64,000 nucleotides of DNA, taken from a virus. A model generated the notes under the pieces. That model saw only the letters and a list, made by a program, of their open reading frames with translations. It did no database searches and was not told where the DNA came from. Positions 1 through 64,000 of this stretch are shown piece by piece (the stretch's first letter is position 1; each line of letters starts with the position of its first letter). The translations under genes were made by a program, and so were the position numbers. The DNA lies in the IMG/VR virus record IMGVR_UViG_3300007644_000002, positions 18,715 to 82,714 of that record; one strand, given 5' to 3'.

Positions 1-755
1 ATATGAGTCTCATTATAACCGTGATGGTCTTGAGTAACTAACAACCTCTTAGAGATGACTTGAGTGGTAGGTGTAAGAATACCTTTACCATTCTTGTCAA
101 GCATATTGAACGGTTCGCCAATGTCGCGACAAAAGGTCAAAGTATCACACCCATGCCATGGATGTATAGCAGTATCAGATAACCCCAGATAGTTTACTTC
201 AGGTAGTGCCAGATGAGACGTGGTGTACGTTCTAAACAATCTCTGTAGGGTACAGTACGGGCCGCAGTTGATTGGAAAATTATTATTAACAAGAGTATGA
301 TTCGCCCAATGAGCAAACCGTCTATCTAGGGAATACATCCCCATAAACAAACCTATGTTGGCGTAAAGCATACTGTCCGACGCCTTCGCGAGAGATTTAA
401 ACACCTCGTATCGCTCAGGAATCAGATAGGTATCATGTTCTATAACCCAAAACTTCTCACCGGACTCTGCTTGTTGTCTCATGAGTTCCCAATGAGAACA
501 CATTCCTGCCTTCTCTGTAGGAGAGTGATCGTCCTTCGCGTTACCAGAATGTAGGTCGACTCCCATGAGACTAGCCTTCCAGTTGTAACGGTCTACATGT
601 TCTTGAAACGTATCAGACTCAGGAGTGATAGCATCAAACACTTCTATACCATCAATAAACCCATCGTCAATAGCACATTGAAAAGACTTCCGAGAAATCT
701 CAGCATACTCTTCTGACCTTTCATTACCCTTGATTACTATCTGTCTTACTTTCAA
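1..755 (-). CDS. Glycosyltransferase-like protein, partial (3' end outside window)
   Basis: Open frame of 251 codons that leaves the window at its C-terminal side, so the product is incomplete. I chose a TTG start at 755-753: it is preceded by a good Shine-Dalgarno (AGGAG, 6 bases upstream) and overlaps the stop of the upstream gene in the sequence TTGA, indicating translational coupling. Residues about 83-111 contain a conserved-looking SHWELMRQ segment followed by FWVIEHDTYLIP, which resembles the acidic metal-binding segment of family 25-like (LPS-type) glycosyltransferases. That family assignment is inference from one motif. It forms a pair with the next glycosyltransferase and probably acts on sugars of the host surface, virion or DNA; the acceptor is unknown. 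Confidence 0.6.
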   Translation of the reverse strand, partial: MKVRQIVIKGNERSEEYAEISRKSFQCAIDDGFIDGIEVFDAITPESDTFQEHVDRYNWKASLMGVDLHSGNAKDDHSPTEKAGMCSHWELMRQQAESGEKFWVIEHDTYLIPERYEVFKSLAKASDSMLYANIGLFMGMYSLDRRFAHWANHTLVNNNFPINCGPYCTLQRLFRTYTTSHLALPEVNYLGLSDTAIHPWHGCDTLTFCRDIGEPFNMLDKNGKGILTPTTQVISKRLLVTQDHHGYNETH

Positions 756-1525
756 GAAATTCTCCTTTTGATAAACTCTTCCTGATTACCACTTCTTAAC
801 CTACAATGAACAAACTTAGTAGTTGGGGTTCTCATATCATTCCAGATTTCAGACACATTATTAAAAAGCTTCACGCTGTCTGTCCATATATGACCATTCC
901 AGTCCTGACTTAACAATTGTATGTCAGCATTATTCTTATGTAACATATACTGAAGATATGGTTGAGCGGTCAGAAAATATTCATCAGGCATTCTATTTTC
1001 AAAGTCATTTAACCTAGGTGCCTTATCAATCATCCACTCTACGTATTCAGGTAGGTCAAACCAGTTCCTCGCTTTCTCTCTGATTTGTTTTGAATACAAC
1101 ACGACTCCGCTGTTAAATGATACATCAACAACAGCAACTTCTTCCTTCCATTCTTTTAGTTTCTTTAGTTTAGTCGGAGGAATTCTATCATGGAAGGTTT
1201 CTTCGACGACTCCGACTTCACCCGTGAGTTCATCAAATATATTATCAGTCAGTCCCTCGATAGGAAGAACATCAACGTCCGCGTAAAGAATTTTGTCGTA
1301 TTGGTCAAACCGAGGGTCTAGTAAGGGTTTCAGTGAACCGAAGTACACGTCATTATTTTGGATACGATTACCAGTAGTGTATTGGTAATGTGTTTGTAAG
1401 AAATCGGTATTATGCTCGAACATGTATTCAACACCGACAGTCTTAGCATATTCTGTCATAAGATGAACGCCCGCTTCTACTTCAGGGGTGATATCACCAT
1501 CGAAATATTGATATATAAGATTCAT
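752..1525 (-). CDS. GT-A fold glycosyltransferase (family 8-like)
   Basis: A 257-residue protein with the hallmarks of a nucleotide-sugar-dependent GT-A glycosyltransferase. The segment YDKILYADVDVLP (about residues 76-88) carries the D-x-D metal/nucleotide-sugar motif at 83-86, and FNSGVVLYSK (about 137-146) matches the second conserved block of family 8-type enzymes. There is no signal peptide or membrane segment, so it should act in the cytoplasm. It is the first gene of a two-gene unit with the downstream glycosyltransferase, overlapping it by four bases, and lies just after a terminator. Donor and acceptor sugars cannot be read from the sequence. Confidence 0.75.
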   Translation of the reverse strand: MNLIYQYFDGDITPEVEAGVHLMTEYAKTVGVEYMFEHNTDFLQTHYQYTTGNRIQNNDVYFGSLKPLLDPRFDQYDKILYADVDVLPIEGLTDNIFDELTGEVGVVEETFHDRIPPTKLKKLKEWKEEVAVVDVSFNSGVVLYSKQIREKARNWFDLPEYVEWMIDKAPRLNDFENRMPDEYFLTAQPYLQYMLHKNNADIQLLSQDWNGHIWTDSVKLFNNVSEIWNDMRTPTTKFVHCRLRSGNQEEFIKRRIS

Positions 1526-1542
1526 TCATCAGTTTCCATAAT

Positions 1543-1571
1543 TAAAAAAAAGGGAGACATTGCTGTCCCCC
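1543..1571 (-). terminator. Rho-independent terminator
   Basis: Read on the minus strand, GGGGGACA and TGTCTCCC form an 8-base-pair stem (one G-U pair) around a GCAA loop, followed by eight T residues. It closes the hsp20 unit (after the 35-codon ORF) and separates it from the glycosyltransferase pair. Confidence 0.85.
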
Positions 1572-1579
1572 TTATTTAG

Positions 1580-1687
1580 TTAAGCAAGTAAGGTTAGACA
1601 ATACATAATGGTATAGCCACTAAGTACCGCAGCACAGATAACACCGATTTGGTCAATACGACTGTTATACGATTTTCTCTTTTGCAT
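1580..1687 (-). CDS. Small putative membrane protein (35 aa)
   Basis: A 35-codon ORF that begins inside the end of hsp20 (overlap about 23 bases) and stops just before the terminator. Translation starts MQKRKSYNSRIDQIG and continues into a hydrophobic stretch (about residues 16-35, VICAAVLSGYTIMYCLTLLA) that could be one membrane helix with a positively charged N-terminus inside. A GAGGAAAC Shine-Dalgarno-like sequence precedes the ATG. Its exact fit between hsp20 and the terminator supports it being real, but no family is recognised. Confidence 0.5.
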   Translation of the reverse strand: MQKRKSYNSRIDQIGVICAAVLSGYTIMYCLTLLA

Positions 1688-2117
1688 TTTTTGTTTCCTC
1701 GTTAGAATTGATTGATATCTTACGAGGCTTCTGACTATCAGGTATTACGACTTCCAATTTTATGGCAAGTAACCCATTCCTGAAATCAGCTCCAGTTACT
1801 TCAACATACTCCGACAGACGGAATTGTTTCTCAAACTTCTTAGTTGAGATACCCTTGTGAATATATTCCCTACCACGGTCTTCATGCTTACCTCGAACGG
1901 TAAGTGTGCGGTTCTGTATTACGATATCGATTTCATCTTCACCGAAACCGGCACATGCTAATTCGATAAGGTAATTGTTACCCCCAGTAGTAATAATATT
2001 ATGTGGGGGAAAGTTATCGCCCGAGTTGCGTGAGACGCGGTCTAGGTCTTGAAACATAGAATCGAATCCTACGAATGCTGAGCGAGGGAATAGTGATTTT
2101 GTTGCTGTGTTTGTCAT
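1665..2117 (-). CDS. hsp20: Small heat shock protein, Hsp20/alpha-crystallin family
   Basis: A 150-residue IbpA-type small chaperone. The alpha-crystallin domain spans about residues 40-130: a GGNNYLIELACAGFGEDEI strand region, the TLTVRGKHED strand/turn and the GLLAIKLEVVIPD stretch are recognisable. Small heat shock proteins hold unfolding proteins in oligomeric assemblies. The family is a common accessory gene of T4-like phages of aquatic bacteria, where a role in virion protein folding has been suggested. It has an AAGGAG Shine-Dalgarno 8 bases before the ATG and its own late promoter about 70 bases upstream, so expression late in infection, with the virion genes, is expected. Confidence 0.93.
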   Translation of the reverse strand: MTNTATKSLFPRSAFVGFDSMFQDLDRVSRNSGDNFPPHNIITTGGNNYLIELACAGFGEDEIDIVIQNRTLTVRGKHEDRGREYIHKGISTKKFEKQFRLSEYVEVTGADFRNGLLAIKLEVVIPDSQKPRKISINSNEETKNAKEKIV

Positions 2118-2184
2118 GTAATGACTCCTTAATTAAAAGCAAGTATAATAGGATACCCGAACCATTCGGCATATCCTGAGTCGC

Positions 2185-2192
2185 TATTTATA
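2185..2192 (-). promoter_or_regulatory. T4-type late promoter (TATAAATA)
   Basis: Exact TATAAATA on the minus strand, 68 bases upstream of the hsp20 start, in the short gap after the preceding gene. This is the sequence recognised by T4 gp55-containing RNA polymerase. Confidence 0.8.
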
Positions 2193-2204
2193 CAAATAAC
2201 AACC

Positions 2205-2744
2205 TTAGTAGTATTTCGACGGACAAGGGTCACCTTCAACTCCGAAGGAGAAGGAGACTCGTGATTCTCGTGGAATTACTTGATGATGCGTACCTCGGGG
2301 GAGGTACACGTACATACCCGGCTTAAAATCAAAAGGTTCATTGTTATTGACACCTTCTACTTTTAAACCGACAGTGCTGATCACTTGGACGAGAAAAACG
2401 TCCATAGAGTCTTTATGCCAAGGGTATGACCCACTCGCACGACCAAATCCACTAAACGCGATGTTAGTGATTTTATTGGCGTGTAGGGTGAATACGTCTT
2501 GCATCTCTTCATAAATGTTCTTAGCAAACTCCGGAGCACTTCCGCGAGAATGAAACTTATTTAATCCGATACGCATTTTGTCTGAGTTGCGATCATATAG
2601 ATCGTCTGGATGCGAGTCCATCATCTTCATGAACTCATTCCAGCTGTAGGTATCTTCCATATTAAACGGAAGACTACCCACAAACGGAATTTTATTTTTT
2701 ATATTGTCGTCACGGTTTTCAAAAATATCATAATAATCTGACAT
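2205..2744 (-). CDS. Cupin/JmjC-like iron and 2-oxoglutarate dioxygenase candidate
   Basis: A 179-residue protein with a double-stranded beta-helix signature. YPWHKDSMDVF (about residues 107-117) supplies an H110-x-D112 pair, and about 40 residues later KPGMYVYLPRGTHHQV supplies the distal histidine (153 or 154), the layout of the 2-His-1-carboxylate iron site of JmjC/cupin-type dioxygenases. Substrate unknown; hydroxylation of a protein or small molecule is possible. It follows regA in the replication cluster with a short gap and is the last gene before the hsp20 late promoter. A non-enzymatic cupin cannot be excluded. Confidence 0.65.
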   Translation of the reverse strand: MSDYYDIFENRDDNIKNKIPFVGSLPFNMEDTYSWNEFMKMMDSHPDDLYDRNSDKMRIGLNKFHSRGSAPEFAKNIYEEMQDVFTLHANKITNIAFSGFGRASGSYPWHKDSMDVFLVQVISTVGLKVEGVNNNEPFDFKPGMYVYLPRGTHHQVIPRESRVSFSFGVEGDPCPSKYY

Positions 2745-2764
2745 GATTTAGGTATTCCAAATAA

Positions 2765-3139
2765 TTAATTATTACCTATATTGTACTTAGGCTGTAATGT
2801 CCAGTTGGCCTTATCTTGGTACGATATAATTTTAATCTGCCTCATCGGAGCGCAGTCTTTAGCAACTTCTTTATTCACTATGGCAACAAGACCCCAGTCC
2901 TGTAATAGAGTTGCTATGGTATTGCGACGTTCTACATCGCCTTCCTCAAGATTACTTTTCTTCCCATCTAGTAAAAACAGTTCTTTAAAATGAACTATGA
3001 AGTATCTACCCTGCTTATGTAGGATATGACAAGATTGGAATAGAGTATTGTCGCGACGGGATGCGACACCTATTCTGGTCAAAGTTTCTCTAACTTTGAG
3101 GAAGTCATCTGGCTCAGCCAACGTTATTTCTAACATCAT
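2765..3139 (-). CDS. regA: RegA translational repressor
   Basis: Clear homologue of T4 RegA, the RNA-binding protein that represses translation of many early phage mRNAs by binding around their start codons. It shares blocks such as EITL..P.DFLKV.ETLTR, QSCHIL, IVHFKE, LLQDWGL and PKYNIGN. The open frame extends upstream to a GTG at 3175, but T4 RegA begins M-I-E-I-T-L and is 122 residues. I therefore start at the double ATG (3139 or 3136), giving 123-124 residues. It overlaps nothing with that start and lies 13 bases after gene 62, as in T4 (44-62-regA). RegA in T4 represses its own mRNA; that is likely here too. Confidence 0.93.
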   Translation of the reverse strand: MMLEITLAEPDDFLKVRETLTRIGVASRRDNTLFQSCHILHKQGRYFIVHFKELFLLDGKKSNLEEGDVERRNTIATLLQDWGLVAIVNKEVAKDCAPMRQIKIISYQDKANWTLQPKYNIGNN

Positions 3140-3152
3140 ATCTAAGTTCCAT

Positions 3153-3560
3153 TTAACGAGATTTTTCTCTTCCACCTTTATACACCTTATTTTTTATTAC
3201 GCTGATCTGTTCATCAGTCAATAATGATAGAGCCTGCCTGGCCTTTTCATTACTGTATCCATAATATTCTTTTATTAATTGAATGGCATCAGTCTGACTT
3301 GCTTTATTCCACTTAGAAAATCTCTTTCTTTTCCTAACAATATTTATAAGAAAGTCATTCTGAAGTCGCACACTAATATGATGTAATCTGTTCATTTCGT
3401 TGGCAAGAATTACGGTATCTGAGAAGTAGGATAGAGACCTATTAATCAGATAACTGTTATAATATGTATCATTATCCGCGTCTCCGACCAACAAATTCTT
3501 CTTGGTGTCATTAATGCTTTTTACGAAGTCAAAGGGACTTAATTTTTTAGATTCGGTCAT
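3153..3560 (-). CDS. 62: Clamp loader small subunit gp62
   Basis: A 135-residue gp62-type protein. With gp44 it forms the ATP-driven loader that places the gp45 sliding clamp on DNA. The N-terminal SPFDFVKSINDTKKNL, the NRSLSYFSDT segment and NDFLINIVRKRKRFSKW are characteristic. It is shorter than T4 gp62 (187 residues), as is usual in marine relatives, lacking C-terminal sequence. It lies immediately upstream of regA as in T4, but is separated from gene 44 by an inserted sulfotransferase gene with which its start overlaps by 14 bases. Confidence 0.85.
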   Translation of the reverse strand: MTESKKLSPFDFVKSINDTKKNLLVGDADNDTYYNSYLINRSLSYFSDTVILANEMNRLHHISVRLQNDFLINIVRKRKRFSKWNKASQTDAIQLIKEYYGYSNEKARQALSLLTDEQISVIKNKVYKGGREKSR

Positions 3561-4203
3561 CTATCTTACACCATCCTCTTCTAAAGTCTTTTTCATATAA
3601 CGTATTAATTCTAGCAATCTGGTCTGCAGTCATGATACCATCGTATACTTTCATAGTACTAGCGTTGTCATGAATGTTTAGTCTATCCGCAGACAACCCC
3701 AGAGCAGAGGACTCATTTATCAGCACTAGTAATCTATTTAGTTCACTGATATCTACGACAATATCGTAGTCTTCCGGAACGCCCATGTACCATGACTGAG
3801 TATAGAAGTGATTATTTTTAACAGAACCATCTTCCATAGATATAATAACTTTTTCAATGTCACTATCCAATGAAGGAAGTTCATTACCACGGCCGCTGCG
3901 AATGTGGCGGGCCTGGTTCGCTACGATGTACTCACACGCAGATTTGAATCTATCAATTGGATCTCTTCGAACCGCAAGTCTAAAACTATCCTTACGGAAG
4001 GGAATATCGAATTGGTCTCCTTCTTTGCGGACTTTATCTAGTCTACCCGCACGACCAATATACTCATCGTGACCTCTATGAATTCTATACAATTCTTTTA
4101 GGGTAGACATACCGTTCTTGGGGCAAAGTCTCACATCAACATTATTAGGAAAATATAATACGTTATCGGCGGGAGACATTTCATATAGTGAAGTATTTTG
4201 CAT
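3547..4203 (-). CDS. Sulfotransferase family protein (PAPS-dependent)
   Basis: A 218-residue protein with the two PAPS-binding motifs of the sulfotransferase fold: a 5'-phosphosulfate loop at PKNGMSTLK (residues 28-36) and the 3'-phosphate site at RRDPIDRFKSACEY (79-92), resembling carbohydrate sulfotransferase family 2. It would transfer sulfate from PAPS to a sugar or peptide acceptor, unknown here. Its ATG overlaps the stop of gene 44 (TAATG) and its end overlaps the start of gene 62, so it is translated from within the clamp-loader operon. No membrane anchor is seen, unlike host Golgi or membrane enzymes, so it is probably cytoplasmic. Confidence 0.8.
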   Translation of the reverse strand: MQNTSLYEMSPADNVLYFPNNVDVRLCPKNGMSTLKELYRIHRGHDEYIGRAGRLDKVRKEGDQFDIPFRKDSFRLAVRRDPIDRFKSACEYIVANQARHIRSGRGNELPSLDSDIEKVIISMEDGSVKNNHFYTQSWYMGVPEDYDIVVDISELNRLLVLINESSALGLSADRLNIHDNASTMKVYDGIMTADQIARINTLYEKDFRRGWCKIDDRI

Positions 4204-5147
4204 TATGCTTTTATTTCCACGTTTGCCATGACCTCAGTGAGGCAGGCGACTAGGTTAAGTTCGTGATCTTGAACAAACGCATTCTTATATTGATAATCAC
4301 CAAGTATCAGCACTAATTGTGGAATACTATTGGGCACAACATAATCATACATTTTATCGTATATGCCGCGAAAGATTGCGGCGGGCTCTATATCTATATT
4401 ATTTACGACCCAAGAACGCATACTCTTAAAGTTTTTATCTCGAATAGCCTTGAATAACGCAGTATATGGGTCAGAGACTTGCTTAGCTGCTGTTAGCGGG
4501 ATGTTCAGAGTGCCAGAGATAGAACCACGCTGCATCTCATTGATGACCCTGCGCCAGTCAGGAGCGTGCCGCATGATGAGGTTTGCGATCACGTTATTAT
4601 CAAACTGAACGTTCTCTTCTTTGAGAATATGTTGGGCGCGAGACATGAATTGCCCACACAACTGAACCATAACTGTTTTGTTAAAATTGAACTGGTATTT
4701 GGAACATCTAGAGTGAAGAGGTTCGATAATACGGTTCTCGAAGTTACAAGTCATAATAAAACGACAGTTCTTAGAAAACTCTTCGATGAACCCACGGAGA
4801 GCAGGTTGGGTCGATTGGGGATTGAGGTAGTCCGCCTCATCTAGGATGACAACTTTGTAACCACCCTGTAAGGATACCGAGGAAGCAAACTGTTTAATCT
4901 TACCACGTAGGGTATCAATGTTACCTTCTTCCGACCCGTTCACAATGATGTAATCTACGTCCAGTTCTTCACAGATAGCACGTGCGACAGTAGTCTTACC
5001 AGTACCAGCGGTACCAGTGAACATCATATTAGGAATCTCGCCACCATCGACGATTTTCTGGAAGGTGGTCTTCAGTTCTGTAGGAAGGATTGTTTCTGAA
5101 ACTTTTGATGGGCGATACTTCTCAACCCAAAGGAATTCTTTGCTCAT
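4203..5147 (-). CDS. 44: Clamp loader ATPase gp44
   Basis: A 314-residue AAA+ ATPase, close to T4 gp44 (319). Visible are Walker A GTAGTGKTT (45-53), Walker B VILDEAD (100-106), the sensor-1 TCN (133-135) and the arginine-finger motif SRC (146-148). It hydrolyses ATP, as part of the gp44/gp62 complex, to load the gp45 clamp on primer-template junctions during DNA replication. An early-type promoter lies 44-72 bases upstream. Confidence 0.96.
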   Translation of the reverse strand: MSKEFLWVEKYRPSKVSETILPTELKTTFQKIVDGGEIPNMMFTGTAGTGKTTVARAICEELDVDYIIVNGSEEGNIDTLRGKIKQFASSVSLQGGYKVVILDEADYLNPQSTQPALRGFIEEFSKNCRFIMTCNFENRIIEPLHSRCSKYQFNFNKTVMVQLCGQFMSRAQHILKEENVQFDNNVIANLIMRHAPDWRRVINEMQRGSISGTLNIPLTAAKQVSDPYTALFKAIRDKNFKSMRSWVVNNIDIEPAAIFRGIYDKMYDYVVPNSIPQLVLILGDYQYKNAFVQDHELNLVACLTEVMANVEIKA

Positions 5148-5190
5148 GTGTTACTCCATAATAAAATAAATGTATCTTTCAACGAGAGCT

Positions 5191-5219
5191 ATTATACTAC
5201 AATAACTCTCTCATGTAAA
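5191..5219 (-). promoter_or_regulatory. Sigma-70-type early promoter for gene 44
   Basis: On the minus strand TTTACA, 17 bases, TATAAT, ending 44 bases upstream of the gene 44 ATG. The -35 has one mismatch to consensus. Confidence 0.7.
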
Positions 5220-5225
5220 TAGGTA

Positions 5226-6314
5226 TTAATCAAATAAGTTAAATAAATCTAAAGATTCCCACGGCCAGTAGGTGTAACCAAAATGTCCCCACCTCGCGGT
5301 CTCTTTTAAGTTTATGGAAAAGAGATCGAAACGGTCAATGATTCCTTTGGGTGTCAGGTCAACAGTATCCAGAACCAATTTTACGAGGTCTTCGCGCACT
5401 TGTCCGTCCGCATAGATGTATAAACTAGTGGGTTCTTTCACACCAATAGCATAACTCAACTGAACGGTACAGTTACTCACACCAAAAGAATGAACAATAT
5501 TCTTTGCGATGTAACGTGCCATATATGCGCCAGAACGGTCAACCTTGGTACAGTCTTTACCACTAAACGCACCACCACCATGTGGACAGTACCCACCATA
5601 GGTGTCTACAATAATCTTTCGACCAGTAACACCAGCATCACCATCAGGGCCGCCAATGATAAACTGACCTGTGGGATTAATAAGATATTCAGTTTGGTTA
5701 TCGACCCAATCACCGAGACATTTTTTGATAAGTTCTTTTATATTAGTTCGTACAATCTCTATATCTTGCTTTGCGGTATGTTGCGCACTACAAACGACTT
5801 TAGACACTCGAAGAGGTTTACCTGTTTCAGCATAATCGACAGAGACCTGAGACTTGATGTCGGGGCCATACTTTGAATACGCACTAACACTTTCTATTAT
5901 CTTTTTACTGAGACTAATTGCGAGAGGCATATAGGTATCGGTCTCTGTACACGCATAACCAAACATTAGTCCTTGGTCACCCGCACCGAAGTCATCAGTA
6001 CCTAGAGCGATGTCAGCAGATTGACCGTGTAGTTCATTGTAAACCTTTAAGTTTCTCCAATGGAAACCATCTTGTTCGTAACCAATTTCATACACAACGT
6101 CTCGAACAATCTGTTCAATACGTTTCTTGTCAAACTTATCGCTCTTATATTCTCCAGCAAGGACTACCATGTTAGTAGTTACAAGGGTTTCGACCGCAGC
6201 GCGATGGGAGGGGTTTTTATCTATCAGGTAGGTTGCTACAGCATCAGATATGATGTCAGCAATTTTATCGGGGTGGCCACTACTAACGCTTTCACTAGTA
6301 AAAGTGTAACTCAT
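5226..6314 (-). CDS. metK: S-adenosylmethionine synthetase
   Basis: A 362-residue methionine adenosyltransferase, slightly shorter than bacterial MetK (about 384). It makes SAM from methionine and ATP. Signature elements are GHPDKIAD (13-20; ATP/metal site), GAGDQGLMFGYA (methionine/ATP site), GGPDGDAGVTGRK and the flexible DTYGGYCPHGGGAFSGKD region, with PHGGGAFSGKD of the family intact, so activity is likely. Phage SAM synthesis could feed methyltransferases, including the nearby one at 6617-7264, or restore SAM pools. It stands alone between gene 44 and a tRNA gene. Such genes are rare in T4 itself but known as auxiliary metabolic genes in some environmental phages. Confidence 0.95.
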   Translation of the reverse strand: MSYTFTSESVSSGHPDKIADIISDAVATYLIDKNPSHRAAVETLVTTNMVVLAGEYKSDKFDKKRIEQIVRDVVYEIGYEQDGFHWRNLKVYNELHGQSADIALGTDDFGAGDQGLMFGYACTETDTYMPLAISLSKKIIESVSAYSKYGPDIKSQVSVDYAETGKPLRVSKVVCSAQHTAKQDIEIVRTNIKELIKKCLGDWVDNQTEYLINPTGQFIIGGPDGDAGVTGRKIIVDTYGGYCPHGGGAFSGKDCTKVDRSGAYMARYIAKNIVHSFGVSNCTVQLSYAIGVKEPTSLYIYADGQVREDLVKLVLDTVDLTPKGIIDRFDLFSINLKETARWGHFGYTYWPWESLDLFNLFD

Positions 6315-6338
6315 AATAAATTCTCATAATATATAAAA

Positions 6339-6414
6339 TGGAGCCGCCTATCCGATTCGAACGGATCACCTGCTGATTACAAGTCAGCTGCTCTACCAAA
6401 TGAGCTAAGGCGGC
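6339..6414 (-). tRNA. tRNA-Thr (anticodon TGT)
   Basis: A 76-base cloverleaf. The 7-bp acceptor stem (GCCGCCT with AGGCGGC), D arm (TAGCTCATTTGGTAGAGCA), anticodon arm CTGACTTGTAATCAG with anticodon TGT, T loop GTTCGAATC, discriminator T and an encoded CCA are all present. It reads ACA codons (and probably other ACN). It lies between metK and small membrane-protein genes. Confidence 0.95.
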
Positions 6415-6441
6415 ATTTACTTTCTAACTATTAGTATATAG

Positions 6442-6624
6442 TCAGAGTTTAACTATCAATGTTACCAGTATAGCAAGTAGTAACATATTAGTCGTAAAGA
6501 TTTCTATCGCTAGTATTGTGTGATACCAAACCCAACGAGTCTTGTAAGCATTCTCGACGGTAATATCGTCGGGGTCTGCATCGGTCATTGGTGTTGAGGT
6601 TATTCCTCTTAAAAATTTAAACAT
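6442..6624 (-). CDS. Small membrane protein, unknown function
   Basis: A 60-residue protein with a soluble N-terminal half and a hydrophobic C-terminal helix (about residues 37-58, ILAIEIFTTNMLLLAILVTLIV), so probably an N-in or tail-anchored single-pass inner-membrane protein. Its start overlaps the end of the methyltransferase gene by 8 bases, suggesting coupled translation. I recognise no family. Small membrane proteins in T4-like early regions often interact with host envelope functions, but nothing here shows that. Confidence 0.6.
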   Translation of the reverse strand: MFKFLRGITSTPMTDADPDDITVENAYKTRWVWYHTILAIEIFTTNMLLLAILVTLIVKL

Positions 6625-7264
6625 CGTTACGCCGTATGAGAGTTACTTTAGCATTATGGTTTTCCGTTTTAGCAGGCCCTTTACTAGGAAAGTACCTACA
6701 GTAGTTTACAATAGAATATAGACCGTCGTGTTCAGCATTAAACTTTCTAAACGTACTAGCGACAGAATCAGTTTCAGTGTCGTCTAGGACTATAAAAGGT
6801 ACTTTAAGTTGATGACATAAATTAAGGTCGTTCATAGCACATTCTTTACTATGACCACCATCAACAAATACCACGTCTAGACCTTTAGGAAAGTTGTCTA
6901 CAGTCATTGTCAATGAATCTATTTTAGTGAATTCAAATCTATCACCAAATAGTTCTTTAGTTAACACGGCATTAGGTTCGGTGTAATCATGAAACCCTAT
7001 GTCGTAAGAATGTACTTTAAGATTAGGAAACAAAGTGAGTAGCAAATTACTACTATGTCCTGCGTTAAATCCTATCTCAGCAATACTCTTAAAGTTAGTT
7101 AACTTCTGAACACCATACCAGAACTGAAATAATCTGGTTTGAGGTTTCATATAGCCTTCAGTTATCTTTCGTGTTTCTAGATAGGGGAAAGATATTGCCT
7201 CTAACTCGTCATATGTGTATTTAGTACGATCTTTTAAATAATCAGTCATTTCTTCTTTTTTCAC
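6617..7264 (-). CDS. Class I SAM-dependent methyltransferase-like protein
   Basis: A 215-residue protein with a Rossmann-type methyltransferase core (methyltransferase_24-like). Motif I is IAEIGFNAGHSS (61-72), the acidic end of strand 2 is VHSYDIG (84-90), and motif IV-like DVVFVDGGHS is at 130-139. This subfamily generally methylates small molecules or sugars rather than DNA; no target-recognition domain for DNA is visible. A supply of SAM is encoded by the neighbouring metK. Start chosen at the first ATG; a second ATG at codon 6 is possible. Overlaps the flanking small membrane-protein genes at both ends. Confidence 0.75.
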   Translation of the reverse strand: MKKEEMTDYLKDRTKYTYDELEAISFPYLETRKITEGYMKPQTRLFQFWYGVQKLTNFKSIAEIGFNAGHSSNLLLTLFPNLKVHSYDIGFHDYTEPNAVLTKELFGDRFEFTKIDSLTMTVDNFPKGLDVVFVDGGHSKECAMNDLNLCHQLKVPFIVLDDTETDSVASTFRKFNAEHDGLYSIVNYCRYFPSKGPAKTENHNAKVTLIRRNDV

Positions 7265-7469
7265 TATAATGACGCACTATGTATATTCGAGTAAATGCGA
7301 CAACAGAAAACCAACAAGTAATTATGTTAGAAATCCAGAACGGACTGGTTATCTCCCACTCACCTACAATCAACCACAAAAAGAAAATGTTGAGGGGGTA
7401 ATTTATCATCGCCCCCGTCAACACATGTATCGCAGCTTCTTTAGCTATATAGGGATTTAGTTTAAACAA
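7242..7469 (-). CDS. Small membrane protein (DUF7220-like)
   Basis: A 75-residue protein with two hydrophobic segments (about residues 10-36 and 44-62) followed by a basic C-terminal tail TRIYIVRHYSEKRR. The arrangement, two helices and an R-x-Y-x-x-R-x-x-x end, resembles the phage DUF7220 family, whose function is unknown. Topology would place both ends on one side of the inner membrane. It overlaps the peroxiredoxin and methyltransferase genes by 13 and 23 bases, so it belongs to one tightly packed unit. Confidence 0.65.
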   Translation of the reverse strand: MFKLNPYIAKEAAIHVLTGAMINYPLNIFFLWLIVGEWEITSPFWISNIITCWFSVVAFTRIYIVRHYSEKRRND

Positions 7470-7993
7470 CTATTTCTCAAAACATCTACTAGATTCTCGG
7501 GAGAAGAAACACTGTACGGGTCAAGTGGACAGTCATCCATACAACCATCTTCAGGTAAGAAATTCGTGACAACCATGTCATTAACTACCATAGAATATCT
7601 CCAAGAACGTTCACCAAATCCTAGATTACGTTTAGATACAGACATTCCAAGACTGAGAGCAAAGTCACCATTACCATCTGGTAACATCTTAACATTCTTG
7701 ATACCTAACTTTTCTGCCCACTGAAACATACTGAAGGCATCATTGACAGATGTACAATATATTTCATCAATACCTAAGTCCATAAACTCTTGGTACATAT
7801 GTTCGTAAGAAGGTAACTGTTCGTTAGAACACGTAGGAGTAAATGCGCCTGGCAGTCCGAAGATTACTACACGTTTACCACCGATCAGTTCAGATAGATT
7901 TTTGCGCACCCAAACAAATGGGTTGTCTCCACCTATAGAGTCATCACGTTCTCTGAGATGAAATGTCACGTCAGTTAAAAACGGGTCAAACAT
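7457..7993 (-). CDS. Peroxiredoxin (Prx5-like)
   Basis: A 178-residue thiol peroxidase of the Prx5/hybrid type. The active-site loop PGAFTPTC (48-55) carries the peroxidatic Cys55 with the conserved Pro and Thr, and SWRYSMVVND with a DPYSVSSPENL ending matches the family C-terminus. Cys151, Cys155 and Cys176 are candidate resolving cysteines. It would reduce hydrogen peroxide or organic peroxides using thiol reductants, protecting infected cells from oxidative damage. It starts the unit that runs through the small membrane proteins, and follows a structured intergenic region (8012-8088). Confidence 0.9.
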   Translation of the reverse strand: MFDPFLTDVTFHLRERDDSIGGDNPFVWVRKNLSELIGGKRVVIFGLPGAFTPTCSNEQLPSYEHMYQEFMDLGIDEIYCTSVNDAFSMFQWAEKLGIKNVKMLPDGNGDFALSLGMSVSKRNLGFGERSWRYSMVVNDMVVTNFLPEDGCMDDCPLDPYSVSSPENLVDVLRNSCLN

Positions 7994-8011
7994 ATTTTAC
8001 TCCAATAAAAG

Positions 8012-8088
8012 TGATGGTGTGGGGTGATCATAATAAACATATATTCAATCAAATCAATGGGGGCAAAGAAATATTGCCCACACCATCA
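8012..8088. repeat. 12-bp perfect inverted repeat with an alternative internal hairpin
   Basis: TGATGGTGTGGG at 8012-8023 pairs with CCCACACCATCA at 8077-8088. Nested inside one arm is a second possible hairpin, GGGCAA (8061-8066) with TTGCCC (8074-8079), which would compete with the long-range stem. It fills the gap between the gene at 8102-8332 and peroxiredoxin; the 3' arm on the mRNA lies about 20 bases before the peroxiredoxin start. Could be a terminator-like or translation-control element. Confidence 0.6.
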
Positions 8089-8101
8089 AAAGGGTTACAA
8101 A

Positions 8102-8332
8102 TTATTTCTTAGCAGGTTTACTGCTGGATTCTTCGATAGCGGCAGCTGCGGCTGCTTGAGCAATACGCTCATACAACGCGACTACTTGAACACCTTGGTC
8201 ACGTAGTTGACCGATAGTGGTGAGTTCTTCACCTTTAAAGGCACCACGGGTTACGATGGTATCAATAACTGCGATACACGAACGTGCTACGCGGTTTGCT
8301 AAATCATTAAGTTGTGCTTGTTCTGGGGTCAT
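8102..8332 (-). CDS. Conserved-looking small protein downstream of gene 45
   Basis: A 76-residue predominantly helical protein, beginning MTPEQAQLNDLANRVARSC and ending in an Ala-rich then Lys-rich tail. Its ATG overlaps the stop codon of gene 45 by one base, so it is co-translated with the clamp. I do not recognise a function; small helical proteins in this position occur in marine T4-like phages. It could be a replisome or late-transcription accessory factor, but that is only positional inference. No T4 gp33 signature can be read in it. Confidence 0.6.
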   Translation of the reverse strand: MTPEQAQLNDLANRVARSCIAVIDTIVTRGAFKGEELTTIGQLRDQGVQVVALYERIAQAAAAAAIEESSSKPAKK

Positions 8333-9015
8333 TATTTTGCTCCTGTTGATGAATTTTCTACTGCAATAAAGTATTCGATTTCTGATTGAAGAGACTTGAA
8401 TTTAGAAATGAGACGATTGCTCACACCAACCTCGTAGTCTTCACCAATCAATTTAAGGTTATTCACACCAATAACATAATTAAACTCAGAACCTTCGGGG
8501 TACGTACCCTCTACGGTAATTGAGAATGAATTAGATGATTGGGATGTCTTGGACTTACCGTCGACGACGATCTCAATAGCACCATTACTTGGTCGTATAT
8601 TAATCTCTTCGTGACCTAGCGCTGAGGCGGCACGTTTGATTTTAGACAAAGTATCGTTAGTGAGAACGAACTTGACTTCAGCATCTGGCATCTGAATATC
8701 TTTCTTAGGTGCCGTCAGCATTTCTGGGTCGCAATAGAAATACTTGACTGAAGATAGTCCGCTTCCATCCCGTATAGAACAGTTCTTTTCATCGAACTCG
8801 ATTCTTGGATTGTCTACAAGATTTAGTACTGACAAAAACTCAGACAAATCATAGATACCAAAGTCAGTCGGGAAAGACTCTTCTATTACAGCAGTTACAA
8901 CCAAGTTCTTCTTGATTGACATAGTTTTTAAAATGTTGCCTTTAGCGACAACGATGTTGGGGTTAATGTTTGCGAAGTTTCGCAAGATGTCGATTGTTCT
9001 ACTAGTTAATTCCAT
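8332..9015 (-). CDS. 45: DNA polymerase sliding clamp gp45
   Basis: A 227-residue protein, the same length as T4 gp45 (228), which trimerises into the ring that tethers the phage polymerase and also activates late transcription. Recognisable parts are the N-terminal RTIDILRNFANINPNIVVAKGN and the SIKKNLVVTAVIEESFPTDFGIYDLSEFL region that carries the first domain. It has its own perfect sigma-70 promoter immediately upstream. In T4-like phages the clamp couples replication to late gene expression together with gp55, also encoded here. Confidence 0.95.
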   Translation of the reverse strand: MELTSRTIDILRNFANINPNIVVAKGNILKTMSIKKNLVVTAVIEESFPTDFGIYDLSEFLSVLNLVDNPRIEFDEKNCSIRDGSGLSSVKYFYCDPEMLTAPKKDIQMPDAEVKFVLTNDTLSKIKRAASALGHEEINIRPSNGAIEIVVDGKSKTSQSSNSFSITVEGTYPEGSEFNYVIGVNNLKLIGEDYEVGVSNRLISKFKSLQSEIEYFIAVENSSTGAK

Positions 9016-9043
9016 TGAATGTTTCCTCGTTCAAGATGTAGCC

Positions 9044-9072
9044 ATTATATATTAAATGGGGGTGAGTGTCAA
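9044..9072 (-). promoter_or_regulatory. Perfect sigma-70-type early promoter for gene 45
   Basis: Minus strand TTGACA, 17-base spacer, TATAAT; the -10 ends 29 bases before the gene 45 ATG. The -35 overlaps the last codons of gene 46. Confidence 0.88.
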
Positions 9073-10793
9073 GTAATTTCTTTCATTTTACTGAAGTTTT
9101 TGTCTTTATAGAATGTCAACTTACGTTCGAAGTGAGCATCCTCAAGTTCAGCCTTGTGTGATATAACGAACACGTTAGTGTCCTCTTTCAGGGTTTCGAT
9201 AATCTTCATTAGGTTATCTACACCCTCACCGTCAAGTGACGAGTCAAACGTCTCATCTAGTACCAACAAGTTAGTCGACACCGAGTTCTTCATCTTAGCA
9301 ATGGTACGCCAAGTGAATAACAGAGATAAATCGATGCGCTGTTTCTCGCCCTCAGAGAATGAGTCGTAAGAAAACGCATCACGATAACGTGACCGAATAG
9401 TCTCGTTAAAACTTTCATCCAGTTCAAAGTGAACGAAGAAGTCCAATATTTGGAGGTACTGGTTCGTTAACTGATTGATTACTGGAATATATTGCTTAAT
9501 AATTTTAGTCTTGATACCAGTATCACGCAGTAGTTCACTCGCAATTCTATTGTAAGCAGACTTCTCGCTCAACACATACTTGGTATCGGTAAGAGAATGA
9601 CTCTCTCCTTCGAGGGTTTCTAGGTCTCTGTTGGCCTGACTCTGGTCACCATCACTATCTACCATACCATCCATATCAACACGGATACGGTCGATATCAC
9701 GGTGAAGTCTTTCAATAGTCTGCTGATTGTGATGAAGTTTATTCTGGTCATTCATACACAACTGTAACTGTTCTTCTAGAGAATCAATTTCCGACTGATA
9801 TTCAGTCAGTTTTTCTTTCGCCTTATCCATAGCATGTTTTAGTTCTTTCGCCTTGGATGTAGCAGCGTCCTTCTTAGATGTGCGCAAGTCTTCCGCAATA
9901 TCTTGGTCACATGTAGGACAGTGTTCGTTCTCATCAAAGAACTTAGCATCCTTAACTACAGTCTTTACTTGGGCATTAAACTGAGCATAGTACTGGTCTA
10001 GTTGCTGTTTATTTCCACGTATAGACGCTAATTGTGTAGTAACAGTCGGCAGTAAAGCGTTTACAGTTTTAGATAGTACCGAATTGTTATCATTAATAAT
10101 TCGAATCTCGTCCTGTAACTCAATAATATGAGACTCTTTCTCTTTACGATGCGCAGTGTTAATGGCTGTCAGATCACGGATATATTTTCTCTGAGCAGAA
10201 ATCTTAGTCTTAACGACTTCTATCTGGTGAGAATTACCTTCAATCTCAGTTTTAAGGTGAGATATCTTTTCTTTTAGAATGGTGTTCATCTTAGAGAAGA
10301 TGTTAATATCCAAAAGGTCTTCGATAACATCACGACGACTGGTAGAGTTAAGTTGCATAAATGGAACAAACGAAGACGAACCGAGAACCACAATCTGGTG
10401 AAAACTCTTATGAGACATTTGTAAAACGTTCTTCTCAAGAATTTCCTGATATTCCCTAGCGTGTGAACTCTGGTTAATCATAACATCATCCTTCCAGATT
10501 TCAAACTTGGCTGGTTTGATACCACGGACGACACGATACTCCATACCATTTACGGAGAACTGTACTTCAACAGAACAATCTTTATTATTGATTGTGTTAA
10601 TCAACTGATTCTTGGTAATTTTACGGTGGGGTTTACCGAACAACGCAAACGACAGTGCGTCCAGCATAGTAGATTTACCCGCACCATTCTGACCAACAAC
10701 TAGATTGGTAGACGCTTTTAATAAATCAATCTCATTAAAGTAGTTACCCGTCGAAAGAAAATTCTTCCATTTAAGTGTTTGAAACTTAATCAT
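9069..10793 (-). CDS. 46: Recombination nuclease ATPase subunit gp46 (Rad50-like)
   Basis: A 574-residue SMC/Rad50-type ATPase (T4 gp46 is 560). Walker A GQNGAGKST (34-42), two long coiled-coil arms, a zinc hook CPTC (292-295), an SEGEKQR signature (about 480) and Walker B LLVLDETFD (about 517-525) are all present. With gp47 it resects DNA ends for recombination-dependent replication and host DNA breakdown. Its ATG overlaps the stop of gene 47 (ATGA), as expected for coupled subunits. Confidence 0.96.
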   Translation of the reverse strand: MIKFQTLKWKNFLSTGNYFNEIDLLKASTNLVVGQNGAGKSTMLDALSFALFGKPHRKITKNQLINTINNKDCSVEVQFSVNGMEYRVVRGIKPAKFEIWKDDVMINQSSHAREYQEILEKNVLQMSHKSFHQIVVLGSSSFVPFMQLNSTSRRDVIEDLLDINIFSKMNTILKEKISHLKTEIEGNSHQIEVVKTKISAQRKYIRDLTAINTAHRKEKESHIIELQDEIRIINDNNSVLSKTVNALLPTVTTQLASIRGNKQQLDQYYAQFNAQVKTVVKDAKFFDENEHCPTCDQDIAEDLRTSKKDAATSKAKELKHAMDKAKEKLTEYQSEIDSLEEQLQLCMNDQNKLHHNQQTIERLHRDIDRIRVDMDGMVDSDGDQSQANRDLETLEGESHSLTDTKYVLSEKSAYNRIASELLRDTGIKTKIIKQYIPVINQLTNQYLQILDFFVHFELDESFNETIRSRYRDAFSYDSFSEGEKQRIDLSLLFTWRTIAKMKNSVSTNLLVLDETFDSSLDGEGVDNLMKIIETLKEDTNVFVISHKAELEDAHFERKLTFYKDKNFSKMKEIT

Positions 10794-11848
10794 ACTATTT
10801 CTACGCTCTGCGCCTCAATCATTAATTCACCCAATACAGACTTAATGCGATCTTTATCTAAGTCAGTATCTACATCTTGGATATAATTATACACTAAAGT
10901 TTCGGTATCGTCAATAGTTATATCAGCATCATCGACGTTTTCTCCACGGAATTCTTTGAAGTCTTCAGCAATCTTCAACTCATAAATCTTTTGGTTGTTG
11001 ATGCGGTCGATGAATCGTTCGAACTTTTTCATGTCAGTACGATTTGCCACCATCACTTTCACAAACTTATTATCGAGGTAAGACAAATCTTCGAAGTGAT
11101 TTACTGTGTCCTCATTATAATGTAACTTGTGGTATAGTGTCATGGGGTTCTGTACAGGAGTTAACTTACCAGTATCAGTATCAAATATATGGAAGTATTT
11201 GGGGTCATGCGCATCATTCCAGAAGAATTCCATCTGAGCACCCAAGTAATGGATATGCCCGTTGTTAGACTTGGTATGAAAGTGACCTGACATTACTAAG
11301 TCAAAGCGTTGTAGTGGAGCAGGATTCATACCATGCTGACACATAAGACCCTTATCCATCTCAAACCCAGCCAACTCGAAGTGACCACCGCAAATACTAG
11401 ACTTAGTGTTCGCAAGGAATTTAAGTATATTTTTCTCATTCTCAGGATTAATCCAAGGGACAAGCGCGATAGTTGTATCACCGTACTTCATGTCAATAGG
11501 TTCTTCAACTATATTAATCTCATTCATATAGTGACCCATCAACTCCTTCAACGAATTGAGACGATTGGTGTTTTTAAAATAAGTATCATGGTTGCCTGGG
11601 ATGATATCCATAGTGATACCAAGTTCCCGCAATCGATCAAGGAAGATGCGTCTATTATGATTCAGAGCTTTGATGTTGATAGTTTTACGGTTATCATAGT
11701 AATCTCCCAAATGGAGAATCTGGGAGATGCCGTGTTCTTGTAAGTATGGGAAAAATACATCCGAGTAGAATCTTTCCTGATACTCCATAAAGATGTCCGA
11801 AGAATTCCTGACACCACAGTGTGTATCATTCAGTATTGCGATTAACAA
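10790..11848 (-). CDS. 47: Recombination nuclease subunit gp47 (Mre11-like)
   Basis: A 352-residue metallophosphoesterase (T4 gp47 is 339). The Mre11-type metal motifs are visible in order: NDTHCG (7-12), LHLGDYYD (about 46-53), PGNHD (about 82-86), CGGHFE and SGHFHT. It is the nuclease partner of gp46. The start is TTG at 11848-11846, because this gives the NDTH motif near the N-terminus as in relatives, and an AGAGG Shine-Dalgarno lies 9 bases upstream. An early promoter lies 88-116 bases upstream. Confidence 0.95.
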   Translation of the reverse strand: MLIAILNDTHCGVRNSSDIFMEYQERFYSDVFFPYLQEHGISQILHLGDYYDNRKTINIKALNHNRRIFLDRLRELGITMDIIPGNHDTYFKNTNRLNSLKELMGHYMNEINIVEEPIDMKYGDTTIALVPWINPENEKNILKFLANTKSSICGGHFELAGFEMDKGLMCQHGMNPAPLQRFDLVMSGHFHTKSNNGHIHYLGAQMEFFWNDAHDPKYFHIFDTDTGKLTPVQNPMTLYHKLHYNEDTVNHFEDLSYLDNKFVKVMVANRTDMKKFERFIDRINNQKIYELKIAEDFKEFRGENVDDADITIDDTETLVYNYIQDVDTDLDKDRIKSVLGELMIEAQSVEIV

Positions 11849-11900
11849 TTCTAATAACCTCTCAAATATGTTTCATTAAATATACATTGTACAATATAAG

Positions 11901-11923
11901 ACACACTCATGTGACATGTGTGT
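11901..11923 (-). other. Possible hairpin in the gene 47 leader
   Basis: In the 5' leader between the early promoter and gene 47, ACACAC and GTGTGT can pair around an 11-base loop that is itself partly palindromic (ATGTCACAT). A TTGTACAA palindrome lies at 11887-11894. Weakly supported as a functional element. Confidence 0.3.
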
Positions 11924-11935
11924 AATCTAGAAGCC

Positions 11936-11964
11936 ATTATATCAGATTGACCGCGTACTGTCAA
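11936..11964 (-). promoter_or_regulatory. Perfect sigma-70-type early promoter for genes 47-46
   Basis: Minus strand TTGACA, 17-base spacer, TATAAT, followed by GGCTTC. It lies in the gap between gene 55 and gene 47. Confidence 0.88.
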
Positions 11965-11969
11965 GTACT

Positions 11970-12575
11970 TTAATCAAAGAAATCTGAGAGGTCTGAGTCA
12001 ACATGTACCGCACGTCGTTTACGCATTTTCTTTTCTTCTTTTGCGTAAATCTTAAACTCTTGATCCGCAGATTTGACGGTGTCAATACGCAGGCGCAGAG
12101 TGTCGACTAAAGTGGATGGGGAATCCATGACGGAACCACCATTGTAAGAATCATTGTTATTGCTATCAACGAATTGGTCTATACCCGCTTCGGATATGAA
12201 CTTCATCTTAATATCTTGTTGCTTCTTCTCTTTTTGGATTCGTCGTAGAAACGCATACCAAGATATCTGAGTGAAGTATGCGAACGCGTTCGGTTTACCA
12301 GAACGAGTGGCAGCTTCAATATCATAGTTTTCAATTGCTTTAAGACAGTTCTCTACCGCATCCATTACCATTTCTTCACGGTAAGTGTAACGGACAAAGT
12401 TTGCTTTGTGTGATAGACCTTCTGATATGCGTAGGAAACATTTAGCAATGTAATCAGTGACCACCGGAATAGATTCACCCTTATCCTTGGCATATTTTAC
12501 TTGCGTACAATAATCTACTACAGACTCAGAGAACTCTCTGTTATTGACGTAATGTGGTTTTTCTTTTGGTTTCAT
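11970..12575 (-). CDS. 55: Late transcription sigma factor gp55
   Basis: A 201-residue gp55-type sigma factor (T4: 185). The region YREEMVMDAVENCLKAIENYD with NAFAYFTQISWYAFLRRIQKEKKQQ (about 75-125) corresponds to sigma region 2, which recognises the TATAAATA late promoter. It directs host RNA polymerase to the 12 exact late promoters seen elsewhere in this window. An early sigma-70 promoter lies directly upstream, matching its need to be made before late genes. Confidence 0.93.
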   Translation of the reverse strand: MKPKEKPHYVNNREFSESVVDYCTQVKYAKDKGESIPVVTDYIAKCFLRISEGLSHKANFVRYTYREEMVMDAVENCLKAIENYDIEAATRSGKPNAFAYFTQISWYAFLRRIQKEKKQQDIKMKFISEAGIDQFVDSNNNDSYNGGSVMDSPSTLVDTLRLRIDTVKSADQEFKIYAKEEKKMRKRRAVHVDSDLSDFFD

Positions 12576-12602
12576 TCATATATTCCTATTAACAATACAC
12601 GT

Positions 12603-12631
12603 ATTATACACGAGACCCGGCAGGGTGTCAA
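12603..12631 (-). promoter_or_regulatory. Perfect sigma-70-type early promoter for gene 55
   Basis: Minus strand TTGACA, 17-base spacer, TATAAT, 28 bases before the gene 55 ATG; the -35 overlaps the end of the cytidylyltransferase gene. Confidence 0.88.
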
Positions 12632-13071
12632 GGGTTAATACCATCTTTCATACCAATCAATGGGTCTTTCATAGCGACTCGTTTACGTAGGTCACTAGTG
12701 GAGAAACGATGGTCTCTCCTATTAAAGTATATCTCTATACCCCGTGCGGCACAAGTCGCACGTCCAGTGAAGGTCTTGTCTTTATACTCACTACCGATAA
12801 TTCGTACATCAATATCAACCATCTTGAGAATGTCTTCTAGGTCTGTTTCTGTCTGATAGGGAATGATTTCGTCAACGTACTTAACTGCGGAGAGTTGTGT
12901 GTGTCTTTCGACTAATGTTTGTACAGGAGAGTTTTTATTTTCTCTGTCTTTGGAGGGGTCTACTTGTATAGCACAAATGAGGTAATCACATTGTGTTTTC
13001 GCTTCGCGTAACATTGATATGTGGCCAGCGTGTAATAAATCAAAGGTGGAGGCGGTAAAACCAACTTTCAT
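12628..13071 (-). CDS. Cytidylyltransferase-like nucleotidyltransferase (TagD-like)
   Basis: A 147-residue HxGH nucleotidyltransferase. The HAGH motif (14-17) follows GFTASTFDLLHAGH, and the C-terminal FSTSDLRKR matches the second nucleotide-binding motif of glycerol-3-phosphate or choline-phosphate cytidylyltransferases. It should activate a phosphorylated alcohol or sugar phosphate to its CDP derivative; the substrate is uncertain. It may belong with the glycosyltransferase genes. Upstream of its start is a perfect sigma-70 promoter facing the opposite way (13101-13129). Confidence 0.85.
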   Translation of the reverse strand: MKVGFTASTFDLLHAGHISMLREAKTQCDYLICAIQVDPSKDRENKNSPVQTLVERHTQLSAVKYVDEIIPYQTETDLEDILKMVDIDVRIIGSEYKDKTFTGRATCAARGIEIYFNRRDHRFSTSDLRKRVAMKDPLIGMKDGINP

Positions 13072-13100
13072 AACATAATCTCATATAATAAAAATAAAAC

Positions 13101-13129
13101 TTGACACGGCGTCGTTTATAGTGTATAAT
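13101..13129 (+). promoter_or_regulatory. Perfect sigma-70-type promoter on the plus strand (copy A)
   Basis: TTGACA at 13101-13106, 17-base spacer, TATAAT at 13124-13129, on the plus strand where no genes are seen. From 13121 to 13142 the sequence is identical to 53095-53116, which carries a second such promoter. It would transcribe antisense into the end of the gene at 13159-13563 and uvsW. Confidence 0.75.
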
Positions 13130-13158
13130 CTACTTGTTGTCCGGAGGGGAGAATATAG

Positions 13159-13563
13159 CTAATGTTTCACTAGTCCTGAAGTATCAGAATCAATCAGTGA
13201 GTAGTTCTCCATATGATTGAACCACTCTTCGTCAGTCATATCATCTTGAAGGTCATCATCAGTAACAGTGCTATACGAATTCATCGAGTCAACTGCTATT
13301 GCGTACTGTTGAAGCATATCTTTAGAAGGTGTACATAAAGCAACAACCTTACTGTTCATCAATAATATAACATCCAATGGACTGTCTTGGTACGTCATCA
13401 AACTACGGAAGACAAAATATCTCTGACCATCCGAACCCATTCTATCCTCAAGGGTAAGACAATTTCTTACTGCTATAGAATCAACTTGCTCATCTAATAC
13501 GTCACAAATAACCTCTTCACCGGTAGACAGTTTAAGTTGTTTGATCGAAGACTGTATCATCAT
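13159..13563 (-). CDS. Sm-like fold small protein, function unknown
   Basis: A 134-residue protein next to uvsW and overlapping its 3' end by 32 bases. The N-terminal half (about 5-75) reads like a small beta barrel of the Sm/LSm type: KLSTGEEVICDVLDEQ then a VRNCLTLEDR strand and a RSLMTYQDSPLDVIL segment. The C-terminal 45 residues are acidic. Sm-like proteins bind RNA or proteins, but the match is weak and no function is claimed. The overlap with uvsW implies co-expression. Confidence 0.6.
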   Translation of the reverse strand: MMIQSSIKQLKLSTGEEVICDVLDEQVDSIAVRNCLTLEDRMGSDGQRYFVFRSLMTYQDSPLDVILLMNSKVVALCTPSKDMLQQYAIAVDSMNSYSTVTDDDLQDDMTDEEWFNHMENYSLIDSDTSGLVKH

Positions 13564-15064
13564 ATAATCCCTTTATAGGTTTAAGGTCAATGGGATATAT
13601 CTTGTAGGAAAATCCTTCCTTAGTATATATCTTAATCCTTTCGGCACTATGTTTCAGAGTAAAATTCTTATGGCTGCCCACATGGAGGTCATCAGCAACA
13701 TCGAAAAGCTTAGTAGTCCTACCATCGTCAGACTGACGAAGGCCCCTTCCAATTGATTGTAGTACCTTGACTTGGGACTTAGATGGGGTCGCGAATATAA
13801 TATTATGCAAATTGCGGATGTTGATGCCAGTGCTGAAAGTACCGAGAGAAGCAACAATAATTGAATCATTCTGAGTTTCTACAATCCCTCTTATTTGTTC
13901 ACGATCAGCAGCACCTACTTCACCGGAGACATAAAATACTTTACGATCTTCTCCGACCATGCTCCTGATCATCTCATACAATACCTTACCATGTTTCTCA
14001 ACGAATTGGAACATGACTAAGGTATTTCCTTTTTGGTCTATTGCAAGCTTACTTATAAACTTATTACGTGGTTCATATTGGACGATGTAATCCAGTTCAT
14101 CTTGATACTTCATATCTTTTATCATATTACACGCATCACTATGGTAGCGCAATAAGAGAATAGATATATCAAGATCGGCAAGCTGTTTACTTTTCTGTAA
14201 TTTCACGGTGCTAGTCACCGTAAAAGTCGGCCCGAATAAACCTTCTAACACCAATTTGTTAGTTTCCGTACCATCCAGTGTTCCTGTGAGACCAAAGCGA
14301 TATTTCGCCTCAGTACACTTGTCCATCATAGTAGAGAGAGACTTTGCTTTGAAAAGATGTACTTCATCCCCAAAGACAGTTTCAAACTGTTCAAACCACT
14401 CATGGTCAAATCTATAGATTGACTGCCACGTTGATATGATAATACGTTTGTCAGTGACTTTCTCTTTACCTGAGTAAATACGATGACAGTACTGACCTAC
14501 ATCATATCCGTAGTCTTCGAAGTCTTTATACATCTGTTCTACTAGAGATGTAGTAGGAACAATTACCAGTATATTACCTTGAGTAGCTTCTAGAGCATAA
14601 CGCATTAGGTTATAGATGATAAATGACTTACCGCTACCGGTGGGAGATAATAGAATAGAACGGTAGTTTTCTATACCGTGAGCAATTGCTTTATATTGAT
14701 AGTCTCTTGGTTCGTATGGACTATCCAGTGACGCTAGAAACTTAACTAGAGTTGGGTGATCGATGTCGTCCTTTGCGCTAGGTATACCATAGACTTCGTG
14801 CTCAAGTATCTCTAACTTATAGAATCTATCCGCGCAGAAACGACGTAGATGACTATAAAGTCCTACGTTAAGTTGTTTAGAAACCATGTTATAGAGACGG
14901 ATTTTTCCATCCCAGCGACGTGCTTTAAACGCGGGAGTCCACTTGGCGCCAGGCACCATGAAGGAGAAATACTCACGGAGTTCTGCTTCTTGAGCAGGGT
15001 GCGACTCAACCGCGAAGTAACTGTGGTTGACCATCCTGATTCGAATCTTGTTGTCTACGCTCAT
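13532..15064 (-). CDS. uvsW: UvsW DNA/RNA helicase
   Basis: A 510-residue superfamily 2 helicase matching T4 UvsW. After an N-terminal DNA-binding domain come motif I SPTGSGKS (140-147), motif II DEVH (233-236), FGLTGTLDG (motif III) and the C-terminal motif VI QSIGRGLRQ. UvsW unwinds branched recombination intermediates and R-loops and shuts off origin-dependent initiation. It is flanked by UvsY as in T4. A small ORF (15006-15158) overlaps its start. Confidence 0.95.
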   Translation of the reverse strand: MSVDNKIRIRMVNHSYFAVESHPAQEAELREYFSFMVPGAKWTPAFKARRWDGKIRLYNMVSKQLNVGLYSHLRRFCADRFYKLEILEHEVYGIPSAKDDIDHPTLVKFLASLDSPYEPRDYQYKAIAHGIENYRSILLSPTGSGKSFIIYNLMRYALEATQGNILVIVPTTSLVEQMYKDFEDYGYDVGQYCHRIYSGKEKVTDKRIIISTWQSIYRFDHEWFEQFETVFGDEVHLFKAKSLSTMMDKCTEAKYRFGLTGTLDGTETNKLVLEGLFGPTFTVTSTVKLQKSKQLADLDISILLLRYHSDACNMIKDMKYQDELDYIVQYEPRNKFISKLAIDQKGNTLVMFQFVEKHGKVLYEMIRSMVGEDRKVFYVSGEVGAADREQIRGIVETQNDSIIVASLGTFSTGINIRNLHNIIFATPSKSQVKVLQSIGRGLRQSDDGRTTKLFDVADDLHVGSHKNFTLKHSAERIKIYTKEGFSYKIYPIDLKPIKGLYDDTVFDQTT

Positions 15065-15158
15065 ATATAAGTTTCGCTAATTCCACTATATCTAAATTGG
15101 GGTAGTGCCCTACGTCTTTTAGCATCCCCGCTTTAATTAAATCATCTTCTTCAAACAT
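15006..15158 (-). CDS. Small protein between uvsY and uvsW (50 aa)
   Basis: A 50-codon ORF starting MFEEDDLIKAGMLKDVGHYP and ending within the start of uvsW. An AGAGAGAG purine run upstream of the ATG could act as a ribosome binding site. Sequence looks helical and charged. In T4 the same position holds the small uvsY.-1 and uvsY.-2 genes, so it may be a positional counterpart; no sequence family is recognised. Confidence 0.5.
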   Translation of the reverse strand: MFEEDDLIKAGMLKDVGHYPNLDIVELAKLIYERRQQDSNQDGQPQLLRG

Positions 15159-15202
15159 CTATTTATCTCTCTCTTAACTCGCGATTATTGGTAGGTTTGA
15201 TA

Positions 15203-15649
15203 TTAACCACCTGCCTCAAATTGGCGCCACTTAATCATGTTACCAATTGTCTGGTGTCTCCATTTTAAAGTATCCACTATATTACTTAGAGTTTCAATAA
15301 GTGTCTTATAGTACGCAATCCGTTCCTCAGACTTTTGAATTTCTGGGTCTGCGTCGTAGTATAAATCCATATCACCTTTGAGTATACGAAGACCATTGAA
15401 GGGGTCTAAGTCCCAACCAGTAGCACGTAGTTCATCTTCGTCCATCTTACCGTTGTAGTACTTAAACTTTTTAAGTAAAAGAGTCTTCTGAGAGTTCTCA
15501 CAACGTTTGAGCTGTAACTTTGCGAGTGCGTGATATTGTAGATACTTTGCGTGTAACGACGGTGTGTGTCTAGAGACTTCGTCTAGTTGATGCTGAGGTA
15601 TAGTACAGTCTTCTGACCATTCTTTGAGAACGGTTTCCAAATCAATCAT
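15203..15649 (-). CDS. uvsY: Recombination mediator UvsY
   Basis: A 148-residue homologue of T4 UvsY (137), the mediator that loads UvsX recombinase on gp32-coated single-stranded DNA. The central KTLLLKKFKYYNGKMDEDEL and the C-terminal TLKWRHQTIGNMIKWRQFEAGG resemble the family, ending like T4 UvsY (RAFEAGK). An early promoter of near-consensus type sits just upstream, so it can be made with the replication genes. Confidence 0.9.
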   Translation of the reverse strand: MIDLETVLKEWSEDCTIPQHQLDEVSRHTPSLHAKYLQYHALAKLQLKRCENSQKTLLLKKFKYYNGKMDEDELRATGWDLDPFNGLRILKGDMDLYYDADPEIQKSEERIAYYKTLIETLSNIVDTLKWRHQTIGNMIKWRQFEAGG

Positions 15650-15681
15650 TATATAGTACCTTTTTAATGGGGGAATGCTGT

Positions 15682-15710
15682 ATTATATCACACTTCGGTA
15701 ATATAGTCAA
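15682..15710 (-). promoter_or_regulatory. Sigma-70-type early promoter for uvsY
   Basis: Minus strand TTGACT, 17-base spacer, TATAAT, 33 bases before the uvsY ATG; the -35 overlaps the end of the upstream coding region. Confidence 0.75.
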
Positions 15711-16335
15711 TCATATCCTTCCAATAATCATAATCGTGTCCTAGGACGTAGGACAGTGTCATTCTGTAACAGTTTGTTTTTGCCGCATGGTACACTACAT
15801 CACCTGAACCGTACGCGCCAAAGTACCCTGCTTTCATGTTCCATCCCTTCTCATCCTGAATGGTAATCACTTCACCTGTTGTAGGTTCTACATACTTGAA
15901 CCATCCATCACCATCCTGAGACCATGTGAAAATTACGTTGAACATCGCTGCGTTGGCGTTATTGTGCCAGCATATAAATCCTTTAGGTGGATATAGTTGT
16001 GATAGGGCAGAAGAATATAATCCGAGTTCTTCCTTTAATCTCTTATCCAGAGCAATGTACGTTTTACGGTACTCTTCTGGATGAGTTCCTTGATAGTGGT
16101 CTGGTTTTATAGGGTGTGAGTAACCATGCTCGGCAGCACCATTGTGGTTCTCCCCCAGCGCTATAATTCGACGCATTTCCTTGTCTGAAGTATATTGGTC
16201 TGCCGCATTTTCTAAGCCAGGGCTCAATACCTCACAACATTCTTCTGGTCTGTACAAATCTCTATAGGTGTAACGAAAATCTTCAAGAATTGCCAATACA
16301 TTCGAATTCTTGATTTCGTACTTTTTCAAACTCAT
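15688..16335 (-). CDS. 2OG-oxygenase-like protein, paralogue A
   Basis: A 215-residue protein sharing a clear conserved block with the protein at 43413-44123: YPPKGFICWHNNANA (115-129), a KAGYFGAY segment, VVYHAAKT (181-188) and R191 before TLSYV. This is the order of a 2-oxoglutarate/iron dioxygenase (H...distal H...R), but the usual H-x-D reads W-H-N-N, so the metal-binding acidic residue is replaced by Asn. It may be an oxygenase with an altered site or a derived non-catalytic fold. Its start overlaps the end of the tail-tube-like gene by 4 bases (ATGA). Confidence 0.65.
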   Translation of the reverse strand: MSLKKYEIKNSNVLAILEDFRYTYRDLYRPEECCEVLSPGLENAADQYTSDKEMRRIIALGENHNGAAEHGYSHPIKPDHYQGTHPEEYRKTYIALDKRLKEELGLYSSALSQLYPPKGFICWHNNANAAMFNVIFTWSQDGDGWFKYVEPTTGEVITIQDEKGWNMKAGYFGAYGSGDVVYHAAKTNCYRMTLSYVLGHDYDYWKDMIDYITEV

Positions 16336-16796
16336 AATATAGTAAATTCCGTAAATCTAAACACAGCATCAAAAGTTAATACTGGAACATCACCTGAAGT
16401 AGAATTGAATTCGATTGCGCCAATACTTGTAGGTACACAATCCTTATACTTAATGCGAACGTTTCCGTTATTGTGGCTTGTTAGGATAATTAATGTTATA
16501 TCATTATATAGTGCCGATGTTTCGTTCTCAGTTACAGTTCTTTCCATCCACGATTGCATTTCTTTATATGCGGACATATCTTCGTCCAGAATAAGATTAA
16601 CCGACAATTCTGAATAAGTAAGTTTTGATCCCGACATGGGCATTCCCATCAACCTAGGGATAGGAACTTCTATTGTATTTACAATAGAGCCTGGGTGCTG
16701 TACTGACAGCGCGAAGTATTCTAGACTAGAGTATTTCTCTTTGTCTATAATGATTTTAAACCCAGTGGGTTGTAGAAAATTTTTATTAATGCTCAT
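16332..16796 (-). CDS. Tail tube-like virion protein (gp19/gp54 fold)
   Basis: A roughly 154-residue protein with the layout of T4-type tube proteins: an N-terminal NFLQPTGFKIIID strand, PIPRLMGMPMSGSKLTYSEL loop, LILDEDMSAYKEMQSWM helix and a C-terminal DAVFRFTEF strand. The open frame begins at 16820, but I start at 16796 because a late promoter occupies 16829-16822, which puts the earlier ATG upstream of transcription start, and because GAGGA lies 7 bases before this ATG. It is a second tube-like gene besides gp19 at 22979; a role in baseplate tube initiation or tail completion is possible. Confidence 0.7.
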   Translation of the reverse strand: MSINKNFLQPTGFKIIIDKEKYSSLEYFALSVQHPGSIVNTIEVPIPRLMGMPMSGSKLTYSELSVNLILDEDMSAYKEMQSWMERTVTENETSALYNDITLIILTSHNNGNVRIKYKDCVPTSIGAIEFNSTSGDVPVLTFDAVFRFTEFTIL

Positions 16797-16821
16797 GACA
16801 TATCCTCGGACGACTCGCATG

Positions 16822-16829
16822 TATTTATA
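16822..16829 (-). promoter_or_regulatory. T4-type late promoter (TATAAATA)
   Basis: Exact octamer on the minus strand; it decides the start of the tube-like gene, since transcription would begin near 16816. Confidence 0.85.
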
Positions 16830-16864
16830 CGAGAATTAAGTACCATCCTTGGTCGGTATACTCC

Positions 16865-17074
16865 TTACTTTGTTTCTTCGGGTGCTGTCGCAGCTGTCCC
16901 CGTCTTATCAGCAACATCTTTAATCACGTTAGACGTTACATCCAAAACACCGGCAGTGATACCAAAGACATCGGAACTGACACCTTTAATAATACCACCC
17001 GTACCATCAATAGTTGACTCGACGGTTGAACAAGCAGACAGAGCCAATGCGAACGCAATTGCGATTATACGCAT
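16865..17074 (-). CDS. Small lipoprotein
   Basis: A 69-residue protein with a lipoprotein signal: MRII, a hydrophobic stretch and lipobox LSAC with the modified cysteine at position 15. The mature part (about 55 residues, STVESTIDGTGGIIKGVSSD onward) is Gly/Ser/Thr/Val rich, resembling small osmotic or entericidin-like lipoproteins. It would be anchored in the host membrane, facing the periplasm. It has its own late promoter and follows a terminator, so it is expressed late as a short unit; lysis or superinfection exclusion roles are possible but unproven. Confidence 0.75.
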   Translation of the reverse strand: MRIIAIAFALALSACSTVESTIDGTGGIIKGVSSDVFGITAGVLDVTSNVIKDVADKTGTAATAPEETK

Positions 17075-17166
17075 AGTAATCTCCTATCCTGTAATTCCGA
17101 GGGTGGTCTCCTACCCACTCATGTGCAGTACGTACCACTTGATACGTAGAACATCTTCCTTACATA

Positions 17167-17174
17167 TATTTATA
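17167..17174 (-). promoter_or_regulatory. T4-type late promoter (TATAAATA)
   Basis: Exact octamer on the minus strand, just after the major capsid gene terminator and about 93 bases before the lipoprotein start. Confidence 0.82.
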
Positions 17175-17179
17175 CGCAT

Positions 17180-17208
17180 AAAAAAACCCCCATCCGAAGA
17201 TGAGGGTT
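17180..17208 (-). terminator. Rho-independent terminator after gene 23
   Basis: Minus strand AACCCTCATC, TTCG loop, GATGGGGGTT stem, followed by a run of T. Ends the capsid transcription unit. Confidence 0.88.
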
Positions 17209-17253
17209 TAAAAGTGGTAGGTTAACCCTACTCTATTTTTTATTCATTATTGC

Positions 17254-18534
17254 TTATGCAGCAGGGGTGTTACCCATGATGTTAGCAACGTTGAATCGAC
17301 GGTAGTACTGGTTAGTACCAGCAAGCGCTAGACCATCGGCAGGTGCAGCACCTACGAATGGGTTAGACGCCATACCATAACGAGTCTTGAACCCGATACG
17401 TGGCTGGAAGTCATTCTCGCCGACAGCTTTAACCATCTGGAGAGGTACGTATGGGCAGTAGAAAATACCTGCGTCATATGCGTTAGTACCTTTATAACCT
17501 ACAGTGATGTAGTCTGAAGAGGCATATGGGTCGATATAGACCTTAGTGCGACCGTTAAGGACACCAGCAAAAGTGTTACCAGTATCGTCAACCTGAAGAC
17601 CAGTAGACATAGCAGGTGTGTAGTCAAGCATACCAGAGGCAGCAAGAGCAGTAGCAACATCTGAAGAACAGATTACTACGTTACCTTTACCACGACGAGT
17701 TTCTTTAGCAATTGCGTTCGCTTCGCGATCCAACTGAACTACTAGACCCTTGAACTTCTCTGCAGACCAACGGCCGTCAGCATCAGTTTCTAGATCGAAT
17801 GTGCCTGGAACGATAACGTTTGAAGTAGTCGCGCCTTGCTTCGCTTGGCTGTTAATTGTGTGAATAACTTCACGGTTGATTTCAGCAAGAATCTCAGTAG
17901 AAAGAATGTTAGCAAGTTCTGTTTCAGCATCCAAACCGTGGATTGCTTTCAAATCTTGTGCTAGTTCTAGAGAGTATTCAGCCTTCAACGCACGAGACTT
18001 AGCAGTTACAGTTGCTTTCTCGATTGTGAAACCCATTTCTGCGAATGAACCTGAAGGTTGACCTTCAACGTCAACGCCGCCACGACCAAGAGCTTCACCA
18101 GCTGCGGTAGTAGTACCTTTACCGGCAGGGTGAGTGCCCGCGCCAGAGAAACCAGTATCAGCTTCGCCGAATAGTGCTTCAGGGTTAGTAGTAGCTCCGC
18201 CGTCGTAACGTGACTTCATCGCGAAGATAAGACCAGTTGGGCCTGACATTGGCTGTACGCCACATACGTCATATGCCATTAGGTTAGGCATTGCACGACG
18301 TACTAGAGAGATCAATACTGGATCCCACTTAGATACAGAACCAGTGTTGGCTCCGCCAGATGCGTCTTCGGTCATGAAACCAGAGTAAGCAACACGCTCT
18401 TCCATCATTGCTTTTTCTTGGTTTTCTAGGATAGCAGCGGTTACTGCTTTACGGTGGTGATCGTGGATCGCGCCCGCAGACTCTTCGTTAAGAACTGGAG
18501 CCCATTTTTCGATAAGAGTATCAAAAGATTGCAT
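17254..18534 (-). CDS. 23: Major capsid protein gp23
   Basis: A 426-residue T4-type major head protein (T4 precursor 521). Recognisable family segments include VRRAMPNLMAYDVCGVQPM, TGLIFAMKSRY, and a C-terminal ANPFVGA-like region. The first about 60 residues (to the SVSKWDP region) probably form the propeptide removed by the gp21 protease. It forms the hexamers of the prolate head. It lies downstream of 22 and 21 in the T4 order and ends before a strong terminator. Confidence 0.96.
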   Translation of the reverse strand: MQSFDTLIEKWAPVLNEESAGAIHDHHRKAVTAAILENQEKAMMEERVAYSGFMTEDASGGANTGSVSKWDPVLISLVRRAMPNLMAYDVCGVQPMSGPTGLIFAMKSRYDGGATTNPEALFGEADTGFSGAGTHPAGKGTTTAAGEALGRGGVDVEGQPSGSFAEMGFTIEKATVTAKSRALKAEYSLELAQDLKAIHGLDAETELANILSTEILAEINREVIHTINSQAKQGATTSNVIVPGTFDLETDADGRWSAEKFKGLVVQLDREANAIAKETRRGKGNVVICSSDVATALAASGMLDYTPAMSTGLQVDDTGNTFAGVLNGRTKVYIDPYASSDYITVGYKGTNAYDAGIFYCPYVPLQMVKAVGENDFQPRIGFKTRYGMASNPFVGAAPADGLALAGTNQYYRRFNVANIMGNTPAA

Positions 18535-18545
18535 TTTAGTATTCC

Positions 18546-19595
18546 TTATTTTTTAGAGGTTTTTCGTAGAGCAGAGATGTAGCCTTCCATCATGGAAGAT
18601 ACTTCAACTTCTTCATCAGCGTCAGCGGATGCTGATTCTGTGATTGGCTCTGGGATTTCTTTAGAAAAGTATGATTGCTTGATAGTAGCGATTTTCTTAA
18701 CGAAGCTTGCTTCGTCTTCAAAGTCTACGTTCTCAACGAGTTCTTTTAACTTTTCTGCTTGGGTGTCCGCAAGGTCACGTGAAGCTTCAGCAATAAGAGT
18801 ATTACGCTTGTAAGTTTCAAGTTCTTCTGCGAGTTGAATTGCGTCACCAGTTGTTGCGTTTAGTTTTTCTTCTAACTCGTCAACTTGTAATGCTAATTCG
18901 TCAACTAGGTCAACCTTGGATTCTGGAACGTCAACATAAGATTCTACGAATAGATCTCTCATTGATGACATAAAGTTTTCTGCGATTTCGGTACGTAGAC
19001 CACTTTGAATCGCTAACTTGTTGTCTTCCATCCAAGTTTCAACTACATAGTTTAGGTAAGAATCTACTTTTGTTACGAGGTCAGTCTTAATAGACTCGAC
19101 TTCTTCAGATAATTCTTCTGTGTATTGTTCTTCAAGACGCGTTACTTCTTCTGACAACTTTGTTTTAACAGCTGCTTCGAAAATAAGTGCGGTCTTTTCC
19201 TTGAACTCTTCAGATAGAGTTGCTTCACCTTCGACAATAGCACGTAATTGTGATTGAGTGTCGTTTTCTTGTGCAACATCTTCATCCAGATCTACACCGG
19301 CTTGTTCACATACTTTGGCATATGCTGCTTGCAAGTCACCTTTCTTCATTTTTGAAGCGGTTTGGTACATTGCGTTCAACATTCCTGCCTTGGTTTTTGG
19401 AAGCGATGTTTTGGATGTAGCGTCCGCAGCCTTATCTACCGATGCGATTGACTCAGGTTCGGATACTGGTGTAGCCTCTGCCTTACCCTTCGCTTTAGGT
19501 GCTTGTGCTTCGTCCAGAGTTTCCTCCACGATTTCGTTAGTATCAACAATGCTATCGCGGATTTCAACTTCGACTTCTTTTTTAAGATTAGTCAT
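18546..19595 (-). CDS. 22: Prohead core scaffold protein gp22
   Basis: A 349-residue very acidic, helical protein in the position of T4 gp22 (269), between protease and major capsid genes. Glu/Lys/Ala-rich coiled-coil sequence throughout and no globular motif, as expected of the scaffold that is degraded by gp21 in head maturation. It is longer than in T4, mainly through an N-terminal Ala/Glu/Ser-rich extension. Confidence 0.88.
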   Translation of the reverse strand: MTNLKKEVEVEIRDSIVDTNEIVEETLDEAQAPKAKGKAEATPVSEPESIASVDKAADATSKTSLPKTKAGMLNAMYQTASKMKKGDLQAAYAKVCEQAGVDLDEDVAQENDTQSQLRAIVEGEATLSEEFKEKTALIFEAAVKTKLSEEVTRLEEQYTEELSEEVESIKTDLVTKVDSYLNYVVETWMEDNKLAIQSGLRTEIAENFMSSMRDLFVESYVDVPESKVDLVDELALQVDELEEKLNATTGDAIQLAEELETYKRNTLIAEASRDLADTQAEKLKELVENVDFEDEASFVKKIATIKQSYFSKEIPEPITESASADADEEVEVSSMMEGYISALRKTSKK

Positions 19596-19604
19596 AGTGA
19601 CTCC

Positions 19605-20267
19605 TTATAGTTTAGATTTGATTAACGAGAGGAAATTCTTAAACTCACGCATCTGCACTTCAGGTCGATATGCAGCGGGTGTTGCTTTGATTTCAGTCTC
19701 TATCTCTTCAATTGCTTGAGGCTCAAGAATTCCATTATTCCAAACCCAGTCTACACCTTCCATAATACCATTAACAAAAGCATTTGGTGCACTTGGGTCT
19801 TGTACGATATCTACTGTACTAAGAATAAAGTCTTCTCCGACATAATTTATGCCATTTTTGCTCACAAGACTTCCCATACCACGAGTTGACACTCCTAGTT
19901 GAACACCACCAGCAAGAAGACCTTTTACAATCTTACCCATAGGAGTGTCCAATATTTGCGCCCTTCCGATTACATCATTGCCTTCAAAGTGAAGGTCAGT
20001 GATTAAATGCGAAACTTTATCCAAGTTAACAGTTGGGCCTTCCGGATGATTTAACTCACCGACTGCTCTCTTCTTGCTAACTTGTTCGGTAACGTACTTA
20101 TTTACAGCACGTTCCATAATTGCTTTGGGGTAAATTCGCCCATTACGGTTTTTTGAATCTGCTTGTGCGAACACACCCTCGATGACATAATTCTTTTCGC
20201 CATTCTCCTTGGCTTCCACGATACACTGTAAATCGTGGCTGTCATTAAATTCGGTAATCAGCTTCAT
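19605..20267 (-). CDS. 21: Prohead protease gp21
   Basis: A 220-residue protease matching T4 gp21 (212). Catalytic His74 in ELNHPEG (71-77) and Ser127 in GVSTRG (125-130) are in the expected order and spacing for this serine protease family. It cleaves scaffold and capsid precursors during head maturation. Its start overlaps the end of the small gene at 20264-20464 by 4 bases. Confidence 0.95.
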   Translation of the reverse strand: MKLITEFNDSHDLQCIVEAKENGEKNYVIEGVFAQADSKNRNGRIYPKAIMERAVNKYVTEQVSKKRAVGELNHPEGPTVNLDKVSHLITDLHFEGNDVIGRAQILDTPMGKIVKGLLAGGVQLGVSTRGMGSLVSKNGINYVGEDFILSTVDIVQDPSAPNAFVNGIMEGVDWVWNNGILEPQAIEEIETEIKATPAAYRPEVQMREFKNFLSLIKSKL

Positions 20268-20464
20268 TTTAATTTTCCTAAGTCTATGAGGACTTGTTTA
20301 GCAGTTGACTCTGCTTCCTTCTGCGTCTTGAAAGCATCTACGTAGTCTCCATCAATATTCAACTCAAACCCTTTTTTGGTCTGATTAATTACTACCGGAT
20401 AACCACCCATCTTCTTACTGAAGACTTTTTTAGATGATTCTCTAATTTGTTGAAATGATTTCAT
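20264..20464 (-). CDS. Small prohead core-position protein
   Basis: A 66-residue protein directly upstream of and overlapping gene 21. N-terminus MKSFQQIRESSKKVFSKKM resembles the amphipathic starts of prohead core peptides. T4 has genes 67 and 68 between 20 and 21; this is in the gene 68 position but is much shorter than T4 gp68 (141) and the sequence match is weak. A core or assembly role is inferred from position only. A late promoter lies 19-26 bases upstream. Confidence 0.55.
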   Translation of the reverse strand: MKSFQQIRESSKKVFSKKMGGYPVVINQTKKGFELNIDGDYVDAFKTQKEAESTAKQVLIDLGKLK

Positions 20465-20482
20465 CTTTTACTCTTTTCCTAT

Positions 20483-20490
20483 TATTTATA
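20483..20490 (-). promoter_or_regulatory. T4-type late promoter (TATAAATA)
   Basis: Exact octamer on the minus strand, 19 bases before the start of the small gene preceding 21-22-23; likely drives the head-protein unit. Confidence 0.82.
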
Positions 20491-20502
20491 CAAAAATAAA
20501 AC

Positions 20503-21144
20503 TTAAACGTAAATTTTCTTTGTACTTCCCCACATTTGTTCAGCATATATCTTATCATTACCCATATAAGGAGTGGAACGAATAGAATAATGCCTCGGGA
20601 TAGTATAATAGGAAGGCCAGATAGTTAATTTATGTTTCTCTTTATCAGGTACAAACTGTGAGAGAAATTCATTACCGGTAGACTGCCACGGTTTTAAACT
20701 AAGCTCTTCTACTTTCAATTCATGTAAGGTATCTATCAATAACTTAACTAAGGTATTCCCCGCGTTACATGCCTGTATAGGGGATATCCAGTTCGGTGCT
20801 ATATGTTCATCCCTGTCATTTTCATATACGGTGTACGCATAATCTGACGGGCTGGTGAACACTTCATCCATATTCTCATAGCATATAGCGTCTGCGGGTG
20901 GTAAGAAACCACCGTCCTCATATAATAATTCATAACGAATTAAATCTGCGACACCTGCCCAAACTTCTTTGGAATAGTACTCATCCATGAGATGTTGATT
21001 ATACCACGTGCGTGACTTGTACATCTCATCGGTGAATATACTATAGTCCCAATCGGGGTGTTTCTCTTTCCACGTATTCATCCATTGGATGGGGGGTTTA
21101 AAAGGCCCAATCCAAATGTGAACCATCTTCTTAGTTAGATTCAT
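20503..21144 (-). CDS. Glycosyltransferase (Gly_transf_sug/GT32-like) with altered DXD
   Basis: A 213-residue protein with the signature of sugar-binding DXD-type enzymes: KMVHIWIGPFKPP at the start and VADLIRYELLYEDGG (65-79). The following DXD position, usually L-D-x-D, reads LPPAD (81-85), so the first acidic residue is missing. It may use a different metal ligand or be inactive. It is inserted between the gene 67-like and gene 68-position genes in the head cluster, without its own promoter, so it should be co-expressed late. Confidence 0.75.
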   Translation of the reverse strand: MNLTKKMVHIWIGPFKPPIQWMNTWKEKHPDWDYSIFTDEMYKSRTWYNQHLMDEYYSKEVWAGVADLIRYELLYEDGGFLPPADAICYENMDEVFTSPSDYAYTVYENDRDEHIAPNWISPIQACNAGNTLVKLLIDTLHELKVEELSLKPWQSTGNEFLSQFVPDKEKHKLTIWPSYYTIPRHYSIRSTPYMGNDKIYAEQMWGSTKKIYV

Positions 21145-21151
21145 GTTAGAA

Positions 21152-21415
21152 TCAGTCTTCGTCAGACTCGGTTTCGTCGTCTAAATCATCTTCTAGATCA
21201 TCGTCTAGGTCATCACCGTCTAATTCTTCTTCATCATTGAATATCCGTCCTGCGACTGCGATTTTCTCTGCGTCTAAAGACGACTGTACTTTATCCGCGA
21301 GCATATCGTTGAATATACTTTCTGCGGAACGGAAGTCTCCACCTTGTAGAGCATTGACAAAGTCCATGCCTGGCTCTTCGATATCTTCATTTACTACGGT
21401 TGTTACTTCAGTCAT
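21152..21415 (-). CDS. 67: Prohead core protein gp67-like
   Basis: An 87-residue acidic protein right after the portal gene, in the gene 67 position. A helical FVNALQGGDFRSAESIFNDM segment is followed by a tail of Asp/Glu (about the last 30 residues). Start chosen at 21415 rather than the longer 21466, because this ATG follows the portal stop by one base and has GGAG 7 bases upstream. T4 gp67 is a small acidic core component required for correct head shape. Confidence 0.7.
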   Translation of the reverse strand: MTEVTTVVNEDIEEPGMDFVNALQGGDFRSAESIFNDMLADKVQSSLDAEKIAVAGRIFNDEEELDGDDLDDDLEDDLDDETESDED

Positions 21416-21416
21416 A

Positions 21417-22916
21417 TTATATCTCCAAATCATCCGCGTCGTCAGAGTTGGCATTTTCTGCTTCAACTTCTTTACGCATATTTTCTATATCGTCATCATT
21501 CATCATCATGACATTCTTCATTACCCACTCACGTGAGAAATATTCACCTACATATTGTGAAACCTGATCCATAGTCTGTAGACGTTCACGCAACAACTCA
21601 GCATCCTTCATCTCAGTGAAGTGATTATCCCTGTTATAGTCTACTTGAATCTCACGTTTCCATAGTTCCCAATCCTGTTCTGTACAGATACCTTTAAGAA
21701 GAAGTTGTTTCTTCAGAATATCAATGAACAGATGAGAGAACTTTTTACGCAGACGGTCAATGAACTTCTGAAATTTAACTTCATCTCGACCAATCTCTGT
21801 AGAACGACCTAAACTAAATTGCGCCTCTTGTTCGAGTCTATTTAGAGGAACATTAAGTGACCTATATAACTTCTTCTGGAAGTATATAATGTCGTCAATC
21901 TGTCCTAGGTTTTCACCGCCAGGTAGTGTACTAATCTCAGTACCACGACCACCTTCGCGACGAGGTAACCAGAAATCTTCGAGCATAGACATATGTTTAC
22001 GGTCATCTTTAATTTCACCGCTACTCGCGTCATAGACTACTTTGTTTCTATAACGTGACATAATATCTTTGATATGTTGTTCAGCTTTACCCTTCGGTAA
22101 GTTGCCCACGTCAATATAGAAGATACGACGTTCAGGCGCACGTGCCATACGATAGATGACTAGAGAGTCTTCCATCATACGTAACTGATTAACTGGTTTG
22201 ACTGCTTTATGTAAATATGATAACACACGCTTCTTCGAGGAGTCTAATAGACCCGACGTGACATAATTTACTGAGTCTGGAGTAAGTTTTACTCCGTTAG
22301 TACCACCGGCACGTTCTTGATAGATGTAGAAGTCCAGAGTTTTATCTACGATCTTAGCACCAGTCTTCTCATCTTTCTTGTACTTTACTTCTTTTACCTT
22401 CCTCATCTTAGTAGCATCGATAGGTCGAATTTCTACAATACCCGCTTTTAAATTGGACTCGTTTACCACTAAATGGTGGTACAAACGTCCATCTACATAC
22501 CACGAACGGAAGATGTCGTGTCCATGTTCTTCAAAATTCAACATAGAACAAATGTTGTTGAACTCTTCGGTAATGGTTTTTTTAATGCTGTCTGTTGTTT
22601 TGACTTTGTCTAAATTAATACTTACAGCTGATTCTAACTCGCCGCCAACAATACCCTCATTAATAATATCTTCAATAGCAGCATCACATTCTGGATGTTC
22701 CGCAATAGTACGATATTTTTTAATAAGTTCTTGGTTGTCTTTGGCTCCAGTTCCTTCTAGGTCTACATATTGACCAAAATAAGAACCAGACGCTGACACA
22801 TAGCCCGCGCCATCTTCATCGACTGCGGGAACTATTGATTGCGCCTTTTTGGCTTCAGGTTTCTCAACTTTCTTTAATTCAAAACCAAACGCTTTAAAAA
22901 AACTATTATCTGCCAT
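21417..22916 (-). CDS. 20: Portal vertex protein gp20
   Basis: A 499-residue T4-type portal protein (T4: 524), the dodecameric ring at the head vertex through which DNA enters. Typical segments include ITEEFNNICSMLNFEEHG, YIDVGNLPKGKAEQHI, MSRYRNKVVYDASSGEI, the MLEDFWLPRREGGRGTEIS motif and the LNRLEQEAQFSLGR region, strongly conserved in this family. Sits between tube and core genes as in T4; preceded by a TATAAGTA promoter and a hairpin leader. Confidence 0.96.
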   Translation of the reverse strand: MADNSFFKAFGFELKKVEKPEAKKAQSIVPAVDEDGAGYVSASGSYFGQYVDLEGTGAKDNQELIKKYRTIAEHPECDAAIEDIINEGIVGGELESAVSINLDKVKTTDSIKKTITEEFNNICSMLNFEEHGHDIFRSWYVDGRLYHHLVVNESNLKAGIVEIRPIDATKMRKVKEVKYKKDEKTGAKIVDKTLDFYIYQERAGGTNGVKLTPDSVNYVTSGLLDSSKKRVLSYLHKAVKPVNQLRMMEDSLVIYRMARAPERRIFYIDVGNLPKGKAEQHIKDIMSRYRNKVVYDASSGEIKDDRKHMSMLEDFWLPRREGGRGTEISTLPGGENLGQIDDIIYFQKKLYRSLNVPLNRLEQEAQFSLGRSTEIGRDEVKFQKFIDRLRKKFSHLFIDILKKQLLLKGICTEQDWELWKREIQVDYNRDNHFTEMKDAELLRERLQTMDQVSQYVGEYFSREWVMKNVMMMNDDDIENMRKEVEAENANSDDADDLEI

Positions 22917-22929
22917 ATATCCTCACGAT

Positions 22930-22956
22930 AAGAAAAGTGGGGAGTATTCTCCCCAC
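22930..22956 (-). terminator. Hairpin between genes 19 and 20 (terminator or 5' leader stem)
   Basis: Minus strand GTGGGGAG, AATA loop, CTCCCCAC stem followed by TTTTCTT. It lies downstream of the probable late promoter at 22965-22972, so it may also cap the 5' end of the gene 20 transcript. Confidence 0.82.
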
Positions 22957-22964
22957 GATACACT

Positions 22965-22972
22965 TACTTATA
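22965..22972 (-). promoter_or_regulatory. Probable late promoter, variant TATAAGTA
   Basis: One mismatch to the TATAAATA octamer, located in the gap between gene 19 and gene 20, where a late promoter is expected. Confidence 0.55.
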
Positions 22973-22978
22973 CCATTA

Positions 22979-23500
22979 TTAACTAGTCGTATTAGATTCC
23001 CAATACTGGACTTGAAACTCAACTGTAAACTCTTCGATTGCTTCGTTATCATAACTAACTTCAATTGATGAAACGTTAGTCGGAAAACATCCACGAAGGT
23101 TATAAGTTTTTACAGTAGAACCATCTTTATCTAACTGCTCAACAATGAGGTCAGATTGATATAAGACTGGGTTGGTGATACCAGTATTTGAACTATGTGC
23201 GTTCATACCGTTCATCCAACGTTCCATAGAATTTCGAACCTCGAAACCAGTGTCGTTTAAGACAGTGATTGTCCAAGTTTCGAATGTCCGATCCCCTGCT
23301 ATCTTAAGCATACGACCACGAAAAGGAACTTCTACAAATCCCATTGTCGATGCTGGCAACTGAGCACCCTTACACATAAACGATGTAAGTTCTGCGTCTC
23401 CGCCAGCATAGGCAGGAAAGTTTAATGTAGCTTTGAAAAGGTTGGTACGAGCACCACCACCTTTCAGTTTTGCTTTAAAATCATCGACTCTTAGTGACAT
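22979..23500 (-). CDS. 19: Tail tube protein gp19
   Basis: A 173-residue tube protein (T4: 163). N-terminal RTNLFKATLNFPAYAG, a CKGAQLPASTMGFVEVPFRGR loop and a FETWTITVLND strand match the family, and the C-terminal FTVEFQVQYWE strand closes the barrel. It stacks as hexamers through the tail. It lies directly after the sheath gene. Confidence 0.95.
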   Translation of the reverse strand: MSLRVDDFKAKLKGGGARTNLFKATLNFPAYAGGDAELTSFMCKGAQLPASTMGFVEVPFRGRMLKIAGDRTFETWTITVLNDTGFEVRNSMERWMNGMNAHSSNTGITNPVLYQSDLIVEQLDKDGSTVKTYNLRGCFPTNVSSIEVSYDNEAIEEFTVEFQVQYWESNTTS

Positions 23501-23511
23501 TATATATCTCC

Positions 23512-25407
23512 TTAAACTGTGCCAACGACTTCTTCAAACTCGACACCTGATCTAACTGCTACGAAGTTTAATGTTACGTAGTTGATAGAACGTGCTGGTT
23601 TGATGAAGACTGTTGCTACGAATTCGTTACGATCAACGACTGCTGATGTATTGTTTGTTTCATCACAAACAACACGGAAGTCAGTGATACCGCGACGACC
23701 CTGAATCTCACGTAGGAACGGTTCTACGATGTTAACAAATTCTGCGCGAGTAAACTCATCGTTGAATTCGAACATTGCGTTTTTACCCGCCTCTGCGATT
23801 GAACGTTCAATCACCAAGAACAAACGACGTACGTTGATACGGTCGAATGCTGATGGACGTGATAGGTGAGTCTTATCACCGAATAGTACAGTACCTTGGC
23901 CAGGCAAGCTGACGATTGGATTTACTTTTGCGCTATATAATGTATCACGTTGTGCCTTGGTTGGATTGAAGACAAGAGATGTTACACCAAAGTATTGACC
24001 ACGACGTGAACCAGCTGGTGAGAACCAAGGTGCTGAATCTCTATCTGCTGCTGCCATGATACCTGCGGTAGATGATGCCGCCGCGATAGTCTCGTACTTG
24101 TCCTGATACTTGTTGTATACCTTTAACCAGTTACCGTCACAAATGAGGTAATCGCTGTCGGGTAATCCATTAGACCAAGCTATAATGTCGTCCATGCTTG
24201 ATGCTTTGACTGCGTCCCCATAAGGAGATGCTACCGCAACACAATCTCTACGTGTTTTGGCCAAAGCTGCTACCTCAACATCAATCCCGTCATTTGCTCC
24301 GCGAGAAGGTGCTACTAAGAAATCTACTGTAATTGAATCTACGTCTGCGTACTGGTCGAATGCGCGAATATAGTCCGCCTTACCATGTACACCGTTAGCT
24401 CCACCTGACAAGGTGAATGTCACAACACTAGTTGTTAAAGTACCAATGCTAGACGCCCAAACCCAATCGGATTTGTTATTGATAACATCCAATACATTGT
24501 TCGCTGAACCGTCTGGTAGTTTTGCGCCTTCAACAGTTGATAAGTACTCGTGAGTCTCAACAACTTCACCGTCGACTAAGATCACGACGTGAACTTCATT
24601 ACCTACTGGCGCAGAAGAAAACTTGCTTGCGTAAGTCCATTGGGCAAATGCTGCAGGAGGGCAAACTTGAACACTAATGAGGTTACCACGGTCGCCAGGA
24701 TAGCGTGCTATAATCTTGTAAAAATCCAAATCTTGCTGTTCGTAATCTTCAGCATTAAGTACTTGGATACCAGTAGGTAGTGGTTGGTCATATAACCATG
24801 TTGCTACGATTTCTGGATGTGGAGTTACCACTCCATCACCGTCAGCTTCAGGGGTATATACTAACCGACTGTTACCAGTTAGCGGAGGAGTTGTTAATGT
24901 CAACTCACCATCAGCCGAAGTGCCGACAGCATGAACTACGGCTCCGGTGGCGTCAAGAACATTAGTTTTCCATGTGCTATCAATTACAGGGTTTAACGCA
25001 TTATCTCCGACGCGGAAGGGTAATTCATAGAAATACACTTCGCCTTCGGTGACATACCGCAAAGTTAGATCGCTACCACCGGCAACAACTTCTGTCCCGC
25101 CTGCCGAACCTTCAGCAACAGCGTTAGTGTCTCCATCGCTTACAATACGCGTAACGTATGCAGTTGATGAATATTTGAGGAATTGCGCAACAGACAAAAA
25201 GTCTGAGGCGGCCGCGCCTCCTTGTACAGGTGACCCAAATTTAAGTGCCAACTCTGCTTCGTTAGAAACGATAGTTGGTTTAAGTGCGGGGCCCCAGTTA
25301 AATTCTCCAGCGAATGCGCCAGTAGTACTAGACGTAGCAGGAACAACGCCTGTTAGATCGACTTCGCGTACTGTAACATTTGGAGACTCTGACGATTTAA
25401 GAGCCAT
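23512..25407 (-). CDS. 18: Contractile tail sheath protein gp18
   Basis: A 631-residue sheath protein (T4: 659). It begins with the usual SPNVTVREVDLTGVVP motif, and carries the conserved C-terminal domain with FGDKTHLSRPSAFDRINVRR, EFNDEFTRAEFVNIVEPFLR and a final hydrophobic strand. The variable middle domains (about 90-350) face outward. It forms the contractile outer sheath that drives tube penetration. A late promoter stands 67-74 bases upstream. Confidence 0.96.
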   Translation of the reverse strand: MALKSSESPNVTVREVDLTGVVPATSSTTGAFAGEFNWGPALKPTIVSNEAELALKFGSPVQGGAAASDFLSVAQFLKYSSTAYVTRIVSDGDTNAVAEGSAGGTEVVAGGSDLTLRYVTEGEVYFYELPFRVGDNALNPVIDSTWKTNVLDATGAVVHAVGTSADGELTLTTPPLTGNSRLVYTPEADGDGVVTPHPEIVATWLYDQPLPTGIQVLNAEDYEQQDLDFYKIIARYPGDRGNLISVQVCPPAAFAQWTYASKFSSAPVGNEVHVVILVDGEVVETHEYLSTVEGAKLPDGSANNVLDVINNKSDWVWASSIGTLTTSVVTFTLSGGANGVHGKADYIRAFDQYADVDSITVDFLVAPSRGANDGIDVEVAALAKTRRDCVAVASPYGDAVKASSMDDIIAWSNGLPDSDYLICDGNWLKVYNKYQDKYETIAAASSTAGIMAAADRDSAPWFSPAGSRRGQYFGVTSLVFNPTKAQRDTLYSAKVNPIVSLPGQGTVLFGDKTHLSRPSAFDRINVRRLFLVIERSIAEAGKNAMFEFNDEFTRAEFVNIVEPFLREIQGRRGITDFRVVCDETNNTSAVVDRNEFVATVFIKPARSINYVTLNFVAVRSGVEFEEVVGTV

Positions 25408-25473
25408 AATAGTTTCCTTTTCGATTAAGGTATAATAAGTTTATCATAATACGGATTTTTTTCTCAATACTTC

Positions 25474-25481
25474 TATTTATA
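25474..25481 (-). promoter_or_regulatory. T4-type late promoter (TATAAATA) for gene 18
   Basis: Exact octamer on the minus strand in the gap after the terminase gene. Confidence 0.85.
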
Positions 25482-25493
25482 TTATTTTTAAAT

Positions 25494-27116
25494 CTACCAT
25501 TCTTCGGGAGTAAACTGCTGTGCTGATATGTCATGCCAACCCGCATTATAGGGATCTGTCAGGTCAAGTTCGGTACTATATGATGAGCCATCATCAATAA
25601 TTCCGAATGGGGGTATGTCGTCTTCAATCTCTTTCATTCGTTGTTCAAATAGCATTGTTCTAAAATCAACATCCGCAACATTGCCAAAAGATTGTGAGCT
25701 AACAAAGTATCCAAACATCACAAGGTTCATCATTAAGTCATCATGGTTACCGTCACTCGCTTCGAAAGACAACCCCTTAGATATAAAGGTTGATATTTCC
25801 ATGATAGTATTTTCATCGTAAATATCTAGTTTATGATTTTCGATGATGTCCTTGATTGCCGAACATCCAATTCGTTTGACTTTTTTGTCCATACGAATAC
25901 CAATAGAATCTGCCTTGATTGCTGACTCTAGATGGATGTTCTCATACTCTAAGTCTTGATATAGACCAACACACACGACCATACCTTGGTCATTGTTCTC
26001 TACGACAACATACGCTTCGTTGTATACGGTAGCATATTTATATATTATGTTGGGATAAAGAATTGGGGATATTCGGTTATTGCGATACACGCATACCTGT
26101 TTGAATGGTTGTACTGAAACATCAAATATAGTAAATGTAGAATAATCTTGTCCACGCCCTTGACAAACATCAACGGTCATGATATACTGGTGATCTATAA
26201 TGGGTTCTTCATATACTGATACGTCCCCGCCTTCCAATCGACGAACTGGTTGACGCGCACGTAAATCTAGAAGTATCTGACCCTCAATGAGAGTATTACC
26301 CGTACCGAAGAACGTATTACCAAATTCTTGGTCAAACTGTAAGGAGGAGGTGTTTGCTATAGTTTGCGCTTTCCACTTCTCGTCTCGGCCAGGGACATCC
26401 CACCAATCTACACGAAACGGTTTGTAGGCATTAACACCCTGTACAGCACCTTCCCATATCTTTTGGAAAGTATTACCAATACCGTTTGCGGTACTTGTTA
26501 TGATAACTTTTGTGTCCTTACCGGACGAAATTACAGGATAGGTTGATGTATAGAACTCTGCCGCATTCTCTACGAACGCAAACTCGTCTAGGAACAGAAG
26601 GTTAACCGACATACCACGAATAGAAGAACCAGAGGTTGCTGCAGCAATGATACGAGAGTTATTAGAGAACTCTATTGACCCTTTGTTAAGTGCTTTACAG
26701 CCAGGCTGTAGGAAGAACGGGAGGTTCTCTAACATGAGTGTTACACGAGATAACATCTCACGTGCCGTCGCGCCTTTGTTAGCAAGAACCGCAATAGTCT
26801 TTTCTGGATGAAATACGGCATACCATAAAATATACCCTACCGAACTAATTGATTTACCAGATTGCCTACAAGCGAGAACGATAGAAAATCTATTATCATT
26901 AAAGTGATTAAACATATTTTCTTGATAATCATATAGATCGAAAGGTACTAGACCTTTATCAAGATGAACTACCTTAACATACTTCCTACAGAAATACGCG
27001 GGGTCTTTCATACACTTCTGGTATTCTCGAAGTTTCTTCTTATCCCACTCCTCTGAGACACCGTCACGTTTTACTTGAGGGTTTCCGAGATAGGAGTTCT
27101 TAGTGAAAGATGCCAT
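25494..27116 (-). CDS. 17: Terminase large subunit gp17
   Basis: A 540-residue packaging motor (T4: 610). ATPase: Walker A CRQSGKS (83-89), Walker B LLFLDEF (173-179) and a TSTANG coupling motif. Nuclease: TVDVCQGRGQDYS (about 310-322) with further acidic residues. It packages concatemeric DNA into the prohead by a headful mechanism. Its ATG overlaps the end of gene 16 by one base. Confidence 0.96.
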   Translation of the reverse strand: MASFTKNSYLGNPQVKRDGVSEEWDKKKLREYQKCMKDPAYFCRKYVKVVHLDKGLVPFDLYDYQENMFNHFNDNRFSIVLACRQSGKSISSVGYILWYAVFHPEKTIAVLANKGATAREMLSRVTLMLENLPFFLQPGCKALNKGSIEFSNNSRIIAAATSGSSIRGMSVNLLFLDEFAFVENAAEFYTSTYPVISSGKDTKVIITSTANGIGNTFQKIWEGAVQGVNAYKPFRVDWWDVPGRDEKWKAQTIANTSSLQFDQEFGNTFFGTGNTLIEGQILLDLRARQPVRRLEGGDVSVYEEPIIDHQYIMTVDVCQGRGQDYSTFTIFDVSVQPFKQVCVYRNNRISPILYPNIIYKYATVYNEAYVVVENNDQGMVVCVGLYQDLEYENIHLESAIKADSIGIRMDKKVKRIGCSAIKDIIENHKLDIYDENTIMEISTFISKGLSFEASDGNHDDLMMNLVMFGYFVSSQSFGNVADVDFRTMLFEQRMKEIEDDIPPFGIIDDGSSYSTELDLTDPYNAGWHDISAQQFTPEEW

Positions 27117-27493
27117 TATGAATCGTCCTGATCAATCACCTTTTCATCACCACCCAATAACATGCGCTGAAGGTCTGTAGTAGAACCTACAAATAAATTG
27201 TTATTAGTAGTTGTTGCGTCTGCGGGTCTATCGTCTTTTAAAAGTTCTTTCTGCTTCTTGTTCAAATCCATTAACTTATCGTTAACGTCAGCGATACCTT
27301 TAATCATACCAGCCAGAACTTCAAATGCTCGGGGGTGCTCACTTTCGCGAGCTACCTCAATCATCAACTCTAAAGACTCACGACCCTTTTCAATAAGGTC
27401 GTAGTAAGTTTCACGAGAGTATTCATAGTCTTGTTCATGTACAAAATTACGTTTCTCTTCTTTGTTAGATACCGTTGGGACTTTGCTCATCAT
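27116..27493 (-). CDS. 16: Terminase small subunit gp16
   Basis: A 125-residue helical protein (T4: 164) upstream of and overlapping gene 17. The segment YSRETYYDLIEKGRESLELM and the two central helices (ARESEHPRAFEVLAGMIKGIADVNDKLM) correspond to the oligomerising coiled core of gp16. It recognises DNA and regulates gp17. Starts inside the end of gene 15 (29-base overlap). Confidence 0.9.
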   Translation of the reverse strand: MMSKVPTVSNKEEKRNFVHEQDYEYSRETYYDLIEKGRESLELMIEVARESEHPRAFEVLAGMIKGIADVNDKLMDLNKKQKELLKDDRPADATTTNNNLFVGSTTDLQRMLLGGDEKVIDQDDS

Positions 27494-28244
27494 TAATCTC
27501 TATAGTAAATCCATAGTCACTATCAGGACTCACGTCAATTGGGTCTGTAGTAATTCTTATATTACTCAAGAACGGGTTTAAATCATCATTGGAAAGCATG
27601 TGTATATTAGTGTTAACTTCTCTAATAAGCGTGCCTTCCTTCACTGGCCCGTAGAAATTAGTTTTCATCTCAAAGTTAAGATTATATATAATTGTTCTAC
27701 GTTGCTCTAATGGGCCTTCATAATCATCTTGAAAATCTACACCAGTGAGAGTGACCGGAATATCTTCGACTATATCGGGTAAATCGCTGAATGGTTTTAC
27801 CGAGAGCGTGTATTGCGGAGCAAAGTATGGTATAATTTGTTCAACCACTTGTAACGCATCATCTTGCGATTTAGCATAAACTGCTAATTGAAACGACAAT
27901 ATATACGGAACACCTGTGTATAAATCTTTTCTTTCACCAATAGGTGCCGCATTAAACGTATTCATTTTAGGTAACTGACGCTGCGGGTCATAATTAATAC
28001 CAATTATCTCGAAGGACATTCTAGGTAACTTAATGGCGACGCGACGTTCAGCCTCTTCACCTTGCGACATCTCTTCGAGTCTCTCTAAGAAACTCCTCTT
28101 CGGAGCATAAGATAATGGTACTTTGACTTGTGATAAGACTTTACCGTTAGAGTCTGTTCTCAAAACATGTATGTCATTAAACAGAGAACCAAATATAGAT
28201 ACGGAAGTCCTTACTCGCTTGTTATAAAAATAAGTACCTAACAT
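27465..28244 (-). CDS. 15: Tail completion/sheath stabiliser gp15
   Basis: A 259-residue homologue of T4 gp15 (272), the hexameric cap that joins the tail to the neck. Opens LGTYFYNKRVRTSVSIFGSLFND, a strongly conserved start of this family, and continues with a PLSYAPKRSFLERL segment. It lies between 14 and 16 in T4 order and overlaps both. Confidence 0.92.
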   Translation of the reverse strand: MLGTYFYNKRVRTSVSIFGSLFNDIHVLRTDSNGKVLSQVKVPLSYAPKRSFLERLEEMSQGEEAERRVAIKLPRMSFEIIGINYDPQRQLPKMNTFNAAPIGERKDLYTGVPYILSFQLAVYAKSQDDALQVVEQIIPYFAPQYTLSVKPFSDLPDIVEDIPVTLTGVDFQDDYEGPLEQRRTIIYNLNFEMKTNFYGPVKEGTLIREVNTNIHMLSNDDLNPFLSNIRITTDPIDVSPDSDYGFTIEINDEQSPNGI

Positions 28245-29134
28245 TATGAAACATCTCCGAAGGGGTTCGATTCTGAAAAGTCTAGGAAATCATTTTCGAA
28301 ATCATCAAATATTTTATTCTGTGATAGAGGTTGTATTTCGTTTACATTATCCCCAATGGTTCCCTGTACCGGCATATACACCGCACCAGACTCCGCAAAT
28401 ACTTCTCGGTCATCAGACCACATGTGGTATTGTCCGTCATCAGCACCCGTGTGCGCGATAGATAGCACACGTGTTTGACTGTTCCACGCAGTAACTTCAC
28501 CGCCAAGTTCAAAATCGTCAAACGTCTGGAATACGTATTCTCCGGTCTCGTAGAAACCACCTTGGTTAGAATCTGGTTCAGCCATAGTCATATGATACTG
28601 ATAGGCGTGTTCTTTTTCTACGATATCAATTGCGTCAATACCAGTGTCAAAGTCTTCATCAGAGAACTCAAACAACTCACACTGCATACGGAAGAGTGGT
28701 AACTGGGATAACTGATAGAAAGGAGTTTCAGTCTCAACTTTCTTGACCTCGAACAAAGACTGAGATAGAGGTAAGAATATAAGATCACCCTCCCTTGGTC
28801 TGAATTTCTTGTCTGATAGTTTATCACCAATTAATTCCTGCCATCGCCGACGAGCAATCACAAATGTTGCTTGATCGCGTAACTCGATACCAAACTTGGT
28901 GAACAGGTCTCCCTCTCCGTCAAATCCGTCAGTATTCTCTATGAAAACCTCTACCTTATAGGCGTCAGAGAACTGGGACTGAATGCTGTCCAGAAAGATA
29001 TCTTCCCTCTCTACAACTTCTCGGGGTAGATAATAAATGTCCTGACCATAGAATTTAATAGACTCTATAATTAAGTCTTCGTATAAACTCTGTTCTGGTC
29101 TGTGATTTTGACTTATATATGGATTAGTTGCCAT
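28244..29134 (-). CDS. 14: Neck protein gp14
   Basis: A 296-residue neck protein (T4: 256). The start NPYISQNHRPEQSLYEDLIIESIKFYG and YYLPREVVEREDI are characteristic. Gp13 and gp14 close the portal after DNA packaging and form the collar to which the tail attaches. Follows gene 13 after a 3-base gap and overlaps gene 15 by one base. Confidence 0.93.
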   Translation of the reverse strand: MATNPYISQNHRPEQSLYEDLIIESIKFYGQDIYYLPREVVEREDIFLDSIQSQFSDAYKVEVFIENTDGFDGEGDLFTKFGIELRDQATFVIARRRWQELIGDKLSDKKFRPREGDLIFLPLSQSLFEVKKVETETPFYQLSQLPLFRMQCELFEFSDEDFDTGIDAIDIVEKEHAYQYHMTMAEPDSNQGGFYETGEYVFQTFDDFELGGEVTAWNSQTRVLSIAHTGADDGQYHMWSDDREVFAESGAVYMPVQGTIGDNVNEIQPLSQNKIFDDFENDFLDFSESNPFGDVS

Positions 29135-29137
29135 GGG

Positions 29138-29908
29138 TTACCCTACAAAAAAGATTGGGCCTTCGTCTTCCTCTTCACGGAATTTCTCCATGATTTTTTC
29201 GATGTCTTGTAGAGCATCTTCATAGATTTGACGAGCGTTTACAGTGACACCGCCTGGCAATGTCATTCCATCAAACTTAATCAAGTTAGTACCCCACTGT
29301 CTCTTAATGAGCGCAGTACAATATGATTTGAGAAAACGATGATTCCAAAGAGAGTTATATTCTGTTATTGAATCGTCTGGGTCTCTAATACCATATACCT
29401 CAAATACGATATAATCCCCCGCAGTAAGTTTGCTTTTACCTATAGTTAGATTTATTCTATTATATTGTCTATCGAATAAAATCTCTGGTTGTCCAGTTAA
29501 CTTCATGTCCAACAACGATAAGTGTTGCTGCATCTGTTCGTACTGAGCAAGGTCTCCCAAGATGCCATTTCCGGCAACAAAGTCTGACATGGTAAATTTC
29601 ATGTACTGCCATGCGTCACTGAACCATCCATTCTGTGAACCGTTAAAGGACATGGGGAGCATACGAACTACACTTATCATATCCAAATTGTCAGGAAAAT
29701 CGATAGATTGATTGTCGATATCTTCCTGAGTCAATTGATGCTTCAAGTAAAAGCGTTTACTTCCATCTGGATGAAATTCACGAAACCACTGAAGTGCTTC
29801 GTCTACACGGTCATCCAATTGTTCTTCATCTATATTGACTTCTACTACTGGGTGCCCTAATGCACGCAAGCAATAGTCCATCAAATCATCTCGGTTAGTT
29901 ACATACAT
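29138..29908 (-). CDS. 13: Neck protein gp13
   Basis: A 256-residue neck protein (T4: 309). Typical elements are DYCLRALGHPVVEVNIDEEQLDDRVDEAL and a C-terminal AEVYGIRDP-like/WG-x-NLIKFDGM-LPGGV region. The shorter length is usual in marine relatives. Late promoter 29-36 bases upstream starts the 13-17 unit. Confidence 0.93.
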   Translation of the reverse strand: MYVTNRDDLMDYCLRALGHPVVEVNIDEEQLDDRVDEALQWFREFHPDGSKRFYLKHQLTQEDIDNQSIDFPDNLDMISVVRMLPMSFNGSQNGWFSDAWQYMKFTMSDFVAGNGILGDLAQYEQMQQHLSLLDMKLTGQPEILFDRQYNRINLTIGKSKLTAGDYIVFEVYGIRDPDDSITEYNSLWNHRFLKSYCTALIKRQWGTNLIKFDGMTLPGGVTVNARQIYEDALQDIEKIMEKFREEEDEGPIFFVG

Positions 29909-29936
29909 GAGGTGCGTCCTAAAGTTATTCTAGTTC

Positions 29937-29944
29937 TATTTATA
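29937..29944 (-). promoter_or_regulatory. T4-type late promoter (TATAAATA) for genes 13-17
   Basis: Exact octamer on the minus strand immediately after a terminator. Confidence 0.86.
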
Positions 29945-29961
29945 CGTTTTATAGCGCACAT

Positions 29962-29990
29962 AAAAAAAGGGACACCGAAGTGTCCCCTTT
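29962..29990 (-). terminator. Rho-independent terminator
   Basis: Minus strand AAAGGGGACAC, TTCG loop, GTGTCCCTTT stem followed by T residues. Ends the fibre gene at 30013-33441. Confidence 0.9.
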
Positions 29991-30012
29991 CGCATACTAC
30001 TTATTAGTAATA

Positions 30013-33000
30013 TTAGTTTACAATAACACCATTGATATCATAGATGTCAATACGGTAGTGAGAAGGAGCTTGTCCACCCAAACCGTTCGCGTTAGTAGAT
30101 GATGCTACGTGTAGAGATGAAGCAGTTTCCGCTTCGTCAATCTTGATTTCACCAGTGGTTGAATTGTAAGTGATACATAGACCACCAGACAATACCGACT
30201 TAGTACGTTCCGGAGTCCAGTACTTGTTAGTACCTTCACTTAGGTCATCAGTGTCCCAATTTTCGATAGCACCTACTTTAGTATTTAAAGTAGAGATACT
30301 AGCATTGTTAGAACTGACCAATCCTTGTAACGTTCCATCAGCAGATTGGAAAGCAGCAACAATCTCTGTCAATGAATCCAAAGCAGCTGGATCAGTGTTA
30401 GAGACAATACTGTTAATCTGATTCTGAAGTGAATTATCACCAGCAACACGTAACGCAACTTCTGTGTTAATGTTATTCTGGAGAGTAGTATCACCGGCAG
30501 CACGAACAACCAATTCGGCAGCAAGACCGACCTGTAGGTCACTATCAGCAGCCGCACGAGTTGATGCTTCTGTATCAATGTTACCCTGTAAGAGGATATC
30601 CGCAGCAGAACGAGCTGATGCTTCCGAAGTAATCGCAGTATCGTTGACACCTTCCGCAGCAGTAGCACGAGTGATTTCGTTACTGATTGAAGTGACAGCA
30701 GTATTTAATTCACCGTGTAGTTCGTTGATAGCAACTGCTAGTGAAGCAGCAGTAGTATCAAGAGCAGTACCTATACCAGTGAATGTCTGTAACGAATCAA
30801 CATTACCTTCTTCAGTAGACAGACGACCACCCTGAACAGCTACTGTAGATGCTGTGGCAGATGCGAGTCCCTGAACCACTGCCATATCTGAGTCTAAAGT
30901 ATCTACACGACCGTCAATAACATTAATCGCTGAAGAGTTTCCACTCATCAATGACTGTAAATTACCGTCAGCAGCCTCAAACGCAGCAACAACTTCTACT
31001 ATAGTATCTAGAGCAGGAATTGTACCGGTAGTGATTGCGTTAACCGCATTCTGTACAGAAGTAATTGCCGCTTGTAGGTTGTTATCACCTGTGATACGAG
31101 CAGTATTAGCATTCGCAACATCAGTGATTAGACCTGATACAGCGTTTGCGCGTGAAGTAACTTCTGCTGTAATCTGACTCTGTAGATCACTGTCAGCACT
31201 TTCGCGAGCAAGTTGTTCCGCATCAATATTACTCTGGAGAGTAGTATCAGCAGACGCACGGGTTGATGCTTCAGATGAAATTGCTGTCGCATTAACACCT
31301 TCCGCAGCAGTAGCACGAGTAACTTCTGCCGTGATATTACCTTGAAGTACACTATCAGCAGACGCACGGGTTGATGCTTCAGTAGACGCACCAGAACTTA
31401 GAGTATGAATCTGTCCCTGTAGGTCATTGTCTAGAGCAGTAACCGCAGATGCGATATCTGCCGCAACAGCTGATTTTGCTTTAGCATCAGTAAAGTACTC
31501 ATTAGAACCTTCCACTAGGTCGCTAGTAGATAGCGCAATCTTAGTGTAAGAAGAACCGTCGAATACTTCCCACTGATCTGAGGTTTCATTCCATCGAATC
31601 TGAGCAGCAGCTTCGTCACCACGCATTACGCGGAAACCAGCATTCTCAGTCGGAGTACCAGAAGTAACATTTGAGTTCAAGTCAATGATGTTATCTGCTA
31701 ATGAGATAGTCTCAGAGTTAACTGTAGTTACAGTACCTTGAACAGATAAATTACCTTGAACATCAACGTCGCCTAAGAAAGACTTATTACCTACGTGATC
31801 AGCAGCAATCTTACTATCAACATATCCTTTGTTAGCAGCTTCGCCGTCTGTTTGTGGAACCGCAACATTAAAGATGCAGTTACCATTCATTTCAACGTCA
31901 CCGCCGAATTGAGTAGCAGCGCCACCAACAGTTGTGATTGTTTTGCCAGAAGACAGGATAAAATTAGATTTAACCTGAATAGATTCTGAACCAGCGTTTA
32001 GATCAATTACACCACCACCGGAAGTACCGAATGATAGGTTCTGACCTGAGTCCGCGTACATTGTGATTGTACCGCTGTTGTCCTCAAGGATTTTAGTACC
32101 GTTGATGTATAATGAGCCAGGGCCGATATACACATCACGCCATACTTTGTCCGGAGAACCAAGACTATACGTGTCATCTAGAGAAGGAACCAAATTCTGC
32201 CCGATAGATGTACCATCAATAGAGATAGTACCACCAGATACACTAACACCGTCACCAGCAACTAGGTTAGTTGAAAACTCACCGGTTGATTGGTTATAAG
32301 ACAATCCAGTACCAGCTTGTACCGACGCACGTGCCTTGGCAGTAGTGAAGTACTCATTAGAACCTTGTGGAATATCAGTAGTAGAATATCCTTCTACCGC
32401 AGTTATACGAGAACTTAACGCGGTATCAGCAGCGGCACGAGTATTCGCTTCAGCGTCAACAGTGCTACTAACAATAGAAACCGCATATGCGTTCGCTGCC
32501 ACTTTGGCAGCATCTGCCTTAGTAGTTGCGTCTGCGGATGCCGTAGTTTCCGCCGCCAGTTGGGCAGCGTCTGCTTTAGAAGTCGCGTCTGCGGATGAGG
32601 TAGCGATTGCTGCAAGGACATCACTGTCACGAGCAGATTCTTCCGCACTAAATGATGCAGCAACATCAGATGCGTTTGCCTTGAGACCAAGAGCAGCAGT
32701 AGTCGCAGTATCGTCAGCTTTAGTTGCGATAGACGCAGTAATTGATGACGCAAAGTTCGCGTCGTCACCCAAGGCAGCTGCCAACTCGTTAAGAGTATCT
32801 AGTGCGCCAGGAGCAGAAGCAACCAATGCGGCAACTTCAGTATCAGTATATGCGTTTGCAGCAGCTTCAGCAGCGTCTGCTTTAGTAGTTGCGTCAGCAG
32901 ATGCTGCAGAGATTGCTTCTGATTTAGCAGTATTAATTGCTGAAGTTAGAGTTGTAGTATCTCCGGTCTGCGCACTTTTTACAGTAGCAACTTCAGATAC

Positions 33001-33441
33001 TAGTTCGTTAATTGCCGGAACAACATTAGTCGCGACAGTTGAAAGTGAAGCACCACCTTTGACAAATGTTTCTAGGACACCAATATCGGAATCTAAGCCA
33101 CTAATGTCAGCAGGAGTTGCGACTCCACTCGCCAGAGTGTTATTAATTGTAGTAATAGCAGATGCGTTAGCAGCAACAGTTCCGGTTAAAGTACTGTCCG
33201 CAGCTTCAAAAGCAGCAACAATCTCTTGTAAAGTATCCAGAGATTCCGGAGAACTCCCAAGAATTGTAGTTACCTGTGCCTGCAAATCAGCCAAGTCGCC
33301 TGCGGTTAGTGACGCAACTGCGGTAGCAATCGCATCCGCACTAACGTTACCGTTCGCATCAATGATAGTAATATCATCGATAGACAGTTCACCGATTATG
33401 TTAACGCCATTCTGAATTCTAAATTTTTTGTTCGAAGACAT
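30013..33441 (-). CDS. Tail fibre or whisker protein with coiled-coil arrays
   Basis: An 1142-residue fibrous protein. N-terminal KFRIQNGVNIIGELSIDD looks like a virion-attachment segment; long Ala/Ser/Thr/Asp-rich heptad regions (about 60-370 and 690-1060) predict trimeric coiled coil; a central part (about 400-640) has beta-structured and EGSNEYFT motifs. It ends with a short YRIDIYDINGVIVN module also found in the fibre at 39034. It occupies the place of T4 wac (fibritin) upstream of gene 13, but also resembles marine phage long fibres, so whisker versus fibre is open. No late promoter is seen in its short leader, so read-through is likely. Confidence 0.75.
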   Translation of the reverse strand: MSSNKKFRIQNGVNIIGELSIDDITIIDANGNVSADAIATAVASLTAGDLADLQAQVTTILGSSPESLDTLQEIVAAFEAADSTLTGTVAANASAITTINNTLASGVATPADISGLDSDIGVLETFVKGGASLSTVATNVVPAINELVSEVATVKSAQTGDTTTLTSAINTAKSEAISAASADATTKADAAEAAANAYTDTEVAALVASAPGALDTLNELAAALGDDANFASSITASIATKADDTATTAALGLKANASDVAASFSAEESARDSDVLAAIATSSADATSKADAAQLAAETTASADATTKADAAKVAANAYAVSIVSSTVDAEANTRAAADTALSSRITAVEGYSTTDIPQGSNEYFTTAKARASVQAGTGLSYNQSTGEFSTNLVAGDGVSVSGGTISIDGTSIGQNLVPSLDDTYSLGSPDKVWRDVYIGPGSLYINGTKILEDNSGTITMYADSGQNLSFGTSGGGVIDLNAGSESIQVKSNFILSSGKTITTVGGAATQFGGDVEMNGNCIFNVAVPQTDGEAANKGYVDSKIAADHVGNKSFLGDVDVQGNLSVQGTVTTVNSETISLADNIIDLNSNVTSGTPTENAGFRVMRGDEAAAQIRWNETSDQWEVFDGSSYTKIALSTSDLVEGSNEYFTDAKAKSAVAADIASAVTALDNDLQGQIHTLSSGASTEASTRASADSVLQGNITAEVTRATAAEGVNATAISSEASTRASADTTLQSNIDAEQLARESADSDLQSQITAEVTSRANAVSGLITDVANANTARITGDNNLQAAITSVQNAVNAITTGTIPALDTIVEVVAAFEAADGNLQSLMSGNSSAINVIDGRVDTLDSDMAVVQGLASATASTVAVQGGRLSTEEGNVDSLQTFTGIGTALDTTAASLAVAINELHGELNTAVTSISNEITRATAAEGVNDTAITSEASARSAADILLQGNIDTEASTRAAADSDLQVGLAAELVVRAAGDTTLQNNINTEVALRVAGDNSLQNQINSIVSNTDPAALDSLTEIVAAFQSADGTLQGLVSSNNASISTLNTKVGAIENWDTDDLSEGTNKYWTPERTKSVLSGGLCITYNSTTGEIKIDEAETASSLHVASSTNANGLGGQAPSHYRIDIYDINGVIVN

Positions 33442-33461
33442 TTTATTACCTTTGTTTTAGA

Positions 33462-33495
33462 ATTTTTATTTGCGGAGGGGGACGAATCCCCCTCC
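33462..33495 (-). terminator. Strong Rho-independent terminator between fibre genes
   Basis: Minus strand perfect 9-bp stem GGAGGGGGA, TTCG loop, TCCCCCTCC, followed by an A/T-rich tail. Partial read-through would feed the downstream fibre gene. Confidence 0.88.
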
Positions 33496-33512
33496 ACCTA
33501 GGGTTAAAGTTA

Positions 33513-36500
33513 TTATGCGTCGACGTATGTAGCAGATACAGAAACTACAGAACCAGCTGATACAGAAGTGTATAATAGTTCAACAGTAGAACCAGTAACA
33601 CGTATATCAGTATCACCTAGTAATGCCGCACCAGTGTATACGATACCGTATTCAGTGATGAAAGCGTCAGTTCCGTTGTGAATAACTAGACATTCGCGTG
33701 TTTCGAACTCACTACCATTTGCGACAGTAACGATGTACTTAGCAGTTCGGTAGTTTGCTGAGTTGAATGAAGAAACTACTGTAGCAGAAGTTCCTACAAC
33801 AATATCATTGCCTTGTTCGAAGACTTTGATGTTATCAGCAAGAGTTTCTAGACCAACAGACTTAGGATCTAGTACACCAACCGAGTTAGTAGACTGAGCG
33901 ATAACTACCGCTTGTGTACCAACAGGAATCGCTGCGTTGAAACTGATTGTCTGTGCTTCAGAGTCGATGTTATAGTGTACAGATGGATCCTGTACAACAC
34001 CACCAACAAATACCATCGCGTTAGCTTCTAGAGTTGCGAAGTTTAATGCGAATGTAGTCTGAGCACCGTCACCACTAATAGTCTGACGTTGAGCATTGTT
34101 AAACGCCAGCTGTGTTGGGTCAACAAGTTCGATACCAGAACCATCAGTCTTAACACGAGCAACAAAACCTTCCTTACCAGTGATAGTTGAATCTGTAACA
34201 TCAGTTAGTTCAACGAATGCCTTAGCAGTGTTTAAAGAGAACACACCGTTTGTTACAGAAACATTACCTTCACCAGAAACGTCAGTGACGGATACTGCCG
34301 CGTGAACGCGAGCATTTGTGAAGTAAAGGTTAGTACCATTCGGATCTTCTAGAAGGTCGCTAGTATCAAACTGAGAGATATGCTGTGCAGCAAGACCCGC
34401 GTCCAACTGACCTTTGTTAACTGCGTCAGCATAAACCGTACCGTCTGCAAGACCACCGACCTTGTTACCGGACATGTCTAGATCGCCAGACATCGCATCG
34501 CCAGACTTAGAAACCTTACCGTTAATGTTTGTCTGAAGAAGAGTGTCAGCAGCAGCGAACTCACCACGAATCGCAGAACCCTGTGCCGCACGTGCGGTAA
34601 GTTCCGCAGCAAGACCTGAAGCGTTAGTTGCGATATCAGTTTGGTTCTGAGATACTAGACCAGTAAGAGTACCGTCAGCAGCCTGGAAGGCAGCTACGAT
34701 TTCAGTTAACGAATCCAGAGCAGCAGAATCAGTGTTGGCTTTAATAAAGTCGATCTGAGACTGTAAGTTAGCATCGGCACTTTGACGTGAATTAGATTCA
34801 GTCACAATCGAAGCAGCGTTAATAGAAACGTTAGATGTCAATACACCTTCAGCAGCAAGAGCACGTGATACTTCCGCGTCAAGACTAACCTGTAGGTCAG
34901 AGTCGCCCGCGATTCTAGCAGCAATTTCGTTGTTGATTGAAGTAGTGTTTGCGCCTTCAGCAGCAAGAGCACGAGTCTGTTCCGCTTTAAGAGCAGCATC
35001 CAATTTACTATCAGCATCTTTCAATGTAACAGCAGTGTCTAGGAAGTTAGTACCACTTGGAGCAACATAGTTACCGTTAGCAGCAAGACCAGCACCTGAC
35101 TGAGTCGCAGTCATTTCAGTTTCAAGTACAGTAGCACGTGAACTTAGAGTAGCGTCAGCACTTAGACGGGCAGTTACTTCAGCATCGATTGCGGATTGTA
35201 ATACGGCATCAGCGTTCGTGCGATCAACTACTTCGTCACCAACAATAGTGTCTGCGTAAATCTTAGCAGCTGCTTCAGCGTTGTTCGCTTTAGTAGTTGC
35301 GTCGACAGAGGCAGATGAAAGAACAACCGCATCGGCAGCAATGTAAGCAGAAGTTATGGCAGTATCAGCAGCAGCAAATTCTGAACGGATGGCAGTTTCC
35401 TGACCAAGCGCACGAGAAGATTCAGCTGAGATAGCAGCAGCGTTTGAAAGGATGTCCGCTTCCGCAGAATCTACGCGAGCCTCAATAGCATTAATTTCAC
35501 CGTGTAGTTCGTTCGAAGAACCAACAGCAGTTTGTGAAGTTGTAGCGAATACGCCAGAACCCATCTTAGATTCTAGTGAGTCGATGTCACCTTCGTTAAC
35601 TGTTAAACGACCTGCCTGTAGAGCTTGTTCAGCTTCAACAGCATTCATTTCGCCTTCTAGAACTGTGACTTGACCTTCAACAGCAGTCATCTCACCTTGT
35701 AGTGTAGAAACTTTACCAGCTTCAACATCTAGTTCAGAGTGGATTTCATTGATAGCAGCAGATAGGTTAGTAGCAGTAGTACCTAGAGTGGCAACGCCAA
35801 CTTTAGATTCTAGACCGTCAATGTCACCTTCGTTAACTGTTAGACGACCACCTTGTGCTAATTGCACAGACTCAAGAGTAGTAGCACGACCTTCAAGAGC
35901 AGTTGAGCGTGACTCTAAATCAGTAGCGCGTACTTCAACAGCATCGATGTCACTTTCAGCAGCAGTCAAACGACCAGAGTTGTTATTGATAATGTTCTGG
36001 ATGTCTGAATCAGCACCTTCGAACGCAGCAACGATTTCTTGAAGTGTATCAAGAGTTTCTGGAGAAGTACCGATGATAGCATCAACACGACCGGTTACTG
36101 TGTTAACGTCAGTGCGTAGACCAGACTCAATGCCAGTAGCACGAACGATTTCTGCAGCAAGACCAGATGCGTTAACACCTTCTGCGGCAGTAGCACGAGC
36201 GATTTCAACAGAAAGATCAGAGTCAACACCAGAGATTGATAGGGCATTCGCGTCAACGTCAGTACGTAGAGCAACATCGCCAGCAGCACGTAATCCAGCT
36301 TCAGTTGCGATTGAAGTTGCGTTAACACCTTCCGCAGCAGTAGCACGAGCGATTTCTGCAGCAAGACCAGATGCGTTGACAGCTTCAGCAGCAAGAGCAC
36401 GAGTAGTCTCGACACTAATTGCGGCAGCGTTAGCAGCACCAGTAACAGTGTTTGCGTCTACATCAACACGTAGTCCACTTTCGACACCAGATGCGCGAGT

Positions 36501-38543
36501 TACTTCGTTAGAGATTGCGGTTGCGTTAGCAACTTCTGCCGCAGTAGCACGAGTAGTTTCCGCTAGGATTGCTGATGCGTTAACACCTTCCGCAGCAGTA
36601 GCACGAGTGATTTCTGCAGCAAGACCTGCCTGAACACTTGCGTCTCCAGATACACGTAGAGCAGTCTCAGCAAGGATGTCTGCTTCAACAGTATCCATCT
36701 CACCTTGAAGAGTTGAAACATCACCTTCTAATGCAGATGCGCGTAGAGACAATGCGTTATCAGCTGCCAAACGAGTTGCTGCTTCAGCAGAAACCTTTGT
36801 GTCAGTGTAAGTAGATGCTTGAGATTTAGCAGTTGCGATACGAGCAGTAAGAGTATTACCAACAGTACCATCAACAGATGCGTCACCGATAAGTGCGGTG
36901 TCTTGTGCGTCTGCGTGAACGATAGCGGCAGCTTCAGCAGCGTCTGCTTTAGAAGTCGCATCTGTTTGGGCAGATACAAGAGTTGCGGCATCACCGGCAA
37001 TTCGAGCAGTTGCTTCAGCAGTAATATTAGATTGTAAAGTAGTATCAGCACCTGAGCGAGTTGATGCTTCAGTTGTGATATTAGTTTGTAGTACTGAGTC
37101 CGCAGATGCGCGAACACCAGCTTCAGCATTAATTGCTACAGTGTTTGACGCGATCAACGCAGACATATCAGAGTCAGCAGATACGAACGCAGCAACGATT
37201 TCAGTCAATGAATCAAGAGCGGCGGGATCGGTGTTAGCAATAACATTGTCCAATTTCGCTTCGATTCGACTTTCTTCACCAGTCGCACGACTAGTCTCTG
37301 TAGAGATTGCGGAAGCATTAACGCCTTCAGCAGCAGTAGCACGAGCGATTTCTGCGTCTAGACCTGATTGAAGGTCACTATCGGCAAGAGCAAATTCACT
37401 ACGAATAGCAGATTCTTGACCCTGCGCACGAGTTGTTTCAGTAGCAACTGCTGAACTAACACGATCAGTAACAGTATTACCTGAAGAACCGTCGACAGAT
37501 GCGTCACCGATTAGTAGGTTGTCATTTGCTTTAGCAGATACAAGAGTTGCAGCATCACCATTAGTAATCAATGAAGTCATGTCAACGCGGACTGAAGTGT
37601 CAGCAGCGGCACGAGCAGTGATTTCTGCTTGAAGGTTAGTAGCGTTAGCAGCTTCTGCTCCAGTCGCACGAACGATTTCCGCAGCAAGACCAGATGCGTT
37701 AACTTGTTCTGCTTGACCAGCGCGAGAAATTTCTGCGGCAAGATCAGTTTCTAGTGAACTTACATCACCTTCAGCAACAGTCAAACGAGCGTCAAGAGCA
37801 CCATCGGCAGCCAAACGAGTTGCCGCTTCACTAGTGATTGAAGACTGTAGACCAGCTTCAACGCCAGTTGCGCGAGTTACTTCACTAGCGATAGCAGTTG
37901 CGTTAGCAGTCTCAGCAGCAGTGGCGCGAGCGACTTCACCCGAGATAGCACTAGAGTTAGCAATAGTAGACGCGGTCAATACACTATCAGCGTTTTGGAA
38001 AGCAACAACAATTTCTGCTAGAGAGTTAAGTGCGTCAGAATCAGTATTTGTTAGAATGTTATCAATACGAACTGATAAGGCAGCGTCAGCTGTCTGGTAT
38101 GCGGATTCGATTGCGTTTTCGCGAACAGTTGCGCGATTTGTTTCTGTTGAAATAGCAGTTGCGTTAGCAACTTCAGCAGCGGTAGCACGATTTGTTTCAG
38201 TTACGATTGAAGTTGCGTTAACACCTTCAGCAGCAGTAGCACGAGCAGTTTCTACAGCAACAGCAGAAGCAATATCTGCGGCAACAGCGTCTTGAGCGCG
38301 TTGCGGTGTAAAGTACTGTTTGGAACCTTCTGCCAAGTCGTCAGTATCAAAGCTTCCGAAGAATGCCGCAGTACTAATTTTCTTAAGCGAGTCAGAACCT
38401 ACATCGTATAGCAGCGTAAAGCAATCTGCAGGATTGGCCATTCCGGTAAGAAGGGTTTGTCCCGTAACAGCACTTGAGTCTAGTTTGGTACTAATTATAG
38501 ACCGATCTGCTAATGCTGGTGATTTAATTTGTCTAAATGACAT
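33513..38543 (-). CDS. Very long tail fibre protein with heptad arrays
   Basis: A 1676-residue fibre. Residues about 80-1260 are repeats based on RATAAEGVNA-like heptads and AL-D-SLTEIVAAFQ-AD modules, predicting a very long trimeric coiled-coil shaft. The C-terminal about 350 residues change to beta-rich sequence (NGVFSLNTAKAFVELTDVT, QRQTISGDGAQTTFALNF), probably the distal or attachment domain. It shares modules with the fibre at 30013. Long repeated modules suggest recombination can change shaft length. Confidence 0.78.
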   Translation of the reverse strand: MSFRQIKSPALADRSIISTKLDSSAVTGQTLLTGMANPADCFTLLYDVGSDSLKKISTAAFFGSFDTDDLAEGSKQYFTPQRAQDAVAADIASAVAVETARATAAEGVNATSIVTETNRATAAEVANATAISTETNRATVRENAIESAYQTADAALSVRIDNILTNTDSDALNSLAEIVVAFQNADSVLTASTIANSSAISGEVARATAAETANATAIASEVTRATGVEAGLQSSITSEAATRLAADGALDARLTVAEGDVSSLETDLAAEISRAGQAEQVNASGLAAEIVRATGAEAANATNLQAEITARAAADTSVRVDMTSLITNGDAATLVSAKANDNLLIGDASVDGSSGNTVTDRVSSAVATETTRAQGQESAIRSEFALADSDLQSGLDAEIARATAAEGVNASAISTETSRATGEESRIEAKLDNVIANTDPAALDSLTEIVAAFVSADSDMSALIASNTVAINAEAGVRASADSVLQTNITTEASTRSGADTTLQSNITAEATARIAGDAATLVSAQTDATSKADAAEAAAIVHADAQDTALIGDASVDGTVGNTLTARIATAKSQASTYTDTKVSAEAATRLAADNALSLRASALEGDVSTLQGEMDTVEADILAETALRVSGDASVQAGLAAEITRATAAEGVNASAILAETTRATAAEVANATAISNEVTRASGVESGLRVDVDANTVTGAANAAAISVETTRALAAEAVNASGLAAEIARATAAEGVNATSIATEAGLRAAGDVALRTDVDANALSISGVDSDLSVEIARATAAEGVNASGLAAEIVRATGIESGLRTDVNTVTGRVDAIIGTSPETLDTLQEIVAAFEGADSDIQNIINNNSGRLTAAESDIDAVEVRATDLESRSTALEGRATTLESVQLAQGGRLTVNEGDIDGLESKVGVATLGTTATNLSAAINEIHSELDVEAGKVSTLQGEMTAVEGQVTVLEGEMNAVEAEQALQAGRLTVNEGDIDSLESKMGSGVFATTSQTAVGSSNELHGEINAIEARVDSAEADILSNAAAISAESSRALGQETAIRSEFAAADTAITSAYIAADAVVLSSASVDATTKANNAEAAAKIYADTIVGDEVVDRTNADAVLQSAIDAEVTARLSADATLSSRATVLETEMTATQSGAGLAANGNYVAPSGTNFLDTAVTLKDADSKLDAALKAEQTRALAAEGANTTSINNEIAARIAGDSDLQVSLDAEVSRALAAEGVLTSNVSINAASIVTESNSRQSADANLQSQIDFIKANTDSAALDSLTEIVAAFQAADGTLTGLVSQNQTDIATNASGLAAELTARAAQGSAIRGEFAAADTLLQTNINGKVSKSGDAMSGDLDMSGNKVGGLADGTVYADAVNKGQLDAGLAAQHISQFDTSDLLEDPNGTNLYFTNARVHAAVSVTDVSGEGNVSVTNGVFSLNTAKAFVELTDVTDSTITGKEGFVARVKTDGSGIELVDPTQLAFNNAQRQTISGDGAQTTFALNFATLEANAMVFVGGVVQDPSVHYNIDSEAQTISFNAAIPVGTQAVVIAQSTNSVGVLDPKSVGLETLADNIKVFEQGNDIVVGTSATVVSSFNSANYRTAKYIVTVANGSEFETRECLVIHNGTDAFITEYGIVYTGAALLGDTDIRVTGSTVELLYTSVSAGSVVSVSATYVDA

Positions 38544-38598
38544 TGAGTAATCTCCATGAGGTTTTAGTTAGGATTGTGTTTAAACGTTTAATAATATA

Positions 38599-38958
38599 CT
38601 AACGAAATTTAATATAAATGTCCGTCCCTTGCGGGGGGATTTCACTGAACTGAATGACATCACCAATAGTGTCATATGTCTCAACATGGTGTTGAAGAAC
38701 ATCATTCACCCAAACATCTACAAGATCCGCCCTAGAAGGAGCAGCATTTAATGTAAATATCGCGGTTTCACCGTCAGCAATAATATGTTGTGCTTCAGGT
38801 ATGATTGAGTTGTCATTGGTGGAAGAAGAAGTACCTTCGATAAGTTCGAATATCTCCGTCTCTGAGCCAGGCGATTCTTCAACTTTAGATTTTTTCTGAG
38901 ATGCTAGATTAAATAAGCTCTCAGCAAATACCCTGTTAAAAGATTTTCCGTTGATCAT
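38599..38958 (-). CDS. Small fibre-associated structural protein
   Basis: A 119-residue protein between two fibre genes. The N-terminal half is polar and disordered-looking; the C-terminal half (about 57-119) reads AEQHIIADGETAIFTLNAAPSRA-type beta strands like those in the distal part of the fibre at 33513 (the same Q-T-x-F-x-L-N pattern with VWVNDVLQ). It may be a fibre accessory or connecting protein. It has its own late promoter 42-49 bases upstream. Confidence 0.6.
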   Translation of the reverse strand: MINGKSFNRVFAESLFNLASQKKSKVEESPGSETEIFELIEGTSSSTNDNSIIPEAQHIIADGETAIFTLNAAPSRADLVDVWVNDVLQHHVETYDTIGDVIQFSEIPPQGTDIYIKFR

Positions 38959-38999
38959 AGTGATGTGTCATCTATTTTATTAGAGTTAATATATGATGT

Positions 39000-39007
39000 T
39001 ATTTATA
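39000..39007 (-). promoter_or_regulatory. T4-type late promoter (TATAAATA)
   Basis: Exact octamer on the minus strand, 42 bases before the small fibre-associated gene. Confidence 0.82.
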
Positions 39008-39033
39008 ATAAATAGATTTTCTGATATGAAGTT

Positions 39034-41295
39034 CTAGTTAACTAAAGTTCCATTTATATCGTAAATATTAACTCTATAATATGAACCATGTTGCCCGTCG
39101 AGTTGGTCTGCATCTGTCGCAGTGTCCGCATTACCTTGTAGATTACCTACAAAAGTCGCAGCTGTAACAGATGAGAAGGTTACATCATCCGAACTGTCAA
39201 TACCGAATTCACCTGTAGATGGGTTGAATGATAACCCATTAGACACAGATAATGATTGTCTTACACGTTCTTCTGTAAGGTATAAGTTATTAACGCCTTC
39301 TTCTATAACATCTGTTGTGGCGTTAGCGTCTAACTTTTGATTAATCCAGTTTTGTACTGTTCCGATAAAGTCGGAGTCGTCACCTAAGGCTGCCGATATT
39401 TCATTCAAAGTATCAAGTACTTGAGGCGCGCCATCGATAAGATTTGATATAGCAATACTAATTGCGCTGTCGGTGTATGTTACCGCAGCGGCGTCTGCCG
39501 TTATTAAGGCGGCAGATATAGCAGAGTTAGTGTAGTTCTCTAAAACCAGTTGAATGTTTGATACTGAACTGTCGGTATAAACGTTTGCTGAGTTTAGTGT
39601 TAGTAAGACTGCCGAGTCTGTATATAGTTCAGTATAATCTTTAGCTAATTGAAGATTTATAACATCTTGACTTTCTGCGTAGTCATTTGCTGATTGTAAT
39701 GTAATCGCATCATTTGAAGACGCATAAGATTTTGCTAATACTAGAGTGTCAGAGTCTTGTTCTACAGCATAAGATTTAGCAGCGAGCAATACGACCGATG
39801 CCGCAGAGTCTGCCGCAGAGTGCGCGTACAACTCGCTATAGGTCTTAGTCGCAATAGTATTATCTACTGAGATGACACCTGTCGCAGAGCTGTAGTCAAT
39901 ACCAGAACCCCCTGACAAGGCCTCCAGTACATTCTGTGGTATTACAGATACGGGTACTGGAAAATTAGACCGTACAGGAGATGTACCACCAAACTGAAAA
40001 TCATATGTAGTGTTAACATTACCAGTAATTTCATTACCATAGTATTTTATTACTACACGGTCAGTTGCGGTGAAATCAGTTGCTGGTAATAACGCATCTG
40101 CGTAAAACTCACCATAAGTATCTAGAGAAATTTTGCTTGTGGTTGATGAAGTAGATAATAAAGTCTCTACACCAGCAGCACTTCTTTTATATACTTCGAA
40201 ATAGAATGATGCTGAACCGCCAGAGCCATCTGGATTAACTCTCACGTTACCAACAGTATGAATGTTAATAACACCAGTGTTACCTATTAATACACCCTGT
40301 TCCGTAGCAAGTGACGCAATCAACTGATCGGCCCCAGATATGGTTCCAGTGTTGATATCTACAGCAACGGCATTAAAATCTGAGTCACCGATAGAAGTGA
40401 CCATCTTCGTGTATATACCGTCAACAGCAATAGTAGTGGTCGTTGGATATAATACAATAGAGGCGTTAAGGGCAGAAATGTCTAGTTTGGTACTATGTAG
40501 TTCATCAATCGCATCCTGAACGTTGGTAGCAATCATGTCACTATCAGGTACATAAGATACGGAGGCAGCACTTATATTCAGTGCTTCAACAAATCCAGTG
40601 TCAACCTCAGTATTGATGGTATTAATAACATCCGCTAGAGTAACAACAGATTCGCCATTAAGACGGAAGTCGCCGAATATATTTACTCCAGCACTATCAA
40701 CATCAATACGGTCACTATCGCGGTATTGGATCTTTAAATCCCCACCGTTGTAACCAAGATGTTTTAAAATCGTGTTGGTACCATTATGATAGAACTTAGT
40801 CTCTTCATCGGTACCAACGGTAAACGAAAATCCATCGTCTAGTATGAGGTCTGCGTCAATGGACGCACCGTCTGAGTTATATGCCGCAACTTGAACTACT
40901 TGATCTACGCCAATAGGAAAGGCGAAGGTTATAGAGGAACCATCAGCTGCTGTATAGTCTATACCTTGGTGTAGTAAAACACCGTTGAGGTATACTTGAA
41001 TTCTTCGGGGGGAAGCAAGGTCGTATGAAAGATAATTTCCGTAATCGTCTGCTCCGGAGAGCGTCAATAGCGTTCCGTCAGACGTGTAGATATACGTATT
41101 GAAAGTACTTACTAAGCCGGATCGTGCGTCACCACCGACTTCAATAACCTGTTCAATACCATCGTACTGTCTTTTTAAGTACAGTTTACCATCTGCGGTG
41201 TTTACTGCTAACTCACCGAGGTTCAACTGCTCTATCGTTGGGACGTTGCCTGCGACAGCACTTCGTCTTAAACGAATATCTACGTTACGTGCCAA
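39034..41295 (-). CDS. Tail fibre/structural protein
   Basis: A 753-residue fibre protein. The start MARNVDIRLRRSAVAGNVPT with LNLGELAVNTADGKLYLK is a recurrent N-terminal motif of marine T4-like tail proteins, probably a baseplate-binding or trimerisation element. A beta-rich middle (about 90-460), a Tyr/Ala/Asp heptad region (about 480-640) and a C-terminal YRVNIYDINGTLVN module shared with the fibre at 30013 follow. A 12-bp palindrome (CCTTATATAAGG) sits in its leader near 41320-41331. Confidence 0.75.
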   Translation of the reverse strand: MARNVDIRLRRSAVAGNVPTIEQLNLGELAVNTADGKLYLKRQYDGIEQVIEVGGDARSGLVSTFNTYIYTSDGTLLTLSGADDYGNYLSYDLASPRRIQVYLNGVLLHQGIDYTAADGSSITFAFPIGVDQVVQVAAYNSDGASIDADLILDDGFSFTVGTDEETKFYHNGTNTILKHLGYNGGDLKIQYRDSDRIDVDSAGVNIFGDFRLNGESVVTLADVINTINTEVDTGFVEALNISAASVSYVPDSDMIATNVQDAIDELHSTKLDISALNASIVLYPTTTTIAVDGIYTKMVTSIGDSDFNAVAVDINTGTISGADQLIASLATEQGVLIGNTGVINIHTVGNVRVNPDGSGGSASFYFEVYKRSAAGVETLLSTSSTTSKISLDTYGEFYADALLPATDFTATDRVVIKYYGNEITGNVNTTYDFQFGGTSPVRSNFPVPVSVIPQNVLEALSGGSGIDYSSATGVISVDNTIATKTYSELYAHSAADSAASVVLLAAKSYAVEQDSDTLVLAKSYASSNDAITLQSANDYAESQDVINLQLAKDYTELYTDSAVLLTLNSANVYTDSSVSNIQLVLENYTNSAISAALITADAAAVTYTDSAISIAISNLIDGAPQVLDTLNEISAALGDDSDFIGTVQNWINQKLDANATTDVIEEGVNNLYLTEERVRQSLSVSNGLSFNPSTGEFGIDSSDDVTFSSVTAATFVGNLQGNADTATDADQLDGQHGSYYRVNIYDINGTLVN

Positions 41296-41371
41296 TGTTG
41301 GCTTCCTCTTTCACTCGACCTTATATAAGGCGACTAGCTAAAACCATAAAATATATGATCTACTTAATGCT

Positions 41372-41379
41372 TATTTATA
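41372..41379 (-). promoter_or_regulatory. T4-type late promoter (TATAAATA)
   Basis: Exact octamer on the minus strand in the gap between the two fibre genes; would drive the fibre at 39034. Confidence 0.83.
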
Positions 41380-42690
41380 TCAATAAGTTCCACCGTCTAA
41401 ATGCGTAATGGTTACCGCGCCTGCGTTTAACGCAAACTGGGCAGAGTCGAAAGATGCGACACCCGCATTAGAGTTTGTTGCTAATTCCGCAGCAATGATT
41501 AATTCATTGGTTTCATCGGAATATGTTAGATCAATACCTTCGCCAGCAGTTAAGAGGTTAGCAACTTTATCATCGATGAATTCACCGATCTCTACATCAT
41601 TAATAGATAGTGGAGCAAGAACATTAAGTCCTTTGTCGATATCTATCTGGTCTTTGGATGCGTTGTATACTATTGATACATCAGCACCCGCAATAAAGAT
41701 ACCAGCACCATCAGCTTCTGCTGGGGTGGATGCTTCATCAGCAAGAGTAAGTGTAAGGTCATTAACCGACATTACTGTCGAGTTAATTATTGTCTGGGTA
41801 CCTTGAACAACAAGGTCACCACGGATTACTAATGTACCACCGTCCGAATCTGTCGGAGCAGGGTCAATGTATAGGGTGTTGGAACTATCAGTAGAAGATA
41901 GTGTGTTACCTGTTAGTTTTAGGTTACCAACTTCTATTGAATTGAGGTCAAGAACATTAGGTTCTAGTGAAACATTGACAGTGTTTGTTGCTGTGTCATA
42001 TGCTACATTGACGTTATCAGAACCACTAAACGTTAGGTCTGAATCCAACAGAGAAATACTGTCGCCATTTACTGTTAGGTTAGTACCAATATTTACAGTA
42101 CTAGCCGCAGTAATACGACCGTCTGAATCAACAGTAAAGGTTGGGATTTCAGTCTGAGAACCGTAGTCTCCCGCAGTAACTCCAGTGGGTACCAGACTAA
42201 CTGTTAACGAGTTAGCATCTGAGTCCGCAAGGGTAGTAATACCACGACCACCGGCAAAGGTGATTGCTTCGGTTGCTAGGAAAATACTACCAGAACCACT
42301 GTCACCAGAGAATAAGAAGTTAGACCCCAACTCTTGCGCAGATAGTATCCCGTCAACGTATGCTTTGTTTGTTACATGACTGGGATCAGTTGGGGTTCCT
42401 ACCTTTAAAAAGTCTACCGCACCGTCTGAGTCGACGATGAGCGCTTTGTTAGGTAAGTTACTACCATACTGCGCAGCACCTTCACCGTGTAATAGGTTGA
42501 CGTAATACGCACCACCTATGACGGTATGGTTGACCGCATCTTCGTTTGTTTCTGTGCCAGTGCCAATATATAATCGATCACCACCATTCGCCCCATTATT
42601 TGCTAGATATGAATAGGCGAGTTCACCCTGTGCGAGGACAGATGGATTCCCCGCTACACCGGAACGTTTAATTCTTATTATTGACGCCAT
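41380..42690 (-). CDS. Tail fibre/structural protein
   Basis: A 436-residue protein opening MASIIRIKRSGVAGNPSVLAQ with GELAYSYLANN, the same N-terminal motif type as the fibre at 39034 (R-RS-VAGN-P). The body is beta-strand rich with repeated Ser/Asp/Thr turns (DSDGRITAASTV, DSDLTFSGSDNV), typical of fibre shafts or knobs. It directly follows two small structural genes in one late unit and ends one base after the downstream promoter. Confidence 0.7.
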   Translation of the reverse strand: MASIIRIKRSGVAGNPSVLAQGELAYSYLANNGANGGDRLYIGTGTETNEDAVNHTVIGGAYYVNLLHGEGAAQYGSNLPNKALIVDSDGAVDFLKVGTPTDPSHVTNKAYVDGILSAQELGSNFLFSGDSGSGSIFLATEAITFAGGRGITTLADSDANSLTVSLVPTGVTAGDYGSQTEIPTFTVDSDGRITAASTVNIGTNLTVNGDSISLLDSDLTFSGSDNVNVAYDTATNTVNVSLEPNVLDLNSIEVGNLKLTGNTLSSTDSSNTLYIDPAPTDSDGGTLVIRGDLVVQGTQTIINSTVMSVNDLTLTLADEASTPAEADGAGIFIAGADVSIVYNASKDQIDIDKGLNVLAPLSINDVEIGEFIDDKVANLLTAGEGIDLTYSDETNELIIAAELATNSNAGVASFDSAQFALNAGAVTITHLDGGTY

Positions 42691-42966
42691 TTAGTATTGA
42701 CCCCCATTGATCACTTGTTTGTCTAAAAGTTTTTGAGCGTGCCACTTTTCATCAGTGCCGTGGTACACTAGAACATCTCCATCCTCTGGATGTGGAGATT
42801 CAAAATTAATGTCAGAAAGTCCACCGATACTACTTCCAGTAGCAGTGACTCTCTGTACAGGTCTACCTAAAGTAACTCTTTTAACTTGAGTACCAGAACT
42901 AGTGGAGGCACTCGTATTAATATGAGTTGTGCCGCCATTAGATATAGAAACTTTGCGAATAGGCAT
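42691..42966 (-). CDS. Small structural protein of the fibre cluster
   Basis: A 91-residue protein (MPIRKVSISNGGTTHIN...) whose stop abuts the ATG of the next fibre gene. The middle carries GGLSDINFESPHPEDGDVLVYHG, a motif in the style of fibre N-terminal connectors (GDVL-V---G-KW). Likely a tail component; no precise function known. Confidence 0.6.
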   Translation of the reverse strand: MPIRKVSISNGGTTHINTSASTSSGTQVKRVTLGRPVQRVTATGSSIGGLSDINFESPHPEDGDVLVYHGTDEKWHAQKLLDKQVINGGQY

Positions 42967-42972
42967 GTATGT

Positions 42973-43329
42973 TTACCTTGTTACCGAAGGAGATACTTTA
43001 ATTTTCCCCTCTAAAATACGCTCTACTACGGGATATCCGTTCGCATCGATATAGGTTATTTCGACATCATACACGTACCTACCACGGGTAGATAGGGCAT
43101 CAGTCTGCTCATTTGTGAGGGATAATACTAGGATACCGTCGGATGACGGGTCAGCGACCATCGCAGAGAACTCGATAGTGTCTTCGTCTTTACTGTTGAA
43201 GTTCCGCTTCATTTTGGCGGATACAGTATAAGCACTTAAATCTTTCACAGAACCATCAGCTTCAGTAAGCTCTATCTGAAAAGCAATATCTGTGCCTTGG
43301 TCTATTGTAAAATCTTCGTAAGCTGCCAT
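42973..43329 (-). CDS. Small beta-rich virion protein
   Basis: A 118-residue protein beginning MAAYEDFTIDQGTDIAFQ and containing DLSAYTVSAKMKRNF and VYDVEITYIDANGYPVVERILEGKIKV. The pattern suits an immunoglobulin-like or BppU-N-terminal-like beta sandwich that connects fibres or baseplate parts. First gene of a late unit with its own promoter. Confidence 0.6.
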   Translation of the reverse strand: MAAYEDFTIDQGTDIAFQIELTEADGSVKDLSAYTVSAKMKRNFNSKDEDTIEFSAMVADPSSDGILVLSLTNEQTDALSTRGRYVYDVEITYIDANGYPVVERILEGKIKVSPSVTR

Positions 43330-43337
43330 CCCTAAAA

Positions 43338-43388
43338 CCTCAGATTGTATTAGTAAAATTATCTAGTACTATTTATAACAATCTGAGG
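43338..43388. repeat. Perfect 11-bp inverted repeat enclosing a late promoter
   Basis: CCTCAGATTGT (43338-43348) and ACAATCTGAGG (43378-43388) form a perfect stem; on the minus strand it is followed by TTTTAG, so it looks like a terminator for the upstream gene. The TATAAATA late promoter lies in its loop. Confidence 0.7.
43370..43377 (-). promoter_or_regulatory. T4-type late promoter (TATAAATA) in a hairpin loop
   Basis: Exact octamer, directly adjacent to one arm of the inverted repeat, 41 bases before the gene at 42973-43329. Confidence 0.83.
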
Positions 43389-43412
43389 CCTTAAGAATTA
43401 GCAAATCATATT

Positions 43413-44123
43413 TTATTCAGCAGACGCAATGTCTTCCAATACTAGATCACGTAGAGCATCTGAACCATCAGTAGTATCAAATACATAAGATACTGTACAA
43501 CGCCAGTCAGTATCGGCAGCAGCTGCGTGATAAAGAAGGGTTTCTGGTTCACGGTAGTGTCCGAAGTATGCGGCTTTACAAGTCCACACGCCGGGCTTGT
43601 CTTGGCAACGAACAACTTCCTTAGTTTCAGGATGAATGTAATCAAAGTAACCAGAACCATCTCCAGAATAAGAGAAGATTAGGTTGAAGCCCGGAGCGTT
43701 AGCATTATTGTGCCAAGAGATATATCCGCCTGGCGGGTATACTGCGCACAATGCGTTATGTTTAACTGATAAGAAGTTCATCATCCTATCATTCAACTCA
43801 CCTAGGTGTCTAGTGAGGTCTCTTTTAAAGATAGGGTCAGCATCACCCTCAAACATTGAGTGAGCCCGTTCGGATAACTTGAAGTTATATCCTACTAGTT
43901 GGTCAGGGAACCCTTCATGAGCAGTCTTCTGGTCAAGAATTTCGTTCATATATGGCGCGCCGACGTAGTAACTACGCTGGCGAATATGTTCTGCTCCATT
44001 CAAGTGGCAGTTCTTTTCAAAACCAGCCCAAGTATGAAGTTTAGCATATTCCCCAAGTATCTCCAGAAGTTCTGGATTATTAACGTCGATATGCTTTAGA
44101 TATTGGTCGTTTACCTGTGTCAT
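43413..44123 (-). CDS. 2OG-oxygenase-like protein, paralogue B
   Basis: A 236-residue paralogue of the protein at 15688. It shares YPPGGYISWHNNANA (129-143), CKAAYFGHY, LLYHAA (196-201) and R208 before TVSYV. As in paralogue A the iron-binding H-x-D is W-H-N-N. It lies last in a three-gene unit with a glycosyltransferase, under an early-type promoter, so it is probably made early and may modify a host or sugar substrate. Two forms in one genome argue for distinct roles. Confidence 0.65.
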   Translation of the reverse strand: MTQVNDQYLKHIDVNNPELLEILGEYAKLHTWAGFEKNCHLNGAEHIRQRSYYVGAPYMNEILDQKTAHEGFPDQLVGYNFKLSERAHSMFEGDADPIFKRDLTRHLGELNDRMMNFLSVKHNALCAVYPPGGYISWHNNANAPGFNLIFSYSGDGSGYFDYIHPETKEVVRCQDKPGVWTCKAAYFGHYREPETLLYHAAAADTDWRCTVSYVFDTTDGSDALRDLVLEDIASAE

Positions 44124-44848
44124 ACGATTGGTGTGTCCTTATTTAAACCAGCAGAGAAGTGACGTAAAATCACGGGCCCTGTCTCAGGTTTAGTTCTTGC
44201 CCAGTTGAAGGCATTGTAATAATTCCATCTCAAGTCGTCATCGAAGATACCAACTTTGAGATCCTTATATTTTTCTTCTTTCTCGGTCAACCACCAGAGG
44301 GAGAACTGATCCCAAGACTTTAGAGAATCAATATAACCTTCGGGCCACCAAGTATCATTCATTTGCTTGTATGTTAAATCCCACCAATCCTGCATAAATT
44401 CGCGGACGATTGGTTTAGTCATATCATACAAACATACCCCACCACAAAGAGTAAATTTAGCCATACCTTCTGGTGTGGAGAAATCACGTTCCGCATAAAT
44501 GTAGTCGCGATCATCAGTCAGTTCAGAGAATACCACATCGTAGTCTTTCATCTCATCCCATACCTTGATGATGTCTTCGTGCTCACATTCCATGTCAGCA
44601 TCAATATACATTGTTATGTCATATGGCGAACGTGCCATACCCCATAACTTAGCACGATAATGGTTGTCGCAGATAATAACATCATCGGCAACATCATAAC
44701 CACGTTCGTCAATATATTTTTCTTCTGTCACGAGACAGATTTTACAATCCTCATAGAAGTCTCTTAGACTTTCTGCGAGGTTAAGAGCATACAAATAAAA
44801 GTTAGGTTTATTTGATGCTACAATTACGAACCCTTTGGTCTTCTCCAT
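44120..44848 (-). CDS. Glycosyltransferase (GT-A, family 8-like)
   Basis: A 242-residue protein. N-terminal GFVIVASNKPNFYLYALNLAESL and the metal motif YIDADMEC (81-88; D83-x-D85) are standard for GT-A enzymes, and CGGVCLYDM is the second conserved loop. C-terminal VILRHFSAGLNK resembles the closing H motif of the family. Overlaps both neighbours (4 and 1 bases), so it is translated with the 149-residue protein and the 2OG paralogue. Confidence 0.8.
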   Translation of the reverse strand: MEKTKGFVIVASNKPNFYLYALNLAESLRDFYEDCKICLVTEEKYIDERGYDVADDVIICDNHYRAKLWGMARSPYDITMYIDADMECEHEDIIKVWDEMKDYDVVFSELTDDRDYIYAERDFSTPEGMAKFTLCGGVCLYDMTKPIVREFMQDWWDLTYKQMNDTWWPEGYIDSLKSWDQFSLWWLTEKEEKYKDLKVGIFDDDLRWNYYNAFNWARTKPETGPVILRHFSAGLNKDTPIV

Positions 44849-45297
44849 TACTCAGTCCCTTCCAGAGATTCCTGTAGAATGAGAATAGAGTACAAGTCTA
44901 CTTCGATACGAGACTTCGCACGACGTAACTTTCCTTTTAATTTGCGGTTCTTAGAGGCTTTAATCTCATCAACCTCAAATGCTTCTAATTTATAATTGAA
45001 GAGTTTCTCTAACTTACGCGCCTTCTGGTGTTCTAGTTCGCGCTGCTTTTCTTCTTCTTGCTCGGCATTTTTGCGTGTTACCCGATTAGTTGTTTCTTTA
45101 TCAATGTTATCTTCACCTACAGACCCGATGACTTCATCAAACAACTCATTTGGATTACCGTCTTTATCTACACGGTTCAGTAACATTACTTGCCTTGTTA
45201 CTCTTCCAACATCATCTTCCATTTCTAGGATACAGTTCAACTTATCTTTTGCGTCTGTTTCCCAAAAAGCATTGTCCATCCACTTTCTGTAACTCAT
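44848..45297 (-). CDS. Conserved-looking hypothetical protein, charged helical
   Basis: A 149-residue protein with a globular start (SYRKWMDNAFWETDAKDKLN) and a long charged helix (about 72-120, EEEKQRELEHQKARKLEKLF) then a basic RKLKGKLRRAKSRIEVD region, suggesting coiled coil and nucleic-acid or membrane contact. Function not recognised. It is the first gene after an early-type promoter that is followed by a hairpin. Confidence 0.6.
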   Translation of the reverse strand: MSYRKWMDNAFWETDAKDKLNCILEMEDDVGRVTRQVMLLNRVDKDGNPNELFDEVIGSVGEDNIDKETTNRVTRKNAEQEEEKQRELEHQKARKLEKLFNYKLEAFEVDEIKASKNRKLKGKLRRAKSRIEVDLYSILILQESLEGTE

Positions 45298-45347
45298 CTA
45301 TTCATTCTCCAAAAGGGGTATTAAATTCAATTCAGTATTATATATGA

Positions 45348-45376
45348 TAAAAATAAGTGGGCCATTTCTGACCCAC
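45348..45376 (-). terminator. Hairpin (terminator-like) directly after an early promoter
   Basis: Minus strand GTGGGTC, AGAAAT loop, GGCCCAC stem followed by TTATTTTT. It lies 15-50 bases after the -10 of the promoter at 45391-45419, so it both stops read-through from the repeat-protein gene and is the 5' leader of the new transcript. Confidence 0.75.
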
Positions 45377-45390
45377 CCAATTTATTAACC

Positions 45391-45419
45391 ATTATACACT
45401 AATATCAGTCTGTTGTCAA
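45391..45419 (-). promoter_or_regulatory. Perfect sigma-70-type early promoter
   Basis: Minus strand TTGACA, 17-base spacer, TATAAT, placed between late genes. It would express the 45297-43413 cassette early. Confidence 0.85.
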
Positions 45420-45422
45420 ATA

Positions 45423-48400
45423 TTATGCGGTTCTTACATATAAAGTATATGCTTCAACTGTCGAGTAAGACGATTGAATTGTGGTACCAACATAATCACC
45501 AACAAATGCGCGAGAGTAATTACCAGCAAAGTCTCTTGAGTAATTACCAGTGAAGTCACGAGCATAGTCACCAGTGAAGTCGCCAGCATATGATGATGTA
45601 CGAACCCGAGTGTAATCAGCAGAGTATGCTGAAGTACGTAGTCGCGAGTAAGCAGACACTCGAACTCGGCTGAAAGTATCAGTTGAGTTACGAGTATATT
45701 CACCTAAGAATCCACGAGTGTAATTACCAATGAAGTTACCGGCGTAAGCAGAAACACGGTTACGGATATAGTTGCCCGCAAATGTTCTTGCGTAGTTACC
45801 AGTAAAGTCACCTACGAATTCAGTTGTGTACGCACCGGCATATTCGCCAGCAAATGTTCTTGCGTAGTTACCTGCGAAATCGCCTGCGAAATCACGAGTA
45901 TAGTTACCAGCGTAGTCTCGTGAGTAGTTACCCGCAAATGTTCTTGCGTAAGTACCAGCGTATTCACCCGCAAAATTGCGTGAGTAAACACCAGTGTATT
46001 GACCAGAGAATCCACGTGAGTAAGTACCAGTATATTCACCAACGAATCCACGTGAGTAAGTACCAGCGTATTCGCCTACAAAACCACGTGAGTAAGTACC
46101 AGTATATTCACCAACGAATCCACGAGAGTAAGTACCAGTGTACGACGATGGACGTGTACGGGAATAAGTCTCTACACGAGTTCTTGAGAAGTCACGAGCA
46201 TAGTTACCAACATAAGAAGTAGCATACGCACCAGTGTATTCACCCGCAAAATTACGTGAGTAAGTACCAGCATAAGCAGAAACACGAGTACGGGCATAAG
46301 CAGAAACACGAGTTCTCGCGAAATCACGACTATAGTTACCAGTATAAGAGGTAGCATATACGCCAGTATATTGTCCAGAGAAACCGCGTGAGTAAGTACC
46401 AGCATATTCGCCAGCGAAACCACGAGAGTAAACTCCAGTATATTGACCAGAGAAGTCACGTGCGTAGTTACCGACGTAGTTACCCACAAAGTCACCGACG
46501 TAATTACCGGCAAAGTTACCCGCGTAGTTACGAGCATATTCGCCAGCAAATGTTCTTGCGTAGTTACCCGCAAAGTCACCGGCAAAGTCAGTTATACGAT
46601 CACGAGTGTATGCGCTACCACGAGTACGGGCATAAGCAGAAACACGAGTACGGGCATAAGCAGAAACACGACTACGTGTAGATGTACGAGTATATTCACC
46701 AACGAAGTCACCAGCAAAGTCACCTGCGAAGGCACGAGCATAGTTACCAACGTAGTCGCCAGTGAAAGTAGTTGCGTAGTTACCAATATAGTTACCGGCA
46801 TAGTCACCCGCAAAGCCGCGAGCATAGTTGCCAACGAAGTCACCAGTGAAAGTAGTTGCGTAGTTACCGACGAAGTTTCCTGCGAAGTTAGTTACACGAT
46901 CACGAGCAAAGTCACCAACATAGTTAGTAACACGTGTACGAGCAAAGTCACCAACATAGTTAGTAACACGTGTACGAGCAAAGTCACCAACATAGTTGGT
47001 GATGCGTGTACGAGTAAAGTCACCCACGTAAGGAGTAACACGTGTACGAGAGTATGCTGATGGACGAGTACGTGTTGATGTACGTGTTGATGTACGAGCA
47101 TATTCACCAACGAAGTCACCAACGTAATTACCGACGAAGTCTCTTGCGTAGTTACCAACGAAGTCGCCAGCATAACCACGAGCATAGTCACCAATGTAGT
47201 CGCCAGCGTAGTATCCAACACGAGTATAATAGCCGGTAGCAGTAAAATCAGTCACGCGGTCACGTGTGTAATCTTCATTCGCAGCACGAGCACGTGTGTA
47301 ATCTAATGTTGCGGCACGAGCACGTGTGTAATCTAATGTTGCGGCACGATCACGTGTATATGTTTCTGTTGCGGCACGAGCACGTGTGTAATCAACGGTA
47401 CGCGTATAGTTACCGGTATACACTGGGGTACGAGTATAGTACTCTGCTGCAGATACGAGACGGGTACGAGTATAATCAACTGTTGCTGTTGATGTACGAG
47501 TATAAGAAGTAATGAAGTACCCTGTTACACGCGTGTAGTACACAGTCAGGGTGTAGAACTGCCAATATCCTTGATATCGCGCATAAGTTCCGGCAGTGCG
47601 TGAGTAAGCCGCCGTCGCCGCGCTTGAACGACTATAGTTACCAATATAAGATGTCGTACTAGTATAGTTACCCATATAAGATATCATGGTATTGTATGGG
47701 TTTGAATAACGGACATAGTCTCCGATAAATGAGGGAGCACGAGTGTATGTATCAACTCTAGTATAGTTACCAGTATATGTTACGGGACGACTATAGTTAC
47801 CAGTGTATGTTACGCCACGAGTATAGTTACCAGTGTATGTTACGCCACGAGTATAGTTACCAGTGTATGTTACAGGTCGGAGATAGTTACCGACAAAGTT
47901 TCCTGCGTAATACAATACACGAGTATAAGCTAGCGTACGAGTTGAAGTCTGAATTGCATTACGAGCGTAAGCTGAGTAACGAGTACGTGTAGAAGTACGT
48001 GCGTAAGCAGAACCACGGGTACGAGTATAATCAGTTATGCGAGTACGGGCATAATTACCTACGAAGTCACCAGCATAGTCGCCGACATAGTTTCGGGCAT
48101 AATCACCTACAAAGTCACCAGTAAAGGTAGTAGCATAATTACCTACGAAGTCACCAGTAAAGGTAGTCGCGTAGTTACCTACGAAGTCGCCAGTAAAGGT
48201 AGTCGCGTAGTTACCTACGAAGTCACCAGTAAAGGTAGTAGCATAATTACCTACAAAGTTACCCGCAAAGTTAGTTACACGATCACGAGCAAAGTCACCA
48301 ATATAGTTAGTGATGCGTGTTCTGGCGTAAGCTGAATAACGAGTTCGTGTTGAAGTTATGGTAGAATCGCGAGTAAAGTCACCAACATAGTTAGTGATGC

Positions 48401-50450
48401 GTGTTCTGGCGTAAGCTGAGTAACGAGTACGAGCAGATGTACGAGTAGATGTACGAGCATAGTTACCAACGAAGTCGCCAGCAAAAGCACGAGCATAGTC
48501 TCCGACAAAATTTCTAGCATAGTCTCCGACAAAATTTCTAGCATAGTTACCGACGAAGTTACCGGCAAAGTTAGTTACACGATTGCGAACATAAGCAGAT
48601 ACGCGAGCTCTTGAGTAAATACCAGCGAAATTAGTTACACGGTCACGAGTATAGTCAGTGATACGAGTTCTTGTGTAATCAGCAGAGTATGCTGAAGTAC
48701 GAGTTCTCGAATAAACACCAGAATAAGTTGAAACACGGTTACGAGCATATGTTCCAGCGTAAGCAGAAACACGATTACGTGAATAAGTACCTGAGAACGT
48801 TGAACCACGAGCACGAGTAAACTCTCCGGTGTAGTTTCCTACAAAACCGCGAGTATAGTTACCGGCAAAGTTACGAGCATATGTTCCGGCGTAAGCAGAA
48901 ACACGTGTACGACCATATGTTCCTGAGAACGATGAAGGACGTGTACGAGTAAACGCACCAGCATACTGGCCAGAGAATGAACGAGAATAGTTACCTACAA
49001 AGTCTCGAGCATATGTGCCTGAGTAAGTAGAAACACGTGTACGAGCATAAACACCAGAATAAGCAGAAGAACGTGTACGAGCATATGTGCCTGCGTAAGC
49101 AGAAACACGGTTACGCGAGTATGTTCCCGCATAAGAACTTACACGGTTACGCGAGTATGTTCCTGAATATGAGGAAACACGAGTACGAGCATATGTGCCT
49201 GCGTAAGTTGATACACGGCCGCGAGTATAGGATGACGGACGAGTACGTGTAAACACACCAGTGAAATTAGTAATACGGTTACGAGCGAATGTAGACACAC
49301 GTGCGCGGGCATAGTAACCAGTAAAGTTACCAACAAATCCCTGTAACCTAACACGAGTGTAGGTTGACTGACGGTTCAATACATATTCGCCAGTAAATGT
49401 ACGAGAGAAGTTAGTTATGCGGTCACGTGAATAAGTTGACTGACGGTCACGAGAGTAATTACCCGTGAAATCTCCAACATATTCTCCAGCGAAGTTGCGG
49501 CTATAGTTGCCAGCAAAGTCACGAGTATAATTGCCGACATAGTTGCCAGCGAAGTCTTGAGTACTAACGCGAGTAGAAACCCTACTAAATGTTGAGTTAC
49601 GGTCACGAGTATAAGAAGAAATACGAGCACGAGTATAAGCACTATTACGTGTTCTAGCATATGAAACTTCTGCGGTATTTCTTTTAGTGTTTAGTGCGGT
49701 ACCTACAGCCTTCCAAGTGCCTGGGGCAGTTGGTACACCTTGTGAAGATGAACGCAATTGATAAGAACCAATGTTGCCTGCGGTTGCGCGTAGTGTTTTA
49801 ATTCTCTGACCAAGAGTGAACTGGATTTGATCATCAGTCATTTCTCGGAAACCAGTGAAGTTACCGCTGACATCATATGATGTTGAAACTGGACGAACCG
49901 CAGCAATTGCGGTCATATTGTTTCTTATATAGATACTGTATTGAGTTTCGGTTCCATCTCCCCTTGTATCCTTGAATACGTTAGGAATAAACTGAATATA
50001 GTCTACGCCAGGCGAAGATGCTGCTAATCTGAAAGTACCTACGTAATCATTTTGAGCAAGATTACTTAGAACTCGATTAGCAAGATTATTCAAATCACCA
50101 TCTACCATTTCGTAGAAGCCGGGATTTGAGGTATCGTAGTATCCTACTGGACGGACAAAGTTCGCACCTACTTCATTCGCGGTTCCACCATTTTGATATA
50201 ACGTAGTAGTGGTAGAACCGGAAGTGATTTGAGAAGCAGGGTGCGTACCCGTTGCTTCATTGAAAAAAGTATCAATAAATGTACCAATACTCATATCACC
50301 GGTCAAAGTAATTTGACCCGTATCACTTGAAGGAGAAGATGCTAGTGCTTGTCCCACCGCATACGCAAGATAGTTCTCTTCCGTAGGAGTGAATTCCTGT
50401 AGGTCACCATTCGAATTTTTAATTTTTAATGGGATGCTCGATGCTGACAC
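45423..50450 (-). CDS. Giant Tyr/Arg/Gly tetrapeptide-repeat protein, probable tail fibre
   Basis: A 1675-residue protein from a GTG start (50450; purine-rich GAGAGCG upstream). Residues 1-about 258 are ordinary and fibre-like (SVALQ-type, containing KIKNSNGDLQEFTPTEENY, PVGYYDTSNPGFYEMVDG). From about 262 to about 1650 it is an almost unbroken tetrapeptide array: position 2 aromatic (Y/F) or R, position 4 G or R, e.g. NYAR, DFVG, TFAG, EYAG, TRVS. I see essentially no Lys, Cys or His in it. A central block (about residues 850-1060) has a different 10-residue beat (VTYTGNYTRG; AATLDYTRAR). The alternation suits beta strands with aromatic/Arg on one face. Late promoters lie upstream, and a tail-fibre-chaperone-like gene precedes it, so a virion fibre is most likely. 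Function unknown. Confidence 0.8.
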   Translation of the reverse strand: MSASSIPLKIKNSNGDLQEFTPTEENYLAYAVGQALASSPSSDTGQITLTGDMSIGTFIDTFFNEATGTHPASQITSGSTTTTLYQNGGTANEVGANFVRPVGYYDTSNPGFYEMVDGDLNNLANRVLSNLAQNDYVGTFRLAASSPGVDYIQFIPNVFKDTRGDGTETQYSIYIRNNMTAIAAVRPVSTSYDVSGNFTGFREMTDDQIQFTLGQRIKTLRATAGNIGSYQLRSSSQGVPTAPGTWKAVGTALNTKRNTAEVSYARTRNSAYTRARISSYTRDRNSTFSRVSTRVSTQDFAGNYVGNYTRDFAGNYSRNFAGEYVGDFTGNYSRDRQSTYSRDRITNFSRTFTGEYVLNRQSTYTRVRLQGFVGNFTGYYARARVSTFARNRITNFTGVFTRTRPSSYTRGRVSTYAGTYARTRVSSYSGTYSRNRVSSYAGTYSRNRVSAYAGTYARTRSSAYSGVYARTRVSTYSGTYARDFVGNYSRSFSGQYAGAFTRTRPSSFSGTYGRTRVSAYAGTYARNFAGNYTRGFVGNYTGEFTRARGSTFSGTYSRNRVSAYAGTYARNRVSTYSGVYSRTRTSAYSADYTRTRITDYTRDRVTNFAGIYSRARVSAYVRNRVTNFAGNFVGNYARNFVGDYARNFVGDYARAFAGDFVGNYARTSTRTSARTRYSAYARTRITNYVGDFTRDSTITSTRTRYSAYARTRITNYIGDFARDRVTNFAGNFVGNYATTFTGDFVGNYATTFTGDFVGNYATTFTGDFVGNYATTFTGDFVGDYARNYVGDYAGDFVGNYARTRITDYTRTRGSAYARTSTRTRYSAYARNAIQTSTRTLAYTRVLYYAGNFVGNYLRPVTYTGNYTRGVTYTGNYTRGVTYTGNYSRPVTYTGNYTRVDTYTRAPSFIGDYVRYSNPYNTMISYMGNYTSTTSYIGNYSRSSAATAAYSRTAGTYARYQGYWQFYTLTVYYTRVTGYFITSYTRTSTATVDYTRTRLVSAAEYYTRTPVYTGNYTRTVDYTRARAATETYTRDRAATLDYTRARAATLDYTRARAANEDYTRDRVTDFTATGYYTRVGYYAGDYIGDYARGYAGDFVGNYARDFVGNYVGDFVGEYARTSTRTSTRTRPSAYSRTRVTPYVGDFTRTRITNYVGDFARTRVTNYVGDFARTRVTNYVGDFARDRVTNFAGNFVGNYATTFTGDFVGNYARGFAGDYAGNYIGNYATTFTGDYVGNYARAFAGDFAGDFVGEYTRTSTRSRVSAYARTRVSAYARTRGSAYTRDRITDFAGDFAGNYARTFAGEYARNYAGNFAGNYVGDFVGNYVGNYARDFSGQYTGVYSRGFAGEYAGTYSRGFSGQYTGVYATSYTGNYSRDFARTRVSAYARTRVSAYAGTYSRNFAGEYTGAYATSYVGNYARDFSRTRVETYSRTRPSSYTGTYSRGFVGEYTGTYSRGFVGEYAGTYSRGFVGEYTGTYSRGFSGQYTGVYSRNFAGEYAGTYARTFAGNYSRDYAGNYTRDFAGDFAGNYARTFAGEYAGAYTTEFVGDFTGNYARTFAGNYIRNRVSAYAGNFIGNYTRGFLGEYTRNSTDTFSRVRVSAYSRLRTSAYSADYTRVRTSSYAGDFTGDYARDFTGNYSRDFAGNYSRAFVGDYVGTTIQSSYSTVEAYTLYVRTA
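46903..47046 (-). repeat. Four 36-bp tandem units in the repeat-protein gene
   Basis: Units start at 46903, 46939, 46975 and 47011; the first two are nearly identical, the last more diverged. Each encodes 12 residues (RVTNYVGDFART type). Confidence 0.85.
47281..47400 (-). repeat. Four 30-bp tandem units in the repeat-protein gene
   Basis: Units start at 47281, 47311, 47341 and 47371 and encode a 10-residue beat (AATLDYTRAR type), breaking the 12-residue rhythm of the flanks. Confidence 0.8.
47761..47880 (-). repeat. Four 30-bp tandem units in the repeat-protein gene
   Basis: Units start at 47761, 47791, 47821 and 47851 and encode VTYTGNYTRG; the second and third are almost identical. Confidence 0.85.
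48105..48248 (-). repeat. Four 36-bp tandem units in the repeat-protein gene
   Basis: Units at 48105, 48141, 48177 and 48213 encode TFTGDFVGNYAT; the copies differ at only a few bases, consistent with recent slippage or recombination. Confidence 0.88.
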
Positions 50451-50500
50451 AATTATCGCTCTCTTTTTGTTAAGTTGAAATTAATTGCTAATAACACTGT

Positions 50501-50508
50501 TATTTATA
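50501..50508 (-). promoter_or_regulatory. T4-type late promoter (TATAAATA), proximal
   Basis: Exact octamer on the minus strand, 51 bases before the GTG of the repeat protein. Confidence 0.83.
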
Positions 50509-50523
50509 AGATTATGAAATGTG

Positions 50524-50604
50524 TAAACCCACTTATCATCCCATAATTTTAAGACTTTCTCGTATTTATAAGAATTCTTTTGTACGGGTTGATAAGTGGG
50601 TTTA
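50524..50604. repeat. 15-bp perfect inverted repeat enclosing a late promoter
   Basis: TAAACCCACTTATCA (50524-50538) and TGATAAGTGGGTTTA (50590-50604) are perfect complements, with CCC/GGG continuing after one mismatch. The 51-base interior holds the distal TATAAATA at 50563-50570. Confidence 0.75.
50563..50570 (-). promoter_or_regulatory. T4-type late promoter (TATAAATA), distal and inside an inverted repeat
   Basis: Second exact octamer, 62 bases upstream of the proximal one; a tandem late promoter for the repeat-protein gene. Confidence 0.78.
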
Positions 50605-50623
50605 TCTAGATTCGTATAATAAG

Positions 50624-51121
50624 TTAAACTTCTTGAGGCCAAACAACTTTATCTACGGAGTCTACTACGGTTAGGTCTACTGTATCAGTGATATCTCTTA
50701 ACGCTTGACGGTAATCAATGTATTGTTGTCGTTTTTCAGCTGAAAGTGGAGCATCAGGTAGCATAGCCCAATCAGTATGGAAAAGTTTCATATCTCTTTG
50801 AGCGCGAATCTCGCCCTTGATAACTTCTTTGTCCCATGTCCACTTCGCGGGTGTTACACTTCTATCCCAGAATGAATGATAATTAGGTCGACGGTCAACA
50901 GTCAACCATTCGTCCAATTCGTCATCCCATACATGAGTGTTTACAAATTCTTCTAATGCTACACTACCGGCACATTCATAGATACGGTGAATTATATGAC
51001 CATTACGGTCAGTAACACCATCTTCGGGATAAATGCCATTATCTAAATCCGTTCTTTTAATCACTCCATTTTCATCGTGAAGTGCTACTATAGGGCTAAC
51101 CCCTCTTTCATTGTCGCTCAT
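50624..51121 (-). CDS. Tail protein with tail-fibre chaperone-like C-terminus
   Basis: A 165-residue protein. The C-terminal third (about 110-165) has the R-D-x-x-L-x-x-T-D-W-x-x-LPD-x-PL pattern (RDMKLFHTDWAMLPDAPLSAE then YRQALRDI and VVWPQ), as in phage tail assembly chaperone/fibre assembly proteins. The N-terminal part (GIYPEDGVTDRNGHIIHRIYE) is specific. It is encoded just before the giant repeat protein and may assist or bind it. Confidence 0.7.
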   Translation of the reverse strand: MSDNERGVSPIVALHDENGVIKRTDLDNGIYPEDGVTDRNGHIIHRIYECAGSVALEEFVNTHVWDDELDEWLTVDRRPNYHSFWDRSVTPAKWTWDKEVIKGEIRAQRDMKLFHTDWAMLPDAPLSAEKRQQYIDYRQALRDITDTVDLTVVDSVDKVVWPQEV

Positions 51122-51148
51122 GTTATATTTTCTCCAATTTAAATTATG

Positions 51149-51886
51149 TTATTCTACGCCAAGGTGGGTTTTACCCACAACATAGGGGGCGAGGGATTGC
51201 GTATAAGTTCTTCCACTGTAACCACCGATGTATGATACATTATAGGATCCACTACCCGATGAATGCTCATATATGTGACCGACGAAGCTGCTACCCCCGT
51301 AGAAGATTTGAGTGCCGGGCGAGCCTGAGTTGCTGAACAATATAGAGAAGGTTCTTGTATAGCCTGTTACACTAGTAAACTCTAGTTGCGCTGCGCTAAT
51401 CCATTCTTCTGCACTATAAGGAGCAGTTATATAAATACCATGACCAAGCGGATACATGTAAGATTGGTATTTATCAATGTAAACTTCACCTTCATCGGTA
51501 GTTTGAAACATACGACTATCGAAAGAAGTTACATATGCGCCAGTTTTACAGACTAAACCGAAGTTACCCGATTTAGGTAGTGTCGCCATATCTTCTAGTA
51601 CAGCGTAGTTCACTCCCGTAACGCCGGGCGACCCACCGCTATTTACAGGGAAGAAGGAGATTGAAAAAACATCACCATATAACCAAGTTTTAGTGGCGCT
51701 TATCTCGATTTTGCTACCCAAAGGTAGTGTTCCGATGTTAAATAGTACTAACTGTCCCGCCTTAACGGTAAGACCGGTGTTAAATGCTATATACCCTTTA
51801 CTTACAGTAACAGTTCCACGACCAACTTCATTACTATCAAATAGGATATCTTCATCGGGATTCTTTATTTGTAAACCATATGCCAT
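51149..51886 (-). CDS. Predicted virion structural protein
   Basis: A 245-residue Gly/Ser/Tyr-rich beta protein starting MAYGLQIKNPDEDILFDSNE, a start shared in style with the next protein (MSYGLKCYTAGGYLSFDADQ). Such proteins occur in the tail/fibre clusters of marine T4-like phages. No catalytic motif, no signal peptide. Likely a fibre-tip or adhesin component. Confidence 0.6.
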   Translation of the reverse strand: MAYGLQIKNPDEDILFDSNEVGRGTVTVSKGYIAFNTGLTVKAGQLVLFNIGTLPLGSKIEISATKTWLYGDVFSISFFPVNSGGSPGVTGVNYAVLEDMATLPKSGNFGLVCKTGAYVTSFDSRMFQTTDEGEVYIDKYQSYMYPLGHGIYITAPYSAEEWISAAQLEFTSVTGYTRTFSILFSNSGSPGTQIFYGGSSFVGHIYEHSSGSGSYNVSYIGGYSGRTYTQSLAPYVVGKTHLGVE

Positions 51887-51897
51887 TATATTATACC

Positions 51898-52182
51898 CTA
51901 TATCTTGTAAGCAAGATAACCGATTGTAGATGCTGCGGATAGATTAGTAATAGTAAAAGTTCCGGCAGATATATTTTTTTCAACAGAGTGAGAGAACTCT
52001 GCATATGGAGCAGTTCCGCATAATGTATACGCATAACGTAAGCCTGGAGCGTCTATAGTTATAGATTCTCCATTATTTAAATACACACTACCTGAAGTAA
52101 TAACACGGACGAACGTGTCCATCTGGTCAGCATCAAATGATAGATAACCGCCTGCGGTATAACATTTTAAACCGTAACTCAT
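51898..52182 (-). CDS. Small predicted virion structural protein
   Basis: A 94-residue protein that looks like a shortened relative of its downstream neighbour (both open M-[A/S]-Y-G-L and continue with a D-rich strand). Hydrophobic strands alternate with Gly/Ser turns. Probably a tail component; possibly a duplicated domain. Confidence 0.55.
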   Translation of the reverse strand: MSYGLKCYTAGGYLSFDADQMDTFVRVITSGSVYLNNGESITIDAPGLRYAYTLCGTAPYAEFSHSVEKNISAGTFTITNLSAASTIGYLAYKI

Positions 52183-52184
52183 CC

Positions 52185-53093
52185 CTACAACTCCATAACA
52201 GGTACCCTACTAGAGTGTAACCTGTTTTCGTTTTTTAATTTTGTTATTTCTTTCGCAAGTTCTTTCATCCAGTTTAAAAAACCTAGACCATTATTCTTTG
52301 CGCTTTCTACTGTGGCAATTCCAGACAATCTTGAATCATACATGTATGTCGGTTTTGTCTCGTCATGAACCACCATAGTCAACTCACCCTTTTCGTGAGC
52401 ATCTTTTAATTCTAAGTATTGGAGAGTATCCTCACCAACCACTAAATTCTTAAACCTATATGGAATAACCTTTCTAGACATAAATGTTATTCGTGTAGCA
52501 ATAGCATCCATACCCATTCCGTATTCTAAGTCCTTGATATATGATTGAAACGCTCGAATCTCCAAATCTGGAGTATCCATCCCATTTCTTAACATCAAGT
52601 CTACTACCATCTCTCCCTTACCTAGTTCACTCCAGTCAGATACTTCGGCGAACTGTCCATATTTAGACGTGAGTTCTTTGGGGTTGAGACTCAATCTACT
52701 GTCATCTAACGCCCTAGCTATGGAATTTTTATCTCCGAATCCTATAGAGAGAGCATTACTTAACGCTAATACGTCAGGTGCGTCATCTCTATTCAACAAC
52801 TCAGTATAACACCTTACACCCCTTCGTGTCAAGTAGTCATCACCATCAACTAATACCGCATAAGGAACTCCGTCTTTTTCGAATATATCTAAAAAACTAT
52901 TCTTTCCAGTTGCGGCAGTACCATCACTCTCTGTTATCATGTGACGGATATTGTTATCTTCGCAGTACGACTTTGCTTGTTCTGAAAACGTACTGTCTAA
53001 CGTATTAATTATTACTGTAGTATTGTCTTTAGGTAACGTATCAAATTGTCTAGCTAAAGAATACAAATTATGACTTGACAAAACATAAAACAT
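52185..53093 (-). CDS. Glycosyltransferase (family 2-like)
   Basis: A 302-residue GT-A protein with the DGDDYL motif (83-88) preceded by ATGKNSFLDIF, the same arrangement seen in the glycosyltransferase at 61105 (KGKNACLDVF ... DGDDFL), so the two are probably paralogues. The N-terminal region holds a Rossmann-like start. Acceptor unknown. Its first codons overlap the plus-strand promoter at 53075-53103. Confidence 0.75.
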   Translation of the reverse strand: MFYVLSSHNLYSLARQFDTLPKDNTTVIINTLDSTFSEQAKSYCEDNNIRHMITESDGTAATGKNSFLDIFEKDGVPYAVLVDGDDYLTRRGVRCYTELLNRDDAPDVLALSNALSIGFGDKNSIARALDDSRLSLNPKELTSKYGQFAEVSDWSELGKGEMVVDLMLRNGMDTPDLEIRAFQSYIKDLEYGMGMDAIATRITFMSRKVIPYRFKNLVVGEDTLQYLELKDAHEKGELTMVVHDETKPTYMYDSRLSGIATVESAKNNGLGFLNWMKELAKEITKLKNENRLHSSRVPVMEL

Positions 53094-53103
53094 CGTGTAT
53101 AAT
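53075..53103 (+). promoter_or_regulatory. Perfect sigma-70-type promoter on the plus strand (copy B)
   Basis: TTGACA at 53075-53080, 17-base spacer, TATAAT at 53098-53103. Its core and first 13 downstream bases are identical to copy A at 13121-13142. It overlaps the first codons of the minus-strand glycosyltransferase and would transcribe antisense through 53131-54558. Confidence 0.75.
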
Positions 53104-53130
53104 CTACTTGTTGTCCAGAGGGATAATATA

Positions 53131-54558
53131 CTAGCCTAAGAATCCCATTATAACTCTCCTTGTGTTATTACCATCATAGATGCTGATAACGTTATTAGTG
53201 AGTTCCATTCTTTCACCAGTTTGGCTAGTACCTATATCTAGTGATCCTGTAACTTTGGCATTCGATAATAATACTTCATTACCATCAATCGTGAATGGTT
53301 GAACTTCATTGTTATTTGCGTTAACAAATCTGAAAGTGTCAGCAGTAAGTGTGAAGTCAGCAGTTGCGCCATCATTTCCAAACTTAATACCCGCAACTCG
53401 TGGATTAGCTTCTGTTCCCGCAAGAAGGTCTAGTGTCCACAATGCGGTAGTAGTACCAGCACTATCAACAAACGCAGAGAACTCTTGTCTTACTGCGGCA
53501 ATATCAGAATCAATCGCGGCATTTAAGTCTGTTATCAGTTCTGATCGAACCGAAGTCACACGGTCGTCTACTGTCTCAATCTGAGTAACAAGATCACTAG
53601 TTGCTTGAGCAACCGCAGTTGTTGTGATATTACCTTGTAAATCTCTAATGAAAACAGCATTGTCTAGTTGTAGAGTTTTTGCTGAAAGCGATGTAACCTG
53701 ACCACCATTATATGATACAGAAGTCGCGAGAAGTTCTCGTGCGTCAGTCTCCGCATCTATTCTAGCACCAAGATCAGAATCTAATATAATTAAGTCGGTT
53801 TGTAACTCAACGACCTTACCCGCTTCAACAACTAACTTGTCACTGTCCGCATCAAGTCGAGCATATAAATCCTCAAGACCTGCTGCCAATGCTGCTTCAA
53901 TTTGTTCTGGGGTAAACTCAATACCACCGGCAATAAACTGATCCAAAGTTAGACCAATTGAATCCAATCTCGATATAGTGGTAACAATACCATCACTGTT
54001 CACGTCGGTACGTGTTGTTAACTGACTTATACCTGAAGTGTTTAACTGAATTAAGTCGCCAAGGTCACTGTTAGCTAAAAGTAAACTGGATTCCACTGAG
54101 TCGATAGCACCAGCAAGAATATGTATCTCATCACTGTTCGCATTGACTCTTGATATGAGAGTATTGGTGGCATTCGCAATTGCGTCCGCAAGTAGGTCAG
54201 AGTCCACACCATCCAGAACCAAGTTTTCGATGGATGCGTTAGTCTCCGTGATAGCTTGCGATAAACTAGTTATCCCATCACTATTAACATCAACTCGTGA
54301 TGTCAACTGAAGTAGTCCACTTGCGTTCGCTGCGATATCAGAATCCAGATAACTTACATCAACGCTAAGGTCGAACTGGTCTAGATATTCTTGGTTAATG
54401 ACCGATAGAAAGTAATCTGAGTCAAGGATACCATTAACAATAGTAGTGAGCTCATTAACATCAATAGAGCTACTATCTACTAACTGAAAGTTGTCATTAA
54501 TTTTTAAAATCGCAGCGTTAATATTATCTGCTAGATTAATTAACTGTATATTACTCAT
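53131..54558 (-). CDS. Tail tip/fibre protein with DUF1983-like C-terminus
   Basis: A 475-residue protein. Residues about 1-300 are heptad-rich (LAD-N-NAAILKINDNFQLVDSS; long Ser/Asp/Leu helices), a trimeric shaft. The end (about 370-475) has GTEANPRVAGIKFGNDG, ADTFRFVNANNNEVQPFTIDGNEVLLSNAKV and a final RRVIMGFLG, matching the C-terminal DUF1983-type domain of lambda J-like host-specificity proteins. It is likely at the distal end of the tail. Overlaps the 79-residue gene by 8 bases. Confidence 0.75.
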   Translation of the reverse strand: MSNIQLINLADNINAAILKINDNFQLVDSSSIDVNELTTIVNGILDSDYFLSVINQEYLDQFDLSVDVSYLDSDIAANASGLLQLTSRVDVNSDGITSLSQAITETNASIENLVLDGVDSDLLADAIANATNTLISRVNANSDEIHILAGAIDSVESSLLLANSDLGDLIQLNTSGISQLTTRTDVNSDGIVTTISRLDSIGLTLDQFIAGGIEFTPEQIEAALAAGLEDLYARLDADSDKLVVEAGKVVELQTDLIILDSDLGARIDAETDARELLATSVSYNGGQVTSLSAKTLQLDNAVFIRDLQGNITTTAVAQATSDLVTQIETVDDRVTSVRSELITDLNAAIDSDIAAVRQEFSAFVDSAGTTTALWTLDLLAGTEANPRVAGIKFGNDGATADFTLTADTFRFVNANNNEVQPFTIDGNEVLLSNAKVTGSLDIGTSQTGERMELTNNVISIYDGNNTRRVIMGFLG

Positions 54559-54790
54559 TGGTTGCCTTACCCTCTATTAGTCGAAAAAGTAATTCTTTTA
54601 TTTCTGACACATCTTGCTTTAAACCCACAACTTCTTTTGAAAGCGTGTTGATAGTGTCATCCTTTTCTTTTATTACTTTTTGCTGTGCCCTTGCTCTGGT
54701 TATTTCGGTTCTGTTTGTATTTAGGATGGCCCCTGATCGACCATCCTTTACTAAGTTATTATACCCTTCAACCCGCAAACGTTGCGACAT
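54551..54790 (-). CDS. Small coiled-coil virion-associated protein
   Basis: A 79-residue protein. A globular start (MSQRLRVEGYNNLVKDGRSGAILN) is followed by a coiled coil (about 40-72, KEKDDTINTLSKEVVGLKQDVSEIKELL). Such proteins sit between the large DUF4815 protein and tip genes in marine T4-like phages; function unknown. Overlaps both neighbours. Confidence 0.6.
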   Translation of the reverse strand: MSQRLRVEGYNNLVKDGRSGAILNTNRTEITRARAQQKVIKEKDDTINTLSKEVVGLKQDVSEIKELLFRLIEGKATNE

Positions 54791-57700
54791 TATATTACCA
54801 ACGCAATAGCGCGAAGGTCGGTTATCGTCGGTGATTTAGATGAGTTCGTTGCTGACATAACAATCTTGATCTGGAAGACGTTAAACGCATCAGCTTCTAC
54901 GGTGTACTCATAATCACGATATGTTTCTGGGTCATCATCAGTAGGTAGAGGTGAATCTATAGTCACCTGATTCCAACCAATAACCGGAACACCTTCGCCA
55001 TCAACTTCGTACATCGCGTCTTCGGTTAATGAAGTTCTGACATATACATCAAACTCCACACCAACATCACGATGCGCAGCGAATATGATTTTAAGCCCCA
55101 CCGAAGATTCATCAACCGCAACTGGTTTGGTGATGTGTTGAGCAGCGTCCGATCCGTCAATAACATTCTCTAATGTAATCAATGATACACGTTGTAAGTC
55201 TACGACTGGAGACACTTTAGAGTCACCAGTAGTTAGGTTTAGCGTGAGAGATAACGTATCCGCAGCATTCGCTTGTGTTGCTATGACCGCCGGATAATCG
55301 TTCACGTTCAATTCGTTCAACACCACTTGATGAGACTTAGTAGTATAGTCTAGTTTCTGTGGTCTAGTTGTACGAGTGGTACCATAAGAATCTCCTAATG
55401 TTTTTTCAATAGTAGAATCAATTGAAGTCATGTTAGGGATGAGAGTCTGTACCTGTGGTATAAACTGGTCGAACATTACCTGTTGGGACGCAACAACATT
55501 AGAACCACCGCCTACCGCAGACGCAGTCGCAGCGACACCCGTGTTGATAGTGTAACCTGCCCAAGTAGGATTGATTACATTGTGGTATCCATTAATTGAA
55601 TCAGCAATAACACCACCTACCGCACTCGCTACACCTGAAATCAGCACACCGTCATTATTAGAGAATCCGTGTCCTTCGTGATGTACGAATACAATTGAAG
55701 ACCCTAGGGTAGTTTCGAATGGATTAATGTCCAATGTAACTTTAGGTAGTTCACTATTCTTCAGTTCCAGTACACCGGCACTTTCAAAGTCCGCACGGTA
55801 TAAGTTAAACATCAAATCTTTAGTCTGATCGGGAGTCCAAGTAGAACCGTTCTGCGACAAGAACAACGAACCTAATGTAGGCTGACGTGATACTCGTGCT
55901 GAACGACTTTGCCCGACGACATATTCGTATGTTTGCGCAGTGTATACATTGTATTCTACTGACTCCGCAAGAAGTACTAAAGCATACTCTTCGCCAGAAG
56001 TCAAGTAAATTGGTTCATCGAACTCAATAGTAGTTTTCCCTGCTACAACATCTGACATCTCAGTTGTGTTATCAAAAGGAACAACATTAATATTCGAAGG
56101 ATTGATAAACTTAACAGAGCCTGGGACAATACGTGAAGTAGGAACGCCGTTCTCTACTGGACGAATTTGTACTTGCATTGGAATAACAGAGTCCTTACTC
56201 TCTACAAATATGTCTACCTTAGTAATAAAGAGTCCGTTTGGATTCTCTACTTGGTCTACAATAAATGTCTGTGCGAGAGGATCTCTCCAATAAGTAGTCT
56301 CTATAAGTCGAGTACTACGTACAGTTCTCTGTACTGTTTCTAAAGTACCGACTGCCGTGTACCCTGCGCGACTTACCGCAGTTGCTACTGACTCATCTGA
56401 GTTGTTGACATCTAACAATTTAAATTCTTGTCTTCCTGTACGGAAATTAATTGTCGGAGTATTAGGTAAGAAGAAACTGCCCGCTAACTCACCTTCTGAG
56501 TTTGTAGTAAGAATAGACTTACCACCTAGAGCAGTAGGGTATTCGGTCGCACTAATGTACTCACTACCATATTCTGTAGGATCGTCCGAGAAGTTAGTGA
56601 ATGTTGGTTCTTGACGAACCCAATCGTTAACAACTTTGTTTCCAAATACTGGATACATTTGAGTGTTAGGACGTAAACCTTGAACTCGGAAGTTAATCTT
56701 ACGTGAACGCATGAACGGAATAATTTCGATGTTCATTACGCGTCGACCAATATACTCAGTAATAGTTCTAGATGTTGTCGAAGACTGTACTCTGAACCGA
56801 CGACGAGTGAAGAACGAAGGGAGATACGTGTTAATCCGACGAACTACTCGCTGCATAATGTCTGGTAAGAACTTAGTCTCGACCCACTCATCCGTTGATG
56901 GTGATAGAACCAAGTGACCGTTTTGAGTGATTACCGCAAACGGGTTAATATTCATTATACCAGTAGCCAACTCTTGACTAATCATAGCAACGTCAGTAAA
57001 CGGTAGTGTTACAATGTCACCTTTTCTAGTGATAGTGTTAGTCAAGTCGGTTGCGTCGTACTTTAAACGTACTGCTTGTTCACGGAATGATGCCCCCATC
57101 AATCCTTCAGGATCTACCGATGCTCGGTAGTCTGGATGTTCTATATCAGAGTAATCGAATGTATTAAAGTTGTCCGCAATAAACCCTGCTTTGGTTCTAT
57201 TAAGACCCTGCGCATCAAGTACATCCAGAGAGTTTGTGTTGCTCTCTAGGAAACTCAGAGAGGTGATTTCATAAAGGTTCTCTATACCTTCTTCAAGTTT
57301 ACCGATGTCTTTCATCGTATAACGCTTGTTAGAAATCTTTGTTGTGATTACATCACTAGTTTGGTGACTATATGCCCCCAATTCAACCTTAAATAATGGT
57401 AGCGCACCTACTGGAACGATAGGTTCTTTTGGTTGTTCTGACGCCTGACCACTAATAACCTGAAGTTCCCCGAATCCAATATCTCCTCGACTATCAGTCG
57501 CATTTACGACCAACATATCGATACGTGGACTGTAATATGAAACTGAAGGCACTGTTATAGAAGACGCATTCTGTGGTAAAGGTGTTACTGTAAATGTGCT
57601 GGAAGTAGCGACCGATGGTCTAAAGTCTAAACTATCACCTAGTTTTACTACAGAACCATTGGTTAGCGTATGTGATGGAATATCTTGAATATCCATACCA

Positions 57701-59703
57701 GTGTAAGATTTAGCACAAAAGAAACCACCCGATGAGCTAGAGTGTTGGAAGTGTGAGAAGATTACTTGAATCTCTACATTAACACCAGTCGGGGTTGAGT
57801 AGCCAGGCTTAACATACAATCGTGTCATGTCATAGTAGTTATCACGTTGTCCACCATCGAAGTCAACTTGATATGTGATATCATCAGCATCTTCCCAAGC
57901 GGTACTATTAGATGATCTTACCTTAACAGATTCTAAAGATACCCCGTCAATTACACCTAGGTCTATAGGTCGTATTGCCCAAGACGCGTCTGGTCGAGTC
58001 GCTACGACTGTTAGAGACTGTAATGATTTAGTTCTAGGCGCTGCGGTTATCTCTTCATAACTAATTATATCATACGAAGTACTTGGTGTCAATCCAGTAA
58101 TATTATTACTTTCAATAACAACATCAGTACGAACAGGGCCATTAGTCTCCGCAATCAACCACTGACTGAACTCGACACTGTTCGCTGGCATGGAAATAGT
58201 ACCACTGCCATTTGAAGTTAGTCTATAAAATTTCTGAGCAGTGTAAACGATATTTGAAATAGTATCAGGTTTAGCAGCAACACTAGGTAGAGGGAATAAT
58301 AGATTATTATCCGCAGTACCATAGACACCACTAAGATTTGAATTACTGGTCAATGGTATTTCATTACCACTAGATGCTTCTACTAAATGAGTTACATTAG
58401 AGAAGTTATATTGAATCTGCGTCGAAGGATTTTTATTCATTCTGATGTTGAATATATATGCGCGATATCCAACTTGGTCTAATTGTAATCCTCGTAGGTT
58501 AGCATAACCAAGAAGAATATTACCTTCGTCTCTGAGTTCTAATCGACCGAATGTGCTGATATCACCTAAACCCTGAGAACCAACGTCATCTAGGTCTACG
58601 TATATCCAGTTACCAAAAATAGCAGGAACGTTCTCATTAAGTTTTACGCGTAGAGCAGAGTCTCCAGTTGTTTTAGGTACCTGAAGAGTAGATGCGCCTA
58701 CGTCCAAACGATAACCGTCCACGTAAGCAATACCTTCTGACACATCTACATTAAAAGTATTGGCGTCTTTGTTTTCAAAGATTGCGGTAAAGTCTGCTAC
58801 TACGTAATCGCCCGACTCTTCTTTTGTGCGTTGTGCCAGTAAAGAGTTGATGCGGTTGTACGCATCAAAGGAATTAACTTCTCGTGTAATAACACCGTTA
58901 ACCACACGTGCGATAAATACGAAGTTTTCTTCTTCTAGTACTTTATCTCGTGTAGTAGGAATAAGTTTAATCTTGTAACGATCTGCGCCAGGAGCACTGA
59001 CATCGGGTAACTGTCCTTGGTTGTCAAAAAGACTATCATCTTCAGCTGAAGAAACGATAGACTGCTGGACTAGAAATCCTAGGTCTGCGGTTGGGGTTCC
59101 ACTATACTTGTCAATGAAAGCACTACCGCCTTCTACATAGACGAAGTGTCCCTGAACAAAGAAGTCTCCTTCCGCAAGATGTGCCTTAGTGGCCTTACCC
59201 GCGCATGGGTGTTCTGCTGTATTGCTAGCAACAACCATGTTGATTCCAGTAGTAGTACCATCAGAAAAACGCAAACTCTGTGATGCGAGAACACGTGGAG
59301 CAACAGAATCGTCAAGAACCTGTGCGTTCAAAGTGTCCGTGTATTTAACATACAGTGTTATTGGATCATTATTCTCACTGTCCACGATTTCTAAAACTGT
59401 GAATACTACAGAACCGTTGGTGACTTCCCTGCCGACGATATCAGTGTAGATGCTGGAGGGACTTAACCGGATATACTCTAATGAGTTATCAACAGTCGCG
59501 CCGCCTGGATTTACCATCGCACCTTCTTTGAAGATGTTTCTACCAAATCTAGCAATTTCTTCATGAATCATTCGTTGCGATTCGGTTAACTCACGTGCTT
59601 GAAGAGCACGTCCCGAGTTGAAAAGGACACGGTAGTATCCATCTTCTTTTTTATAGAAGTCTCGGTAAGTCTCTTTAAATGTTTGGTTTGTAAAATCTGC
59701 CAT
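54790..59703 (-). CDS. Very large baseplate/tail protein (DUF4815 type)
   Basis: A 1637-residue virion protein. The N-terminal domain (about 1-300) opens FKETYRDFYKKEDGYYRVLFNSGRALQARELTESQ, the hallmark of DUF4815 structural proteins of T4-like marine phages. The middle carries repeated beta domains; the C-terminal about 250 residues are beta-rich with Thr/Ser. It probably contributes to the baseplate periphery or fibre attachment, as baseplate gp8-type is encoded next door. No enzymatic motif seen. Confidence 0.85.
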   Translation of the reverse strand: MADFTNQTFKETYRDFYKKEDGYYRVLFNSGRALQARELTESQRMIHEEIARFGRNIFKEGAMVNPGGATVDNSLEYIRLSPSSIYTDIVGREVTNGSVVFTVLEIVDSENNDPITLYVKYTDTLNAQVLDDSVAPRVLASQSLRFSDGTTTGINMVVASNTAEHPCAGKATKAHLAEGDFFVQGHFVYVEGGSAFIDKYSGTPTADLGFLVQQSIVSSAEDDSLFDNQGQLPDVSAPGADRYKIKLIPTTRDKVLEEENFVFIARVVNGVITREVNSFDAYNRINSLLAQRTKEESGDYVVADFTAIFENKDANTFNVDVSEGIAYVDGYRLDVGASTLQVPKTTGDSALRVKLNENVPAIFGNWIYVDLDDVGSQGLGDISTFGRLELRDEGNILLGYANLRGLQLDQVGYRAYIFNIRMNKNPSTQIQYNFSNVTHLVEASSGNEIPLTSNSNLSGVYGTADNNLLFPLPSVAAKPDTISNIVYTAQKFYRLTSNGSGTISMPANSVEFSQWLIAETNGPVRTDVVIESNNITGLTPSTSYDIISYEEITAAPRTKSLQSLTVVATRPDASWAIRPIDLGVIDGVSLESVKVRSSNSTAWEDADDITYQVDFDGGQRDNYYDMTRLYVKPGYSTPTGVNVEIQVIFSHFQHSSSSGGFFCAKSYTGMDIQDIPSHTLTNGSVVKLGDSLDFRPSVATSSTFTVTPLPQNASSITVPSVSYYSPRIDMLVVNATDSRGDIGFGELQVISGQASEQPKEPIVPVGALPLFKVELGAYSHQTSDVITTKISNKRYTMKDIGKLEEGIENLYEITSLSFLESNTNSLDVLDAQGLNRTKAGFIADNFNTFDYSDIEHPDYRASVDPEGLMGASFREQAVRLKYDATDLTNTITRKGDIVTLPFTDVAMISQELATGIMNINPFAVITQNGHLVLSPSTDEWVETKFLPDIMQRVVRRINTYLPSFFTRRRFRVQSSTTSRTITEYIGRRVMNIEIIPFMRSRKINFRVQGLRPNTQMYPVFGNKVVNDWVRQEPTFTNFSDDPTEYGSEYISATEYPTALGGKSILTTNSEGELAGSFFLPNTPTINFRTGRQEFKLLDVNNSDESVATAVSRAGYTAVGTLETVQRTVRSTRLIETTYWRDPLAQTFIVDQVENPNGLFITKVDIFVESKDSVIPMQVQIRPVENGVPTSRIVPGSVKFINPSNINVVPFDNTTEMSDVVAGKTTIEFDEPIYLTSGEEYALVLLAESVEYNVYTAQTYEYVVGQSRSARVSRQPTLGSLFLSQNGSTWTPDQTKDLMFNLYRADFESAGVLELKNSELPKVTLDINPFETTLGSSIVFVHHEGHGFSNNDGVLISGVASAVGGVIADSINGYHNVINPTWAGYTINTGVAATASAVGGGSNVVASQQVMFDQFIPQVQTLIPNMTSIDSTIEKTLGDSYGTTRTTRPQKLDYTTKSHQVVLNELNVNDYPAVIATQANAADTLSLTLNLTTGDSKVSPVVDLQRVSLITLENVIDGSDAAQHITKPVAVDESSVGLKIIFAAHRDVGVEFDVYVRTSLTEDAMYEVDGEGVPVIGWNQVTIDSPLPTDDDPETYRDYEYTVEADAFNVFQIKIVMSATNSSKSPTITDLRAIALVI

Positions 59704-59711
59704 GATGAATC

Positions 59712-61058
59712 CTAAACGGTAATTACTATTTTAATGTCTTCTTGCTGTTCTTCATCGCGACGAATACGTGCGCGATTCTCTATGTATTTAACTACACCAG
59801 AAAACCTATCAATTTGACTTCCTTGTTGAACATAATCAATTTGACCAGTTAAGACTACACCAGCTTGAGTGACAGATTCGTTATCTTCAAAGGGTACAAA
59901 TCCAGTAGATTCGTTATGATGATAGTATACAATGTTATCTATAGATTCATCAACCCATGCCTTAGCACCAGATGTCGCACCGGTAATTATCTTTCCAGCT
60001 TCAAAAGGTGATGACGATACTAAATGTAAAGTAGACATTGTTCTTGCTGAAGTGCCAGCGAATAAATTGTTGTTAATGTCGATAGGGTCTTTGATAAGAC
60101 CAATCTGACGGAAAGAGTTTCCTACTACAAACGTTCCGCTGACCGAACCATCAGGTTTAATATTGGTCATTACTGAACTTGTTTTTAAATCGTCTACTGG
60201 ATTAAATCCTAGACCATTCCTTGTAGTAATTACTGTTCGGGTGACCACGTTTATACCATCACCGACAATTTTTACAGATGCGTGATTATAACCCTCACCG
60301 AAATTTGTCATAGCAATCTTAGTTATAACACCTTCAGGTGAGATTGAAGCAGTTGCGGTAGCACCAGTACCGTCACCATAGATGATTACGTCGGGGGCAC
60401 TGGTAAAACCAGAACCTCCTGCCGATACCTTAATACCAATAATCTGACCGCCTATGGCAGCTGCCTTAACATTAAACTGTAAGTCCTCTATTGAGTCTCC
60501 ACCAGCAAGACTGCTTTCTGCTTCTTGTACCGGAAGGTGATTCGATGATAAGAACTGGTAAATACGCTCTGGGGTAATGGAGTACAGGAATTTCCAAGTA
60601 TAACCGTCAGGTGTAGTGAAAGGTTGAGTATAGTCCGCGACATTCAGTAAACCATAGTTGGGTTCTACTGTCGACTGTCGTGATGAGCCATCTTCTAGTC
60701 TACCTTGTACCACACAAACGTATACTTCTTTGGCGTCATTCATGACATACCAAGGTGTCCAAGGTTCAACAATGTCAGACGCAATTGTGTCGTCCCAAGC
60801 AGAGTACACTGAACCGTAAGACCAGTTGACCCTTTTAGCGACAAAAGTAGCATCCTCAACCTTCTTAATTGATTGAAGATTGTTGCGAAACTCTCGCTCT
60901 TCTGCGGGACTATCTACCGGAGCAATTACCGTGTCTAGTTCGTTGAAGGTATCGCTTTTTCCGATACCAATGTAGTAGGTCGACTCACTACCTTTGATAT
61001 CAGTCAAAAGGTCGTTCGCCAAGTCTCTACTCATCGTCTGTCTTACTATAGCTGGCAT
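59712..61058 (-). CDS. 8: Baseplate wedge protein gp8-like
   Basis: A 448-residue homologue of T4 gp8 (334). The start (MPAIVRQTMSRDLANDLL), the FAPTPDGYTWKFLYSITPE-type segment (TTPDGYTWKFLYSI) and the C-terminal VKYIENRARI...EDIKIVITV mirror T4 gp8, whose end reads IYMENRPPI...INILFTF. Wedge gp8 dimers connect wedge proteins. The extra about 110 residues (about 200-300) form a Gly-rich beta domain. A late promoter precedes it. Confidence 0.82.
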   Translation of the reverse strand: MPAIVRQTMSRDLANDLLTDIKGSESTYYIGIGKSDTFNELDTVIAPVDSPAEEREFRNNLQSIKKVEDATFVAKRVNWSYGSVYSAWDDTIASDIVEPWTPWYVMNDAKEVYVCVVQGRLEDGSSRQSTVEPNYGLLNVADYTQPFTTPDGYTWKFLYSITPERIYQFLSSNHLPVQEAESSLAGGDSIEDLQFNVKAAAIGGQIIGIKVSAGGSGFTSAPDVIIYGDGTGATATASISPEGVITKIAMTNFGEGYNHASVKIVGDGINVVTRTVITTRNGLGFNPVDDLKTSSVMTNIKPDGSVSGTFVVGNSFRQIGLIKDPIDINNNLFAGTSARTMSTLHLVSSSPFEAGKIITGATSGAKAWVDESIDNIVYYHHNESTGFVPFEDNESVTQAGVVLTGQIDYVQQGSQIDRFSGVVKYIENRARIRRDEEQQEDIKIVITV

Positions 61059-61090
61059 TGTTATTCTTTCCTGTTAGAAATTATATTCTT

Positions 61091-61098
61091 TATTTATA
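61091..61098 (-). promoter_or_regulatory. T4-type late promoter (TATAAATA) for the baseplate unit
   Basis: Exact octamer on the minus strand, 33 bases before the gp8-like gene. Confidence 0.85.
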
Positions 61099-61104
61099 CG
61101 TATC

Positions 61105-61986
61105 TTAGCCAGTGGTTCCCAAGAATTTGTTCAACCAGTGCTGTTTCTGTACATGATTCATTAATAAGTCCTGATATATGATGGGAAGTTCGTACGGACT
61201 ACTCCTCCACCTAGGGACATACTTGAGTGCTTCAGCTCGTAGAGGTTCTAAGTATTCATCGTAACTGTGGACTTTCTGAGCACTACCTTCGGTTGTTCTA
61301 TCAATACAATACATGTCACTAGACATAGTTAGGAAGTAACAAAGATTTCCTTTTTGATGCTCACCTAGTAGTTTGTATGTGTATGCGTGGTCTTCTCCAT
61401 TACCTATATCTTCGCTGAGTCTCTGCTTAGCGGACTTGCGACTTTGTAGTATAATGAAGTCCACCGAGACCGGTCTGTCTTCTGTGAACAAGTGACTGAC
61501 ACGTGGGCCCAGTTCCGCATTAGGGGTACACATAGAAGTTCCCCATACGCTTGCGTGATACTTTTCATTGACCCACCAATAATGTCCAGACTGTAATTCC
61601 CAATCACATATACAGTCACATGGTACCACACCAAGAACATCAATATAAATATAATGGTTTACATGATTCCATAACGACTGTAAATAAGAAGGATATAGAA
61701 AATCATCCCCATCAATCTGAGAAACATACTCGCAATCACTTTCTAAGAACACGTCGAGACATGCGTTCTTACCTTTGCCAGGCTTTCCATTACTCTCTGT
61801 GTTTACTACACGAAACGGTTGATCTATTTGTAGAACTTGTTCATAATAACCTTCACGATTACTATTCACTACTATCACAACTTCCCATTCTACTGGAGTT
61901 ATTTTAATAACTTGTTGTACTGAACGTATCAGTCTCTCTAACTTTGGAATATCATTAGAGGTCAACAAAGTGGTCATTAATTTCAT
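61105..61986 (-). CDS. Glycosyltransferase (family 2-like)
   Basis: A 293-residue GT2-like enzyme: an N-terminal strand VVIVVNSNREG, KGKNACLDVF and metal motif DGDDFL (92-97). The C-terminal part (about 150-290) is specific and contains NGEDHAYTYKLL, an ED pair in the style of the GT2 catalytic base. Paralogue of the gene at 52185. Overlaps the oxygenase gene by one base, so the two are co-expressed. Confidence 0.8.
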   Translation of the reverse strand: MKLMTTLLTSNDIPKLERLIRSVQQVIKITPVEWEVVIVVNSNREGYYEQVLQIDQPFRVVNTESNGKPGKGKNACLDVFLESDCEYVSQIDGDDFLYPSYLQSLWNHVNHYIYIDVLGVVPCDCICDWELQSGHYWWVNEKYHASVWGTSMCTPNAELGPRVSHLFTEDRPVSVDFIILQSRKSAKQRLSEDIGNGEDHAYTYKLLGEHQKGNLCYFLTMSSDMYCIDRTTEGSAQKVHSYDEYLEPLRAEALKYVPRWRSSPYELPIIYQDLLMNHVQKQHWLNKFLGTTG

Positions 61987-62540
61987 TATTCTGCCTCAAA
62001 GAAGAATGTTTGAAATAAACGTCCGTCAGTCTTGTCCTTTCCAAAGCCGGGCAGTACACTACGGTGATAATACTGTGAATCATATATTACCAGTCGGTTG
62101 TATACATTCTTTGCTTCAGCAACTATCTCCCAATCGCTTTCATCATGAGCAAAGTTATTAAAATCAACAATCTGTTCGGGAGAGTGTTTCATAATACCCG
62201 TTGGGCCGTGACGATATATCGCCGTACCTGATTCTAATGGGGCATCCGGTGTGAGATACAATACTGCTGCGTATGACATTGCGTCGTGGTGAATCCACGT
62301 TTTGTCGAGTGCGGTAGTGAACTGAAAGGAGGTGTTGTAATTATCTAACGGGAATTGGGTTATAGTCTTTCCCGTTAGTTTTTCGAATGTTGCTTTAGTC
62401 GAGTCAATATATCCACCATTATTCGTACATGGTTTTGTTCGAAGGCCTGGGTAGTTTCCTGAGACATTGAAATCTTGACTGAGCGCAAATTCCCTGACTG
62501 CGTCTGGGTCTGCGTAAAAATCATCTATAATTAAAAACAT
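61986..62540 (-). CDS. 2OG-Fe(II) dioxygenase family protein (DUF6445-like)
   Basis: A 184-residue oxygenase with an intact iron site: H84-x-D86 in IHHDAMS, distal H159 in YYHRSVLPG and the 2-oxoglutarate-binding R174 in GRLFQTFF. Unlike the paralogue pair at 15688/43413, the acidic ligand is present. DUF6445-type proteins are frequent in marine phages; the substrate is unknown, perhaps the nucleotide-sugar or protein handled by the co-expressed glycosyltransferase. Confidence 0.85.
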   Translation of the reverse strand: MFLIIDDFYADPDAVREFALSQDFNVSGNYPGLRTKPCTNNGGYIDSTKATFEKLTGKTITQFPLDNYNTSFQFTTALDKTWIHHDAMSYAAVLYLTPDAPLESGTAIYRHGPTGIMKHSPEQIVDFNNFAHDESDWEIVAEAKNVYNRLVIYDSQYYHRSVLPGFGKDKTDGRLFQTFFFEAE

Positions 62541-62559
62541 AATTTACCTGATATAAAAT

Positions 62560-62579
62560 ATACCTCCCGAAGGAGGTAT
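62560..62579 (-). terminator. Rho-independent terminator
   Basis: Minus strand ATACCTCC, TTCG loop, GGAGGTAT stem with an A/T-rich tail. Ends the collagen-like gene. Confidence 0.85.
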
Positions 62580-62587
62580 GTTGTTCA

Positions 62588-64000
62588 TTATAATTCGCCT
62601 AGTTTTACTCGCAATTTGTTATTAGCGTCGTAAATCAATATTGAGGAGGATGTAAATGCGATACGTTCTCCAGTACTAGCAGTATTTAGGATACCACTAA
62701 GATCGATTAATCCGTCTCCTGCTCCAGAAGTACGAGTACCTGCGGTTATTTCCACGAAGGTAGAGTCAGTAGTTGTGTCAATACGGTTTACGGTTGCTCG
62801 CCAAATACGACCAGTTCCTACATGCCACCAGATATCACCTATGAATACTGTGTTAACTGTTCGGAAAGAACGTATGGCAGCAGAAGCTGTAGCATTGATA
62901 TTAGCGGGAAGAGTTGTTGAGGTATTAAATAGAACCGCATTACCAAATCCACCTACTGGGCCTTGAGAACCAGTTACTCCTGAAGTACCTTGTCCACCCT
63001 GAACACCGACAGCACCTTGGGCACCTTGGTCACCCTGAGCACCAATAGCACCTTGAGGGCCTGCGTTACCTTGAGCACCCGCATTACCTTGAGCACCTAC
63101 CTGACCTTGAGCACCTTGTGCGCCAGCATTACCTTGAGCACCCGCATTACCTTGAGCACCTACCTGACCTTGAGCACCTTGTGCGCCAGCATTACCTTGA
63201 GCACCTGTGAAACCTTGAGCACCTACCTGACCTTGAGCACCTTGAGGGCCTGCGTTACCTTGAGCACCTGTGAAACCTTGAGCACCAGCAGCACCCTGTG
63301 ATCCCTGCGCACCGGCATTACCTTGAGCACCTGTGAAACCTTGGGCACCAGTCTCACCCTGAGAACCTTGTGCTCCTGCGTTACCTTGCGCGCCTTTTAT
63401 TCCTTGTCCACCTTGAGGGCCTTGTCCGCCCTGCGCACCAGCATTACCTTGAGCACCAACATTACCTTGTGCGCCAGTCTCACCCTGTGATCCCTGTGCG
63501 CCAGCATTACCTTGAGCACCAACATTACCTTGTGCGCCAGTCTCACCCTGAGAACCTTGAGAACCCGCATTACCTTGAGCACCTACAATACCCTGAGAAC
63601 CTTGAGGGCCTGCGCTACCTTGTGCGCCAGCATTACCTTGAGCACCAACAATACCCTGAGAACCTTGAGGGCCTGCGCTACCTTGTGCGCCAGCATTACC
63701 TTGTGCTCCTGCGTTACCTTGAGCACCAATAATACCCTGAGCACCTTGTGCGCCAGCATTACCTTGGGCACCTTTTATTCCTTGCGCACCTTGTTCGCCT
63801 TGAGCACCTTGTGTTCCTGCGTTACCTTGTGCTCCAACAATACCTTGGATACCTTGGGCACCAATAGCACCCTGCGCACCCGCATTACCTTGTGCTCCAA
63901 CAATACCCTGAGAACCTGTAGCACCAGTAGTACCCTGTGCTCCTGCGTTACCTTGAGCACCAATAATACCCTGAGCACCTTGTGCGCCAGCATTACCTTG
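62588..64000 (-). CDS. Collagen-like repeat protein, partial (N-terminal side outside window)
   Basis: An open frame that enters from the right edge and stops with TAA at 62590-62588. Its visible part is about 350 residues of Gly-X-Y repeats (GAQGNA, GAQGAQ, GSQGIV), Gln/Ala-rich and nearly Pro-free, then a globular end of about 120 residues (about 62588-62950) with IGDIWWHVGTGRIWRATVNRI, GAGDGLIDLSGIL and a final KLRVKLGEL. This resembles phage collagen-like fibre proteins; the end domain probably trimerises or binds the receptor. The start codon and N-terminus lie beyond the window. Confidence 0.85.
   Translation of the reverse strand, partial: QGNAGAQGAQGIIGAQGNAGAQGTTGATGSQGIVGAQGNAGAQGAIGAQGIQGIVGAQGNAGTQGAQGEQGAQGIKGAQGNAGAQGAQGIIGAQGNAGAQGNAGAQGSAGPQGSQGIVGAQGNAGAQGSAGPQGSQGIVGAQGNAGSQGSQGETGAQGNVGAQGNAGAQGSQGETGAQGNVGAQGNAGAQGGQGPQGGQGIKGAQGNAGAQGSQGETGAQGFTGAQGNAGAQGSQGAAGAQGFTGAQGNAGPQGAQGQVGAQGFTGAQGNAGAQGAQGQVGAQGNAGAQGNAGAQGAQGQVGAQGNAGAQGNAGPQGAIGAQGDQGAQGAVGVQGGQGTSGVTGSQGPVGGFGNAVLFNTSTTLPANINATASAAIRSFRTVNTVFIGDIWWHVGTGRIWRATVNRIDTTTDSTFVEITAGTRTSGAGDGLIDLSGILNTASTGERIAFTSSSILIYDANNKLRVKLGEL
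62953..64000 (-). repeat. Gly-X-Y coding repeat array
   Basis: 9-base codon triplets recur with near-identical longer units (GAQGNAGAQ; GPQGSQGIV), giving extensive direct repeats that could misalign in replication or assembly. Continues beyond the right edge. Confidence 0.85.

Follow-up and report, generated by a model that had tools for sequence, protein, structure and literature searches.

Comparative sequence analysis indicates that a sigma70 promoter on the plus strand of the 64,000-nt stretch of viral DNA analysed here (the window), together with its first transcribed bases, is almost certainly this phage's version of an element found across its family: a near-consensus sigma70 promoter followed by ~25 transcribed bases, placed beside the gene for an Sm-like protein and uvsW. 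We refer to this promoter and its leader as copy A. The source record covers part of a T4-like marine phage genome of the Kyanoviridae type, in which uvsY, uvsW, gp55 and tail genes were recognised and for which the nearest named phage, as judged by UvsW, is C48C1 (Kyanoviridae; 81% identity). The Kyanoviridae, which are T4-like and infect marine cyanobacteria and Pelagibacter, rank among the most abundant phages of the sea. As the initial annotation had it, the main genes of the window all lie on the minus strand, where their order around the element is uvsY, uvsW, the 134-aa (Sm-like) gene, copy A, a cytidylyltransferase-like gene, gp55, gp47 and gp46. The cytidylyltransferase-like gene is an insertion confined to one clade. 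The features referred to below are:

11970-12575, minus strand: gp55, late sigma factor (PHROG 234)
12631-12603, minus strand: gp55's own sense promoter
12628-13071, minus strand: cytidylyltransferase-like gene (Pfam CTP_transf_like), between copy A and gp55
13101-13129, plus strand: copy A promoter, TTGACA-17-TATAAT, antisense to all neighbouring genes
13130-13158, plus strand: copy A leader, CTACTTGTTGTCCGGAGGGGAGAATATAG, comprising the discriminator and predicted first transcribed bases, G-rich and stopping at the stop codon of the next gene
13159-13563, minus strand: gene for a predicted Sm/LSm-like (Hfq-fold) protein of 134 aa, with copy A directed into its 3' end
13532-15064, minus strand: uvsW, R-loop/branch helicase (Pfam UvsW_N and helicase domains), next in the predicted antisense path
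15203-15649, minus strand: uvsY (Pfam UvsY), farther down the predicted antisense path
53075-53103, plus strand: copy B promoter, TTGACA-17-TATAAT, antisense to the tail-tip gene at 53131-54558
53104-53130, plus strand: copy B leader, CTACTTGTTGTCCAGAGGGATAATATA, ending at the stop codon of 53131-54558

Copy A and copy B alike match the sigma70 consensus at 12/12 positions, which is beyond chance. The perfect plus-strand promoter that had been annotated was confirmed as an exact TTGACA-17-TATAAT at 13101-13129 (TTGACA, 13101-13106; TATAAT, 13124-13129; spacer, 17 nt), and transcription would be expected to start at the position predicted before, ~13136. The conserved unit at copy A spans ~13101-13158. 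Perfect TTGACA-15..19-TATAAT sites number seven in the window against 0.18 expected from shuffling, five of them on the minus strand and two on the plus strand (13101 and 53075). One perfect TTGACA-17-TATAAT on the minus strand (58064-58092) lies within a 1637-aa ORF, distant from any gene start. A separate feature of the window is an inverted repeat (50524-50545 and 50583-50604; 22-nt arms, 91% complementary, 37 nt between them) upstream of a 1675-aa gene.

The identity between the two plus-strand copies (13121-13142 and 53095-53116) was reproduced at 22/22 bases and had zero matches in shuffled sequence even with 3 mismatches; a search for the shared word elsewhere gave no third copy in the 82.7-kb record, even allowing three mismatches. 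The similar GAGGG element noted downstream is part of a likeness that runs on as (G/A)GAGGG...AATATA, with small changes, to the minus-strand stop codon in both copies. Copy B, ~28 nt from the stop codon of the tail-tip gene, was seen only in the window's own species, and its gene was likewise found only within that species. The start of the gene at 52185-53093 overlaps copy B, and a homologue of this gene (35% over 254 aa) sits between gp47 and gp55 in a separate sequence (L169). This homologue points to mobility of the gene at 52185-53093, and promoter copy B may have travelled with it.

Conservation beside the Sm-like gene

A search with exact 19-mers of the element returned almost exclusively the same species plus one strain (L016), in which the 134-aa protein is 85% identical and yet the 29-nt leader is identical at 29/29 positions and both hexamers are unchanged. 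Taken with the 22 nt common to copies A and B, this bears out the earlier proposal that conservation reaches into the transcribed part. BLAST of the element against named phages gave no match, and loci retrieved by means of the cytidylyltransferase protein had antisense promoters of quite different sequence at the same spot. A pattern scan of IMG/VR yielded, among the matches listed, 43 loci in the vicinity of uvsW/gp55; at 41 of these the match is antisense and lies in this gap. The motif GGG-N-AATATA was rejected as a specific signature, as a control scan with its last motif scrambled (GGG-N-ATAATA) gave at least 26 antisense matches at the same locus; AATATA alone is not diagnostic, and the recurring part is therefore the promoter with its G-run.

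To avoid selection by pattern, we assembled an unbiased set of IMG/VR loci fetched via the gp55 protein alone and scored an antisense promoter where at least 10/12 consensus positions matched and the -10 lay 15-60 nt beyond the stop codon. By this measure an antisense sigma70 promoter is present at 59 of 74 Sm-like gene ends compared to 18 of 443 other gene ends, an enrichment of about 20-fold. Among named Kyanoviridae, the element was found in all 14 inspected (phages of Synechococcus, Prochlorococcus, Pelagibacter and Methylophilales, plus C48C1), albeit weakly in Melnitz, where the -35 is poor. In syn9 (~123710-123740) the antisense and gp55 promoters have back-to-back -35 boxes (TTGACAAACTTGTCAA), and the same arrangement of antisense and gp55 -35 boxes is seen in S-CREM1 (~152150-152200; GTCTTGTCAAG...CTTGACAAGAC).

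We further collected 106 loci with distinct leaders, selected for meeting the 10/12 cut. In 105 of them the -10 lies beyond the stop codon of the Sm-like gene, at a median distance of 32 nt (quartiles 28-34), and in 33 of the 106 gp55 is more than 250 nt from the -10. Since the distance to the Sm-like stop codon is kept even where gp55 is far away, the element belongs to the Sm-like/uvsW side. This bears on whether the promoter is a by-product, that is, upstream antisense firing of the gp55 promoter or a chance consensus in A+T-rich DNA. The back-to-back -35 boxes in syn9, S-CREM1 and C48C1 would suit such an origin, but it is very improbable given the ~20-fold enrichment, the conserved leader and the 33 loci at which inserted genes displace gp55 and the element stays with the Sm-like gene; a divergent partner of the gp55 promoter is ruled out on the last ground. 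Overall, the occurrence of an antisense promoter at the same place in nearly every relative examined argues for a conserved functional start site, and the annotated promoter antisense to the gene at 13159 and uvsW thus appears, from its sequence, to be a strong host-type promoter conserved family-wide.

The gene immediately beneath the promoter encodes a protein that is annotated in relatives as ‘methylamine utilization’ or ‘RNA-binding’. A profile built from 48 homologues matched PDB entry 3by7 (E 2.5e-16), and an AlphaFold model of the 134-aa product aligned with the same structure at a TM score of 0.81-0.88 normalised by target length (Foldseek E 1.4e-5); one homologue matches Pfam Sm_like at 1.1e-6, slightly below the cut-off. 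By profile and by predicted structure the product has an Sm/LSm fold, and RNA binding is putative. Even very diverged homologues of the Sm-like protein share an acidic tail and end in a recurrent (T)(I/L)H motif, which could reflect contact with a protein or a constraint imposed by the antisense start that overlaps it.

The leader and its second copies

Across the 106 loci the predicted RNA begins with 26 bases that are rich in G (GC skew +0.25). Beyond ~+26 its strand runs antisense to a coding gene and is biased towards C (skew -0.20); A+T content at +27 to +126 is about 66%, no higher than upstream. Terminators were found within the first 326 nt at 11 of the 106 loci, compared to 2-8 in shuffled sequences, and no terminator-like hairpin was found on the plus strand at copy A. 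The earlier suggestion of a small regulatory RNA with a defined end therefore fits poorly: terminators are scarcely enriched, and past ~+26 the RNA would be only the antisense of a fast-diverging gene. The transcription-collision device suggested alongside it may still apply. A short plus-strand coding ORF was considered and rejected, as copy A gives only MFH after a Shine-Dalgarno-like GGAGGGG and copy B lacks an ATG at this point. For the window's clade, a hairpin at the 5' end of the RNA was likewise discarded as not significant, and Rfam gave nothing above the gathering score at the locus (best match sR5, 19.4 bits against a cut-off of 40, on the other strand).

The leaders of cyanophages and pelagiphages have a dyad whose centre falls on the expected start. 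Stems of 5 bp or more are present in 21 of 110 leaders, compared to 1.1 (maximum 4) in shuffles, and in none or one when the windows are shifted by 5-15 nt. The arms differ (AACGG/CCGTT, GACTA/TAGTC, ACCCA/TGGGT), and their pairs covary above both controls, in one geometry. As the left arm precedes the expected start, the dyad would be a feature of the DNA and not a hairpin in the RNA. The start-centred dyad is not significant in the clade of the window, which is marked instead by a G-run and an A+T-rich end.

Of 12 complete genomes, six contain a second promoter with the same phage-specific leader, so that there are one or two copies per genome; a second copy was not seen in the other half. 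The leader of the second copy matches that of the uvsW-side copy at 21/21 positions in S-SKS1, 21/22 in S-T4, 20/21 in S-H38, 21/23 in Melnitz, 16/19 in syn9 and 15/20 (with a one-base indel) in S-CREM1. The second copies of the first three, at record coordinates 169871 (S-SKS1), 15164 (S-T4) and 7987 (S-H38), each precede a different early gene. All six are sense-oriented and upstream of varied early genes, sometimes near tRNA genes; the genes that follow include a GIY-YIG endonuclease in two cases, a helicase and small ORFs, and a common gene behind them was sought and not found. A leader that is identical within a genome and divergent between genomes points to recognition in trans or to gene conversion. 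That the second copies share the leader and not the surroundings is what would be expected if the element itself, rather than the gene below it, is recognised.

These properties could describe a regulated class of early promoters with no replication role, in which a dimeric regulator specific to each phage uses the start-site dyad as its operator and controls one antisense and one sense promoter. Leaders identical within and divergent between genomes, and a dyad centred on the start with compensatory changes, are in keeping with this. We nevertheless give it a low probability, as the window's own clade has no dyad, the second copies have no common gene behind them and half of the complete genomes show one copy only. 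The second copies also weigh on the proposal that the opposed promoter, lying past uvsY, uvsW and the Sm-like gene, acts as a roadblock that keeps transcription from running on into gp55 and the genes after it, either through head-on collision or by means of a paused polymerase. The site between two co-directional units, just past a stop codon, is suited to such a function, and a -10-like GATAAT in the leaders of several phages could give a promoter-proximal pause. However, a roadblock leaves unexplained why, in six complete genomes, other genes are preceded by this leader in sense orientation, and we consider it improbable.

A possible origin of replication or antisense control

The reading we favour, tentatively and by analogy with the antisense origins of T4, is that copy A is an origin-type early start for host polymerase whose RNA primes replication. 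This reading goes beyond the initial annotation and agrees with the data at least as well as the proposals made there. Just after infection, unmodified host RNA polymerase would initiate at copy A, which is predicted to fire back into the Sm-like gene, uvsW and uvsY; the short G-rich start of the transcript would favour an RNA-DNA hybrid, and the RNA would then prime leading-strand synthesis. Shut-off would come later, through the loss of early transcription and the action of the late helicase UvsW, encoded next door. In the GenBank entry for T4, the primer of oriE is annotated as complementary to the transcript of gene 5 and that of oriG as lying opposite gene 34, with oriF placed at uvsY. 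Both oriE and oriG of T4 are antisense promoters within late genes. In T4, oriE is of early mode and UvsW unwinds origin R-loops, and we found that an antisense-strand TATAAT precedes the oriE coordinate by 7 nt. The promoter of copy A is opposite in strand to the surrounding genes, as in the oriE/oriG type of origin, and it is this precedent, with the same logic as the present element, that leads us to favour an origin-type role. The broader statement that the element is a conserved Kyanoviridae origin, consisting of a host-polymerase antisense promoter and a start-site code that is specific to each phage and common to the origins within its genome, we regard as doubtful.

Several observations run against an origin. 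The C-biased strand past ~+26 is poor for long R-loops, A+T content is not raised there and a second copy was not seen in six of the 12 complete genomes; moreover, a constant position beside the same gene is equally expected under antisense control. Weakly in favour, the best skew-based origin lies at most 13 kb from the element in 7 of 12 genomes, but this signal is confounded by the adjacent late-gene module, and in P-SSM2, C48C1, S-CREM1 and S-T4 the best origin is at least 50 kb away. GC skew, which looked good at first, was therefore dropped as proof of an origin: the signal is weak at 4-fold sites and is probably driven by gp23 and the late module.

Antisense control of the Sm-like gene and uvsW is the main rival to the origin reading and almost as likely, even if on balance we think it unlikely. 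Early antisense transcription over the two genes would hold both low until late in infection, when UvsW is needed, acting in cis by RNA pairing, in which the Sm-like protein may join, or by transcription interference. The element consistently opposes one and the same gene pair and keeps a constant distance from the stop codon, the product of its target gene is of an RNA-binding-type fold, T4 makes UvsW late, and an antisense RNA, CfrI, is known in cyanophage S-PM2. On the other hand, there is hardly any enrichment of terminators, and the second copies with the same leader are mostly sense-oriented and before unrelated genes, which argues that the leader is not tied to the Sm-like/uvsW target. 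The element links the Sm-like gene and the R-loop helicase gene uvsW to a single conserved start of antisense transcription. Because it is family-wide, holds a constant position and has a leader that agrees between copies within genomes and differs between genomes, it is a ready experimental target.

Relation to known systems

Antisense early promoters, antisense origins and cyanophage antisense RNA (CfrI) are already known. A literature search gave no description of a family-wide antisense element; transcript-start mapping of Syn9, reportedly by Doron in 2016, was outside the reach of that search. The search also returned no experimental mapping of replication origins in the Kyanoviridae. For Syn9, a prediction of a single theta origin is cited in one review.

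The same motif also led to a marine podovirus group. Seven podoviruses (L124, L157, L162, L177, L182, L201 and L130), with T7-type primase/helicase and PolA, have a similar promoter-leader at the switch between late and early strands, followed by ~0.4-1.6 kb without long ORFs; BLAST of this region against named phages gave no match. A G-tract after A+T-rich DNA (such as TATATACTAGGTGGGGGTGGGGTGGG) occurs there at ~+135 to +300 from the promoter and is reminiscent of CSB II of the mitochondrial R-loop origin. This group could hold a separate candidate R-loop origin, as a second case.

Among T4 origins, oriE is like the present element in having a host-type early promoter opposite late genes and a start ~7 nt after TATAAT. 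In contrast, oriE is inside gene 5 and has iterons and repEA/repEB, whereas the present element is just past the Sm-like gene and has a G-rich or dyad leader, and a replication role for it is inferred. The oriG (ori(34)) primer is antisense to a tail-fibre gene, much as copy B is antisense to the tail-tip gene, and oriF (ori(uvsY)) is at uvsY, a neighbour gene of copy A. Both oriG and oriF differ from the present element in having MotA-dependent middle promoters rather than a full sigma70 consensus, and the T4 oriF primer is the sense uvsY transcript.

CfrI, an expressed antisense RNA of about 225 nt at psbA of cyanophage S-PM2, resembles the present case as antisense transcription in a T4-like cyanophage; the promoter here is likewise directed into the opposite strand of a gene. 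It differs in belonging to a separate locus (psbA) and in being an expressed RNA, whereas the present element is family-wide and known from its sequence. PeSLs are mobile early-promoter cassettes of T4-type phages in which a promoter is joined to a terminator stem-loop. The likeness lies in repeated early promoter units in T4-type genomes; unlike PeSLs, the present element is without a terminator stem-loop, occupies a fixed locus across the family and is antisense.

Follow-up and report, generated by a model that had tools for sequence, protein, structure and literature searches.

Collagen-like phage fibers that occur with a prolyl hydroxylase combine a periodic fiber with a 2OG hydroxylase, and the marine mussel foot proteins are built of hydroxylated repeats rich in Tyr, Arg, Gly and Asn. 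The tetrapeptide repeats of the CryoSeek II glycofibrils reportedly use dihydroxyproline. By the title of the work (Wang et al. PNAS 2025, e2423943122), as cited in PMC12967142 and PMC12689565, the linear tetrapeptide repeats of these fibrils are coated by glycans. For the 2OG-Fe(II) oxygenases of cyanophages, roles in nitrogen metabolism or DNA repair have been proposed (PMC3037559), and what these enzymes do in viruses had, according to PMC9602691, not been the subject of specific study. Here we describe a phage locus in which a giant tetrapeptide-repeat protein is encoded beside a putative glycosyltransferase and a predicted 2OG-Fe(II) oxygenase.

The window, as we call the whole 64,000-nucleotide stretch that was analyzed, lies within an 82.7-kb virus record carrying T4-like genes (major capsid gp23, sheath, terminase, baseplate wedge and tail tube). 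An earlier note on this DNA had claimed a giant protein obeying a 4-residue rule, with an aromatic residue or Arg at position 2, Gly or Arg at position 4 and small or polar residues at positions 1 and 3, and our analysis bears this out; in that frame, aromatic/Arg, small, Gly/Arg/Ser/Thr and Asn/Thr/Asp residues follow in turn. The ORF lies exactly at 45423..50450 (minus strand) and encodes 1675 amino acids from a GTG start; its relatives use the equivalent start position, in some cases with ATG (MSASSI). Residues 1-262 have an ordinary composition, and residues from about 263 to 1650 (45501..49664, minus strand) form an array of ~1390 residues with the pattern [YFRS]-[small]-[GRST]-[N/T/D/A]. 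Under a four-state phase model of residues 263-1650, the array fits [YFRS]-x-[GRST]-x in 302 of 341 tetrads, with a log-likelihood of -2454 compared to -4406 ± 34 when the residues are shuffled at constant composition, a gap of ~58 standard deviations. The model finds six phase shifts in total, each of which falls within an irregular insert at residues 915-1059 (47274..47708, minus strand). The protein closes with a conserved C-terminal tail (45423..45500, minus strand, including the stop codon) that reads AYTLYVRTA, and very divergent relatives end alike (TYTLYVRTA- or TYTLYVR-like).

The array is rich in Tyr, Arg, Gly and Asn. Lys, Cys and His, whose near-absence had also been remarked upon, are each missing altogether from its 1388 residues, and Pro occurs only 10 times. 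The locus thus resembles the collagen-like phage fibers in pairing a periodic protein with a predicted 2OG hydroxylase, but those fibers repeat Gly-X-Y, whereas the period here is four and Pro is almost lacking. In line with the earlier note, which knew of no described fold or role for such a protein, the array gave no significant match by sequence to Pfam, PHROGs or the PDB, and a text search of the literature returned no match to the repeat motif; a weak match of the protein to an Enterococcus phage covers 12%. Because the array repeats every 12 bases, long spurious ORFs also run across it in other reading frames and on the complementary strand (for example, 46443-47060, plus strand), and these may mislead gene callers.

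Comparison of the array with its relatives indicates that the repeats are old and maintained. The codon identity of like residues at lags of 4 to 240 residues is mostly ~0.5, as codon usage predicts, and exceeds this level slightly in the window's own array at lags 12, 24 and 44; since this identity is mostly at the random level, the repeat copies are mostly old. Between near-identical relatives, in pairs with enough changes to measure, the dN/dS of the array is ~0.13-0.17. Constraint differs by tetrad position: position 2 (G/R/S/T) changed at 0.2% of sites, compared with synonymous changes in 9% of its codons; at position 0, Y<->F is the only exchange seen between near relatives; and positions 1 and 3 show swaps among small residues or between D and N. 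The array is therefore under strong purifying selection. Recent slippage as its origin is rejected in the main by codon randomization together with this selection, and low-complexity noise is rejected by the largely randomized codons between repeats and the dN/dS of 0.13-0.17.

The N-terminal domain (residues 1-262; 49665..50450, minus strand) is found in the array proteins of every clade that was examined. The earlier note had seen an ordinary region of about 260 residues here, in agreement with a conserved domain that AlphaFold2 predicts to be folded, with a mixed alpha/beta structure and a pLDDT of about 90. Fold searches of the PDB and BFVD with this domain gave nothing significant, and no PHROG, Pfam or PDB fiber family was matched. 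In several relatives (L103, L107, L118, L136 and others), two tandem array-fiber genes, each with its own N-terminal domain, are followed by one enzyme pair.

The gene lies in a tail-fiber module, with tail fiber and baseplate genes around it. Directly upstream is a tail fiber assembly chaperone (50624..51121, minus strand; Phage_tail_APC, PF16778, E = 6e-15), so the tail-fiber-chaperone-like gene noted earlier at this position is indeed one by profile. Downstream of the array, the order is a 149-aa gene, a 242-aa gene, a 236-aa gene and, directly after this cassette, an L-shaped tail fiber assembly-like gene (42973..43329, minus strand; phrog_3304, E = 3.6e-14). Like the long or side tail fibers of T4-like phages, the array protein combines this gene location with an upstream chaperone and an anchor-like N-terminal domain; it differs from them in its tetrads, its dedicated enzyme pair and its lack of a fiber family match. 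The earlier reading of the protein as a fiber thus gains from the tail-fiber module of a T4-like phage, the chaperone and the folded N-terminal domain, while its beta-solenoid part, discussed below, is not supported. Among annotated phage records, the cassette was found only in Phage C48C1 (Kyanoviridae, OQ984149), which has the same gene order and in which a 3347-aa array protein and the three cassette genes are all annotated as hypothetical.

Two features of the surrounding sequence were also recorded. Right after the fiber stop codon, at 45419-45354 (minus strand), there is a perfect sigma-70 consensus (TTGACA-17-TATAAT) with an 11-pair terminator hairpin immediately after it; the close relative L013 shares this arrangement and most relatives lack it, although many of these retain a -10-like box and the hairpin. 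L143 and L322 (Phage C48C1) carry seven tRNAs, six of which (Thr, Asn, Asp, Tyr, Ser and Ala) decode residues abundant in the array and the seventh of which is for Leu; the window carries tRNA-Thr only.

The genes downstream of the array are the strongest clue to its function, and the earlier note had overlooked the two modifying-enzyme genes among them. The 149-aa accessory gene (44848..45297, minus strand) has a conserved N-A-F-W-E-like motif at its N terminus and lies between the array and the transferase in the relatives inspected. The 242-aa protein that follows (44120..44848, minus strand) is read, from the order of its motifs, as a putative GT-A glycosyltransferase. Its D-x-D motif is DAD or DVD in 88 of 90 distinct ORFs. 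D83 and D85 are invariant. Of 29 members, 13 match Pfam GT2 at scores below the cut-off (best, 1.4e-3). A profile search against the PDB gave no match to a glycosyltransferase, and an hhalign comparison with the other GT2 gene family of the same genome was negative. When the record was searched for GT8 family members, the match was to a gene other than the cassette transferase; glycosyltransferase-like genes elsewhere in the window include a weak GT8 fragment at 752-1525 (minus strand) and a GT2 gene at 61105-61986 (minus strand; E = 3e-9).

The 236-aa protein (43413..44123, minus strand), whose gene overlaps that of the transferase by 4 bases, is predicted to have the double-stranded beta-helix fold of a 2OG-Fe(II) oxygenase. 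Its AlphaFold2 model (pLDDT 91.9) retrieved a prolyl-4-hydroxylase (4j25), AlkB and PHD2 from the PDB in a Foldseek search (E = 4.7e-6 to 2e-4), the best match being the prolyl-4-hydroxylase (E = 4.7e-6, probability 1.00), at moderate TM scores of 0.3-0.5. By sequence, it matched no Pfam, NCBIfam or PDB family. The residues of its motif (H138-x-N140, H199 and R208) are invariant in a 29-member alignment, and H-x-N stands in place of H-x-D/E in all 98 motif-bearing sequences among 102 distinct oxygenase domains. Because Asn replaces the metal-binding Asp/Glu, the chemistry of this oxygenase is uncertain and may differ or be absent. It shares with the cyanophage 2OG-Fe(II) oxygenases (PMC3037559, PMC9602691) the predicted fold, a phage-borne gene and the presence of several copies per genome, and differs from them in having no Pfam or NCBIfam match, an H-x-N motif and a link to a fiber. 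Two more copies of the H-x-N family are present in the genome, at 15688-16335 (minus strand) in the window, the one copy in which the motif itself was read, and at 4858-5526 of G000, outside the window. The former adjoins the tail tube gene, which suggests that another virion protein may be modified.

The enzymes are linked to the array almost without exception. Searches of IMG/VR returned 79 loci for the oxygenase and 62 for the transferase. With transferases clustered at 90% identity, and counting for the array those clusters that had 1.5 kb or more of upstream sequence, an array ORF was detected less than 3 kb upstream in 43 of 45. Arrays were present on inspection in the remaining two, L080 and L166; in L166, the array lies ~4 kb upstream of the transferase with other genes between. 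The oxygenase was adjacent to the transferase in 46 of 46 clusters. In the reverse direction, both enzymes were found at 99 of 99 array or N-terminal-domain loci in IMG/VR with enough downstream sequence, a set that partially overlaps the forward set and is not phylogenetically independent. The order of array, 150-aa gene, transferase and oxygenase is kept at nearly all loci, down to ~33% oxygenase identity. Among 84,980 species genomes of bacteria and archaea, a pattern scan yielded no relative of the oxygenase, and the one match to the transferase (L352, JAAXIF010000028.1) sits within the same cassette. This contig is binned as Sphingobacteriales, possibly a hint at a host; as the cassette there sits beside phage-like genes, we read it as a phage contig that was probably misbinned.

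We take this near-invariant linkage in both directions as strong evidence and infer from it that the array is the substrate of both cassette enzymes. Our main reading, to which we give a probability of roughly 55%, is that the array protein is a long virion fiber whose array is hydroxylated and glycosylated by the putative enzymes encoded downstream. In such a model, the conserved N-terminal domain would anchor a very long fiber to the virion of a marine T4-like phage, the adjacent chaperone would probably help the fiber to fold, and the ~340 tetrapeptides would form an extended scaffold that is modified during infection. The oxygenase would hydroxylate array residues, and the DxD glycosyltransferase would add sugar to the array, either on the hydroxyl made by the oxygenase or on Tyr, Thr or Ser. 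N-linked sequons were rejected as modification sites, as N-x-S/T is not enriched: S/T occurs two residues after Asn in 35% of cases, compared with 44-45% after Thr or other residues. The product would be a glycan-coated linear fiber, up to ~0.45 μm long if fully extended, that may serve long-range host contact or shielding. The transferase chemistry, the extended glycan-coated form and the adhesive role are the parts of this model that we infer.

The nearest parallel would be the CryoSeek II glycofibrils. Both have a linear tetrapeptide scaffold, with 302 of 341 tetrads in phase in the phage array, and an aquatic source, and a hydroxylase and a glycosyltransferase would be the expected makers of such glycofibrils. 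The two differ in that each CryoSeek II tetrad is said to hold a dihydroxyproline, compared with the 10 prolines of the phage array; because this reported proline feature is not found here, we do not file the array as a CryoSeek II glycofibril, and propose only that it may work like one. The enzyme linkage suggests a chemically decorated virion fiber of a kind absent from the libraries searched. Whether it amounts to a new class, a putative viral glycofibril consisting of a hydroxylated and glycosylated tetrapeptide fiber with a dedicated H-x-N oxygenase and glycosyltransferase that have the array as sole substrate, is a more tentative proposition, to which we would give slightly less than even odds.

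A beta-solenoid had been proposed for the array in the earlier note. In its strongest form, the array would fold by itself, or trimerize, into a beta-solenoid or triple beta-helix of 12 residues per turn and act as an unmodified fibrous adhesin, with the enzymes acting elsewhere. A three-tetrad (12-residue) super-period is indeed strong in C48C1 and L066, extending to lags of ~100 and 240 residues with randomized codons, and the window array itself peaks at lag 12; the different constraint on alternating tetrad positions would also fit a coil. However, the period is less strict in the window clade, where lags 8, 12, 24 and 44 compete, and L041 and L113 show it weakly, such that the implied coil length varies between clades. 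AlphaFold2, given 35 homologues, assigned a pLDDT of only 22-39 to residues 261-500, which include 239 array residues, and the solenoid is unsupported on this account. The low pLDDT could also stem from a trimer or a poor alignment; as modeled, no fold is predicted for an unmodified monomer of the array. As self-folding also leaves the near-invariant enzyme linkage unexplained, we consider it unlikely.

Could the enzymes instead modify another target, such as another fiber or host surface glycans, and merely be carried in the same module? The oxygenase paralogs elsewhere in the genome, including the one beside the tail tube gene, and the nitrogen metabolism or DNA repair roles proposed for cyanophage 2OG oxygenases (PMC3037559) lend this idea some weight, but in either direction the linkage has practically no exceptions, even across deep divergence, and the scan of bacterial and archaeal genomes placed the sole transferase relative within a phage cassette and found none for the oxygenase. 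Such a separate target is, in our estimation, quite improbable.

It is more doubtful still that the oxygenase hydroxylates array Tyr or Arg, to DOPA or hydroxyarginine, so as to yield a wet-adhesive fiber like that of mussel feet, with the sugar being secondary. The phage array shares with the mussel foot proteins its Tyr/Arg/Gly/Asn-rich repeats and a marine setting, and it lacks Lys; in most array families, the residues retained best are Tyr/Phe, Gly and Thr. There is no homology between the two, though, and the phage cassette contains a putative glycosyltransferase. The usual targets of 2OG oxygenases with this fold are aliphatic carbons, the Y<->F exchange at position 0 is tolerated, and some array families contain only about 3-5% Arg, all of which count against modification at these residues. 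Finally, the RNA/DNA or polyanion binding once thought conceivable from the Arg content, which the net positive charge of the window array (R 180 vs D+E 86) would allow, is very hard to credit because the net charge of homologous arrays ranges from -14% to +13%.

The near-invariant link to a fiber gives one oxygenase family a concrete, testable substrate. Should the proposal of a hydroxylated and glycosylated fiber prove true, a substrate would have been identified for the first time for a 2OG oxygenase of a phage. A modified array would represent a virus-made, enzymatically decorated tetrapeptide fiber, and such decorated phage fibers could explain some of the unassigned filaments seen in cryo-EM of natural water.
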